NCBI GenBank assembly: GCA_002774365.1
Contig: PEYM01000077.1
Span: 1-48,259, forward strand
Length of the DNA: 48,259 bases
Direction: 5' to 3'
Source: Candidatus Saganbacteria bacterium CG08_land_8_20_14_0_20_45_16
GTDB lineage: Bacteria; Margulisbacteria; WOR-1; O2-12-FULL-45-9
Position numbers and translations under genes: made by a program. Below, one piece after another: positions 1 to 48,259 of the stretch; the stretch's first letter is position 1, and each line of letters begins with the position of its first letter. The notes below the pieces were generated by a model that made no database searches, was not told the origin of the DNA, and was given only the letters and a program-made list of their open reading frames with translations.

Positions 1-18
1 TAGCACCTCTTTGACCAT
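1..18 (-). CDS. start of the IS open reading frame, left copy (partial)
   Basis: Six codons are visible (M V K E V L) before the window ends. The AAAGGAG Shine-Dalgarno complement lies at 30-36, about 11 bases upstream of the ATG. The same start appears at the right end. Position at the tip of an inverted repeat suggests a transposase or its regulator, but six residues cannot identify it. Confidence 0.4.
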
Positions 19-26
19 TTTTATGC

Positions 27-47
27 ACACTCCTTTGGTTGGAGTGT
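27..47 (-). promoter_or_regulatory. hairpin sequestering the IS Shine-Dalgarno
   Basis: ACACTCC (27-33) and GGAGTGT (41-47) form a perfect 7-bp stem with a 7-base loop. On the minus strand the AAAGGAG ribosome site falls in the loop and 3' arm. Comparable hairpins in other insertion sequences reduce transposase translation from transcripts that read in from outside. That role here is inferred. Confidence 0.5.
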
Positions 48-109
48 AACATTTCTACTTTGGCCAAATGTAACATTACTACTTTGGCGCTACAATTTCA
101 AAAATACCC

Positions 110-139
110 TTGACACACTTATATTATATATAGTAAAAT
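110..139 (+). promoter_or_regulatory. promoter of the ribosomal superoperon
   Basis: TTGACA (110-115) and TAAAAT (134-139) are separated by 18 bases in an AT-rich tract, a near-consensus sigma-70 promoter. It lies only 16 bp inside the IS tip and is the only clear promoter before the long gene series starting with rpmG. Transcription would start near 146. Confidence 0.65.
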
Positions 140-160
140 AGTACTCTCGCTAATAAATCA

Positions 161-192
161 GCGGAAAGGTTAAGAGGAATTTCCTCTTTCGC
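161..192 (+). promoter_or_regulatory. structured 5' leader before rpmG
   Basis: AAGAGG (172-177) pairs with CCTCTT (183-188) around an AATTT loop. GCG (161-163) can pair with CGC (190-192) outside it. No U-tract follows, so it is not an intrinsic terminator. The remaining leader to the rpmG start (193-241) shows nothing else except a G-run followed by T5 near 217-225. Function is unknown. Confidence 0.35.
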
Positions 193-241
193 CAATAGTT
201 TTGGTGGAGGGGGTTTTTCGTGCGTTTAAGGAAATCATAAA

Positions 242-394
242 ATGCAAGAAGTCATTACATTTGCTTGTACAGAGTGCGACCGGAAAAATTATACGTCGCA
301 AAAAAATAAAAAAATAATTAAAGATCGTTTGGAGCTTGTGAAATATTGCAAGTGGTGCAAAAAGCACACGAAGCATAAAGAGGAGAAGAAGTAG
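242..394 (+). CDS. rpmG: 50S ribosomal protein bL33
   Basis: This 50-residue protein of the large subunit has the bL33 pattern: CTEC near residues 9-12 and CKWC near 36-39, the Cys4 zinc-binding set, in a lysine-rich short chain. The start follows AAGGAA at about 8 bases. The order rpmG, tRNA-Trp, secE, nusG is widespread in bacteria and supports the call. It is the first gene after the promoter at 110-139. Confidence 0.93.
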
Positions 395-409
395 TGGGGG
401 TGCTGACGC

Positions 410-481
410 GGGAGTGTCGGTTAATGGCTAAACCACTGGTCTCCAAAACCAGGACTGGGGGTTCAAGTCCTCCCACTCCCG
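410..481 (+). tRNA. trnW: tRNA-Trp (anticodon CCA)
   Basis: A full cloverleaf can be drawn: acceptor GGGAGTG (410-416) with CACTCCC (474-480), a D arm with GGTT/AACC, an anticodon stem CTGGT/ACCAG around loop CTCCAAA, and a T arm with TTCAAGT loop. The anticodon is CCA, for tryptophan. G481 is the discriminator. The CCA tail is not encoded. It sits between rpmG and secE, the usual location for tRNA-Trp. Confidence 0.95.
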
Positions 482-491
482 AATTTGAGAG

Positions 492-683
492 ATGAAAAAG
501 CAATTTGAAAAACTGGTTAATTTTTTAAAAGAGACTCGGGCTGAGACGAGGAAGGTTGTTTGGCCAGACCATCGCTATGTGTTGGTGGCAACTGGGATAA
601 TTTTAGTCCTAACTTTTCTCACTGGACTATACATAATGTGCGTTGATTTTGTGTTTGGTAAAATGTTTGTGTTTTTGAGATAG
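492..683 (+). CDS. secE: preprotein translocase subunit SecE
   Basis: This 63-residue SecE is the small essential partner of SecY in the inner-membrane translocon. The N-terminal amphipathic stretch (about 4-30, with the KxVVWP motif typical of SecE) precedes a single membrane helix at about 30-55. It is the short single-span form found in most bacteria. Placement between tRNA-Trp and nusG is classic. The ribosome site is weak (GAGAG). Confidence 0.93.
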   Translation: MKKQFEKLVNFLKETRAETRKVVWPDHRYVLVATGIILVLTFLTGLYIMCVDFVFGKMFVFLR

Positions 684-685
684 AA

Positions 686-1477
686 ATGGAAGAAGAGAAA
701 AAAGAAGGCTTAGGCCAAAATATAGAAGAGACTGTAAGTGCAGCAGAACCTGGACATGAGCAAGTAGAAAAGATGCTAGATCAACCAGCAGTTGCGTCGC
801 AGGACGCTGAGGCAAAAATTCAACCTGAGGAAAACAGTCCGGTTCCGGGAGAGCAAGCAATTGTTTCTCCAGAAAAAACTGGGCCTGATCAGGTTGAGGG
901 AAAGCAGCCTTTACCTGTTGCAGAAGGACCCGAGCAAACCGACGCGTCTGTTGGTGAGCGCCATTGGTATGTTATTCAAGCATTGACTGGGCAGGAAGAT
1001 AAGGTCAAGCAATCTATTGAGCTGACCATTAGGATGTCCAGCTTAAAAGACAAGGTTTTTCAGGTTTTAGTGCCAACTGAGGAGATCGTGGAGATCAAGG
1101 GTGGCAAACGTTTAGTCAAGGTCAAGAAGATGTTTCCTGGCTATGTTTTCCTCGATATGATCTTAACCGAAGAAACCTGGTATCTTATGCGAGAAACCCC
1201 TGGTGTGGCACGCTTTATCGGGACCAAGGTCCAGCCAACCCCTGTTTCTGGCAAGGAAATGCAAAGGGTCCTTAAACAGTTGGGCAAAGAAGAACGGCTA
1301 GAGATCACCTTTGAAAGAGGTGAGGTGGTTAGGGTTATTTCCGGCGCTTTTCGAGGATATACAGGCACGGTTGATGAGGTCAATGCTGAAAGAGGCAAGC
1401 TTAAGATCTTGATCAATATTTTTGGTCGTGATACGCCGGTGGAAGTAAATTTTGAGCACGCCCAGAAAATAGTCTAA
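686..1477 (+). CDS. nusG: transcription termination/antitermination protein NusG
   Basis: NusG binds RNA polymerase and couples it to Rho or the ribosome. The NGN domain begins near residue 92 ([13 protein letters not shown]). A KOW domain occupies about 212-263 ([16 protein letters not shown]). Residues 1-90 are an extra acidic, Glu/Pro/Gln-rich low-complexity arm that most NusG proteins (about 180 residues) lack. The frame is open throughout and the start lies just after secE, so the extension appears genuine. An internal start cannot be excluded, since only ATG 686 directly follows secE. Confidence 0.95.
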
Positions 1478-1505
1478 AGAGCTTGGGCAAACGGAGCTGA
1501 ATTTT

Positions 1506-1946
1506 ATGGCAGTAAAGAAGAAGAAAAAAGAAGTAATAACAAAAATTAAATTGCAAATAAAAGCTGGGCAAGCGAATCCTGCCCCTCCCATTGGGCCATC
1601 GCTTGGCCAACATGGGTTGAACATTATGGAGTTTTGCAAACAATACAATGCCGCGACCAAGGACAAGGGTGATCTGGTGATCCCGGCCGAGATCTCGGTT
1701 TATAAGGACCGCTCTTTTTCCTTTATTTTGCGTACTCCGCCTGCGGCCGATCTGTTGCGTAAGGCGGCTGGCATTGAAAAGGGGTCTGGGGAACCAAATA
1801 AGATAAAAGTCGGGGCTGTCAGCCGGGCTAAGATAAAAGAGATCGCTGAGATAAAGCTACCTGACCTAAATGCCAATGATGTTGAAGGCGCAATGAAAAT
1901 CATTGAGGGTACAGCCAGGAACATGGGCATTACGGTGGAGAAGTAA
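1506..1946 (+). CDS. rplK: 50S ribosomal protein uL11
   Basis: This 146-residue uL11 forms the base of the L7/L12 stalk with 23S rRNA. The N-domain signature ([21 protein letters not shown]) and the C-domain rRNA-binding end ([15 protein letters not shown]) are both present. A short MAVKKKKK lysine run precedes the normal N-terminus. It opens the rplK-rplA pair directly after nusG. Confidence 0.97.
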
Positions 1947-1948
1947 TT

Positions 1949-2653
1949 ATGGAACGCAGTAAAAAGTACTTAGACAAGAAAAAGCTAGTGGAACAAGGTA
2001 AATATTATAGTATAGGGGCAGCCCTTGAGCTGGTTAAGAAAACAGCCAGGGCCAAGTTTGATGAGTCGGTTGATTTGGCGATGAAACTTGGCGCAGACCC
2101 TAAAAAACATTCAGTGAGAGGCACAGTCCTTTTGCCGGCTGGGTCTGGCAAAAGTAAAAAGGTGGCTGTGGTGGCTAAGGCAGATAAATTAAAAGAGGCT
2201 GAGGCTGCTGGGGCTGATATTTTTGGCGATGATGATCTGTTGGAAAAAATTAAAAATGGTTTCTTGGGTTTCGATGTTTTGATTGTGACCCCTGACATGA
2301 TGGGAGCAGTTGGTAAATTGGGGAAAGTCCTTGGGCCTAAGGGGCTAATGCCAAATCCCAAGAGTGGCACAGTAACTAATGATATTAGCAAGGTGGTGGG
2401 TGAGTTTAAGCGTGGCAAGACTGAATTTAAAATGGACAAGACCTCGGTGCTACATATGGTGCTCGGTAGAGTTTCTTTTGCTTCAGCAGATTTAGAAAAG
2501 AATTTTTTGGCTGCTTTGTCCGCTATTATGCCAACAAAGCCAAGCGGCTTAAAGGTTAATTTTGTTGACTCGATCACGCTTTCTACAAGCATGGGGCCAG
2601 CGATTAAGCTTGATGTTAAGCAAGTGACAGATGTAATTGAGAAGGGGAAATAA
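1949..2653 (+). CDS. rplA: 50S ribosomal protein uL1
   Basis: This 234-residue uL1 forms the mobile L1 stalk at the E site and in many bacteria represses its own operon. The family motif GPKGLMPNPKSGTV is at about 129-143. It starts two bases after rplK, behind GGAG. I do not see an obvious L1-binding mimic hairpin in the 28-base leader of rplK, so autoregulation is not evident from sequence. Confidence 0.97.
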   Translation: MERSKKYLDKKKLVEQGKYYSIGAALELVKKTARAKFDESVDLAMKLGADPKKHSVRGTVLLPAGSGKSKKVAVVAKADKLKEAEAAGADIFGDDDLLEKIKNGFLGFDVLIVTPDMMGAVGKLGKVLGPKGLMPNPKSGTVTNDISKVVGEFKRGKTEFKMDKTSVLHMVLGRVSFASADLEKNFLAALSAIMPTKPSGLKVNFVDSITLSTSMGPAIKLDVKQVTDVIEKGK

Positions 2654-2654
2654 A

Positions 2655-3188
2655 ATGGCTAAGGCAGACGTGATAAAAAAGAAAAAACAAGTTGTTGAAG
2701 ACTTTAAAAAGAAATTAGAAGTTGCCAAGGTTTTTGTCTTGTCTGATTTTCGTCGGGTTTCCGTGAAGGAGCTAACCAGCCTGCGTAAGAACCTTCGGCC
2801 ACAAGAATCAGAGTATAAAGTTGTGAAAAATACGCTTTTGCGCCGGGCCCTGGATTTGGCTGGTTTTAAGGATTGTACTGATGAAATATCCGGCCCAACC
2901 GGCCTGATGCTTGGCTATGCTGACCCTGTTGGCCCGATCAAGACCTTGGTTGAGTTTGTGGCTGACACAGAAAAAGGTGAGCTTAGGCTTGGGGTTATGG
3001 AAAAAAAAGTGATCGATCAGGCTGTGATTGCCCAGGTTGCCAAGCTGCCAAGCAGGGAAGTTTTAGTGGCCAAAGTCCTGGGCGGTTTGCAATCACCGAT
3101 CTATGGTCTAGTCAATGTTTTGCAGGGTAACCTACGGGCCTTAGCTTACGCCTTAAAGGCTGTGGCAGAGAAAAAGGCGCAGGCTTAG
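2655..3188 (+). CDS. rplJ: 50S ribosomal protein uL10
   Basis: This 177-residue uL10 anchors L7/L12 dimers on the stalk. I chose ATG 2655 (MAKADVIKKKKQVVEDF), which sits behind GAAGGGGAA. An in-frame TTG at 2637 would add six residues but lies inside that ribosome site. The N-domain (VFVLSDFRRVSVKEL, KVVKNTLLRRAL) and the C-terminal helix that binds L12 are present. Confidence 0.96.
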   Translation: MAKADVIKKKKQVVEDFKKKLEVAKVFVLSDFRRVSVKELTSLRKNLRPQESEYKVVKNTLLRRALDLAGFKDCTDEISGPTGLMLGYADPVGPIKTLVEFVADTEKGELRLGVMEKKVIDQAVIAQVAKLPSREVLVAKVLGGLQSPIYGLVNVLQGNLRALAYALKAVAEKKAQA

Positions 3189-3213
3189 GTATGAAAAAAG
3201 GAGGTGAAATGAA

Positions 3214-3579
3214 ATGTCAAAAGTTGAGGAAATTTTAACTACGGTTGAAAACTTGACGGTGCTGGAGCTATCTGACTTAGTCAAAAAACTTGAGGAGAAA
3301 TTTGGTGTTTCTGCAGCTGCTCCGATGATGGTGGCTGCTGTGGCTGGTGGTGAGGCAGCTGAGGTTAAGGACGAGTTTGATGTTATTCTAGCTTCCGCTG
3401 GAGACAAGAAAATCCAGGTGCTCAAGGTTTTGCATGAGGTCACAGGGCTTGGCTTACAAGAGGTCAAAAATTTAGTTGATACTGCACCAAAGCCGATTAA
3501 GCAAGGTGTTAAAAAGCCAGAAGCAGAAGAGATCAAGAAAAAGATCGAAGCTGAAGGTGGCAAAGTCGAAATAAAATAG
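3214..3579 (+). CDS. rplL: 50S ribosomal protein bL12 (L7/L12)
   Basis: This 121-residue protein is the multicopy factor-binding stalk protein. Residues 1-33 are the dimerization domain, followed by an Ala/Val/Gly-rich hinge, then the C-domain ([24 protein letters not shown]). It has the strongest ribosome site in the series (AAAGGAGGTGA), consistent with the four or more copies needed per ribosome. A hairpin with a T-rich tail follows before rpoB. Confidence 0.97.
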
Positions 3580-3633
3580 TCTTGTGGCCGTATCAACTGC
3601 CACTGTTCTGACGATCGGCCAAGATTGTTTTTA
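3580..3633 (+). terminator. hairpin with T-rich tail between rplL and rpoB (possible attenuator)
   Basis: TCTTGTGGCCG (3580-3590) pairs with CGGCCAAGA (3616-3624) with one bulged T, followed by TTGTTTTTA. Partial termination or processing at this site would reduce rpoBC relative to rplL, as is known for the E. coli rplL-rpoB attenuator. The stem is about 9 bp with a long loop, so termination strength is uncertain. Confidence 0.45.
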
Positions 3634-3656
3634 CTATAATAATAAAAGAGGGGAAT

Positions 3657-6600
3657 ATGGTAGAGACGACATTAGAAAAAATTGAGGTTTACAAGGCAGT
3701 GCCTGCACCAGATCTGTTAGAACTGCAAAGAGATTCTTTTCGCTGGTTTTTGGAGAGTGGTCTGCCAGAAGAACTTAGAGCTCTTTCCCCAATCAAAGGT
3801 TATGAGGGAAAACTTGAGCTGTCCTTTTCCGGTAAGATGACCCTTGGTAAACCAAAATACTCTGCCAGAGATTGTCTCATTCGTGAGACCACGTTTGCTG
3901 TTCCCCTTAAGGTTGATGTACGTTTGCTCAATAAACAGACCAAAGAGGTCAAGACCCAGGACGTTTTTATTGGTGACCTGCCGATGATGACCGAGCGCGG
4001 GACTTTCATTATTAATGGTGCTGAGCGGGTCATTGTTTCGCAATTGGTTAGATCGCCTGGTGTTTACTATCGGGAGTCTAAGAAAATTGAGCGGATTGGC
4101 AAGACTTATTATTATGCGACTGTTATTCCGGATAGGGGTTCTTGGCTGGAGGTTGAAACTGATGCTGCTGGCACTATCTTTGCCAGAATCAATCGCACGA
4201 GAAAATTACCAATAACCATGTTCCTGGCTGCGATTGGTTGCAGTGAGAAGGAAATCCTGGCGGCTTTGTCAGAAGGCGAGTTTCGGCGCCAGTCATTAAA
4301 AGAATGTTCTATCCTGCCCAGAGAAGAGGCCTTGATCGAGGTTTACAAAAAATTGCGTCCAGGCGACCCAGTTACTCAAGAAGGCGCAAGTGTTTATTTA
4401 AACAACTTATTTTTTAACGCACGGCGTTATGATCTTGGCAGGGTTGGCCGGTATAAAATGAATCGCAAGTTAGGAATTAAAGTTGCTGATGATAAGTATG
4501 TTTTGACCAAGGAAGATATTTTAGCCATGGTCGATCATCTCATTAAGATAAATTGTGGAGACGGGATAGTAGACGATATCGATCATCTTGGCAATCGTCG
4601 GGTTCGTGCAGTGGGTGAATTATTGCAGCGTCATATCCGTATAGGTTTTTCCAGGATCGAAAGGTTGATCAAGGAACAAATGATGATTAGGGGTGGAGAT
4701 GTCGTTACCCCAGGACAGTTGATCAATATCCGGCCGCTCCAGGCTGTGATCAAAGAATTTTTCGGGTCCAGTCAATTGTCGCAATTCATGGATCAGACAA
4801 ATCCTTTAGCTGAAATTACTCACAAGCGCCGACTGTCGGCTCTTGGCCCAGGTGGTTTGTCACGTGAGCGGGCTGGCTTTGAGGTAAGGGATATTCACCC
4901 ATCACATTATGGCAGGGTCTGTCCGATTGAGACCCCCGAAGGGCCCAATGCTGGTTTGATTTCTTCTTTGTCGACCTATGCGCGGGTCAATGAATTTGGT
5001 TTTATTGAATCACCGTATCGCAAGGTTGAAAATGGGCTAGTTACTAAGAAGATTGAGTATCTGACCGCTGATGTTGAGGATCTTCACAAAATAGCTTCTT
5101 ATGACGTGAAATTGAGCCGCGGTGGTAAGGCAGCAGACGAGCAGGTTGCGGTCCATTATCGTCGTGAGTTTATGTTCGCGCCGGCCAGGGAAGTCGAATA
5201 TGTTGGTGTGGCGCCAGAACAGATTTTTGGTATTACTACTGCGATGATCCCGTTTTTAGAGCATGACGATGCCAACCGTGCCCTTATGGGTGCTAATATG
5301 CAACGTCAGGCTGTGCCTTTGCTTTCTCCTGAGCCGCCACTTGTTGGCACAGGGCTTGAGCTTCGGGTGGCTAGGGATTCCCGCACTATTGTTCGGGCGG
5401 AAAACCCAGGCAAGGTTGTTAGGCTCTCTGCAGAAGAAATTGTGGTGCAACGTTCCAATGGTAAAAAAGATAGTTATCAACTCCAAACATTTTCCCGCAG
5501 CAATCAAGACACTTTGATCCACCAGCGGCCCATGGTCAAATTGGGCGGTGAGATAAAAAAAGACGAAATTATTGCTGATGGTTCGGCCACTGCTGGCGGT
5601 GAACTAGCCTTAGGCCGCAATGTCCTCGTAGCGATGATGCCTTGGGAAGGTTACAACTATGAAGACGCGATTTTGCTTTCGGAAAGATTAGTTAAGGAAG
5701 ATCTTTTCACATCTGTTCATATCCAGCGCTTAGAAGTTGAAGTTAGGGCAACCAAGCTGGGCATGGAAGAGTTGACCCGCGAAATCCCTAATATTAGCGA
5801 AGACGCGCTGGCAAATCTTGATGATTGTGGGGTTATTACCCCAGGGGCTGAGGTTAGTTCTGGCCAGATATTGGTAGGCAAAGTAACACCTAAAGGTGAA
5901 ACCGAGCTGCCAGCCGAAGAAAAACTGCTGCGGGCGATCTTTGGCGATAAAGCCAGAGATATGCGAGACACTTCTTTAAGGGTTCCGCCTGGAGAATGTG
6001 GCATTGTCATTGCGGTTAGAACGTTTTCTCGTGAAAATGGAGATGAGCTGCCGCCTGGTGTTCATGAGCTCGTGCGAGTTTATTTAGCGCAAATGCGCAA
6101 GATTGCGATTGGCGATAAAATGGCCGGCCGCCATGGGAACAAGGGTGTGGTGGCTAAGGTTTTGCCAGAAGAAGACATGCCATATTTACCTGATGGTACG
6201 CCAGTTGATGTAATTCTTAATCCGCTGGGTGTTCCTTCCCGTATGAATATCGGCCAAATTTTTGAACTATTATTGGGCCATGCTGGGAAGCTCTTAAATA
6301 AGCGCTATAAGATTCCTGCTTTTGACGAATCGTTTGAGGAAAATGCTTCAGTTAAGATAATCGAAGAAGAGCTGACGCTAGCCGCGCAGAAAGCAAACAT
6401 CAATTGGCTAGATGCCAGCGGTAAAGTTGAATTGCGCGATGGCCGCACTGGCCGTCCATTTGGCCGCAAAATTGCCATTGGCTATATGTACTTAATGAAA
6501 CTGATCCATTTAGTTGATGATAAAATGCATGCCCGTTCCACTGGGCCGTACTCTTTGATCACCCAGCAGCCACTTGGTGGTAAGGCCCAGTTTGGTGGCC

Positions 6601-6926
6601 AGCGGTTTGGTGAAATGGAGGTTTGGGCGCTCGAGGCATATGGCGCGGCGCACACTTTGCAGGAGCTTTTGACCGTGAAATCTGATGACGTTGTTGGTCG
6701 CTCAAAAGTTTATGAGGCGATTATTAAAGGGAAGCCAATGGGCAAGCCCGGTACCCCTGAATCGTTCAAGGTTTTAGTCAAAGAATTGCGGAGTTTAGGG
6801 TTAGATGTTAAGACCCTGACAAAAGAGGGAAAAGAAATCAACATGGACGAACAGGAAAAAGCCACCGGCCGACGCATGCCCAGGATCTTTGACCGCGATG
6901 GGTCAAAGAGCAAAAGGAGGATCTAA
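3657..6926 (+). CDS. rpoB: DNA-directed RNA polymerase subunit beta
   Basis: This 1089-residue beta subunit is compact compared with E. coli (1342). The rifampicin-pocket region is visible ([30 protein letters not shown], given here only as a landmark near residues 370-400), as are [16 protein letters not shown] and the active-site [19 protein letters not shown]. The C-terminal clamp-forming [20 protein letters not shown] is also present. The residue after the [14 protein letters not shown] core is not an obvious resistance change. It starts behind AGAGGGGA, 77 bp after rplL. Confidence 0.98.
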
Positions 6927-6928
6927 TC

Positions 6929-9900
6929 TTGCCATTGGTTAAAAAACAAGACAAAGATTTTAGTTTTATTCAGATTGGATTAGCTTCGCCACAACAGGTC
7001 CTAAGCTGGTCATTTGGTGAGGTGGAAAAATCTGAAACGATCAATTACCGGACATTCAAGCCTGAGCGCCGTGGTCTGTTTTGCGAGAAGATCTTTGGCC
7101 CTGTCAAAGATTGGGAATGTCATTGCGGGAAATATCGTCGGGTTCGCTATCGTGGGGTCGTGTGTGAACGCTGCGGCGTTGAAGTGACAACCTCGCGGGT
7201 GCGTCGCGAAAGAATGGGCCATATAAAATTAGTTGTTCCTGTTGCGCATATTTGGTATTTGCGGGGTGTTCCTGGCTATATCAGTTTATTGCTTGATGTC
7301 ACTACCCGCTCTTTGGAAGAAGTTATTTATTACGATGCTTTTATTGTGACCAAAGTCGACCCTGATATTAAAAAACTCAAAGTCGGCAAAATCTTACGCG
7401 AAGCTGAATACCAGGAAGCTTTAGATAAACATGGTGATAAGTTTAAGGCCGAGACCGGTGCTGGTGGGGTTAAGGAATTACTAGCTGGCATTGACCTTGC
7501 CCAGATGGTTAGCAAGCTGAGACGAGAGCTTAAAGTCGCTACCGGGCAAAAACGCCTCAAGATCATTAAACGTTTGCGGGTAGCTGAGGCTTTTCATAAG
7601 TCAGGCAATCGTCCTGAATGGATGATCCTTGATAATCTGCCGGTCATTCCGCCTGATCTAAGGCCAATGGTTCAGTTAGAGGGTGGCCGTTTTGCGACTT
7701 CTGATCTTAATGATCTTTACCGTAGGGTGCTTAACCGGAACAATCGTTTGAAAAAGATGGTCAATATGGGCGCTCCTGACATGATTATTCGCAATGAAAA
7801 GCGGATGTTGCAGGAGTCTGTGGATGTTTTGATCGACAATGGCCGGCGCAAGCGAGCGGTAACGGGTTCTTCCGGCCGGCCACTAAAGTCACTGACTGAT
7901 ATTATTGAAGGTAAGCAGGGCCGTTTTCGTCAAAACCTGCTTGGTAAACGGGCTGATTACTCAGGCCGGTCAGTCATTGTGGTTGGCCCACACTTAAAAT
8001 TGCATCAATGTGGTCTGCCCAAAGAAATGGCGTTGGAACTTTTCAAGCCGTTTGTTATCCGTAAGTTAGTAGACCGCGGTATGGCGCAAAATGTTAAGTC
8101 AGCTAAGCGCATGATCGAGCATCATGACGTAATGGTCTGGGATATTTTAGAAGAAGTGATCAAAGGCCATCCTGTCCTGCTAAACCGGGCGCCGACTTTG
8201 CATCGTTTGGGTATCCAGGCTTTTGAGCCGATTTTAGTTGAAGGCAAGGCGATTCAAATTCATCCTTTGGTCTGTCCGGCTTTTAACGCTGACTTTGACG
8301 GTGACCAAATGGCTGTCCATGTTCCGTTGCTTTATGAGGCCCAAGTTGAGGCCAGAATATTAATGCTTTCTTCAAATAATCTGCTTTCTTCTGCGTCTGG
8401 TCGGCCGATTATTACACCAACCCAAGACATGGTTTTAGGCACATATTATATGACCGTGATGAATGAGAAGGAAAATCCTGGGAACAGTTTTTGTTTTGCC
8501 AATGATTGGGAAGCCATGGTGGCTAATGATCTGGAGGAGGTCCATTTGCATGCCAAGGTTAAGGTTAGACGTGGCGGGGAGATTATTGAAACCACAGTTG
8601 GCCGGATTAAATTTAATTATACGCTAAACAGGGTTTTACAAAGACGGGGCGTAACTGAGGCTTATCCTTTCATCAATCAGTTACTAAGCAAAAAAGAGCT
8701 GGAAAAACTGATCAGCAATAGTTTTAATCTTTATGGCAGCGCGATTACCGCGGAAATTGCCGACGAGATTAAACGTTTGGGCTTTAAGTACGCTACACTC
8801 GCTGGTGTTTCTATCTCGATTGAAGACCTGGTTGTGCCGCACATCAAGAAAGCTGTGGTTGACAAGGCTACTGCCCAGGTGGCTGACCTGGAACGGCATT
8901 TTCAGTCCGGGACACTTTCCAAAAAAGAAAAGTTTATCCGTTCGCTGGATATTTGGAGCGCCGTGACTGAAGAAGTGACCCAAAAAATGCTTGATGAGTT
9001 TGATTCGCTTAACTCTGTTTACATGATGGCTTTTTCCGGGGCGCGTGGTAATGTCCAGCAGGTACGTCAGCTTTCTGGTATCCGCGGTTTGATGGCGGAT
9101 CCGTCTGGTAATATTATCGAGATCCCGATTAAAACCAATTTTAAAGAAGGCTTAAGTGTTACTGAATATTTTATTTCATCATATGGGGCGCGTAAGGGTT
9201 TGGTGGATACTGCTTTAAGAACAGCTGATTCTGGATATTTAACCCGTCGTTTGGTTGATGTGGCTCAAGATGTTTTGATTACTGAAGACGATTGCGGGAC
9301 CAAACAAGGGATTAAGTTGGCTACACTGCGTGAAGGCTACGAAGAAGTTATTCCGCTCTGGCAACGATTGGTTCATCGTGTCCCAGTCAAGAATGTTCTA
9401 GATCCTTTGTCTAGCAAGATTTTAGCCAAAGCTGGACAAATGATTGATGCAGAAGTTGCCAAAAATATTTATGATGCTGGTTTTGAGGAAATTGAGGTGC
9501 GTTCGGTCTTAGCGTGTGAAGCAAAAAAAGGCCTGTGCCAAAAATGTTATGGCCTGGACCTTTCTTCGCTGCGGCAAGTTAATATTGGTGAGGCAGTTGG
9601 CATTATTGCCGCGCAATCTATTGGTGAGCCTGGCACCCAGCTGACCATGCGTACCTTTCATATCGGTGGTGTGGCTTTGCACAAAGGGGCCAAGGTTTCG
9701 GTGAAGACGAAACATGGCGGCAAGATCCATTTTGCCGAAGGCACCGAAGTCCGTCAGATTGTTGATGAAGTTGGAGACAAGCTTAAGATCATTGCCAGGA
9801 GTACGACGGTTTATATTAAGGTCAAGGACAAAAAAGAAGAGTATCCTCTGCCGGTAGGGGCGATTTTAACGGTGACCGATGGGGATAAAGTTGAGGCTGG

Positions 9901-11098
9901 CCAGACGATCGCGCTTTATGACCCTACGTACGAATATGTCATTGCTAGTGCTGGCGGCAAAGTGACTTATATTGACTTAATTGTTTCTGAAAGAAAAAAG
10001 GAGCACATTGCTAAAAAAGACGGAGAGATTTTTGTTTACAATCCCAAAGTGATCAAGGACTATGATATTCCTAACGAGGCCAAGCTTTTAGTTAAAGAGG
10101 GAGATAAAGTCAAGATTGGGGACGAGGTGGCTATTGGCATAGTAACAAAAACCGGAGGCTTGGTCCTTGAGGCTAAGAAACATAAGGTTGTGGTGGCCCC
10201 AGGGGAAAATTATTTGATCATTGCTGGTTCTCGTGTCTATGTCCAAGAAGGCGAGACCCTAGACAGTTATGACGTGGTTGCCAGGGTTGAATCTATTAGG
10301 CGTGATCCCAGCAAAACTAGGGACATTATTCAAGGGTTGCCAAAGGTTGAGGAACTATTTGAGGCACGCCGACCGCGCAACGCGGCTATTCTGGCAGAAG
10401 TTGATGGAGTTGTTCAAGTGAGAGAAGAAGAAGGGGCCAGGACAGTTAAAATTACCGGGGCCAAGGAAGAAGTTAAAGAATATTTGGTGCCTTATGAGAC
10501 TAGGCTTAGGGTTATTTCCAACGATAAGGTTAATAAAGGTATGCAGTTGACTGAAGGGACGGTTAATCCGCATGATGTTTTAAGGATTAAAGGCGTAAAT
10601 GCAGTTCAAAGCTTTTTAGTTGATGAGGTCTTAAAGATTTACCGCAGTCAGGGCGTGACGATCTCTGATAAGCATGTTGAGGTAATTGTTCGCCAAATGA
10701 CTAAAAAAGTGCGAGTCCTTTCCCCAGGGGAAACAACCCTGTTGCCTGGTGAATTGATCGAAAAGAGCCGACTGGACGCAATGAACATCAAGATTAAAGA
10801 GGACAAGCTAACAGCAACTGATGTTCTACTGGGAATTACCAAAGCTTCCTTAACAACTGAAAGCTTTATTTCCGCAGCTTCTTTCCAAGAAACAGCTAGG
10901 GTCTTAACCGAGGCTGCGGTGCGGGGTAAAGTTGATGAAATGTACGGTCTCAAGGAGAACGTTATTATTGGTAAGCTGATCCCGGCTGGCACTGGTTTTT
11001 CCGGGTATAGCTATTTAGAGCTGGTGCCAACCGCTGGTATCATGGGGCAGCTGGAAGTCGCTGCTCAAGCAGAGGAGAGTGAAAATGCCGACAATTAA
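6929..11098 (+). CDS. rpoC: DNA-directed RNA polymerase subunit beta'
   Basis: This 1389-residue catalytic subunit starts at TTG 6929, nine bases after AGGAGG. The first zinc site uses Cys64, Cys66, Cys79 and Cys82. The Mg-binding NADFDGD motif has Asp455, Asp457 and Asp459. The second zinc site uses Cys789, Cys863, Cys870 and Cys873. The trigger-loop region ([15 protein letters not shown]) follows. The gene is undivided, unlike the split rpoC1/rpoC2 of cyanobacteria. Its last 14 bases overlap rpsL. Confidence 0.98.
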
Positions 11099-11471
11099 TC
11101 AGTTGATAAAAAATGGCCGCAAGAAAAACAAGAGCAAGAGCAAAGCGCCAGCGCTGCGTGGTAATCCACTTAGGCGTGGGGTTTGCGTTAGGGTTTACAC
11201 GACCACGCCGAAAAAACCTAATTCTGCTCTGCGTAAGGTGGCCAGGGTCCGTTTGACCACAGGCCTTGAAGTTTCTGCTTATATTCCAGGTATTGGTCAT
11301 AATTTGCAAGAACACTCGGTAGTGTTGGTGCGCGGTGGTAGGGTCAAAGATTTACCAGGTGTTCGTTATCATATTGTGCGGGGCGTTTTTGATGCTGCCG
11401 GGGTTGAGGGCGGTCGCAATCAGGGACGGTCCAAGTATGGGACCAAGAAACCGAAAGGCAAAGGAGGATAA
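11085..11471 (+). CDS. rpsL: 30S ribosomal protein uS12
   Basis: This 128-residue decoding-centre protein has the family motifs [18 protein letters not shown] and the [25 protein letters not shown] loop that contacts streptomycin; both lysines of KKPNS and the K of VKDLPG are the sensitive type. I chose ATG 11085 (MPTINQLI), behind GAGGAG. A GTG at 11079 would add two residues. It overlaps the rpoC end by 14 bases, which suggests translational coupling. Confidence 0.97.
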
Positions 11472-11475
11472 GACA

Positions 11476-11946
11476 TTGCCAAGGTACGGTAAAGTTCCAA
11501 AAAAAGATATCTCTCCGGACTCAGTTTACGATAGTATATTGGTCCACAAGTTTATCAATAAGCTGACCCGCGGTGGAAAAAAGAGCCGTGCGGAAAGCAT
11601 TGTTTATTCTGCTTTAGATGAGGTTAAGAATAAATTGAACAAAAGCCCACTAGCAGCTTTTGAAAAAGCGTTGGAGAATTTGGCGCCTTTAGTTGAGGTG
11701 AAGGCCCGGCGGGTAGGTGGAGCAACGTATCAGATCCCGATTGAGGTTACAAAAGCTAGGGGATTGGCTATGGCGATGAAGTGGTTGCGGGATGTTTGCC
11801 GGCAGCGGGCTGGCAAATCAACGGTCGAAAGGTTAGTTACTGAGTTGATCGACGCGCACAATGGTACTGGAGCGGCGATAAAAAAGAAAGAGGATCTGCA
11901 TAAGACGGCCGAGGCTAATAAAGCCTTTGCCCATTTTAGGTGGTAG
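11476..11946 (+). CDS. rpsG: 30S ribosomal protein uS7
   Basis: This 156-residue uS7 nucleates assembly of the 30S head. TTG 11476 (MPRYGKVPKKDI) is the start. It lies eight bases after the AGGAGG that overlaps the rpsL stop, and it gives the exact usual family length. Longer frames reach back into rpsL and have no ribosome site. The signatures GGKKSRAESIVYSAL, RRVGGATYQIP and MAMKWLRDVCRQR are seen. Confidence 0.96.
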   Translation: MPRYGKVPKKDISPDSVYDSILVHKFINKLTRGGKKSRAESIVYSALDEVKNKLNKSPLAAFEKALENLAPLVEVKARRVGGATYQIPIEVTKARGLAMAMKWLRDVCRQRAGKSTVERLVTELIDAHNGTGAAIKKKEDLHKTAEANKAFAHFRW

Positions 11947-11952
11947 AAACGA

Positions 11953-14037
11953 ATGGTAAGAAAACACGCATTAGATAAATATCGTAATATAGGATTTGCG
12001 GCTCATATTGACGCTGGCAAGACAACAACGACCGAGCGCGTGCTTTTTTACAGCGGCCGGTTGCACCGAGTAGGTGAGGTCCATGATGGAACAGCCACTA
12101 TGGACTGGATGGAGCAGGAAAAAGAGCGTGGTATTACTATTACCTCAGCGGCCACGACCACTTTTTGGAAGGATTACCGGATCAATATTATTGATACGCC
12201 TGGCCACGTTGATTTTACTGTTGAGGTTGAAAGGTCACTCCGGGTTTTGGACGGAGTTGTCATAATCTTTTGCGCGGTTGGCGGTGTTCAACCGCAATCA
12301 GAGACAGTTTGGCGTCAAGCAACCCGATATAGCGTACCGCGCATTGCTTTTATCAATAAAATGGACAGGGTAGGCGCTGATTTTTATCGTGTGATGGCGC
12401 AGATTGAAGAACGTTTACTGGCCAAGCCAGTTGCCTTCCAGTTGCCGATTGGGGCAGAAGATAAATTTATTGGGATCATTGATCTGGTTGAGATGGAAGC
12501 GGTAGTTTACCAGGACGAGATGGGCTTAAAATTTGAGCGTCAGCCAATACCTGAAGAGCTAAAAGCTAAGGCCAAAGAGTATCATGATAAATTGGTTGAA
12601 GCGGCCGCTGAATCAGACGATAAATTGCTTGAGAAATATTTGGCTGGCGAACCCTTGACTAAGGAACAGTTTAAGAAAGGCTTAAGGGATGCGACTATCT
12701 CGGCAAAAATTATTCCGGTTGTTTGCGGTACAGCCTTTAAAAACCGTGGGGTTCAACCATTGCTAGACGCGATTATTGATTATCTGCCATCGCCGCTGGA
12801 CAAGGAAAATGTCAAGGGGATCGACCCTAAATCGGGCAAGGAGGTTGAACGCAGGACTGCGGATGACGAACCTTTTGCCGCCTTAGCCTTCAAGATCATG
12901 ACTGATCCCTATGTGGGCCGCTTGACATTTTTTAGGGTTTATTCAGGGACCCTTTCGGCCGGCTCTTATATTTATAATTCTGTTAAAGATAAAAAAGAAC
13001 GGCTTAGCCGGATCCTGCAGATGCACGCGAACAAACGAGAGGAAATTTCTGAGATTGGGGCTGGTGATATTGCAGCGGCTGTTGGCCTAAAGGCAGCAGC
13101 AACCGGTGATACTTTAAGCGATGTTGATCAGCCGATTATTTTGGAATCCATTCAATTCCCCGAGCCGGTCATTTTTGTGGCGATCGAGCCCAAGACCAAA
13201 GGCGATCAAGAGCGCCTAGGGATTGCTTTGAGCAAGTTGGCTGAAGAAGACCCAACCTTTAGGGTCAAGGGCGATCCTGAGACTGGACAAACAATTATCT
13301 CAGGCATGGGCGAGCTACATTTAGAAATCATTGTTGATCGTTTGTTTAGGGAGTTTAAAGTTGAAGCTAATGTTGGTAAGCCTCAAGTTTCTTACAAAGA
13401 AACCATTCGTGGTTCAGCTGAAGTCGAAGGTAAATTTATTCGTCAAACCGGCGGCCGTGGTCAGTATGGCCATGTGTATCTCAAAGTAGAACCGCTCGAA
13501 GCAGCCAAGGGTTTTGAGTTTGTTAATAAAATTGTTGGTGGCTCGATCCCTAGGGAATATATCCCAGCCGTGGAATCAGGGGTTAAAGAGGCGATGAATA
13601 CCGGTGTCTTGGCTGGCTATCCGGCCATTGATATTAGAGTGACACTTTTTGATGGTTCTTATCATGACGTTGATTCGTCAGAGATCGCTTTTAAAATTGC
13701 TGGCTCCATGGCTTTTAAGAGCGGGTTTTTAAAAAGTAAGCCGGTTTTGCTTGAGCCGATCATGCAAGTGGAAGTTGTGGTGCCTGAAGAATATATGGGT
13801 GAGGTTATCGGCGATATTAACAGTCGTCGAGGTAGGATTGAAGGCATGGAATCACATCGTGGCATCCAGACGATCAAGGCCAAGACTCCTTTGGCGTCGA
13901 TGTTTGGTTATTCAACGGCACTGCGTTCCTTGACACAAGGGCGCGGAACATATAGTATGGAGTTTTGCGAATATAGCGAGCTGCCGAAAAATCTGGCTGA
14001 TGAAATCATTGCAAAAACAAAAGGAACTAGTAGCTAG
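11953..14037 (+). CDS. fusA: translation elongation factor G
   Basis: This 694-residue EF-G drives translocation and, with RRF, ribosome recycling. G1 [10 protein letters not shown] begins at residue 17, followed by GITITSA (switch), DTPGHVDF with the catalytic His, and [10 protein letters not shown]. Domain IV carries [12 protein letters not shown]. It is the canonical copy; a diverged paralogue lies at 40235-42277. EF-Tu (tuf), which usually follows fusA, is missing here. Confidence 0.97.
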
Positions 14038-14059
14038 GAGCGAAAAGGGGAAGTAAAGA

Positions 14060-14371
14060 ATGGCAAGACAAAGGATTAGGATAAAGTTAAAAAGTTACGA
14101 TCATCGGGTTTTGGATCAATCAGCTGCTAAAATAGTTGAAACAGCCAAGCGGGCTGGGGCTTTTGTATCTGGGCCAGTACCCCTGCCAACCGAGATCGAA
14201 AAATATTGTGTGTTGCGCTCGCCGCACGTAGATAAAAAATCAAGGGAGATCTTTGAGATCAGGACGCATAAACGCTTGATCGATATTTTGGACCCGCCGC
14301 CGCAAACTGTTGATGCTTTAATGCAGCTTGATCTGCCGGCGGGCGTTGATATTGAGATAAAAATGGGGTAA
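14060..14371 (+). CDS. rpsJ: 30S ribosomal protein uS10
   Basis: This 103-residue uS10 (NusE) is a 30S head protein that also joins NusB in antitermination. The motifs [18 protein letters not shown] and [40 protein letters not shown] are family hallmarks, read here as two neighbouring blocks. It opens the S10 series and overlaps rplC by one base (TAATG). Confidence 0.97.
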
Positions 14372-15081
14372 TGGTAAAAATGATGGCAGATCAAAAAAAC
14401 TTAAAAACTGAAGAACTTAAGAACGAAAAAACAACTGGTTTGCAACTAGACAAGATCGTGGGCAAGAAAATAGGGATGACCCAGCTTTTTGACAAAATTG
14501 GCAACGTTATTCCTGTTACAGTGATCGAGGCTGGTCCTTGTTTTGTGACCCAGATAAAAACAGCTGAAAAAGATGGTTATAATGCAGTGCAACTGGGCTT
14601 CATTGATGCTAAAAAATTAAACAAGCCCAAGGCTGGCCATCTTAAAGGCAAAAAATGTCGTTATCTTCGAGAATTTAGACTTGAGACTCTGCCTAAATTA
14701 GCGCTGGGCCAAGAGTTAAAAGTTGATGCTTTTAATCCTGGTGATGTGGTGGAGATTTCTGGGATTTCAATTGGCAAAGGCTTTGCCGGCACAGTAAAAA
14801 AATACCATCATGGCCGGGGTCCAATGACCCATGGTTCAAAGTCCCATCGTATCCCTGGTTCAATTGGGGCAGGGACAACTCCAGGCAGGGTGCTAAAGGG
14901 CCGAAAAATGTCAGGCCGAATGGGTGGAGTTATTGTGCTTGAAGTTAATCTTGGGGTGGTCCAAATAGATCTAGAAAAAAATTTGCTGCTGGTCAAGGGC
15001 TCTGTTCCTGGCAAAGCAGGTAATATTGTAACCATTAATCGGGTGGCAGTGGCCAAACCCATAGTAGGGAAGGACGAATAA
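14371..15081 (+). CDS. rplC: 50S ribosomal protein uL3
   Basis: This 236-residue uL3 is an early assembly protein near the peptidyl-transferase centre. The usual N-terminus ([14 protein letters not shown]) begins only at about residue 25, so about 24 charged residues are extra. Alternative starts at 14380 or 14383 would trim three or four of them. The core loop [21 protein letters not shown] is conserved. It shares one base with rpsJ and one with rplD. Confidence 0.96.
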
Positions 15082-15704
15082 TGACGAATTTACCATTGGT
15101 GAAATTAACTGGTGAGAGTGCTGGGGAGTTATCTGTTTCTGAAAAGATTTTTGCTGAGCCAGCCCATGATCATGTAGTGCATTCAGTTATTGTCTGGCTG
15201 CAGGCAGCGATGCGACAAGGGACCCATTCTACCAAGACCAAAGCCGAGGTCCGCGGTGGTGGCAGGAAACCCTGGAAGCAAAAAGGCACAGGTCGAGCCA
15301 GGGCTGGGAGCATTCGTTCCCCGTTATGGCGCAAGGGTGGCGTTGTTTTTGGTCCCAAGCCAAGGAGCTATAATTATGCTTTACCTCGTAAGATAAGAAA
15401 GCTGGCTCTTAGGGTGTTATTGTCAGAGAAGGTTGTTCAAGGGCAGATTAAAGTTGTGGAAGAGTTTAAACTGAGCGAGGCCAAGACAAAGGTTGCGGCC
15501 AAATTTTTGCAGGATCTTGGCGTCAGCGGAAAAATCCTGCTGGTTTCTGGTGAAAAGCTTGAAATTTTCCAAAAAAGCTTTCGAAATTTAAAAGGGGTTT
15601 GTCTAAGCGCAGCTAACGAACTGACTGCCCTTAATCTGATTCGGGCCAAGTGGGTTGTGCTGGACAAATCAGCTGTGGCCAAACTTGAGGAGGGTTTAAA
15701 GTAG
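15081..15704 (+). CDS. rplD: 50S ribosomal protein uL4
   Basis: This 207-residue uL4 lines the exit tunnel through its extended loop (RQGTHSTKTKAEVRGGGRKP, then WKQKGTGRARAGSIRSP). In E. coli L4 represses the S10 operon, but no comparable leader is apparent here because rpsJ lies 22 bases after fusA. Start ATG 15081 overlaps the rplC stop by one base. Confidence 0.96.
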   Translation: MTNLPLVKLTGESAGELSVSEKIFAEPAHDHVVHSVIVWLQAAMRQGTHSTKTKAEVRGGGRKPWKQKGTGRARAGSIRSPLWRKGGVVFGPKPRSYNYALPRKIRKLALRVLLSEKVVQGQIKVVEEFKLSEAKTKVAAKFLQDLGVSGKILLVSGEKLEIFQKSFRNLKGVCLSAANELTALNLIRAKWVVLDKSAVAKLEEGLK

Positions 15705-15985
15705 TGTTGCCTGAACAAATTATTATAGAGCCGTTAATTACTGAGAAGGCAGTTGGGGCCAGGGTTTTGAGCTGCTATGTGTTCAAGGTCAGGCCAGAAG
15801 CGACTAAAATTAGCGTGGCCATGGCGATTGAAAAATTGTTTAAGGTTAAGGTCAAGGCAGTTAATACTGTTAAAGTTAGGCCAAAACGTAAGATCGTGGG
15901 CAAGTCAATTGGTCAAACCTCTCAGTGGAAAAAAGCCTATGTTACGCTTGAGCCAGGACAAAAAATTGAGGAGTTAGAAGTTTAA
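15704..15985 (+). CDS. rplW: 50S ribosomal protein uL23
   Basis: This 93-residue uL23 sits at the tunnel exit, where SRP and trigger factor dock. It starts at GTG 15704 inside the rplD stop (TAGTG). A TTG at 15707 is the only close alternative. The motifs [11 protein letters not shown] and [18 protein letters not shown] are typical, as is its position between rplD and rplB. Confidence 0.95.
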
Positions 15986-16809
15986 TGGGAGTAAAGCAAA
16001 AGAGGCCGCTGACACCTGGCCAACGTTTCCAAGTTTCAGACGATTATTCTGATTTGACAAAGTTTGAACCAGAAAAATCCTTGCTCAGTCGATTGCCGCG
16101 CACTGCTGGCCGCGATTGCCGTGGTCGGGTTAGTGCCCGTCATCGTGGCGGTGGTAACCTCAGGCTTTATCGCCAAATTGATTTTAAGCGCGATAAAGAT
16201 ATGGTGGCTAGAGTCCTGGGCATAGAATATGACCCAAATCGTAATGCGAGGATTGCGTTGCTTGAGTATGAAGATGGTGAGAGGCGCTATATTTTGGCTC
16301 CGATCGGTCTTAATGATGGTGATAAGGTTACTTCTGGAGTTGAAGTTGATATTAAGCCTGGCAATGCCTTGCCGCTTAGCTCTATCCCAGTTGGTACGAC
16401 TATCCATAATATTGAGCTTGAGCCTGGTCGGGGTGGCAAAATGGCTCGTTCAGCTGGCGCTGGAGTGATGCTTTTAGCAAAAGAAAAAGGTTACGCGATC
16501 ATTAAAATGACTTCTGGTGAACAACGCATGGTTCACCTTTCTTGCCGGGCCACTGTTGGTCAAGTAGGCAACCTTGATGCTAAAAATGTTTTTCTGGGCA
16601 AGGCGGGCAAGCGTCGACACTTAGGTTGGCGGCCCCAGGTTCGTGGTGTAGCCATGAACCCGTGTGACCACCCGCATGGTGGTGGTGAGGGCAAGGCCCC
16701 GATTGGACGCAAACAGCCGGTTACTCCTTGGGGTAAGCCGACTTTGGGTAAAAAGACGAGAAAACCACGCCGGCGGAGCGAGCGGTTTATTTTAAAGCGG
16801 AGGAAATAG
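15985..16809 (+). CDS. rplB: 50S ribosomal protein uL2
   Basis: This 274-residue uL2 is needed for subunit joining and peptidyl transfer. The signatures [19 protein letters not shown] and [17 protein letters not shown] are intact; the latter holds the histidine (HPHGGGEG) close to the peptidyl-transferase centre. The C-terminal [17 protein letters not shown] tail is conserved. The start overlaps the rplW stop by one base. Confidence 0.97.
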
Positions 16810-16811
16810 AG

Positions 16812-17102
16812 ATGGCAAGATCAAAAAATAAAGGGCCGTATATAGACGAAAAGTTATTGCGCAAGTTGCAGAAAATGGAGCAATCCGGAGAAAAGAAAGT
16901 CATTAAGACTTGGGCGCGCAGTTCAACCATCGTGCCTGAGATGATTGGTTATACTTTTGCTGTCCATAACGGTCGCAAGCACATTCCGATTTACATTACA
17001 GATAACATGGTCGGTCATAAGCTGGGCGAGTTTTCTCACACCAGACTTTTCAGAGGGCACAGTGCGCCAACAGATAAAGCAACTGCGGCGGTTGTAGCAT
17101 GA
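16812..17102 (+). CDS. rpsS: 30S ribosomal protein uS19
   Basis: This 96-residue uS19 of the 30S head contacts S13 and the A-site t[29 protein letters not shown], and [16 protein letters not shown] are hallmark blocks. It ends in TGA and overlaps rplV by four bases (ATGA). That stop is one of the examples showing that UGA terminates translation in this genome. Confidence 0.97.
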
Positions 17103-17479
17103 CACGAGTGAAAGCCAAAAGTAAATGGGTGCGCATAGCCCCGCGTAAGGTTTCCCGGATAATGGATCTGGTCCGTGGTAAACCTGTGGCCCAGGCTATT
17201 GACATGCTAGGCTTAATGCCGCATAAAGGTGCGAAGATCCTCAAAGAAGTGATCAAGTCAGCCATGGCTAATGCTGTTAATAATTATAAGTTACAACAGG
17301 CTGAGCTAAAGGTCTTAGAAGTTTATGTTAATAAAGGGGTGGACCTAAAACGTTGGCGGGCCAAGGCCCGCGGCCGGGTAGGGAGTATCCTAAAACGAAC
17401 CAGCCATTTAACGGTGTTTGTGGGTGTGCCCGAAGTGCCAGCTCAAATGGAAACCGAGAAAATTAAGGAGGAAAATTAA
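17099..17479 (+). CDS. rplV: 50S ribosomal protein uL22
   Basis: This 126-residue uL22 reaches into the exit tunnel with a beta hairpin; the tip region ([14 protein letters not shown]) is seen at about residues 80-95. [20 protein letters not shown] is the globular signature. The C-terminal tail ([16 protein letters not shown]) is a little longer than usual. It overlaps rpsS by four bases and rpsC by one. Confidence 0.96.
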
Positions 17480-18153
17480 TGGGGCAGAAGGTTCATCCCA
17501 AAGGACTGCGGCTCGGTATTATAGAAGGTTGGGACAGTTTTTGGTATGCTAGTGATGCTGAGTACAGCAAGGCTTTGGCCGAGGATATAGCTTTAAGAAA
17601 GTTCCTTAAAGAAAGTTTATACAAAGCTGGCATTTCAAAAATTTTCATTGCCCGTAAAGCTAATCAGATCGAGGTTAATATCCATACTGCTAGGCCCGGT
17701 TTAATTATTGGAAAAGGCGGCAAGGATATCACCCTGATCCGGGAAAAATTAATACAGCGGACTGGCCGGCAGATCCAGATCAATGTTATTGAGGAGAAAA
17801 AGCCAGAATCTTGTGCTGTTTTAGTGGCTGAATTTATTGCCTCCCAGCTTGAGAAACGCGTGGCTTTCCGCCGGGCGATGAAACAAGCTGTTTCTAAGGG
17901 TTTGCGAGCAGGTGCCAAGGGGATTAAGATCATGTGTGCTGGCCGTTTAGGTGGGGCCGAAATCGCCCGGACAGAAAAGTATCGGGCTGGGCGTGTCCCG
18001 TTGCAAACCTTAAGGGCAAATGTGGCTTATGGTTTTGCAGAAGCGAAAACCCTGTACGGCAAGATCGGGGTAAAAGTTTGGGTTTTTCACGGTGAGGTCT
18101 TAGCCCGAGGCGAAAAAAAACCTGTAGCAGAAAAAAAGGAGACGAGTAATTAA
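17479..18153 (+). CDS. rpsC: 30S ribosomal protein uS3
   Basis: This 224-residue uS3 forms the mRNA entry and helicase site together with S4 and S5. The N-terminal [14 protein letters not shown], the KH-domain [11 protein letters not shown] (residues about 73-83), and the C-domain [20 protein letters not shown] are present. A short charged tail follows residue 210. It shares one base with both neighbours. Confidence 0.97.
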
Positions 18154-18563
18154 TGGCACTGATCCCAGCAAAAACAAAATTTAGAAAACACCAGAGGCGC
18201 AGACTTCGGGGCAAGGCTTCGGCTGGAGAAACTATTCAGTTTGGCGAATTTGCTCTGCAGTCCATGGAAGTGGCTTATCTATCAACAAACCAGATTGAGT
18301 CAGCTAGAAAGGCTTTGACCCATTACTTGAAGCGTGGCGGTAAGGTTTGGCTACGAATATTTGCGGATAAGGTAATTACGGGCCGTCCAGCTGAGACCAG
18401 GATGGGTGGTGGCAAGGGTGCGCCGCTAGCTTTTGTTGCCCCGGTCAAGATTGGTCATATCATTTTTGAGATTGGTGGGGTAACACTTGATAATGCTAAG
18501 GCAGCCTTTCGTTTAGCTAGTTATAAATTGCCTATCAAGACGAGATTTGTGGAGAAACACTAA
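18153..18563 (+). CDS. rplP: 50S ribosomal protein uL16
   Basis: This 136-residue uL16 contacts A- and P-site tRNA and completes the 50S centre. [14 protein letters not shown] at the N-terminus and RMGGGKGAP near residue 80 are characteristic. The length is as expected. The start overlaps the rpsC stop (TAATG). Confidence 0.97.
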
Positions 18564-18565
18564 TT

Positions 18566-18757
18566 ATGAAAACTACTGAGTTAAGAGAATTGACAAAGGC
18601 CGAGCTTGAAAAAAAGCTTGGAGAATTACGACGCGAACTAATGATGTCCAGGTTTGCTTTAGCTAATCAACAACTCAAGAACCCGTTAAAATTGCGTCAA
18701 TTAAAGCGTGATGTTGCTCGGATCCTTACAATCATGAACGAGAAAGGAGACCACTAA
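18566..18757 (+). CDS. rpmC: 50S ribosomal protein uL29
   Basis: This 63-residue two-helix protein lies near the tunnel exit beside uL23. MKTTELRELTKAELEKKLGELRREL and the LANQQLKNPLKLRQLKRDVARI helix are typical of the family; I name them as two separate blocks. It lies between rplP and rpsQ as in most S10 operons. Confidence 0.96.
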   Translation: MKTTELRELTKAELEKKLGELRRELMMSRFALANQQLKNPLKLRQLKRDVARILTIMNEKGDH

Positions 18758-18758
18758 C

Positions 18759-19115
18759 GTGTCAAGCGCTGCCAAACCAGAAAAACGAGCCAAAAGAAAA
18801 CAAAAGACCGGTATTGTCACTAGCGTTAAAATGCATAAGACCATAGTGGTAATGGTTGAGCAGACTTTTCGTCATCCTTTTTATCAAAAGGTGGTCCGTC
18901 GGACAGTCAAGTTTAAAGTCCATGATGAAACAAATTCTTGCCAGGTCGGTGACCTAGTTGAGATTATGGAGACCAGGCCGATTTCTAAGGAGAAGCATTG
19001 GCGTCTGCTTAGGGTTATTGGCAAAGGCAAGGTCGCTTTGCGTGATCTGCCCAAGAAAATAGTTGAGGCTAAGGCTGAGGTAGACCAGCCAGTGGCAATG
19101 GAGGAAGCAAGTTGA
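18759..19115 (+). CDS. rpsQ: 30S ribosomal protein uS17
   Basis: This 118-residue uS17 is longer than the usual 80-90 because both ends carry charged additions: about 12 basic residues before [18 protein letters not shown], and about 20 ([15 protein letters not shown]) after the core. The OB-fold core and [14 protein letters not shown] are conserved. It starts at GTG 18759 after GGAG and overlaps rplN by four bases. Confidence 0.95.
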
Positions 19116-19483
19116 TTCAACCAAGAAGTATGCTAACAGTGGCTGACAATAGCGGTGCCCGGATTGTTATGTGTATTCGGGTGTTGGGCGGCTCAAACCG
19201 CCGTTATGCTGGCATTGGTGATGTGATAGTTGCTGTAGTTAAAGAAGCAAACCCCAATATGACTGTGAAAAAGAGTGAGGTTGTTTATGCAGTGATTGTT
19301 AGGTTGCGCAAGCCAGTGCGCCGACCAGACGGCTCTTGTGTTTGTTTTGATGACAATGCAGTGGTGATCGTTTCCAAAGAAGGGAACAATCCTCGAGGCA
19401 CCAGGGTTTTTGGCCCAGTGGCTAGGGAGTTGCGAGAAAAAAACTTCATGAAGATTATCTCGCTAGCTCCAGAGGTGGTATAA
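19112..19483 (+). CDS. rplN: 50S ribosomal protein uL14
   Basis: This 123-residue uL14 forms intersubunit bridges. The TTG start at 19112 lies within the rpsQ stop (TTGA) and behind GAGGAA, giving [17 protein letters not shown], the standard N-terminus. [14 protein letters not shown] and [16 protein letters not shown] confirm the family. There is no better ATG upstream. Confidence 0.96.
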
Positions 19484-19485
19484 AA

Positions 19486-19833
19486 ATGTCTAAGGCAAAA
19501 AAACCAACATTTAAGAAATTGAAGATTAAAAAAGGCGATACGGTTATTGTTTTGTCAGGCCGAGACAAGAATAAAAAGGGCAAAGTGCTCGAGGTCTTTT
19601 TGGATAGCTCTGAGGTCATTGTTGAGCGGGTCAATATTGTTAAGCGACACTTGCGACCTACCCGCAGTTTTCAGGGGGGGATCATTGAAAAACCGTTGCC
19701 GGTCAAGATCTCGAAGTTAATGTTAGTTTGTCCTAGATGTAATACCCCGGCTAGGGTCAAACGCCAGATTAATGAGGACAAGCTTGTCAGGGTTTGTAAG
19801 CGTTGCAATGAAATTGTGGACAAGGTGAAATAA
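19486..19833 (+). CDS. rplX: 50S ribosomal protein uL24
   Basis: This 115-residue assembly-initiating protein begins with a KOW domain ([21 protein letters not shown] at about 13-33). The C-terminal part holds two CxxC pairs (CPRC and CKRC, about 83-86 and 105-108), a zinc-ribbon-like arrangement found in some bacterial uL24 but not in E. coli. It follows rplN by two bases. Confidence 0.96.
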
Positions 19834-19834
19834 G

Positions 19835-20383
19835 ATGGCACAAAATTTACAGGAGAAATTTCAAAAAGAGATTATTCCTACGCTTCTAAAGAATGGGTAC
19901 TTTAAAAATATTATGGAGGTTCCCAAACTAGTTAAAGTGGTGATCAACCGTGGCGTGGGGGAGGCTAGAGAAAATCCAAAATTATTTGAAGCGTCAGCTA
20001 ATGAGCTGACCGAGATTGTCGGGCAAAAACCAGAGACCAAGCTGGCTAAAAAAGCGATTGCGGCTTTTAAGATCAGACAAGGTTTGCCAGTTGGGCTAAG
20101 GGTGACATTGCGTGGCAAGCGGATGTACGATTTTTTAAACAAATTTATCAATATTTGCTTGCCTAAGATCCGTGATTTTAAGGGGATTAGTCCCAAAGCT
20201 TTTGACGGCCAGGGCAATTATTCTCTAGGGATTAAGGAACAGTTGATTTTTCCCGAAGTTGATTATGAAAAGGTAGACAGGGTTAGGGGAATGGACATTA
20301 CTATTGTTACGTCTGCGCGCAAAGATGAGGATGCTAAACAGCTTTTGGAAGCGTTAGGTTTTCCTTTCCGCAGTGCGGCATAG
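19835..20383 (+). CDS. rplE: 50S ribosomal protein uL5
   Basis: This 182-residue uL5 binds 5S rRNA and contacts P-site t[40 protein letters not shown] and the [21 protein letters not shown] block are typical. It is the usual length of about 180 and starts one base after rplX. Confidence 0.97.
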
Positions 20384-20404
20384 GTTAATTGAAAGGAGTC
20401 TTGG

Positions 20405-20590
20405 ATGGCAAAGAAGTCTTGGTTGGAAAAATTAAAAAAAGAACCCAAGTTTGAGACTAGGCGCAAGAACCGTTGTTTTATGTGTGGCCGGGCGCGGTCT
20501 TTTATTAGGAAATTTGGGCTTTGCAGGATTTGCTTCAGGAAACTGGCGCTTAGCGGCCAGCTGCCTGGGGTAACAAAATCAAGCTGGTAA
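20405..20590 (+). CDS. rpsZ: 30S ribosomal protein uS14, zinc-binding type
   Basis: This 61-residue uS14 is the short C+ type with four cysteines: CFMCGR near 25-28 and CRICFR near 41-44. This form needs zinc and lacks the longer E. coli N-terminal region. [19 protein letters not shown] and the ending PGVTKSSW are characteristic. It is preceded by AAAGGAGT. Confidence 0.96.
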
Positions 20591-20623
20591 GAAATTCAAC
20601 TAGTTAAATTAAGGAGGCAATGA

Positions 20624-21016
20624 ATGACTGATCCGATTGCAGATATGTTGATCCGAATAAAGAATTCTCAAGAGGTAAAGCAAGATACCGTGGATATTCC
20701 TCATTCTAAAATGAAAGAATCAATGACCAAGATTTTTGTTGAAGAAGGTTATGTGAAAAAATTTGAGGTCTTAAAACGCATGGGCAAAAAACACCTGCGT
20801 TTGACCTTGAAATACAATCAAAAAAGAGCGGGAGTTATTAGAGGGTTAAAAAGGGTCAGTACTCCTGGCCGGAGGATATACTCTGAGGCCAAAAGTCTGT
20901 CTTCAATTCAAGCTGGGTTTGGCACAGTGATAATTTCTACGTCCAAAGGATTGTTGACTGACGATGCAGCCCGCTTACAAAAACTAGGGGGAGAGGTACT
21001 TTGTTATATTTGGTGA
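20624..21016 (+). CDS. rpsH: 30S ribosomal protein uS8
   Basis: This 130-residue uS8 is a primary 16S rRNA binder in the platform. MTDPIADMLIRIKNSQ opens the protein and the C-terminal STSKGLLTDDAARLQKLGGEVLCYIW is the rRNA-binding part, given here as two linked blocks. It starts after AAGGAGG. S8 represses the spc series in E. coli; no matching site near rplE is obvious by eye. Confidence 0.97.
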   Translation: MTDPIADMLIRIKNSQEVKQDTVDIPHSKMKESMTKIFVEEGYVKKFEVLKRMGKKHLRLTLKYNQKRAGVIRGLKRVSTPGRRIYSEAKSLSSIQAGFGTVIISTSKGLLTDDAARLQKLGGEVLCYIW

Positions 21017-21022
21017 TAAACA

Positions 21023-21574
21023 ATGGGTAGAATAGGCAAAAGAGAGCTAAAAATTCCAAGTGGTGTTAATGTTTCCGTGGCCGGGGGCCAGGTAACAGTA
21101 AAAGGTCCTAAAGGCCAACTGGTACAGTCTTATGTGCCAAAAATAGAAATTGCGGTTAAGGGTGATTTGGTAACCACTGGGTGTCGCTCAACAAACCCCA
21201 AGGCCCTGGCCCTTCAAGGATTATACAATAGTATAATCCTCAACATGATTAAAGGGGTCATCGAAGGTTATGAAAAAAAGCTGGAAATGGTTGGGGTGGG
21301 TTACCGGGCAGCTAAAGAAGGCAGGAATATGCAGATCCAAATTGGCTATTCTCATCCTGTCTTTGTTGAGGCCCCGGCCGGGATTGAGTTTATGATTGAA
21401 GGGACCAATAAGATATCAGTCAAAGGCATAGATAAGCAATTAGTGGGCGAGGTTGCGGCCAAGATCAGACGGATTAGAAAAGTTGAGCCTTACAAAGGCA
21501 AGGGGATCCGCTATGCTGGCGAAAAGGTCCGCAAAAAAGCTGGCAAGGCTGCTAAAGCAGCTTCAGGAGCATAA
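21023..21574 (+). CDS. rplF: 50S ribosomal protein uL6
   Basis: This 183-residue uL6 has two alpha/beta repeats near the factor-binding region. MGRIGKRELKIPSGV begins it. The C-terminal signature PYKGKGIRYAGEKVRKKAGK is intact, with an Ala/Lys tail. The length matches the family. It lies six bases after rpsH. Confidence 0.97.
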   Translation: MGRIGKRELKIPSGVNVSVAGGQVTVKGPKGQLVQSYVPKIEIAVKGDLVTTGCRSTNPKALALQGLYNSIILNMIKGVIEGYEKKLEMVGVGYRAAKEGRNMQIQIGYSHPVFVEAPAGIEFMIEGTNKISVKGIDKQLVGEVAAKIRRIRKVEPYKGKGIRYAGEKVRKKAGKAAKAASGA

Positions 21575-21580
21575 TTAGTC

Positions 21581-21883
21581 ATGAGAAAAAGAAAAATTTT
21601 TGGGACCCAAGCTAGGCCACGACTTTCAGTCTGGCGCAGCCTTAAAAATATTCACGCCCAAATTATTGATGATGTAGCTGGCAAAACATTAGTGGCGCAG
21701 ACAAGTTTAAAAATGAAAAATGGCGGTAACATTGCGGGCGCTAAAGCTGTTGGTGTTAACATTGCTGCCAAGGCCAAAGCTGCTGGTATTAGTCTGGTGG
21801 TCTTTGACCGGGGCAAATTTAGATATCATGGTAGGATCAAGGCCTTGGCTGATGCAGCCAGAGAAGGAGGCTTAGTTTTTTGA
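21581..21883 (+). CDS. rplR: 50S ribosomal protein uL18
   Basis: This 100-residue uL18 binds 5S rRNA with uL5. The conserved [21 protein letters not shown] and the [24 protein letters not shown] end are present. It lacks about 15-18 basic residues that usually precede RKKIFGT, so it is short at the N-terminus. The ATG at 21581 immediately follows rplF and no longer start is apparent. It ends in TGA overlapping the rpsE start. Confidence 0.94.
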
Positions 21884-22389
21884 ACGTAGATAAAGATAAA
21901 AATTCAGAACTAAAAGAAAAGGTTGTCCAGATCAGGCGGGTGACTAAGGTCGTTAAAGGCGGGAAAAAGATGGGTTTTCGGGCAGTGGTGGTGGTGGGGA
22001 CAGAAAAGGCCGAAGTTGGTCTGGGTATTGGCAAAGCCGCTGAGGTGGCGTCAGCAATTCGTAAAGGTGTGGAAGCTGGCAAAAAAAACATGATCAAGGT
22101 TGTTTTGGTTGCTGGGACCCTGCCGCATCAGATCATTGGTTCTTTTGGCGCGAGCCAAGTTATATTGCGACCAGCACCTCAGGGTACTGGAGTAATTGCT
22201 GGTGGGGCGGTGCGAACAGTGTTGGAGTTAGCCGGTGTTAAAAATGTAGTGGCCAAGTCCCTAGGGTCCAACAACGCGATTAACGTGGCTCGGGCAACAC
22301 TGGCAGCGTTATCTATGCTAAAAAATCTTGAAGTTGAGCAAAGGCTGCGAGGTAAGGAGTTAAAGGTTAGTTATGTCACAGTTGAATAA
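21880..22389 (+). CDS. rpsE: 30S ribosomal protein uS5
   Basis: This 169-residue uS5 helps form the mRNA entry channel and the decoding domain. It starts at TTG 21880, nine bases after AAGGAGG and overlapping the rplR stop (TTGA). [19 protein letters not shown] is the N-domain. [19 protein letters not shown] and the [21 protein letters not shown] blocks follow. rpmD, which normally lies next, is absent. Confidence 0.96.
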
Positions 22390-22789
22390 ATTAAGCTATA
22401 AAGCCGGGGCGAAAAAAAAACCAAAGCGGGTTGGCCGAGGGACAAGCTCAGGTTGGGGAAAAACAGCTGGCCGGGGCCATAAAGGCCAAAATAGCCGCAG
22501 TGGGGGGACCAAAGGCATCCGGTTTGAGGGCGGGCAGACCCCACTTTATCGACGCTTACCCAAAAGGGGCTTTAAAAACTATCCTTTTAAGAAAGAATAT
22601 AGTGTTGTTAACCTAACTGCGCTTAATCAATATGATGGTGAGGTTGATAAAACCACGCTGGGCATCTCTGGATTACTAAAAATCTTAGGTAGCGGCGAGA
22701 TCAAAAAGGCTTTGACGATCAAAGCTGATAAGTTCTCTAAATCAGCCAAGCAAAAAATTGAAGCAGCTGGAGGCAAATGTTTAACGTAA
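22373..22789 (+). CDS. rplO: 50S ribosomal protein uL15
   Basis: This 138-residue uL15 is a late-assembly protein. [22 protein letters not shown] with its glycine-rich extension, and [17 protein letters not shown], identify it. ATG 22373 lies 17 bases inside rpsE behind AAAGG. A TTG at 22382 (MNKLSYKAG) is an alternative. The 3' end overlaps secY by 13 bases. Confidence 0.95.
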
Positions 22790-24039
22790 TTTCTGGAATA
22801 TTTAATATTGCTGATTTAAGGAAAAAGTTTTTGTATACCTTGGGTATGCTCATTCTATTCCGCTTTGGGTCACACATTCCTGTGGCAGGGATTGATGCCA
22901 CAAAACTTGCGGCCTTGTTTGGCCGAGGTAATATTTTGGGGTTTTTAGATCTTTTTACCGGTGGGGCCTTGTTGCGTTTTTCTGTCTTTGCTATGGGGAT
23001 TGTTCCTTATATCAATGCTTCCATCATTATGCAACTTTTAACAGTGGTCATACCACAGCTTGAAGAGCTTTCTAAAGAAGGTGAGTCAGGCCGCAAGCAA
23101 ATTGCCAGCTACACTAGGTATCTTACGGTGGTGTTAGCTGCTTTCCAGGCTTTTGGCATGAGTTTCTGGCTTAGGGGGGTCATGCTGGTGGGCTATAATT
23201 TTCTCTTTTTCTTAATTGGCACAGTTGTGGCTTTAACTGCTGGCAGTACGATGGTCATGTGGTTTTCAGAATTAATTACTGAGCATGGGATTGGCAATGG
23301 GGCCTCGTTGTTAATTTTTACTGGGATCGTTGCCCGGATCCCGTCTTATATTGCCCGTACCGCCACCTTGGTCCAGGGCGGGGCTTCGCTGGTCGGAGTA
23401 ATAATTTTGGTGATCTCATTTTTATTAATGATCATGGCGATTGTGGTTGTGCAGGAGGGCCAACGGCGGATCCAGGTCCAGTATGCTAAACGGATTGTTG
23501 GGCGCAAGATGTACGGTGGCCAATCAACGTATATACCGCTTAGGATTAACCAAGGCGGCGTTATTCCGATTATCTTTGCGTCTTCGGTCTTATTATTTCC
23601 TGCAACAATTGCTCAATTTATCCCGGTCCAGGCGATTCAAAAGATGGCGGGTTGGATGTCTCCGTCAGGTATATTGTATATGGTCATTTATTTTTGTTTA
23701 ATTTTCTTTTTCACTTATTTTTATACAGCGATTACTTTTAATCCGGTTGAATTGGCTAACAATATAAAAAAATACGGTGGTTTTATTATGGGCATTAGGC
23801 CGGGCCGGCCCACGGCTGAATATTTAGAACATGTTATTACTCGTTTAACATTGGTTGGTGCTTTGTTCCTGGCAATTGTGGCTATTGTCCCTTCAATTAT
23901 TGAGCAGATGACCCATATTACTTCTTTTCAGGGTTTAGGCTCTACAGCTTTGTTGATTGTGGTAGGGGTGGCGATGGATTTGGTCAGACAAATCGAGACC
24001 CATTTAGTGACCAGACAATATGAGGGGTTATTAGTATGA
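22777..24039 (+). CDS. secY: protein translocase channel subunit SecY
   Basis: This 420-residue SecY forms the inner-membrane Sec channel with SecE. Ten hydrophobic spans can be followed. [13 protein letters not shown] opens the first periplasmic loop, and the cytoplasmic loop [10 protein letters not shown] is the SecA/ribosome contact region. The C-terminal [14 protein letters not shown] is typical. It overlaps rplO by 13 bases and adk by four. Confidence 0.97.
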
Positions 24040-24674
24040 CGGTTTTAGTTTTTTTAGGGCCTCCAGGCTCAGGCAAAGGTACGCAAGCTATGAAATTAGC
24101 AGAGAAACTTGGAATTGCCCATATTTCGCTCGGTGATGTTTTGCGAGAAGAGGTTAGAAAAGGGTCTGACATTGGCAGAAAAGCCAAAGAATTTATGGAT
24201 GCCGGTAAATTAGTGCCTGATGAGCTGACCATTGCTTTGACCAGGCAGCGTTTGTCCCAGCCAGATGTTAAGGCTGGGATTATTGTGGACGGTTTTCCCC
24301 GGTCACTGGTTCAAGCTGAGGCTTTTGACAAGATGACTGCGGAGTTAAAATTAAAAGTTAAGGTTATTTATTTTGAGATTGATGAGGAGCAGGTGGTGGA
24401 GCGCTTGTCTGGCCGGCGCAGTTGCAAAGCCTGTGGGGCTATCTATCATGTTAAGTATAACGCACCGATTGAGAGTGGCAAATGCGATAAGTGTGGTGGC
24501 GAGCTTTATCAACGCTCAGATGACCAAGAGATTGCAATTCGGACCCGTTTTGAGGTCTATACTAATCAGACTAAGCCGCTTATTGATCGTTATCAGCAAG
24601 CAGGGGTTTTGGCCCGGGTTCAAGCTGCTGGGCCGATCGAAGAGATCTTTAAAAATTTATTAATGCATGGCTAA
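24036..24674 (+). CDS. adk: adenylate kinase
   Basis: This enzyme interconverts ATP + AMP and 2 ADP. The P-loop GPPGSGKGT is at residues 8-16. The NMP-binding region contains ISLGDVLR (about 30-37), and DGFPRS lies at 85-90. The lid is the long form with Cys130, Cys133, Cys150 and Cys153, a zinc tetrad usual in Gram-positives and thermophiles. Length 212 is standard. It overlaps secY by four bases and map by eight. Confidence 0.97.
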   Translation: MTVLVFLGPPGSGKGTQAMKLAEKLGIAHISLGDVLREEVRKGSDIGRKAKEFMDAGKLVPDELTIALTRQRLSQPDVKAGIIVDGFPRSLVQAEAFDKMTAELKLKVKVIYFEIDEEQVVERLSGRRSCKACGAIYHVKYNAPIESGKCDKCGGELYQRSDDQEIAIRTRFEVYTNQTKPLIDRYQQAGVLARVQAAGPIEEIFKNLLMHG

Positions 24675-25422
24675 GATTAAGATTAAATCTGCGGTTGAAG
24701 TTGAGCAGATGAGGCAAGCCGGGGCAATTGTGGCCTGGGTATTGCAGCAGCTAGCGCAAGAGATTAAGCCTGGAATTACAACCTTGTACCTTGATAGTAT
24801 TGCGGATAAGTTGATCAGAGAAAAAGGCGCGCTGCCGGTTTTTGTTGGATACCGTGGTTATCGGCACGCGACTTGCTTGTCAGTTAATGAACAAGTGGTT
24901 CATGGCATTCCCGGCCAGCGGGTGCTTCAAGTTGGTGATATAATTGGAGTTGATGTTGGGTCCAAGATCAATGGTTATTGTGGAGACACAGCAGTTACTT
25001 TTGCCGTAGGCGAGATTTCCAAGAAAGCACAACAACTTATCCGGACAACTAAAGAAGCGCTCCGAGCTGGCATTAAGCAGGCGAGGGTTGGAAATCATTT
25101 AGGTGATATTTCTGCGGCAATTTATCGGGTGGCTAAAAGCAATGGTTACTCGGTAGTTGAAGATCTTTATGGTCATGGGATTGGGGCTGATTTGCACGAG
25201 GAGCCACTGGTTCCGAATTTTGGCCAGCCAGGAGAAGGCCCATTGCTTAAAGAGGGGATGACTTTAGCGATTGAGCCAATGCTTAATGAAGGGGGCTCAA
25301 AGATCAAGACTCTAGCTGATGGTTGGACGGTCGTGACCCAGGATAAAGGCCTATCTTGCCATTTTGAACATACAATTTTGATTGCTGGGTTAGGACCGGA
25401 AATTTTGACAAAGACAAACTAA
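24667..25422 (+). CDS. map: methionine aminopeptidase, type I
   Basis: This enzyme removes the initiator methionine from nascent proteins. The five metal ligands are visible: Asp96 and Asp107 ([12 protein letters not shown]), His170 (YGHGIG), Glu203 (AIEPM) and Glu234 (CHFEHT). His79 (VVHGIP) and His177 are the catalytic helpers. The length of 251 fits the short class Ia enzyme. Its place between adk and infA is the common spc-to-alpha junction. Confidence 0.97.
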
Positions 25423-25424
25423 TT

Positions 25425-25646
25425 ATGACAAAAGAAAAAGATGTAATCGAGCTAGAAGGTAAAATTACTGAGGCTTTGCCCAATGCCCTTTTTCGGGTAG
25501 AGTTAGAAACAGGGCAAATGGTCCTGGCTCATATCTCAGGTAAGATCCGCAAGCACTTTATTAGGATTTTGCCGGGTGACAAGGTGAAACTGGAGCTCTC
25601 ACCTTATGATCTGACCCGTGGGAGGATAACGTACCGAATGAAATAA
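25425..25646 (+). CDS. infA: translation initiation factor IF-1
   Basis: This 73-residue OB-fold factor occupies the A site during initiation. Signatures include [21 protein letters not shown], here starting near residue 6, and [27 protein letters not shown], which continues to the conserved GRITYR end. It starts two bases after map. Confidence 0.96.
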
Positions 25647-25689
25647 TCCGAATTGGTAAAACCTTTTGGGATTGGAGAAAAATGCAACT

Positions 25690-25803
25690 ATGAAAGTTAG
25701 ATCGTCAGTAAAAAAAATATGTGATAAATGCAAGATTGTCAGGCGTCATGGCCGGATCTATGTGATTTGTGAAAATCCCAAGCACAAACAGCGCCAGGGC
25801 TAG
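25690..25803 (+). CDS. rpmJ: 50S ribosomal protein bL36
   Basis: This 37-residue protein is the zinc-containing bL36 (C+ form): CDKC near 11-14, then C27 and H32 ([11 protein letters not shown]). [10 protein letters not shown] is the standard N-terminus. The ATG lies behind TTGGAGA. The other nearby ATG (25682) stops after two codons. It is placed between infA and rpsM as in most bacteria. Confidence 0.96.
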
Positions 25804-25861
25804 TTTTATAGCCAAGCTGCTAGCTGGGAAATAGTAAGAAATAGTAAAAGGAGTAGAGAAA

Positions 25862-26242
25862 ATGGCACGAATTGTTGGAGTGGAATTGCCGCCAAATAAA
25901 AATATTAGAATAGCCTTAACGTATATTTATGGGATTGGGACTACTTTAAGTGGCCAAATTTTAACCGAAGCAGGGATCGATCTTACGCGTAAAGTGAAGG
26001 AGCTTAATGATGCCGAGGTTCTGGCCATTCGTGAGGCGATCAAGCGTTGCTCTGTTGAGGGTGATTTGCGCAAAGAGATTAGCATGAACGTTAAGCGCTT
26101 AATTGAGATTGGGACTTACCGTGGTGCCAGACACCGCAAGAATTTGCCGGCTAGGGGACAGCGGACACGGACGAATTCCAGGACTAGACGCGGTAAACGA
26201 CAAACTGTTGGTTCAGGCAGGAAAAAGGAGGAGAAAACTTAA
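25862..26242 (+). CDS. rpsM: 30S ribosomal protein uS13
   Basis: This 126-residue uS13 is at the head-to-50S bridge and contacts tRNA with its basic C-terminal tail. [31 protein letters not shown], and the [19 protein letters not shown](SRTRRGKR) region are diagnostic. It starts behind AAAAGGAG. The 58 bases before it contain no clear signal. Confidence 0.97.
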
Positions 26243-26247
26243 TACTC

Positions 26248-26643
26248 ATGGAAACAAATGAAAAAGCAGTAGTTAAAAAGAAAAAGATTAAAAAGGTTGG
26301 TGCCCAAGGGGTGGTTCATATCAAAGCCTCTTTTAATAATACGATCATTTCCATCACAGATGAGAGCGGGGCGGTGGTAGCCTGGTGTTCGGCTGGGGCG
26401 GTTGGCTTTAAGGGAACAAAAAAAGGGACCCCATTTGCCGCTTCCGCAGCAGCTGAAGTCGCGGCGCGCAAAGCCCTTGAGGCTGGCGTGCGCAGCGTTA
26501 ATGTTTTAGTCAAAGGCCCAGGGTCTGGTCGTGAGACAGCGATCAGGGCAGTGCAAGCCGCTGGACTAGAGATCAATTCTATCAATGATGTTACCCCAAT
26601 CCCGCATAATGGTTGCCGTCCACCGAAAAGGAGACGCGTCTAA
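26248..26643 (+). CDS. rpsK: 30S ribosomal protein uS11
   Basis: This 131-residue uS11 lies on the platform by the mRNA exit. [36 protein letters not shown], and the C-terminal [18 protein letters not shown] end with the Asn-Gly site are conserved. The start region is lysine-rich. Its stop overlaps the rpsD start (TAATG). Confidence 0.97.
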
Positions 26644-27260
26644 TGGGCAGACATACACAGGCTAGTTGTAAGCTTTGTCGTCGGGAAAAGGAAAAGTTAT
26701 TTCTCAAAGGTGAGAAATGTTATAGTGCTAAGTGCCCTGTTGCCAAGCGGTCTTATCCCCCAGGACAACATGGCAGATTGTCGCTGCGGATTTCTGAATA
26801 TGGTATCCGCTTGAGAGAGAAACAAAAGGCCAGGCGGATCTATGGCTTGACTGAACGTCAATTTGAGAGATATTTTAACGAAGCTGCCAAAAGCCGCGGG
26901 GCCACGGGTGCGATGTTGCTTGAGGCGTTAGAGAGGCGTTTAGATAATGTTGTCTTTCGCTTGGGCTTTGCTGCTTCTAGGCAAGCAGCCAGGCAAATGG
27001 TCCACCACCAAGGTGTTACAGTAGACGGCAAAGTGGTGAATATCCCATCTTTTAGCGTTAAGGTAGGGAGCTTTATCAAGATCAGGCCTAAATATTTACT
27101 AGTGGTCAAAGCGGTGCAAGAAAAATTTAAAGACCGCCTGCCGCCAGTTTGGCTAAGCTTGTCAGGCGAAGAAGAGGGCAGTGTTGTGTCCTTGCCGAAA
27201 CGAAGCGATATTGACACCATGTTAGAAGATCATTTTATTGTTGAGTATTATTCGAGATAA
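26643..27260 (+). CDS. rpsD: 30S ribosomal protein uS4
   Basis: This 205-residue uS4 is a primary 16S binder. I chose ATG 26643 ([19 protein letters not shown]), overlapping the rpsK stop; a longer frame starting inside rpsK lacks support. The N-terminal cysteines (CKLC then CYSAKC) form the zinc-binding type. The S4 domain (LDNVVFRLGFAASRQAARQMV) and PSFSVKVGSFIKI follow. Confidence 0.96.
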   Translation: MGRHTQASCKLCRREKEKLFLKGEKCYSAKCPVAKRSYPPGQHGRLSLRISEYGIRLREKQKARRIYGLTERQFERYFNEAAKSRGATGAMLLEALERRLDNVVFRLGFAASRQAARQMVHHQGVTVDGKVVNIPSFSVKVGSFIKIRPKYLLVVKAVQEKFKDRLPPVWLSLSGEEEGSVVSLPKRSDIDTMLEDHFIVEYYSR

Positions 27261-27275
27261 TTAAGGAGGAAAAAG

Positions 27276-28223
27276 ATGGTAAGCATTGGTGAAAAACCGT
27301 GGGTAAGTGTCGCTGAACTTTCTGATACTTATGGCCAGTTTGTGGTGGAACCACTTGAGCGTGGTTTTGGCACGACCCTAGGCAATTCCTTAAGACGGGT
27401 CTTGCTCTCTTCTTTATACGGCGCAGGGATTACAGCGGTCAAGATTGAGGGGATTGCCCATTCCTTTTCTACTATTGATGGAGTGGTTGAAGATGTCCTG
27501 CAGATCCTCTTGAACTTAAAACAGGTGGTTATTCGTTCTCATTCTGAACAGCCCAAAGTAATTACCTTAAAGGCTAAAGGCAAGGGCGAAGTAACGGCCG
27601 CAGATATTGAGCATGACGCGGAAATTGAGATCATTAATCCTGACCAGAAGATTGCGACCTTAGATACCTCTGGCAAGCTTGAGATAGAGATGATTGTTAA
27701 GAGAGGCAAGGGATATGTTTCTGCCGAAAGAAATAAATCGGCCCATTTAGCGGTTGGTTATATTCCCACTGATTCGGTCTATACCCCAGTGCTTAAGGTC
27801 AATTTAGCAATTGAAGAGGTCAGAGTTGGCCAGGAAATTAATTATGATCGTTTAGTCTTGTCGGTCTGGACCAATGGCAGCCTTAAGCCTGATGAAGCAG
27901 TCAGCGAAAGCGCCAAGATCTTGGCCGGTCACATTGATCTCTTCCAGCATTTGGGCCAACGGGTTGAATTATTGGGCGGGGAGGGCGAACACAAAGGGGA
28001 CGTGCCAGAAGGCGTGCTGGACATGAGCATTGAAGATTTAGAGCTCTCGGCCCGTTCTTTGAATTGCTTGAAAAATGCTGGGGTAAAAACCGTAGGAGAG
28101 CTGGTGGCTAATTCAGAGGCAGATCTAATGCAGTTCAAAAACTTTGGCTCAAAATCTCTAGATGAAGTGCGTGAGAAATTAGCCGAATATAAATTAGGCT
28201 TAAAAGGAGATGAGCAGGCATGA
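27276..28223 (+). CDS. rpoA: DNA-directed RNA polymerase subunit alpha
   Basis: This 315-residue alpha subunit dimerizes to seed polymerase assembly. The N-domain shows FVVEPLERGFGTTLGNSLRRVLLSS (read as the conserved start). The C-domain (about 245-305) with LNCLKNAGVKTVGELV, DLMQFKNFGSKSLDEV and a complete helix-hairpin-helix binds UP elements and activators. It starts behind TTAAGGAGG and overlaps rplQ by four bases. Confidence 0.98.
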   Translation: MVSIGEKPWVSVAELSDTYGQFVVEPLERGFGTTLGNSLRRVLLSSLYGAGITAVKIEGIAHSFSTIDGVVEDVLQILLNLKQVVIRSHSEQPKVITLKAKGKGEVTAADIEHDAEIEIINPDQKIATLDTSGKLEIEMIVKRGKGYVSAERNKSAHLAVGYIPTDSVYTPVLKVNLAIEEVRVGQEINYDRLVLSVWTNGSLKPDEAVSESAKILAGHIDLFQHLGQRVELLGGEGEHKGDVPEGVLDMSIEDLELSARSLNCLKNAGVKTVGELVANSEADLMQFKNFGSKSLDEVREKLAEYKLGLKGDEQA

Positions 28224-28570
28224 GACACCGCAGGGGCAATAAGAAACTAGCTAGGCCGGCTGACCAACGCTTAGCCCTGCTGCGCTCGATTGTCCGGTCG
28301 CTCTTCATTCACGATAAGATCACAGTAACCTTGACCAGGGCCAAAGAAGCACGGCGGCTTGCTGAAAAGGTGATCGCCATTACTAAGAAAAATACCTTGA
28401 CTGCTCGGCGCCAGGTCGAGGCGGTTTTTGGAGAAAAGGCCATAGTGACTAAGATATTTAAAACTTTTCCTGAAAGGTTTGAGGGCCGGGCCGGCGGCTA
28501 TACCAGGATCAGTAAGGTTGGGTTTAGAAAAGGCGACGCAGCTTCATTGGCAGTTCTAGAGCTTTTATAG
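28220..28570 (+). CDS. rplQ: 50S ribosomal protein bL17
   Basis: This 116-residue bL17 lies near the tunnel exit. RHRRGNKKLARPADQRLALLRS and TRAKEARRLAEKVI, with the closing GGYTRISKVGFRKGDAA, are family blocks. Its ATG overlaps the rpoA stop (ATGA). truA, which often follows rplQ, is instead at 37557. Confidence 0.97.
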   Translation: MRHRRGNKKLARPADQRLALLRSIVRSLFIHDKITVTLTRAKEARRLAEKVIAITKKNTLTARRQVEAVFGEKAIVTKIFKTFPERFEGRAGGYTRISKVGFRKGDAASLAVLELL

Positions 28571-28597
28571 ATAAGATAAATAGAGGAAGGTTAAGAG

Positions 28598-29035
28598 ATG
28601 AAAAACAATAAAACATTGTATGCAAAGACAGGCCAGGTGGCTCGTTCGTGGTATTTGATTGATGCTGCCGATAAGATACTTGGCCGGCTGGCTGGCAGGA
28701 TTGCCGTACGTTTGCGTGGCAAGCATAAGGCGATTTTTTCGCCTCATGTTGATTGTGGTGATTTTGTCGTAGTGATCAACGCGGCCAAAGTCCGCGTGAC
28801 TGGAAAAAAAGCCGAGCAAAAGATTTATTTTTCCCATTCTGGTTATCCAGGTGGTGACAAACAGATTGCTTTTGAAAAAATGATTGTGTGGCATCCAGAA
28901 AAGGTCTTGCTGGGGGCGGTAGCTGGGATGCTGCCTAAAAATCGATTGGGCCGGGCAATGCTGAAAAAATTAAAGGTTTATCGGGGGACCGCTCATCCCC
29001 ATCAGGCTCAGAAATTAAAAAAACTTGAGGTGTAG
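28598..29035 (+). CDS. rplM: 50S ribosomal protein uL13
   Basis: This 145-residue uL13 is an early 23S binder. [39 protein letters not shown], and the C-terminal [17 protein letters not shown], then PHQAQ, are conserved. It starts after GAGGAAGG. The rplM-rpsI pair follows the alpha series, as in many bacteria. Confidence 0.97.
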
Positions 29036-29041
29036 GATTTT

Positions 29042-29620
29042 ATGATAGAAAAAAAGAAGGCGAGCCCAAAGAAGGTGACCAAAACAGCGGTAGTGAAAAA
29101 GAAGGTAAAAAAGCCGGAGACAGTCAAGCCAGCAGAGGCGCAACCATTGGCAGAAGAAACAGTAGTGGCTGCCAGTCCTGTCCAACCTCGAGTCCATCAC
29201 CATAAGGTGAAAAAAGAAAAACTGCCGCTAGGCCCAAAGTATTATGGGACGGGTCGTCGCAAAGAAGCCGTGGCTAAGGTTTGGCTTAAGCCTGGCAGTG
29301 GCAAGATCAGCTTCAATGGCCGTGATTATTCTGAGTATTTGAACGGTCGACAGCTGCTTGAGTTTCAAGTCAAGAGGCCACTGGTAGTGACCAATACCTT
29401 AAATGCTTATGATGTGTTTGCAGAGGTTTTTGGCGGTGGGGTCCCAGGGCAGGCTGGGGCAGTGTCTTTGGGCATTGCCAGGGCGCTTTTAGTCATCAAC
29501 CCTGATTTTAGAATAAAGCTTAAGCGGGTTGGCTTATTGCGTCGCGATCCACGCATGAAAGAACGCAAAAAATATGGTCTCAAGCGTGCGCGTAAGGCTT
29601 TCCAATATACCAAGCGCTAA
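29042..29620 (+). CDS. rpsI: 30S ribosomal protein uS9 with long N-terminal extension
   Basis: The uS9 core (about 66-192) carries [37 protein letters not shown] and the C-terminal [20 protein letters not shown], whose terminal lysine-arginine tail (YTKR) reaches the P-site tRNA. Residues 1-65 are a Lys/Pro/Val/Ala-rich low-complexity arm; the usual uS9 is about 130 residues. The arm is open and in frame from ATG 29042, just six bases after rplM. Confidence 0.95.
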
Positions 29621-29644
29621 GATAAAAAGGGAGACCAGAAAAAC

Positions 29645-29974
29645 ATGAAACCAGGTAGACATTACGAGGATTTTAGGGACCAGAAAAAAATTGAACAAGG
29701 TGGCTTGATCAAGCTCTCTGGCGCTTTTTTGCATGAGCATGAGGCAGAGGTTTTGAACCTTGTTAAGCATGAAGGCAAGCTGGCCGAAGAGAAAAATGCT
29801 GACCATAAGGTAACTAAAATAGAAAAAGCCAATGGAGGCTTTGAAATCGAAACTTCCGACCATAACCTGGCCATTCATATTGGCAAACAATTGCATCACG
29901 CCTACAAAGGCAACCACGAATTTAAGTACCGCAAAGGCGAGAAATATGCCGAGGTCATTTGGAGCAGGGACTGA
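29645..29974 (+). CDS. BCAM0308-like small protein, lacking the zinc-ribbon part
   Basis: This 109-residue protein recalls the C-terminal half of BCAM0308-family proteins: GxIKLSGAFLHEHEAEVLNLVKHE at about 20-43, an IEKANGGFEIETSDHNLAIHIGKQLHHAYKG block, and a closing KYAEVIWSRD. The paired CxxC zinc motifs that family members carry upstream are missing. It begins after GGGAG, 24 bases behind rpsI, and a terminator follows, so it is the last gene of the superoperon. The molecular role is unknown. Linkage suggests a role near the ribosome, but this is inference. Confidence 0.72.
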   Translation: MKPGRHYEDFRDQKKIEQGGLIKLSGAFLHEHEAEVLNLVKHEGKLAEEKNADHKVTKIEKANGGFEIETSDHNLAIHIGKQLHHAYKGNHEFKYRKGEKYAEVIWSRD

Positions 29975-30058
29975 TTTTTTTAGCCACATCCACACCAAAA
30001 TCATCTGAAATTTCCTCCATAACCTGCCGAAACTAAGTTAAGAGGATCAGAGTCATTT

Positions 30059-30100
30059 AAAAGACCTATTTGAGTTCAGCTCAAGTAGGTCTTTTTATTT
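30059..30100 (+). terminator. intrinsic terminator ending the ribosomal superoperon
   Basis: AAGACCTATTTGAG pairs with CTCAAGTAGGTCTT through a 15-bp stem (30060-30074 with 30080-30094, including one G-T) and a five-base loop, followed by TTTTTATTTT. The ribosome site of the next gene begins two bases after the T-tract. The preceding 85 bases (29975-30059) show no clear promoter. Confidence 0.88.
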
Positions 30101-30116
30101 TGAGGAGAGGAAAACA

Positions 30117-31268
30117 GTGGTTACAACCGAAACAATAGGGATTAGTCTAAGGCGAGCGTCTAGTCTGTCCTGGTCAAATCAGACGACTCTTCCATTGGCG
30201 CTGTATTTATTACGTTTAATCCCAACTCGATATGCTTTTCTGTTCGTTATTTTAGCTGCATTCACTGATTGCACGGCTTTTGAATTTACAGATCCGCTTC
30301 CACCATTTACTCAAGTATCAATTAATAGTGGTGCGAGACCGATAAATTCTTCCCTGGCTTGGGCGGATGGCGAATATGGAATAGCCTGGGAGAATGAATA
30401 TAATTGTGACGGCGTGTATGATTGCTACAACCTGGGGATTAATTTTAGGCGTATTTCTGCTGACGGTGCTTTGCCGGGGCCGGAAATTCCCATTGTGCCA
30501 AGTGATAGCCGTGATTTTTATGATCCTTCTTTAGCCTGGACAGGTAATGGTTATGGGCTTGCTTGTGATGATGCTTATGGTCTTTATTTTCAGCTCATCT
30601 CACTTGATGGTGACTTAATCAGTCCCTTAATTCCGGTTACGTCATGGGATAATTTTACTGCTTCAAACCATCCCTCTCTAGTTTGGGCAGGTGCTGAATT
30701 TGGGGTTGCCTGGGAGGCGAGGCCTTCAGGATTTGTTGATCCTTTTTATACTGATATCTGTTTTCAGCGCATTGCGGCAAATGCAGAGCTAGTTGAATCA
30801 ACTGTTTGTATTACAAATGATGGCGATTCGGTGAATCCTTCTTTAGTCTGGACAGGTAGTGGATTTGGGGTGAGTTGGGATGGTGGATATGAGAGTGGTG
30901 TATATCTACAGCGTCTTTCGCCAACAGGAACAATACTCGGTTCCGCGGTTTGTGTTACTGCTAATGGCGAGCCAGCAAGTTCTTCTCTAATATGGGCAGG
31001 AAATAGATACGAGATCAGCTGGGATACTTATTATAGTGATTATCCTGATGGGAACTACCGGATAAGAGGTCGCTCCATTTCGCCAAATGGAGAACCCGGC
31101 CGTTTTCGTAATGTATTTATTTCTGATGGGTGGAGTGACACAGCTAATTTAGTTAATCATTCACTGGTTTGGACTGGTAATGAAGTTGGAGCAAGCTGGT
31201 ATTATCAATCTTATATGAACGGTTCGGTTGGGAATATTTATTTTGCTCATTTTGCTGATGAAGATTAA
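30117..31268 (+). CDS. probable secreted beta-propeller-like repeat protein
   Basis: This 383-residue protein starts at GTG 30117, seven bases after GAGGAGAGG. A hydrophobic region at about 25-55 (LPLALYLLRL, then YAFLFVILAAF) may be a signal peptide, with a possible cut near CTA-FEF, but its n-region is unusually long. Six repeats with consensus SLxWxGxxxGxxW occur near residues 78, 137, 185, 241, 288 and 348, about 47-60 apart, each followed by a segment like RISADG or RLSPTG. This suggests a six-bladed beta-propeller on the cell surface or in the periplasm. No enzyme motif is seen. It is the first gene of the accessory cluster. Confidence 0.75.
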   Translation: MVTTETIGISLRRASSLSWSNQTTLPLALYLLRLIPTRYAFLFVILAAFTDCTAFEFTDPLPPFTQVSINSGARPINSSLAWADGEYGIAWENEYNCDGVYDCYNLGINFRRISADGALPGPEIPIVPSDSRDFYDPSLAWTGNGYGLACDDAYGLYFQLISLDGDLISPLIPVTSWDNFTASNHPSLVWAGAEFGVAWEARPSGFVDPFYTDICFQRIAANAELVESTVCITNDGDSVNPSLVWTGSGFGVSWDGGYESGVYLQRLSPTGTILGSAVCVTANGEPASSSLIWAGNRYEISWDTYYSDYPDGNYRIRGRSISPNGEPGRFRNVFISDGWSDTANLVNHSLVWTGNEVGASWYYQSYMNGSVGNIYFAHFADED

Positions 31269-31286
31269 AAGAGGGGGGAAGGTAAA

Positions 31287-31946
31287 TTGCTAATATTTGG
31301 ATTGCCGTTTTTTATTCCGTTCCAAGCCGGATCATTTAACCAACAGCAGTCCATGCCGGAGGAGGCTGATTCAAGGAGCTATCTTTGCGTATCCCCTGAA
31401 AATGAAATGGACTGGAATGCGGCCCTGCTTGAATTTGCCCATGACCAGTGCCAGCTAAGTCAGCTTAATATTCAACAAGTTCCATCAGAACTTAGAACGG
31501 AATTTATAAATATTAATGGTGGGGGACAGGATAGTACCCCCCGTAGCCAGCGTGTTAATGAATCAGAGGTGCTGGCTGATTGGTTTGATTCTACCTGGGC
31601 ATTTAGCTGGGCAGGAAGTTTGATCAGGTGGTTTGGCGGGGAAGATTATTGCGATGGTTCTTTGATTCGTGTCCGGCCGGAGCAATGGTGTCAGTCTTTA
31701 AGAGAGGTGGTTACGCTGCCTGAACTGCAGCCAGCATCTACGCCTGTTCCTATACCTGTGGTAGTGCAACAACCGTCCGTTGAGCCACTGCCGCCTGTTG
31801 TGTCTCCGTCGCCGCCAGTAAGGCCGAGGCCGATATCAAGACCGCCCATTGTTCAGCCGCCACCGATTATAGAAAGGCCGCCGGTACAGTCGGTGAATCT
31901 GCCAAGGTTACCAGCAAAAACAAGGCCGAGAGTACCTACATTTTAG
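31287..31946 (+). CDS. unknown protein with proline-rich tail
   Basis: I do not recognise this 219-residue protein. It starts at TTG 31287 behind GAGGGGGGAAGG, 18 bases after the propeller gene. The N-terminus is hydrophobic for about 15 residues (MLIFGLPFFIPFQAG) but has no basic n-region, so export is uncertain. Four cysteines lie at YLCV, DQCQ, DYCD and QWCQ. From about residue 140, the chain is very rich in proline (PPxxxPxPP repeats), ending KTRPRVPTF. Such tails often span the periplasm or bind other proteins. Cluster position suggests that it works with its neighbours. Confidence 0.65.
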   Translation: MLIFGLPFFIPFQAGSFNQQQSMPEEADSRSYLCVSPENEMDWNAALLEFAHDQCQLSQLNIQQVPSELRTEFININGGGQDSTPRSQRVNESEVLADWFDSTWAFSWAGSLIRWFGGEDYCDGSLIRVRPEQWCQSLREVVTLPELQPASTPVPIPVVVQQPSVEPLPPVVSPSPPVRPRPISRPPIVQPPPIIERPPVQSVNLPRLPAKTRPRVPTF

Positions 31947-31957
31947 GAGGGATAAAA

Positions 31958-32047
31958 ATGGGAATAAATGAAATATGTGGACAGTCTGTCGTTAGTGTGC
32001 AAATTCTTAATTTGCCGGAAGAAACAACGATTTCTCGTCAAGCCTGA
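31958..32047 (+). pseudogene. 5' fragment ahead of the in-frame TGA
   Basis: ATG 31958 follows an excellent ribosome site (TTTAGGAGGGATAAAA) and opens 29 codons (MGINEICGQSV... ISRQA) ended by TGA at 32045-32047. The same frame then continues without a further stop for 450 codons to 33397. So this is the natural beginning of the next gene, cut by a nonsense codon. A CGA to TGA change (Arg to stop) would explain it. No signal peptide is seen in these residues. Readthrough is an alternative. Confidence 0.7.
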
Positions 32048-32065
32048 AGCGATCTCGAGGATCGC
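32048..32065 (+). promoter_or_regulatory. stem-loop directly after the in-frame TGA
   Basis: GCGATC (32049-32054) and GATCGC (32060-32065) form a perfect 6-bp stem with a TCGAG loop, one base beyond the TGA. It could support stop-codon readthrough, but the loop lies closer to the UGA than in known bacterial SECIS elements, and chance is possible. Confidence 0.3.
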
Positions 32066-32113
32066 GAAGCAATTGCCGAATTATTAGATGAATTTCTAGA
32101 TGTTATTGGCCTA

Positions 32114-33397
32114 TTGGAGGGCTCTTTTGAATTAGGGGAACAAATTCAAACTGTTCTAGAAAATATTTCTTCGACTGCCTTAAGCTTCTATGAAGGGGTT
32201 TTTGAATCTATTGCTCAAGAAACAGGATTAAATATTGATGATATTTCAATGCAAGCTGTTTTTGAACGTTTGCTGAATTTGCTTAGGGAAAATGATTCTC
32301 AAGTAGCTCAAGCCTACAGCACTAGTAGGGATAATCGTCAGGCTGACATAGCAATAGTTTTAGAGATTTTGGAAGATATAAGGCCGGTTTATGCCCGGGC
32401 ACGAAGACAACTAGAGATACCTGTTTCAGCTAGATCTCTGACCCCTGTTTATGAACAACGTATTGCGGATTTGAGACAGCAACTTGAAGATCGCGGTTAT
32501 TCCTTTCCTGACGTTGATTTGAGCAGCAGAGAATCGGTTAGGGAGACAAAAACTGTGATTCAGCGTGCGCTTGTTAATTTGTGTAACCAGTACAATTCAA
32601 TTCTTATTAACATTTCTCCTCCAGTAACTCCTTCATCTATTGAGCCGCCGCATAGAGAGCCACAAGATAGCTGGTTTAGTTTGTATGCTGATTTATTTTT
32701 ACACGGAGAATATTTTAGTTCGGTACCGCAGACTCCTGACGCTTTGAGTGAATGGCGCGGGGCGTTGTTCGGTCATTTAACCTTAGCCGCGGATATTACG
32801 GAGATAGTGCGTTTAGGGGTTTTTGTCAGCTCTGGCCACAGTCTTGGAGAAGGTTGGACATCAAGGGATAGGGACATATATACAGGCGCATTTGTTGATC
32901 GTCATTTCACTCATTCAAGGATTGGCGGTTATGTGGCGGCTTTGTTTTTGCGTAATATTGAGGGGTGGCTGTGGTGGGATGAGGAAACCTTTGCCAACGT
33001 AGGAGCAAGAGGGGCTTTTTTTGATGAGTTGCTCCAAGCGTCTCTTTCTGTCTTATTTGGCACATCAAGTGGGATGTCTCTTTCTCTCGGGTTTCAAGGG
33101 GATGTTGGACGCAGGGATCGGGTTAGATTAGCTGGTGATTTTGATTACGTTTTTGTGGATGGCGGGACAGGTGGGGATTATGCCTGGCATGATATTGGTT
33201 TGTCTTTTCGGGTGGCGCCGCAGATTTCTCGTTCATTTCGCTATGTGGGAGCATTCAGGTTTGTAGCTGTTCTTTGGACCAGCTTTGGTTTGGTTGGAGA
33301 TGAACTTGCCGAATGGAGTCTTGGTCTAAATGTAGGGCTTTCCCTGGGCGATTCTGCCAACTTATATCAACCGCCAGTAGGGCTTGAGAGGTTTTAA
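32114..33397 (+). CDS. beta-strand-rich, barrel-like protein (interrupted upstream by TGA)
   Basis: The open part after the TGA at 32045 covers 450 codons (32048-33394). TTG 32114 is only the first possible internal start and has no ribosome site. Residues 1-190 of the part from 32114 are helical and charged (LENISSTALSFYEGVFESIAQE; a coiled or helical region). The last 235 residues are rich in alternating, aromatic beta strands (FSLYADLFLHGEYF, GGYVAALFLRNI, LSVLFGTSSGMSLSLGFQG, DIGLSFRVAP), like an outer-membrane barrel or autotransporter-type domain. The terminal residue is Phe (GLERF), as in many outer-membrane proteins. The stop overlaps the kinase gene by one base. No family is recognised. 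Confidence 0.62.
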   Translation: MEGSFELGEQIQTVLENISSTALSFYEGVFESIAQETGLNIDDISMQAVFERLLNLLRENDSQVAQAYSTSRDNRQADIAIVLEILEDIRPVYARARRQLEIPVSARSLTPVYEQRIADLRQQLEDRGYSFPDVDLSSRESVRETKTVIQRALVNLCNQYNSILINISPPVTPSSIEPPHREPQDSWFSLYADLFLHGEYFSSVPQTPDALSEWRGALFGHLTLAADITEIVRLGVFVSSGHSLGEGWTSRDRDIYTGAFVDRHFTHSRIGGYVAALFLRNIEGWLWWDEETFANVGARGAFFDELLQASLSVLFGTSSGMSLSLGFQGDVGRRDRVRLAGDFDYVFVDGGTGGDYAWHDIGLSFRVAPQISRSFRYVGAFRFVAVLWTSFGLVGDELAEWSLGLNVGLSLGDSANLYQPPVGLERF

Positions 33398-36324
33398 TGC
33401 CACAATCAGTTACAAATAAACCACAGGCACAAATTCAGTCCCTGCAAAAGAAATGGGATAAATTGCAATATCTTTTGCTGGCCAGGCATATCCTTGCTGT
33501 TAGTGTTGGAACCGCAATAGGACTTGGGTATCTTTTCTTGGGGGAGGGCATAACTACCCCCGGGTTTTCTGTTGTTGCTGGTGCGATTCCAGCCTTGGCG
33601 CTTGAAGTGTTAACTTGGGTGCCTGCTGTGTTTATTAGAGGTATTAAAGAGGAAAATCAGTTTGCAGAACTTAATCGTTTTAGACCTGAAAAGGTTGGAA
33701 CTTTACCTAATCAATTACAGAAAGAAGAGATAAGACAAGCTTCGAAAACAAAAAAATTGCAATCAGACAAAAGGAAACTTGCTGTGACCATTAAGGCTAG
33801 AGAGGATGAACTGGCGCCATTACGGAGTGAAATTGAAGGATTAAAAAGAAATAGCCGTGATTTAACCACAAAAATGCAAGGGTTGGAAGGAGCTGTATTA
33901 TTCGAAAAGGATAAGGCACAAAAACAACTAGGAGAACTTGAAGCAACAAAGAAACAGTTAGAAGCGGTCAAGAATGAGTTAGCCAAGGCAAACAAAGATC
34001 TCAAAGGCAAAAAAAGAGAAATTGATCGATTAAATAAAAATCAGAGGGATATTTCCAATCAACTTATACAAATACAACGAGAACAAGCCGCAAAGGTAAC
34101 CGCTTTACAAGAAGCGGAAAGAAAAATAATAAGTTTGGAAATACAAACGCAACAAGTGCAAACCGCACTACAACAAGCCAACTGGCAAATAGACCAAAAA
34201 GCAGCCTTTGGCGCAGACCCGCAAGACGTCATTCAAATGCAACAGCTTCACCAAGCTTTGCAAACACTTCTTCATACCAGCCGGGCTAGACCATTTAAGA
34301 GGCAAAAAGCACGACTGGTTGTCAGTGAGTCCTTAAGGGGAGATGAAAAGCAACGAAATCTCCTGCGTCAGGTGATTGGTTTATTAAAGCCAGAAGAGCG
34401 AGCTAAGTTGACGCTGAAACCTATTTATGGTGATGGGATAGCTGAAATGGTTAATGAGCTGGATCTCAACACCTGGCCGACAAAAAGATTATTGCTTCGA
34501 TTACGGGATGAAGATGTTATGCCCGTGAAAAAACGGGAGATTCTAGAAGTTTTGCAAGCGAAATTTTCCTATCTAAATTATGCACAGATAAAAAGTTTGA
34601 GGCGTGCGCTTTATCCTTTGTTTGAACTGCCGGAAATTGCCGATGTTGCTACGGCCCTTTTGTCGCGACTTGATCATGAAGAATTAAATAAGGCCTTTGT
34701 CACTTCTCCACAGCTGGCAGTCGAGGACATTGCCACGGCTAACTTGCCGGTTCCATACGACCGCATTAGTGATGCTAAACAAATGATTCAGGAGGTCGTA
34801 GGGGCACATCCAACGCTCGCGGAAACCGGTAAAATTGCTTGTGGGGTTATTGATTATTTATATGGATCAGATAGTCCTGACATATTAATGGCTTTGCTCC
34901 AGTTTTTGAGCGACCCTGCAACAGCAGCCAGCCATAAAAAATTTCTACTTGAAAAAATTATCAGAGGGGATGTTATCTTTGATCATGAGTCAATTGTGGA
35001 AAATGTTAGAACTCTGTTGCAAAGCCTCACAATAATTGCTGAATTACGAGCATTAGCGCTACAGGCACTTAGAAAAGTTATTCCCGCGACTGTTGTAGTT
35101 GATGGCAGTAAACTGCGGGGGGCATTAGGAGAGGGGAACGACCGGGGTGTGGTGGAGGAAATGAGGATAAAAGAGGGTGAATTAAGAGCGGAGCTTAAGA
35201 TTCAAGTAGAATTACAAGCACAACTCCAAGGTCAAGCACAATTAATCGAGAGATTGTCAGAAGAATTGAAAGTTTTCTTGGATGAGGATGAAGACCCTTT
35301 ATTTGACCCGTTTGCTAATGGTCAACAGCCAGCGTCAGTTGTGCCAACATCGCGCGCAATCAGACGAGATGCGCTTCATTCTGCGCCATGGGAGAAAATA
35401 CTTCAGCCCATTCAGGGATACGATCTTTTAAGAGAAATTGCTAGCGGTGGATTTGGTCAGGTTATAGCGGCCATAAATTTAGCTACTGGCAGAGAAGTGA
35501 TGATCAAGCGTATACATCTTCATTTATTGGATGACCTGGATAGTAAAGAGGATAAAAAGAGGGATGATATTTTTAATATTATTAATCGATTTAAAACAGA
35601 AGCTGAAATGCTTATGAGTTTTGCTCATCCTAATGTAATGAAGGTTTTTCGTTGTGAGGTAGAGCTTACTCAAGGCAGGAGGGCGGTTTATTATGAGGGG
35701 GAATTGGTTAAAGGGCCTTTTTTGGCTAAATTAATTAGGAGAAAGAAGTTGTTATCCGTCCCTGAGGCCTTAAATATTCTATATTTTATGGTTCTTGGGC
35801 TAGAAGCTTTGAGCGATGAGAAAAATGGACGTATAAACGCTATTTATCATCGGGATTTAAAACCTGATAATGTAGTGATTACGTCATTCAAACGAAGGTC
35901 TTATGTTAAATTAGTTGATTTTGGCCTGGCAAAACACGTTGCGAGCGATGGCTCACTTACCAGTTTAGGGACAATGGGAGGAACAGCTAACTATCTAGCG
36001 CCTGAAAGTGTTGATTGCGGCTTAAAAGGACTAGATCATCACGCGGATATTTATGCCTTAGCCCTGATTTTATATAAAATGTTAACTGGAAAGTTGCCGC
36101 GCAAATTTGAGGGGCAAGCGAAGGAGATATGGGTTGGTTTTGTCGACTGGGCAAGAAATAAAGCAAAGCCGACTTTTAGTTATGCGCAACTGGAGCAGTT
36201 TTCTCCAGCGATTCAATTATTATTGAGTAATATGGGGGAGAAAAATGTTGAATATAGGATTAATAGCTATCGTGGAATACGAGAGATGATTGAGCAGATA
36301 TTAATTCAGGGCGTAACAGCCTAA
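33397..36324 (+). CDS. membrane-anchored Ser/Thr protein kinase with coiled coil
   Basis: This 975-residue protein has two membrane segments at about 30-48 and 56-80 joined by a short loop, so both ends should be cytoplasmic. A long coiled coil spans about 95-275. A helical middle, perhaps HEAT-like, covers about 285-590. The C-terminal Hanks-type kinase (about 670-970) has glycine loop SGGFGQV (683-689), Lys704 (VMIK), HRDLKPDN (818-825), DFG (841-843) and APE (868-870), so it should be active. Placing the kinase at the C-terminus, with sensing parts in the cytoplasm, is the reverse of PknB-type receptors. It overlaps the barrel-like gene by one base. Targets are unknown; cluster neighbours or ribosomal factors are guesses. 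Confidence 0.88.
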   Translation: MPQSVTNKPQAQIQSLQKKWDKLQYLLLARHILAVSVGTAIGLGYLFLGEGITTPGFSVVAGAIPALALEVLTWVPAVFIRGIKEENQFAELNRFRPEKVGTLPNQLQKEEIRQASKTKKLQSDKRKLAVTIKAREDELAPLRSEIEGLKRNSRDLTTKMQGLEGAVLFEKDKAQKQLGELEATKKQLEAVKNELAKANKDLKGKKREIDRLNKNQRDISNQLIQIQREQAAKVTALQEAERKIISLEIQTQQVQTALQQANWQIDQKAAFGADPQDVIQMQQLHQALQTLLHTSRARPFKRQKARLVVSESLRGDEKQRNLLRQVIGLLKPEERAKLTLKPIYGDGIAEMVNELDLNTWPTKRLLLRLRDEDVMPVKKREILEVLQAKFSYLNYAQIKSLRRALYPLFELPEIADVATALLSRLDHEELNKAFVTSPQLAVEDIATANLPVPYDRISDAKQMIQEVVGAHPTLAETGKIACGVIDYLYGSDSPDILMALLQFLSDPATAASHKKFLLEKIIRGDVIFDHESIVENVRTLLQSLTIIAELRALALQALRKVIPATVVVDGSKLRGALGEGNDRGVVEEMRIKEGELRAELKIQVELQAQLQGQAQLIERLSEELKVFLDEDEDPLFDPFANGQQPASVVPTSRAIRRDALHSAPWEKILQPIQGYDLLREIASGGFGQVIAAINLATGREVMIKRIHLHLLDDLDSKEDKKRDDIFNIINRFKTEAEMLMSFAHPNVMKVFRCEVELTQGRRAVYYEGELVKGPFLAKLIRRKKLLSVPEALNILYFMVLGLEALSDEKNGRINAIYHRDLKPDNVVITSFKRRSYVKLVDFGLAKHVASDGSLTSLGTMGGTANYLAPESVDCGLKGLDHHADIYALALILYKMLTGKLPRKFEGQAKEIWVGFVDWARNKAKPTFSYAQLEQFSPAIQLLLSNMGEKNVEYRINSYRGIREMIEQILIQGVTA

Positions 36325-36327
36325 AAT

Positions 36328-36357
36328 TTGACCCTCCCAATTCTCCCATGTTATAAT
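36328..36357 (+). promoter_or_regulatory. promoter of the aminotransferase gene
   Basis: TTGACC (36328-36333) and TATAAT (36352-36357) are separated by 18 bases, and TGT precedes the -10 (extended -10, TGnTATAAT). It starts four bases after the kinase stop. The ribosome site AAAGGAG (about 36381-36387) follows. The intervening bases hold TATCGATA, an 8-bp palindrome of unknown meaning. Confidence 0.8.
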
Positions 36358-36394
36358 ACCAATTCCTAAAAATATCGATAGAAAGGAGCTCCAA

Positions 36395-37546
36395 ATGAGC
36401 AAAAGAAAATTGATCAAATATAATCTGATGATCCCAGGCCCAACCCCAATTCCAACCCGAGTTTTAGCGGCGATGAACCACGATATGATTGGCCATCGTG
36501 GGCCCTTGTTTTCTGCGGTGATGAAAGAGGTGATGGAAGACTTAAAGTGGGCTTATGAAACAAAGAACGACATCTTTATTTATCCATCATCCGGAACCGG
36601 TGGAATGGAAGTGGCTGTGGTTAATGTCTTATCTCCAGGTGATAAAGTAATAGTCGTTAATATCGGCAACTTTGGTGCCCGCTGGGCTAAGATCTGCAAG
36701 GCTTACGGGGCAGATGTTAATGATGTTAAATTTGAGCGTGGCAAGGCGGCTGACCCAACAGTGTTAGAAGCTGAACTCAAGAAAGGGCCGGTTAAAGCGG
36801 TTTTTATGCAGCACAATGAGACCTCTACTGGTGTGCTTAATGATGTAGAGACACTAGCCAGGGTTGTTCGCAAAAACCAGCCAGATGCCTTAATTATGGT
36901 TGATGCTGTTTCCGGCATGATGGCTGCACCGCTAAAAACAGATGCCTGGGACCTTGACGTTGTTGTTTCCGGCTCACAAAAAGCCTTTATGGTTCCGCCT
37001 GGAGTCTCTGCTGTTTCGATTTCCAGCCGCGCTTGGAAGGCACATGCTGAATCAAAATGCCCCAAGCACTATTGGGACTGGACACTCATGAAAGAGCAGG
37101 CTCCTAAAGGCCATACATACACTACACCACCAGAGTCTTTGATCTTTGGTATGCGGGAAGGCTTAAAGATGCTAAAGGAAGAAGGCCGTGAAAATGTTTT
37201 TGCCCGGCACCAATTTAATCGCGACCTGCTCCGGACAGCGGCCAAGGCTTTGGGCCTAAAACTTTTGGCTGATGATTCCCATGCTTCTCCTGCGGTTACT
37301 GCGATCTTTCCGCCAGAGGGGGTTGATGGTGAGGATGTCCGCTCTGCCATGCGTGATGAGTTTAATGTTGAAGTCGCTCCTGGCCAGGGTGAGCTTAAGA
37401 GCAAAATTTTCCGCATTGGGCACCTTGGTTACGTTGACTCTCTTGACTTAATTGGCGCTTGGGCCGCGGTTGAGGTCCTCTTTAAGCGGCTAGGGGCTAA
37501 GATCAACTTTGGCGCCGGCGTCAAAGCCATGATGGAGATGCTTTAG
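36395..37546 (+). CDS. class V PLP aminotransferase (serine/phosphoserine type)
   Basis: This 383-residue enzyme belongs to the alanine-glyoxylate/serine-pyruvate aminotransferase group. IPGPTPIPTRVLAAM opens it. Asp170 (MVDAVSG) contacts the PLP ring and Lys196 (SGSQKAF) should form the Schiff base. It sits two genes before serA with truA between. In some bacteria and archaea such an enzyme next to serA replaces SerC in serine synthesis (phosphohydroxypyruvate to phosphoserine). That substrate is inferred. Glyoxylate-type activity or the 'soluble hydrogenase 42-kDa subunit' annotation are alternatives. Confidence 0.85.
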   Translation: MSKRKLIKYNLMIPGPTPIPTRVLAAMNHDMIGHRGPLFSAVMKEVMEDLKWAYETKNDIFIYPSSGTGGMEVAVVNVLSPGDKVIVVNIGNFGARWAKICKAYGADVNDVKFERGKAADPTVLEAELKKGPVKAVFMQHNETSTGVLNDVETLARVVRKNQPDALIMVDAVSGMMAAPLKTDAWDLDVVVSGSQKAFMVPPGVSAVSISSRAWKAHAESKCPKHYWDWTLMKEQAPKGHTYTTPPESLIFGMREGLKMLKEEGRENVFARHQFNRDLLRTAAKALGLKLLADDSHASPAVTAIFPPEGVDGEDVRSAMRDEFNVEVAPGQGELKSKIFRIGHLGYVDSLDLIGAWAAVEVLFKRLGAKINFGAGVKAMMEML

Positions 37547-37556
37547 CTGAAAGTTA

Positions 37557-38327
37557 GTGCGTAACTTCAAATTAATTGTTCAATACGACGGTGCGGGCTT
37601 TTCCGGCTTTGAACTCCAGCCAAACAAGCGCACTGTTCGCGCGGAGCTGGGAAAGGCCTTGTTTTCACTTTTTAACTACAAGGTAAAACTTATCAATTCC
37701 TCTCGCACCGATGCAGGGGTTCATGCTATCCACTTAGTTGTTAATTTTGAGGTTGAGACGAAAATTCCTACGGCCAAAGTTTTGGCAGCTTTAAATAGCA
37801 TTTTGCCAGAAGATATTAGGATAGTGAAAATCGAGAATCGAAAATCGAAAATAGGAAATTTTCATGCCAGATACGATGCCAAGTCAAAAGAATATGAATA
37901 CCTCATTTACAATGGCCTAGTTGTCCCGCCGCATATTCGCAAAATAGTCTGGCAGGTTACACCCAAGCTTGATTTAAAAAAGATGAAACAGGGTGCTAAA
38001 TATTTAATTGGTAAACACGAGTTTTCCTCTTTTTGCGCGACAGGCGGAGACGATAAGAATTTTGTTCGAATAATACATTCATTGGACATTGGCAATTGGA
38101 AATTGGACATTTGGCACAAGGGTGGGGTTCCGGTGATTAGCATAAGAGTAAGAGGGAGTGGGTTTCTTTACAAGATGGTCAGAAATATTGTGGGGACCTT
38201 GGTTGAGGTGGGGCTGGGCAAACGTCAGCCAAATGATGTTAAGGCAATTTTAAACGCGAAGAGCCGTAAAAAAGCAGGGAGATGCGCGCCAGGTGAGGGG
38301 CTGTGTTTGATTGACGTTGCTTATTAG
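37557..38327 (+). CDS. truA: tRNA pseudouridine(38-40) synthase TruA
   Basis: TruA converts U38-U40 of tRNA anticodon arms to pseudouridine. The YDGAGFSGFELQPNKRTV block, the catalytic Asp52 in SSRTDAGVHA, and the C-terminal GSGFLYKMVRNIVGTLVEVG are seen. The start is GTG 37557. Two segments of repetitive DNA are embedded in frame: at 37826-37860 (residues IENRKSKIGN) and at 38081-38114 (residues LDIGNWKLDIW). Both fall between conserved blocks and lengthen surface loops. Confidence 0.95.
   Translation: MRNFKLIVQYDGAGFSGFELQPNKRTVRAELGKALFSLFNYKVKLINSSRTDAGVHAIHLVVNFEVETKIPTAKVLAALNSILPEDIRIVKIENRKSKIGNFHARYDAKSKEYEYLIYNGLVVPPHIRKIVWQVTPKLDLKKMKQGAKYLIGKHEFSSFCATGGDDKNFVRIIHSLDIGNWKLDIWHKGGVPVISIRVRGSGFLYKMVRNIVGTLVEVGLGKRQPNDVKAILNAKSRKKAGRCAPGEGLCLIDVAY
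37826..37860 (+). repeat. in-frame short tandem repeat in truA, copy 1
   Basis: The unit 'aatcgaaa' recurs: GAATCGAAAATCGAAAATAGGAAAT. It encodes an added loop (KIENRKSKIGN) just before the conserved FHARYDA block. It resembles the repeats at 38081 and 44117 in period and A-richness. Confidence 0.55.
38081..38114 (+). repeat. in-frame short tandem repeat in truA, copy 2
   Basis: The element is built of near-copies of ATTGGACATT and AATTGGAAATTGG. It adds about ten residues (LDIGNWKLDI) after the conserved IIHS segment and before the GVPVISIRVRG strand. The sequence differs from copy 1 but has a similar period of about 7-8 bases. Confidence 0.55.
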
Positions 38328-38345
38328 CCAAAATTCATCTATAAT
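38317..38345 (+). promoter_or_regulatory. promoter of serA
   Basis: TTGCTT (38317-38322) and TATAAT (38340-38345) are separated by 17 bases. The -35 lies in the last codons of truA. Transcription should start near 38352, inside the palindrome that follows. The strong ribosome site AAAAAGGAGTG precedes the serA ATG. Confidence 0.65.
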
Positions 38346-38348
38346 ATG

Positions 38349-38376
38349 AAAGATTGTGAATCGATTCACAATCTTT
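38349..38376. promoter_or_regulatory. 28-bp perfect palindrome, CRP/FNR-family-like operator at serA
   Basis: The 14-base arms AAAGATTGTGAATC and GATTCACAATCTTT are exact reverse complements, and the centre reads TGTGA-N6-TCACA, the CRP-type consensus. It begins four bases after the -10 hexamer and covers the predicted start site, a repressor position. As RNA, it would also form a stem followed by only a short T4 run, so terminating truA is a second possibility. No CRP-family gene lies in this window. Confidence 0.65.
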
Positions 38377-38401
38377 TGCAAAAAAAAAGGAGTGATTTTT
38401 T

Positions 38402-39979
38402 ATGAAGGTTTTAGCGATGGACAAAACAGCAGAAGAAGGGTTAAAGCTCTTGCGTGACGCTGGCATTGAAGTTGACGCGAAGGCGGGGCTTAGCGAGGAT
38501 GAGTTAATTAAAATTATTCCAGAATATGATGCGATGATTGTCCGCTCAGAAACTAAAGCGACACCGAAAATTTTAGAAGCCGGCAAAAAGCTTAAGATTG
38601 TTGGCCGGGCAGGGGTTGGTGTTGATAATATTGACCTGCCAACAGCGACTAAAAATGGCATTATTGTAGTCAACTCTCCTGAAGGGAACACTGTTGCCGC
38701 GGCCGAACACACCTGGGCCATGCTCCTTTCTATGACCCGTAATATTCCGCAAGCACATGGGAAACTTAAGGCTGGAGTTTGGGACAAAAAGTCCTATAAA
38801 GGGGTTGAAGTATTAAACAAAACTTTAGGAGTCGTTGGTTTGGGCAAGATCGGCCGACGGGTCGCTTCATACGCTTTAGGTATGGGGATGCGGGTAATTG
38901 CTTCTGACCCGTTTGTAACGGCTGAATACGCAAAAAACTTGGGAGTGGAGCTTAAGAGTGTTGAAGAGGTTATCCGTGAAGCAGACTTTATCACCTTCCA
39001 TATTCCTAAGACTAAAGAAACGGCAGGGATGATCAATGCCGAGATGATTGCCAAGATGAAAAAAGGGGTTCGCCTGGTTAACGTGGCTCGCGGCGGGATT
39101 ATCAATGAAAAAGATCTTTATGATGCGCTGAAGAGCGGTCACGTTAAATCAGCAGCCCTGGATGTTTTTGAAAAAGAGCCGTGCGCTAGCAGTCCATTAT
39201 TTGAATTGGATAATATTGTAATTACTCCTCACTTAGGGGCCTCTACAGTTGAAGCCCAGGTAAATGTGGCAGTTGATGTGGCTGAGCAGATTATTGAGGT
39301 CTTAAAAGGTGGTTCTGCCCGCTCAGCTGTTAATATCCCTTCAATGAAGCCGGAACTAATCGCTCCGGTTAAACCATTTATGGGGGTAGCGGAAAAGTTG
39401 GGGACCCTTGCTTCGCAACTGGTTGACGGTGCGGTTGCCAAGGTGACGGTTGAATACTGCGGGGCAGTGGCTGAGGAAAATGTTTCGCCGCTAACAACCG
39501 CTGTTCTCAAGGGGCTCTTGGCGCCGGTGATGGATGTGGCGGTTAACTTTGTAAATGCCCCTTTGATTGCCAAAGAGCGCGGGGTAGATATTGTAGAGAG
39601 CCGCCAAAAGGTGGCCAAGGATTATAAGAGCCTGATCTCCGTAAAAATTAAAGCAGACAAAGAGGAGCGCGAAGTTGGTGGGACTGTGTTTGAAGGAATG
39701 GGGGATCGTTTGGTTTCCATCGATGGCTTTAAAGTTGATGCCGAGCCAGTTGGCTATATGCTGATTTTATCTAACATTGATAAACCAGGGATGATTGGTA
39801 AAGTCGGAACATTCTTGGGCAAGAATAATATTAACATAGCTGCGATGGATGTTGGCCGGGCAAAAGTTGGCGAAAAAGCGGTTATGGTCTTAAATGTTGA
39901 CACCGCGGTTTCTGACCAGGTCTTAAAAGAGCTGGCCAAGACCGAAGGCATTTCGGCCGCGACATTGGTAAAGTTGTAA
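38402..39979 (+). CDS. serA: D-3-phosphoglycerate dehydrogenase
   Basis: This enzyme makes the first step of serine synthesis, oxidizing 3-phosphoglycerate with NAD. The nucleotide-binding GLGKIG motif is at 146-151, and the usual catalytic residues lie in NVARGGIINEKDL (Arg), DVFEKEP (Glu) and TPHLGAST (His). An ASB-like middle domain and a C-terminal ACT domain (about 453-525, VGYMLILSNIDKPGMIGKVG) make up the long form (525 residues), the type controlled by serine in many bacteria. The promoter carries a CRP-like palindrome. Confidence 0.96.
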   Translation: MKVLAMDKTAEEGLKLLRDAGIEVDAKAGLSEDELIKIIPEYDAMIVRSETKATPKILEAGKKLKIVGRAGVGVDNIDLPTATKNGIIVVNSPEGNTVAAAEHTWAMLLSMTRNIPQAHGKLKAGVWDKKSYKGVEVLNKTLGVVGLGKIGRRVASYALGMGMRVIASDPFVTAEYAKNLGVELKSVEEVIREADFITFHIPKTKETAGMINAEMIAKMKKGVRLVNVARGGIINEKDLYDALKSGHVKSAALDVFEKEPCASSPLFELDNIVITPHLGASTVEAQVNVAVDVAEQIIEVLKGGSARSAVNIPSMKPELIAPVKPFMGVAEKLGTLASQLVDGAVAKVTVEYCGAVAEENVSPLTTAVLKGLLAPVMDVAVNFVNAPLIAKERGVDIVESRQKVAKDYKSLISVKIKADKEEREVGGTVFEGMGDRLVSIDGFKVDAEPVGYMLILSNIDKPGMIGKVGTFLGKNNINIAAMDVGRAKVGEKAVMVLNVDTAVSDQVLKELAKTEGISAATLVKL

Positions 39980-40050
39980 TCAAACAACAGTCATATACTT
40001 TCGTGTAGGCTTAAAGGTCTGCGCTACAAAGATCCACGCAACATTATTCT

Positions 40051-40248
40051 CTAATCAAAAAACAAGGTTGTTTTTGCCTGATGCAGGGAATAGGGTTCAT
40101 CAGTAAAAGCAACATAGCCCTCATAATGAAGGTGTTCTTTTTGGGCGATTTCAGAACCAACAAGATCGAGATTTTTGCGGCTTGCTGGGTCGAGTAGGTC
40201 AATGGTCTCTGGGACGTTGACTATTACGGAGCAATCACTTGTCTGCAT
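40051..40248 (-). CDS. small hypothetical protein overlapping the EF-G paralogue
   Basis: I do not recognise this 65-residue protein. Its ATG at 40248 lies 14 bases inside the 3' end of the EF-G-like gene and about 11 bases after AGGAG (minus strand), so translation is probably coupled. It has no membrane segment or cysteine motif and is mildly acidic. The end of serA lies 71 bases away, converging; that gap (39980-40050) holds no convincing terminator on either strand. Confidence 0.6.
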   Translation of the reverse strand: MQTSDCSVIVNVPETIDLLDPASRKNLDLVGSEIAQKEHLHYEGYVAFTDEPYSLHQAKTTLFFD

Positions 40249-42277
40249 GGCTGATCATTCCTCCTTCTTTTAATTTGCTATATGCTTCCATCAGTTTTTG
40301 CTGAGTTTGGGGTGGGACTTGTTCGTAATGAGAGAATTTTGTGCTAAAGCTGCCTTGGCCATGGGTGAAGGAGCGCAGGTTTGTCGCATACTTAGCCAAC
40401 TCTCCTTGAGGTACTATGGCCACGACTTTGTTAGTTTCGATATTTGAGATCCGGCCGCGCCGTTTATTAAGATCTCCTGTTACTTCGCCAACAAACTCTG
40501 GTGGGACATTGATCGTTATCTCAACGATTGGTTCAAGTAGGGTAGGGTGAGCCTCGCTAAAGGCCTTTTTAAAGCCCATTGACGCCGCAATCCTAAACGC
40601 CATGTCAGATGAATCAACTTCATGATAGGAGCCGTCACAAAGCGTGACTTTAACGTCAACAGCTGGATAACCTGCGACAATTCCTTTGGCCATGGTTTCG
40701 CGGATCCCTTTTTCAACTGCCGGGATATAATTTTTTGGGATAGCGCCGCCCACAACTTTGTTAACAAATTGGAAGCCCTGGCCAGCAGGGAGTGGCTCGA
40801 TCTCAATCCAAGTGTCTCCATATTGGCCGTGGCCGCCAGTTTGTTTTTTGTATTTACCTTGGGCCTTGGCTCGGCTTTTGATTGTTTCTTTGTAAGGTAT
40901 CCGCGGATCGCCGATCTCAATCTCAACCCCAAAGCGCTCTTTGAGCTTTTTTAAGATGATCTCAAGGTGAATCTCGCCCAGGCCAGAGATAATAGTTTCA
41001 TGGGTCTCAGCATTATAATGCAGCTTAAAAGTGGGGTCATCGTGCATAAAACTAGCTAGGCCTAGTGCCATTTTTTCCTGATCAGTCTTGCTCTTGGGCT
41101 TAACAGAAAAAGAAATAGCTGGTTCAGGATATTCAGCCTGGCTAAAAGTTATGGTCCTATTTTTATCACATAAAGTGTCGCCAGTCGAGCTGACTTTAAG
41201 TTTAGGTAAAACTGCGATGTCGCCGGCCGTAAGCACTGGGATCTCCAGCCGGTTTTTGCCGCGCATGGAAATGATTTGCCCAATCCGCTCTTCTTTGCCT
41301 TTGTGGCTGTTATAAACAGGGGAAGAGGGCTTGATTGTTCCAGCGTAGACCCTGATATAGGTTAAGTTGCCAAGGTGCGGCTCAGCCACGGTCTTAAAGA
41401 CATAAGCCGTAAATGGGTCTGTTTTGCTGGCCGTAATTTCAACCTGGTTGTTTTGACTGTCTTTGGCTAAGTATTTTTTTTCATTGGCTGGTGGCATCCA
41501 ATTAACAATAGCCGTCAGCAGTTCGGGGATACCAATGTTATTTTGCGCAGAAACGCAAAGAGCAGGAAAAACCTTGTCTTCGTTAATGGCCGCGATCAAG
41601 TGTTGGCTAAGCTCGGCTTGAGTAATTTCTAGGCCTTTTAAGTATTCTGTTAAAATTGTGTCGTCGATTTCTGCCACGCCTTCGATCAGCAGCTTTTTGT
41701 GTTTATCTACCTGGTCTTTTAAGCTATTTGGAGCAGTAGTTTGGAGCAGGTCATGGACCCCAGAAAAATTTGCCTCAAGGCCAATGGGAATTTGGACTGG
41801 GACGATCTCCACGCTAAATTTTTGGCGCAGGCTGTCTAGGACCTTATCATAATCAGCCTGGGCTTTGTCAAGCTTATTAATAACCAGGAGCCGTGGCAGG
41901 TTATGTTTGTCTGCCAGCTTCCAGAGGTTTTCTAAGGTGCTGCCATAGCCAGCCACAGCGTCAACCACAATAATAACACTGTCTACGACTTGCAAGGCTG
42001 AGATTGTCTCACCCATAAAATCAATGTAGCCAGGGGTATCGATCAGGTTGATTTTGTGGTCTTGCCATTCAAAGGGAAGTAGGGTGGAGTGAAGGCTGAT
42101 GCCGCGTTTTATCTCTTCTGGGTCGTAATCTGAAGTGGTGTTGCCGTCGCTAATGCTACCTTGGCGGGAAACAACGCCAGCCTGGTAGAGCAAGGCTTCG
42201 CAGAGTGAGGTCTTGCCCGTACTGCCTGAACCGATGACCGCGATATTGCGAATCTTTTCAGGAGGGAATTCCCTCAT
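40235..42277 (-). CDS. EF-G-like translational GTPase (FusA2 type)
   Basis: This 680-residue paralogue of fusA has all five EF-G domains. G1 is GSGSTGKTS near residue 16. The switch II motif is DTPGYIDF, with Tyr in place of the catalytic His of EF-G (DTPGHVDF). Domain IV still has the KQTGGHGQYGDTWIE segment. That Tyr is typical of the EF-G-like (TM1651) subfamily, whose role is not settled; ribosome rescue, recycling or stress translation are proposals. I chose the ATG at 42277 (MREFPPEKIR), nine bases after a -10, over a longer frame from 42319. No ribosome site is present. Confidence 0.92.
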   Translation of the reverse strand: MREFPPEKIRNIAVIGSGSTGKTSLCEALLYQAGVVSRQGSISDGNTTSDYDPEEIKRGISLHSTLLPFEWQDHKINLIDTPGYIDFMGETISALQVVDSVIIVVDAVAGYGSTLENLWKLADKHNLPRLLVINKLDKAQADYDKVLDSLRQKFSVEIVPVQIPIGLEANFSGVHDLLQTTAPNSLKDQVDKHKKLLIEGVAEIDDTILTEYLKGLEITQAELSQHLIAAINEDKVFPALCVSAQNNIGIPELLTAIVNWMPPANEKKYLAKDSQNNQVEITASKTDPFTAYVFKTVAEPHLGNLTYIRVYAGTIKPSSPVYNSHKGKEERIGQIISMRGKNRLEIPVLTAGDIAVLPKLKVSSTGDTLCDKNRTITFSQAEYPEPAISFSVKPKSKTDQEKMALGLASFMHDDPTFKLHYNAETHETIISGLGEIHLEIILKKLKERFGVEIEIGDPRIPYKETIKSRAKAQGKYKKQTGGHGQYGDTWIEIEPLPAGQGFQFVNKVVGGAIPKNYIPAVEKGIRETMAKGIVAGYPAVDVKVTLCDGSYHEVDSSDMAFRIAASMGFKKAFSEAHPTLLEPIVEITINVPPEFVGEVTGDLNKRRGRISNIETNKVVAIVPQGELAKYATNLRSFTHGQGSFSTKFSHYEQVPPQTQQKLMEAYSKLKEGGMISHADK

Positions 42278-42286
42278 AGTGCTGCG

Positions 42287-42315
42287 ATTATAACAAAAGG
42301 AAAAAAATCTTGCAA
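42287..42315 (-). promoter_or_regulatory. promoter of the EF-G paralogue (leaderless)
   Basis: On the minus strand, TTGCAA (42315-42310), 17 bases, then TATAAT (42292-42287), preceded by TGT. The ATG begins nine bases after the -10, so the transcript should begin about 0-3 bases before the start codon. No Shine-Dalgarno precedes it. Confidence 0.72.
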
Positions 42316-42338
42316 GCAACTTTTATCTCTGATATTAT
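42310..42338 (+). promoter_or_regulatory. promoter of the patatin-like gene (leaderless)
   Basis: On the plus strand, the same TTGCAA (42310-42315), 17 bases, then TATTAT (42333-42338). The ATG at 42345 starts six bases later, at the expected transcription start. TTGCAA is its own reverse complement, so one hexamer serves both divergent promoters. Confidence 0.7.
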
Positions 42339-42344
42339 GCAAGC

Positions 42345-43127
42345 ATGTTTTTTTGGCCTTTTGGTGATAAGAAAAATGGCTTGGTCCTAGGTGGGGGAGT
42401 GGCGCGCGGGATCGCCCACATTGGTGTTTTAAAGGTCATTAAGCAATACCAGATCCCGATCCACTATATTGCTGCCACTTCATCTGGCGCTATTGTTGGG
42501 GCGGCTTTTGCCGCTGGCCTTGAGGTTTCTTTAATTGAAGAAATTGCTTTGCGGATTAGTTGGGGCCGCCTCTTGCGCCTGGCTTTTTTTCGGCCAGGCT
42601 TTATCTCTAGCGCGGCGATTGAAGAGCTTTTAGATAAATATATTGGTAACAAGTCTTTTAGTGAACTGAAGATTCCTTTGGTAGTAGTCGCAACAGATAT
42701 TAAAACCGGTGAAGCCGTGGGGCTTAGAAAAGGTAAAGTGTCTAAGGCAGTTGCAGCCAGTGCAGCTTTTCCTGGTTTGTTTGCCCCAGAGGAGATCAAT
42801 CATCGGTTCCTAATCGATGGCGGCTTGGCTGATAATTTACCGGTTGGGGTGGTGCGGCGGATGGGGGCAGGCCGGACCATTGCAGTTGATGTGGTGCCTA
42901 GCCAGCCAGTGCAACACCTGCCGCGTGATCCTTTTCAAGCCTTTGGCCGCTCCCTAGATCTGGCCCTTCATAAGCTTTCGGTAAAGCAACGCCGCGCGGC
43001 CGATATCTTGATCGAGCCATTAATTGATGAGGATGTTTGGCACTTGGATTTGCATAAGGCCAAACGGTTGATTGCAGCAGGCGAGAGCGCTGGCCATAAG
43101 GCACTAAGAAAATTTAGACGGGCCTGA
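42345..43127 (+). CDS. patatin-like phospholipase/hydrolase (RssA-like)
   Basis: This 260-residue serine hydrolase has the oxyanion GGGVARG at 16-22, the nucleophile Ser46 in ATSSG, and the catalytic Asp158 in IDGGLADNLPVG. The first glycine of the usual GxSxG elbow is Ala44. RssA-type enzymes have poorly known lipid or thioester substrates in the cytoplasm or at the inner membrane. The gene starts at the promoter (ATG 42345, no ribosome site), divergent from the EF-G paralogue. The function is inferred from the family only. Confidence 0.9.
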   Translation: MFFWPFGDKKNGLVLGGGVARGIAHIGVLKVIKQYQIPIHYIAATSSGAIVGAAFAAGLEVSLIEEIALRISWGRLLRLAFFRPGFISSAAIEELLDKYIGNKSFSELKIPLVVVATDIKTGEAVGLRKGKVSKAVAASAAFPGLFAPEEINHRFLIDGGLADNLPVGVVRRMGAGRTIAVDVVPSQPVQHLPRDPFQAFGRSLDLALHKLSVKQRRAADILIEPLIDEDVWHLDLHKAKRLIAAGESAGHKALRKFRRA

Positions 43128-43132
43128 CAAAT

Positions 43133-43161
43133 TTGAAGAGATAAATTAGCTGTGTTATAAT
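43133..43161 (+). promoter_or_regulatory. promoter of hisS (near-leaderless)
   Basis: TTGAAG (43133-43138) and TATAAT (43156-43161) are 17 bases apart, and TGT precedes the -10 (extended). The hisS ATG at 43172 comes ten bases after the -10, so the leader would be about 0-4 bases. No Shine-Dalgarno is present. Confidence 0.75.
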
Positions 43162-43171
43162 TTAATTTGCT

Positions 43172-44425
43172 ATGAAATACTCTGTGCCTCGAGGCACCAA
43201 GGATATTCTGCCGCAAGAAACCCCAATTTGGCAACATTTAGAAGCTGTTTTCCGTCGGGTTTTTTCTCTTTTTGGCTATCAAGAAGTCCGCACCCCGATT
43301 TTTGAAAGCACTGAGCTCTTTGCTCGCTCAATTGGCACGACCACTGATATTGTGGCCAAAGAAATGTATGAATTTAAAGACCGCAAAGGCCGCAGTTTGA
43401 CCTTAAGACCAGAAGAGACTGCGCCGGTTGTTCGCGCTGCTTTAGAGAATAATTTAATAAGTCCTGATAACGTGACTAAATTGTATTATATCGGCCCAAT
43501 GTTTCGTTATGAGCGGCCGCAAGCAGGACGCCAGCGCCAATTTCACCAAGCCGGAGTTGAAGTCTTTGGTAGTAACTCTCCAAGTTTAGATGCTGAAGTA
43601 ATTTTGCTCAATCTTGAATTATTCAAGGGGCTAGGGATTAGGGACTTGGGGCTTAATTTAAATAGTGTTGGCTGCTCAAAATGCCGTCCCAACTATACTA
43701 AAAACTTGCAAGAACATTTTAAAGAGAACATTAAAAATATGTGTGAGGATTGCCGCACCCGTTTTGAGCATAACCCACTACGAATTCTTGACTGCAAAAA
43801 CGCTAATTGCCAGCAGACTATTGAAGCGGCTCCGGCCTCGATCAACACCCTGTGCGACGAGTGCCGCGATCATCTAAATGAACTGATGAAGTTCTTGAAA
43901 ATTGCTGGTGTCGAGTATGTAATTAATAATCGCTTGGTGCGCGGGTTGGATTATTACACTAAGACAACGTTTGAAATTACCTCTAATGCCCTGGGGGCGC
44001 AAAACGCGGTTTCTGGCGGTGGTCGGTACGATAACCTGGTTGAGCAGCTTGGGGGAAAAGCTATTCCAGCGGTGGGGTTTGCGGTGGGGATGGAGAGAAT
44101 TGTGGAAATTTTGAAAAAATCCGAAATCCGAAATCAGAAATCCGAACAAGGAATTATATTATTCTTAGCGACAATGGGAGAAGAAGGCCAAGTAAAAGGG
44201 TTTGAGCTTTTAAAAGAAATACGGAGTTTAGGGATAGCGGCGGAGATGGATTATTTGGGTAAATCTTTAAAGGCCCAGCTTAAGGTTGCTGATCGGTTGG
44301 GGGCTAAGTATGTTTACATTATTGGTGATGATGAAATCGCGAAAGAATCTGGTATACTGAAAACAATGGCGACTTCCGAGCAACAGGAAGTTAAATTTGA
44401 GCTATTAAAGGAGGCGCTAAAATGA
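43172..44425 (+). CDS. hisS: histidyl-tRNA synthetase
   Basis: This class II synthetase charges tRNA-His. Motif 1 lies around residues 40-60, motif 2 with FRYERPQAGRQRQFHQ at about 112-127, and the histidine-specific loops RGLDYYTKTTFEI (about 254-266). Motif 3 is AVGFAVGMERI. An in-frame repetitive insert (44117-44147, residues KSEIRNQKSEQ) falls between the catalytic core and the anticodon-binding domain. Four CxxC cysteines (about 168-212; CSKC, CEDC, CQQT, CDEC) occur in the insertion domain. It starts without a ribosome site and its TGA overlaps the Com-like gene. Confidence 0.95.
   Translation: MKYSVPRGTKDILPQETPIWQHLEAVFRRVFSLFGYQEVRTPIFESTELFARSIGTTTDIVAKEMYEFKDRKGRSLTLRPEETAPVVRAALENNLISPDNVTKLYYIGPMFRYERPQAGRQRQFHQAGVEVFGSNSPSLDAEVILLNLELFKGLGIRDLGLNLNSVGCSKCRPNYTKNLQEHFKENIKNMCEDCRTRFEHNPLRILDCKNANCQQTIEAAPASINTLCDECRDHLNELMKFLKIAGVEYVINNRLVRGLDYYTKTTFEITSNALGAQNAVSGGGRYDNLVEQLGGKAIPAVGFAVGMERIVEILKKSEIRNQKSEQGIILFLATMGEEGQVKGFELLKEIRSLGIAAEMDYLGKSLKAQLKVADRLGAKYVYIIGDDEIAKESGILKTMATSEQQEVKFELLKEALK
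44117..44147 (+). repeat. in-frame short tandem repeat in hisS
   Basis: Four near-copies of the 7-8-base unit 'ccgaaat' run AAATCCGAAATCCGAAATCAGAAATCC (given as its unit, with one C to A change). It encodes KSEIRNQKSE in a linker between domains. It belongs with the truA repeats in style. Confidence 0.6.
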
Positions 44426-44598
44426 CTGATTTTCGCTGCAGCCAATGTAACCGGCTTTTGGCTAAGGTTGATGGGCCCGGCAGGGTGGAGATTAAATGCC
44501 CCAGATGCAAGGGGATGAACCTGTTTAGCGGCGAGATCTTTATTACGATTGAGGAGAAGAGTGAAAGATGTACCGATCCAGAAATTGCGGAGGCTTAA
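44422..44598 (+). CDS. Com-like small zinc-finger protein
   Basis: This 58-residue protein has two CxxC knuckles, FRCSQC (Cys6, Cys9) and IKCPRC (Cys26, Cys29), spaced like phage Mu Com, the translational regulator of mom. The ATG follows AAAGGAGGCG and overlaps the hisS stop by three bases; the 3' end overlaps aspS by 31 bases. Stand-alone Com-like proteins occur widely in bacteria, mostly without known function. Here the position between two synthetase genes suggests co-translation and perhaps an RNA-binding role, which is inference. No phage genes are nearby. Confidence 0.75.
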   Translation: MTDFRCSQCNRLLAKVDGPGRVEIKCPRCKGMNLFSGEIFITIEEKSERCTDPEIAEA

Positions 44599-46361
44599 AA
44601 AAAAATGACGTTGGTCAACAAGTTACCCTGGCTGGCTGGGTTCACCGCCGTCGCGACCACGGCGGACTGATCTTTATCGACCTGCGCGACCGCTCTGGCC
44701 TGGCCCAGATAGTTTTTAATCAGGAAAACAAAGCCCTCCATGACCAGGCAGGAAAACTGCGCAGTGAATTTGTTGTCTCTATTACTGGCACGGTTGTGGC
44801 CCGGGCAGATGAAGCTGTAAATAAAAACATCCCTTCCGGTGAGATTGAAATGGTGGCTACGGAATTGACTATTCTCAACACTGCCAAGACCCCGCCGATA
44901 GAGGTGGCTGACCCCAAAAACGAACCAGATGAGAATATCCGCCTCAAGTACAGATACATTGATTTACGCAAAGAAAAAATGCGCGAGAATTTAATTTTTC
45001 GCCACAAGGTGACCAAAGCGATTGGTGATTGTTTGGATAGTGATGGTTTTTTGGAAATTGAAACACCGTTTTTGACCAAATCAACGCCAGAGGGGGCGCG
45101 CGACTTTTTAGTCCCGTCTCGCCTAAATCCAGGTAAATTTTATGCTTTGCCTCAATCACCGCAGTTATTTAAGCAATTATTAATGGTGGCTGGGATGGAG
45201 CGCTACTATCAGATAGTTAGATGTTTTAGGGACGAGGATTTGCGGGCTGACCGCCAGCCAGAGTTTACCCAGGTTGATATTGAGATGTCGTTTTGCAATG
45301 AGGATGATGTTATTGGGACAATGGAAAAGATCATGATCTACACGATGGCAGAGCTTGAAAAAGATATTGACCAATACCGAGGCAAACATATTCCAAAGAT
45401 TAAAACTCCATTTCCTCGGCTTTCGTGGCAGGAGGCAATGGACCGTTTTGGCAGTGATAAACCTGATACTCGCTTTGGTCTTGAGCTGGTTGATGTTTCT
45501 GACCTAGTTAAAGAGGTAGAGTTTAAAGTTTTTAAAGAGGTGGTGGCCAATGGTGGGGTGGTCAAGAGTATTAATGTTAAAGGTGGGGCAAAATTTTCTC
45601 GGGCTGAGATGAGTAGCTTAGAAGATACTGCTAAGGGTTTTGGGGCCAAGGGGTTAGCTTGGATTGCTATTACAGACGAGGGCTTTAAGTCTCCTATTGT
45701 TAAGTTTTTTAAGCCAGAGCAGCTTCAAGGCATTGTTGCCAGGCTAAAGGGGGAGGTGGGGGACACTTTAATTTTTGCGGCTGATCAGCAGGCTGTGGCT
45801 TGGAATGTTCTAGGCCAGATCAGGCTTTTGCTCGGTAAGAAGTTAAATTTGATCGACAAAAACCGCTACGATTTTCTTTGGGTGACTGATTTTCCACTTT
45901 TTGAATACAGTGAGACGGAAAACAGGTGGATGTCTAATCATCACCCATTTACTGCGCCGCATGGTGAGATGGATAACCTTGAAGAGCGTTTTATGAAAGA
46001 CCTACTGGCGATTAAGGCACAAGCTTATGATTTTGTTCTGAACGGGACGGAGATTGGCGGAGGGTCAATTCGTATTCATAAAATGGATGTTCAGCGCCAG
46101 GTCTTTAAAATCTTAGGCTTTAGTGAAGAAGAAGCTAAACGCCGCTTTGGCTTTTTGCTTGATGCTTTGGAGTATGGGGCCCCGCCGCACGGTGGGATTG
46201 CCTTAGGGCTTGACCGTTTTGTGGCGATTTTAGCTGGGATGGAGTCAATCCGCGATGTTATTGCCTTTCCTAAAACCCAAAGTGCTTATTGCCCTCTGAC
46301 CGGCGCGCCGGATGTGGTGGATGCTAGACAACTAAAAGAGGTGCATGTTAGAATAATTTAG
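44568..46361 (+). CDS. aspS: aspartyl-tRNA synthetase (probably non-discriminating)
   Basis: This 597-residue bacterial-type class II synthetase has an N-terminal OB-fold anticodon domain (about 1-110), motif 2 (about 210-235; FRDEDLRADRQPEFTQVD), a GAD insertion (about 300-410) and motif 3 (GIALGLDRFVAIL). His31 in RRRDHGG matches the residue reported in non-discriminating AspRS enzymes (Leu in discriminating ones). It may thus charge tRNA-Asn with Asp, to be amidated by GatCAB. Its ATG lies behind GAGGAGAAG inside the Com-like gene. Confidence 0.96.
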   Translation: MYRSRNCGGLKKNDVGQQVTLAGWVHRRRDHGGLIFIDLRDRSGLAQIVFNQENKALHDQAGKLRSEFVVSITGTVVARADEAVNKNIPSGEIEMVATELTILNTAKTPPIEVADPKNEPDENIRLKYRYIDLRKEKMRENLIFRHKVTKAIGDCLDSDGFLEIETPFLTKSTPEGARDFLVPSRLNPGKFYALPQSPQLFKQLLMVAGMERYYQIVRCFRDEDLRADRQPEFTQVDIEMSFCNEDDVIGTMEKIMIYTMAELEKDIDQYRGKHIPKIKTPFPRLSWQEAMDRFGSDKPDTRFGLELVDVSDLVKEVEFKVFKEVVANGGVVKSINVKGGAKFSRAEMSSLEDTAKGFGAKGLAWIAITDEGFKSPIVKFFKPEQLQGIVARLKGEVGDTLIFAADQQAVAWNVLGQIRLLLGKKLNLIDKNRYDFLWVTDFPLFEYSETENRWMSNHHPFTAPHGEMDNLEERFMKDLLAIKAQAYDFVLNGTEIGGGSIRIHKMDVQRQVFKILGFSEEEAKRRFGFLLDALEYGAPPHGGIALGLDRFVAILAGMESIRDVIAFPKTQSAYCPLTGAPDVVDARQLKEVHVRII

Positions 46362-46395
46362 CCCTACCAACCATGCGGCTTGGTAGGGACTTTTT
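46362..46395 (+). terminator. intrinsic terminator between aspS and purA
   Basis: CCCTACCAA (46362-46370) pairs with TTGGTAGGG (46380-46388), followed after AC by TTTTT (46391-46395). The stem starts right after the aspS stop. The purA ribosome site (AAGGAG at 46402-46407) follows within seven bases, and no separate purA promoter is clear, so it may attenuate rather than stop transcription. Confidence 0.85.
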
Positions 46396-46403
46396 GTGTT
46401 TAA

Positions 46404-47696
<1,293 letters not shown>

Positions 47697-47702
47697 AACG
47701 AG

Positions 47703-47723
47703 ACTATTGACCATTGACAATGG
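47703..47723 (+). repeat. intergenic short tandem repeat after purA
   Basis: ACTATTGACCATTGACAATGG is built from ATTGAC-like units and resembles in style the in-frame repeats of truA and hisS. It starts seven bases after the purA stop. It is too short to classify alone. The rest of 47724-47778 shows only weak AT-rich inverted repeats and no terminator with a clear T-tract. Confidence 0.35.
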
Positions 47724-47778
47724 AGCATGTCCGTAGAACTTACTAATCTTTTATACAATTTTAAGATTGTGTGAAATT

Positions 47779-47806
47779 TTGCTTTCATTTTAACGATATA
47801 TATAAT
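47779..47806 (+). promoter_or_regulatory. promoter of the final, frameshifted gene
   Basis: TTGCTT (47779-47784), 16 bases, then TATAAT (47801-47806). The same -35 hexamer precedes serA. The predicted start site lies inside the inverted repeat that follows. Confidence 0.5.
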
Positions 47807-47827
47807 AATGTGAGGAGATCACATTAT
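47805..47827. promoter_or_regulatory. inverted repeat overlapping the -10, ribosome site and start codon
   Basis: ATAATGTGA (47805-47813) and TCACATTAT (47819-47827) are perfect 9-bp arms around GGAGA. The centre resembles a CRP-type site but has a five-base spacer. It overlaps the -10 and covers the GAGGAGA ribosome site and the ATG at 47826. It could be a DNA operator, or, if transcribed from further upstream, an RNA hairpin hiding the ribosome site. Confidence 0.5.
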
Positions 47828-48178
47828 GCGTATAAGCAGATATCTTAGTTCAAGAGAACCAGCGGGTAGCTGTCATCTTTATCCCAAACCCAGCCTTTAT
47901 TTGCCGTTGGCCAAAGCACCTCTATTCCCCGACCTAAGAAAATTGAGTATTTGCTTAGGCTTTTTGCGGTAGCTAGGCAAGCGATGTGTGTTCATGGTTC
48001 TGGCCAATCGGTTTTTGATTGGTTGCGTCAAGCGAAACCAATACCTGTGGGCAAATATATGTTTCCCGGAGGCAGCCAGATGTCTGCTGATGTTTTTAGC
48101 TTATTAAAGGTTTTGATAAGCGATAGGGCCCAGGTTGAAGCGATTTTAAATCAACAAACTGAATTCTTAATTATGTAG
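47826..48178 (+). pseudogene. frameshifted hypothetical gene truncated by the right IS end
   Basis: ATG 47826 opens 48 codons (to TAG 47970-47972). The +2 frame is open from about 47874 to TAG 48176-48178 and contains LRLFAVARQAMCVHGSGQ and LRQAKPIPVGKYMFPGG. Joining the frames at the A4 run (47939-47942) by adding back one base gives a continuous chain of 117 residues, so a one-base loss is likely. The final TAG lies inside the IS tip (TGTAGCG), so the original C-terminus was probably cut off by the insertion. No family is recognised; a separate start at TTG 47951 has no ribosome site. Confidence 0.5.
47951..48178 (+). CDS. downstream open part of the broken last gene
   Basis: This 75-codon frame from TTG 47951 is the longest intact piece and the one that gene callers would report. 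It has no Shine-Dalgarno, and its frame extends upstream of the TTG to about 47874, which argues that it is the second half of the frameshifted gene starting at 47826. It has no recognised domain and is not rich in any residue. Confidence 0.4.
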   Translation: MLRLFAVARQAMCVHGSGQSVFDWLRQAKPIPVGKYMFPGGSQMSADVFSLLKVLISDRAQVEAILNQQTEFLIM

Positions 48179-48259
48179 CGCCAAAGTAGTAATGTTACAT
48201 TTAGCCAAAGTAGAAATGTTACACTCCAACCAAAGGAGTGTGCATAAAAATGGTCAAAG
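48174..48259 (+). mobile_element. right copy of the insertion-sequence end (partial)
   Basis: This is the inverted copy of positions 9-94 with a single difference. The tip begins TGTAGCGCC at 48174, followed by two 19-bp direct repeats (AGTAGTAATGTTACA type), the hairpin ACACTCC (48221-48227) / GGAGTGT (48235-48241), AAAGGAG at 48232-48238, and an ATG at 48250. The element continues beyond the window. The sequence before the tip (AATTCTTAATTA) does not match the flank of the left copy, so these are two separate insertions of the same element. Confidence 0.72.
48250..48259 (+). CDS. start of the IS open reading frame, right copy (partial)
   Basis: Only ATG GTC AAA G is visible (M V K), the same start as at the left end. 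The ribosome site AAAGGAG lies 11 bases upstream inside the hairpin. It is presumed to be the transposase gene of the element. Confidence 0.4.

Follow-up and report, generated by a model that had tools for sequence, protein, structure and literature searches.

What do four adjacent genes do together when only one of them, a membrane-anchored Ser/Thr kinase, has a recognizable family? The question is raised by a locus in the window, by which we mean the whole stretch of DNA analysed (48,259 nucleotides, contig PEYM01000077.1 of Candidatus Saganbacteria bacterium CG08_land_8_20_14_0_20_45_16). Saganbacteria are a little-known, uncultured candidate group close to Cyanobacteria, and our literature search found no published description of their kinases or envelopes. 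An earlier note on this DNA had proposed an envelope-linked signalling or surface-assembly module at the locus, consisting of a repeat protein, a Pro-rich protein, a barrel-like protein and the kinase.

Organization of the four-gene locus

The ORF list confirmed four same-strand genes at 30117-36324 of the window (Table 1), and the proposed spacing, with gaps of 18 and 11 bases followed by a one-base overlap (TAATG), is right if gene 3 starts at ATG 31958. That three of the genes were unrecognized was upheld, with no Pfam or NCBIfam match above cut-off for genes 1-3. The same holds for the three non-kinase families, which gave nothing above cut-off in Pfam, NCBIfam, PHROGs or PADLOC; among the module members, Pfam, NCBIfam and PADLOC recognize the kinase domain only.

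Table 1. Features of the locus in window coordinates
Feature	Position	Strand	Description
Leader element	29999-30101	+	ends in a 17-bp hairpin (30059-30095) and a T-run
Gene 1	30117-31268	+	383 aa, GTG start
Gene 2	31287-31946	+	219 aa, TTG start
Gene 3	31958-33397	+	start ATG 31958 behind AGGAGGG; in-frame TGA inside
In-frame TGA	32045-32047	+	in frame when gene 3 is read from ATG 31958
Gene 3, helical domain	about 32078-32599	+	projected from G008 homologue model
Gene 3, Pro linker	about 32612-32665	+	projected from G008 homologue model
Gene 3, predicted 12-strand barrel	about 32675-33349	+	projected from G008 homologue model
Gene 4 (kinase)	33397-36324	+	975 aa

The gene 1 protein starts with a 38-aa extension and a hydrophobic segment leading to a lipobox-like Asp-Cys, followed by six SLxWxGxxxGxxW repeats. 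The repeats are about 50-60 aa apart, so the earlier label of a propeller-like repeat protein is fair, and the sequence suggests an exported, propeller-like protein; a sequence search against solved structures gave no match. The N-terminal region is shared with three proteins encoded on contig C80 of the same genome, on which one gene-1 paralogue is frameshifted, and is absent elsewhere in the genome. A four-sequence profile of this region matched no other genome, and a degenerate-peptide scan of viral contigs for it found nothing. Inspection for lipoboxes revealed a hydrophobic core followed by Asp-Cys in the window and C80, TIGC/AIGC or ITSC in G010, G012 and G004, and none in G028 and G029. 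Gene-1-type proteins with acidic Asp/Pro stalks adjoin the kinase in C80, G004, G010, G012, G025, G028 and G029.

The Pro-rich protein of the earlier note was confirmed as gene 2, which encodes a weakly hydrophobic N-terminus, a Cys-bearing domain and a Pro-rich tail and is 47% identical to the C80 copy. A LysM-like reading, taken from the sequence pattern, was dropped for want of Pfam support. A two-sequence profile matched no other genome, and degenerate-peptide scans found nothing in GTDB genomes or viral contigs. The gene-2 profile connects the window, C80, contig C20 of the same genome, G008, G003, G028 and G021, and the positional equivalents in the modules of G004, G006, G010, G012 and G018 start with lipoprotein-type signals. 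Some gene-1 and gene-2 members lack a Sec-type signal.

Gene 4 proved to be the membrane-hairpin Ser/Thr kinase that had been described, with a transmembrane hairpin of two segments (aa 32-80), a coiled coil, a helical region and a C-terminal kinase domain (aa 675-956; PF00069, E 1.1e-36) whose glycine loop, HRD and DFG motifs are all intact. HRD and DFG-type motifs and transmembrane segments are present in all 14 module kinases, while the glycine-loop pattern, as searched, is missing in two of the 14. No PASTA repeats were matched in gene 4. Judging from the sequence, both ends of the kinase should be cytoplasmic. In a kinase tree, the module kinases cluster (7 changes against 12.4 expected, matched by one of 1000 shuffles).

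Predicted barrel protein without a Sec signal

Analysis of gene 3 indicated an N-terminal MGINEIC followed by a helical domain, a Pro linker and a predicted 12-strand barrel. AlphaFold modelling of the window protein from a two-sequence alignment gave a pLDDT of 42; for the G008 homologue, the pLDDT reached 81, and the model consists of a helical domain and exactly 12 strands. The best solved matches of the latter model in Foldseek were the Hbp autotransporter barrel (E 5.8e-7), BrkA, PcoB, KdgM and OmpG. The barrel-like character ascribed to gene 3 is upheld by this homologue model and its structural matches, and by sequence and model the proteins of the family start with a helical domain, which a Pro linker joins to a predicted barrel of the outer-membrane type with 12 strands. 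The terminal Phe that had been read as a barrel signature was overstated: it is Arg in the C80 copy, and the last residue of the homologues is F, Y, R or Q. At the sequence level, the only match to solved structures was a weak one to FliS on the helical domain (E 0.0026), which we provisionally treated as chance. Pfam searches with the window protein (E up to 1) and with its homologues (E up to 0.1-1) matched no autotransporter family.

The envelope-linked set of the earlier note retains its predicted barrel, in the modelled homologue, but the absence of a Sec signal on the barrel protein had been missed. None of the 14 gene-3 proteins carries a Sec-type signal peptide, and the best 10-aa hydropathy of their N-termini is 0.05-1.75, whereas ordinary exported proteins encoded in this genome reach 2.4-3.6. 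All 14 begin with a short motif ending in Cys, mostly M-x-[IV]-x-x-[IV]-C. Because a Sec-type signal is lacking throughout, the route of gene 3 to the outer membrane is without explanation.

The four genes lie where the earlier note placed them, but the in-frame TGA of gene 3 had been overlooked. The gene-3 profile match to the window also passes through one TGA, and the longest uninterrupted frame starts only at TTG 32114, which has no ribosome site. Selenocysteine readthrough was rejected because no tRNA-Sec was found in the genome (95% complete; all matches were below the Rfam cut-off and the best were ordinary tRNAs); the hairpin just 3' of the TGA is no better than shuffled sequence (z -0.6). 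The codon is a nonsense mutation, an assembly error or an unexplained readthrough. As it interrupts gene 3, the window copy may be inactive. We consider it somewhat less than an even bet that this copy is a decaying paralogue, whose operon would make gene 1, gene 2 and the kinase without the barrel, the module being real elsewhere. The missing ribosome site at the restart, the undetected tRNA-Sec and the frameshifted gene-1 paralogue on C80 favour decay, whereas the rest of the 449-codon frame has stayed open and continues to match the family profile, the catalytic motifs of the kinase are kept, the leader is strongly conserved, and a consensus or assembly error is possible in a metagenome bin. 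Since the frame is otherwise open and the kinase motifs are intact, any break of gene 3 would be recent.

Conservation of the module and its leader

Contig C80 carries a collinear, strongly diverged copy with the same gene order and the same one-base overlap between gene 3 and the kinase, and contig C20 a third copy, connected through profiles. Homologues of gene 3 were reached by profiles built stepwise, as a single-sequence search of 94 relatives gave the C80 copy only. The final profile detected 14 loci in 12 of the 31 genomes of the class Saganbacteria, covering 11 genera, and nothing in the phylum's 43 other genomes or among 309 others searched. A Ser/Thr kinase with a transmembrane hairpin lies directly 3' of gene 3 at all 13 loci with an assembled flank (ten genera), the gene upstream encodes a Cys-domain protein that usually carries a Pro-rich tail, and a surface-type protein is linked to this set at most loci. 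Comparison of these sequences demonstrated a conserved order of Cys/Pro-rich protein, predicted barrel protein and hairpin kinase. The survey suggested earlier, for the same gene order in several lineages, succeeded and supports a system. The outcomes named beforehand as refuting did not arise: the core genes are not scattered, and genes 1-3 have no ordinary annotation in Pfam or NCBIfam above cut-off. The link between members, formerly drawn from spacing and overlap, is more than chance, as the gene order is found again in paralogues and orthologues.

The palindrome before gene 1, described earlier as the terminator of the preceding superoperon, was found to be a module-specific element too. 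The same hairpin leader of about 97 bp heads the C80 copy, with 85% identity across 97 bp and 43 identical nt in common, whereas the coding DNA of the two copies is merely 43-55% identical. These are the only two leader copies in the 1.78-Mb genome. The element folds at -22.2 kcal/mol (z -7.6) and gave no match in an Rfam search. Lying ahead of gene 1, the hairpin leader would probably control operon expression by premature termination.

Proposed function and comparison with known systems

There is good support for a real, envelope-linked module. What had been a set of genes without annotation is now a defined module of one lineage, three of whose protein families are unmatched. No described system has this gene make-up. 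We give about even chances to the reading that the four genes form an envelope-spanning protein-kinase signalling module specific to the class Saganbacteria (WOR-1); the earlier proposal of signalling or surface assembly is supported, with assembly the less probable half. On the best reading, by analogy, the module may work like TagQRST-PpkA of Pseudomonas type VI secretion without being a member of that system. In that threonine-phosphorylation pathway, a lipoprotein of the outer membrane and a protein of the periplasm exert their effect by way of a Ser/Thr kinase in the inner membrane, the signal being envelope damage (PMC11881912). The module likewise has an inner-membrane Hanks-type kinase, with motifs and transmembrane hairpin in 14 of 14, but it adds a predicted 12-strand barrel protein that is not in the TagQRST description and encodes no TagS/TagT-like ABC ATPase and no TagR. 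The ORF lists of the window and the module contigs showed no Fha or T6SS genes.

The direction of signalling, the ligand and the substrates we infer as follows. Gene 3 would span the outer membrane, its helical domain reaching into the periplasm, and gene 2, a lipoprotein in several relatives, would act as a periplasmic tether. Gene 1 would be anchored at the surface and carry a ligand-binding or adhesive part that varies from locus to locus. The assembly of genes 1, 3 and 2 may change in response to a ligand, to contact or to envelope damage; through the short periplasmic loop of the hairpin, this change would bring kinases together and switch on phosphorylation of cytoplasmic targets. A candidate target is encoded by the next gene of the C80 copy (413 aa, four TxxDPR repeats). 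Against this signalling reading count the lack of a Sec-type signal in gene 3 and in some gene-1 and gene-2 members, the exposure of no more than about 10-15 kinase residues to the periplasm, the TGA in the window's gene 3, the recognition of the kinase domain alone by Pfam, NCBIfam and PADLOC, and the origin of the 12-strand model in the G008 homologue. On the signalling reading, Saganbacteria would have their own wiring of the cell surface to Ser/Thr kinases, and the module, present three times in this genome with outer parts that vary, would resemble a receptor repertoire.

PASTA kinases of the PrkC/PknB type are likewise Hanks-type kinases in the inner membrane, and the NCBIfam PknB model matches the domain, but its score of 127.9 is far below the cut-off of 450. 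They have an N-terminal kinase, one transmembrane helix and external PASTA domains, whereas gene 4 has a C-terminal kinase, a two-helix hairpin and no external sensor domain of its own.

An unlikely but substantial competitor is inside-out control, in which the kinase governs how a surface structure is built or displayed: gene 3 would be a dedicated outer-membrane port or anchor for gene 1, gene 2 a periplasmic guide, and phosphorylation would time or gate assembly. Autotransporter barrels are the best matches of the gene-3 barrel, the surface protein is the most variable, cargo-like member, often with a long acidic stalk, and secreted fibre-like proteins adjoin the module in G004, G025, G028 and G029. 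However, the module lacks an usher, chaperone or ATPase, gene 1 of the window has its own Sec-like hydrophobic segment, and the N-domain of the barrel protein is helical, with no plug predicted. The G008 model shares with type Va autotransporters (Hbp, BrkA) a 12-strand C-terminal barrel after an N-terminal domain, but gene 3 differs from them in having no cleavable Sec signal (no hydrophobic N-terminus in any of the 14), a helical rather than beta-helical N-domain, a Pro-rich linker and a constant operon with a kinase. The KdgM/NanC and PcoB channels have the same fold with the same number of strands (TM-score up to 0.59 on the target) but are single-domain channels, whereas gene 3 has a helical N-domain of about 225 residues before the barrel.

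More doubtful is a new sorting route under kinase control, whereby the Sec-less barrels, and some partners, would be exported by the short N-terminal motif with its invariant Cys, and the membrane-hairpin kinase of the same operon would control or sense assembly. If true, Cys-motif sorting would amount to an envelope machine peculiar to the class and belonging to none of the secretion and signalling systems described so far. How a Sec-less predicted barrel leaves the cytoplasm is a question testable in Escherichia coli.

A defence or competition module, with the kinase acting on invaders as in kinase-based anti-phage systems, is very improbable and was rejected: the PADLOC models for defence kinases (PD-T4-6, MAD6) match the generic kinase domain alone, genes 1-3 match nothing, and PADLOC detected no partner genes of PD-T4-6, MADS or BREX PglW in the module. 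Neither an outer-membrane barrel nor surface partners belong to such systems, and the modules of C20, G006 and G021 lie beside parA (with rsmG and/or parB), not in islands. Phage and plasmid searches were negative. Chance neighbourhood with no functional link has a negligible probability, even though the genes have no known annotation in common, because the C80 copy keeps order, overlap and leader and the order, with the kinase directly downstream, recurs across the class.

Recurrence of the four-gene module

Re-reading of the open reading frames bore out the layout described in an earlier note, in which a repeat protein (gene 1), a Pro-rich protein (gene 2), a predicted barrel protein (gene 3) and a TM-hairpin Ser/Thr kinase (gene 4) lie on a common strand, with 18 bases between genes 1 and 2, 11 between genes 2 and 3, and a 1-base overlap of genes 3 and 4. 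The window is contig C13 of a draft genome that is 1.78 Mb and 95% complete, and whose rpoB shares 81% identity with that of Candidatus Saganbacteria bacterium NC_groundwater_1859, which places it in the Saganbacteria (WOR-1). That note had also called for a search for the same gene order elsewhere; we listed kinase neighbours in related genomes and found that the architecture repeats. Gene 3 was connected by pairwise searches (E 1e-10 to 1e-35) in a chain from the window to contig C80 of the same genome, to the related genomes G008 and G003, and to contig C20 of the same genome. The genes 3 of G028, G006, G025, G029 and G004 were joined by profiles, while those of G010, G012 and G021 were admitted by position and architecture; the G021 assignment depends chiefly on location and on the accompanying gene 2, and the G010 protein reached E 2.9e-4 in a local profile after admission. 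With a profile of 13 sequences, including these three members, 14 loci were detected in 12 of the 31 class genomes, and none in 43 other genomes of the phylum or 309 further genomes. Gene 3 of G018, which begins with MNVSQIC, was detected by this profile alone (E 1.4e-5); the expected gene 2 lies upstream, and the contig stops within gene 3.

At all 13 other gene-3 loci, a TM-hairpin kinase lies directly downstream on the same strand, with two in tandem in G006. Every module kinase retains the HRD and DFG-type motifs as well as two transmembrane segments, and these kinases cluster in the kinase tree more than expected (7 changes, a value attained in 1 of 1000 shuffles, whose mean was 12.4); the kinase itself is ordinary. 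Three modules (C20, G006 and G021) adjoin parA, with rsmG and/or parB, these names being read from the sequences and not from a family search. This position, as expected for a vertically inherited locus, suggests an ancestral one. In two genomes the kinase is followed by a small helical protein that is conserved between them, and G029 holds a second TM-hairpin kinase locus with Cys-containing proteins upstream and no barrel, a possible reduced relative of the module.

Features of the module and its surroundings (L-numbers are contigs with local coordinates; L041 is C80)
Feature	Location	Description
Leader element	window 29999-30101; L041 8772-8866	85% identity over ~97 bp before gene 1, 43 nt unchanged
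Protein after C80 kinase	L041 1692-2933	413 aa; four (D/E/G)T(E/V)(L/F/Y)DPR (TxxDPR) repeats and a hydrophobic hairpin
parA-adjoining modules	L046 10179-15268; L194 2728-7978; L168 5097-8403	
Fibre-like proteins	L154 9490-10317; L184 10237-11397; L193 10671-11504; L195 5548-7890	VPQYxxYQGxLRD...; Sec signals
Small helical protein	L150 6857-7096; L178 6366-6647	xxPQEKLxxDxxxFLEVY
Barrel-less kinase locus of G029	L169 714-5519	
109-aa protein	window 29645-29974	between ribosomal genes and module
Gene 3 N-terminus	window 31958-32044	MGINEICGQSVVSVQILNLP
C80 gene-1 protein N-terminus	L041 1580-1666	MGITELLGISNNININLP

Architecture of the module proteins

In every gene-3 member one Cys lies near the N-terminus (usually at position 7) and another marks the end of a helical domain, after which come a Pro linker and Gly-rich strands. 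The AlphaFold model of the G008 protein, built with the 13-sequence alignment, comprises ten helices and exactly twelve strands (pLDDT 81), and the window protein aligns onto the same elements. Foldseek matched this model to the barrels of the autotransporters Hbp (E 5.8e-7) and BrkA, and also to PcoB, KdgM, OmpG and porins; with TM-scores of 0.2–0.6 on the targets, the predicted fold class is clear and the specific relative is not. A Sec-type hydrophobic N-terminus, present in ordinary exported proteins of this genome, was found in none of the 14 gene-3 proteins.

The start of gene 3 has to be ATG 31958, downstream of AGGAGGG, because the C80 homologue has an identical MGINEIC beginning. The frame contains a TGA at codon 30 (32045-32047), across which the family profile match continues. 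A genome search gave no tRNA-Sec over the cut-off, the top matches being ordinary tRNAs, which makes a recent nonsense mutation or a consensus error the most likely origin of the TGA. Directly 3' of the TGA, GCGATC-TCGAG-GATCGC makes up a small perfect stem. The gene 3 N-terminus resembles that of a C80 gene-1 protein, the rest of the two proteins being unrelated, and a common targeting motif is possible.

Gene 2 encodes a Cys-bearing domain with a Pro-rich tail in most members, replaced by a helical tail in C20. A profile connects seven members; the equivalents in G004, G006, G010, G012 and G018 were placed by position and have lipoprotein-type signals. Common to window gene 1 and three proteins of C80 are an N-terminal extension and, after it, a hydrophobic segment ending in Asp-Cys, followed by six repeats in the window and by MopE-like metal-binding motifs (just below the Pfam cut-off) in C80. 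At other loci, acidic-stalk proteins occupy the gene-1 position, often downstream of the kinase. Secreted fibre-like proteins adjoin four modules, sometimes on the opposite strand. The 109-aa protein preceding the window module resembles the BCAM0308 family (E 3.5e-22, below the NCBIfam cut-off).

Proposed working of the module

Between them, the module parts are predicted to bridge the cell surface and the cytoplasm, and the kinase is almost without a periplasmic domain of its own; in the simplest reading, sensing would fall to the outer parts, in the way that TagQ and TagR act for PpkA in Pseudomonas (PMC11881912). A constant core with a variable outer protein fits the pattern of a receptor family. 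Flow in the reverse direction, with the kinase controlling surface assembly, is a possible though less favoured alternative. The TxxDPR protein after the C80 kinase is a plausible candidate target. The TxxD motif is linked to FHA binding. Although the module would work like a trans-envelope kinase pathway, it failed when tested for membership of TagQRST-PpkA, the autotransporters, the PASTA kinases and the kinase-based defence systems, and neither the combination nor the families of genes 1–3 were described in the libraries and papers searched.

The C80 copy and the leader element

Comparison of the window and C80 copies revealed the same order of leader, gene-1-type protein, gene 2, gene 3 and kinase, the same one-base overlap of gene 3 and kinase, and identities of 47% (gene 2), 30% (gene 3) and 32% (kinase), with coding DNA merely 43-55% identical. 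The leader, found only at these two sites in the whole genome, is the most slowly changing portion of the module; therefore, selection or gene conversion is at work on it. Its 3' end forms a perfect 17-bp hairpin (-22 kcal/mol, z -7.6) followed by a T-run, so that it looks like a terminator-type element inside the operon leader. In C80, a frameshift close to a G-rich stretch (ATGGGGGTGG) splits a gene-1 paralogue (L041 8270-8340); phase variation, decay or an assembly error could each account for it.
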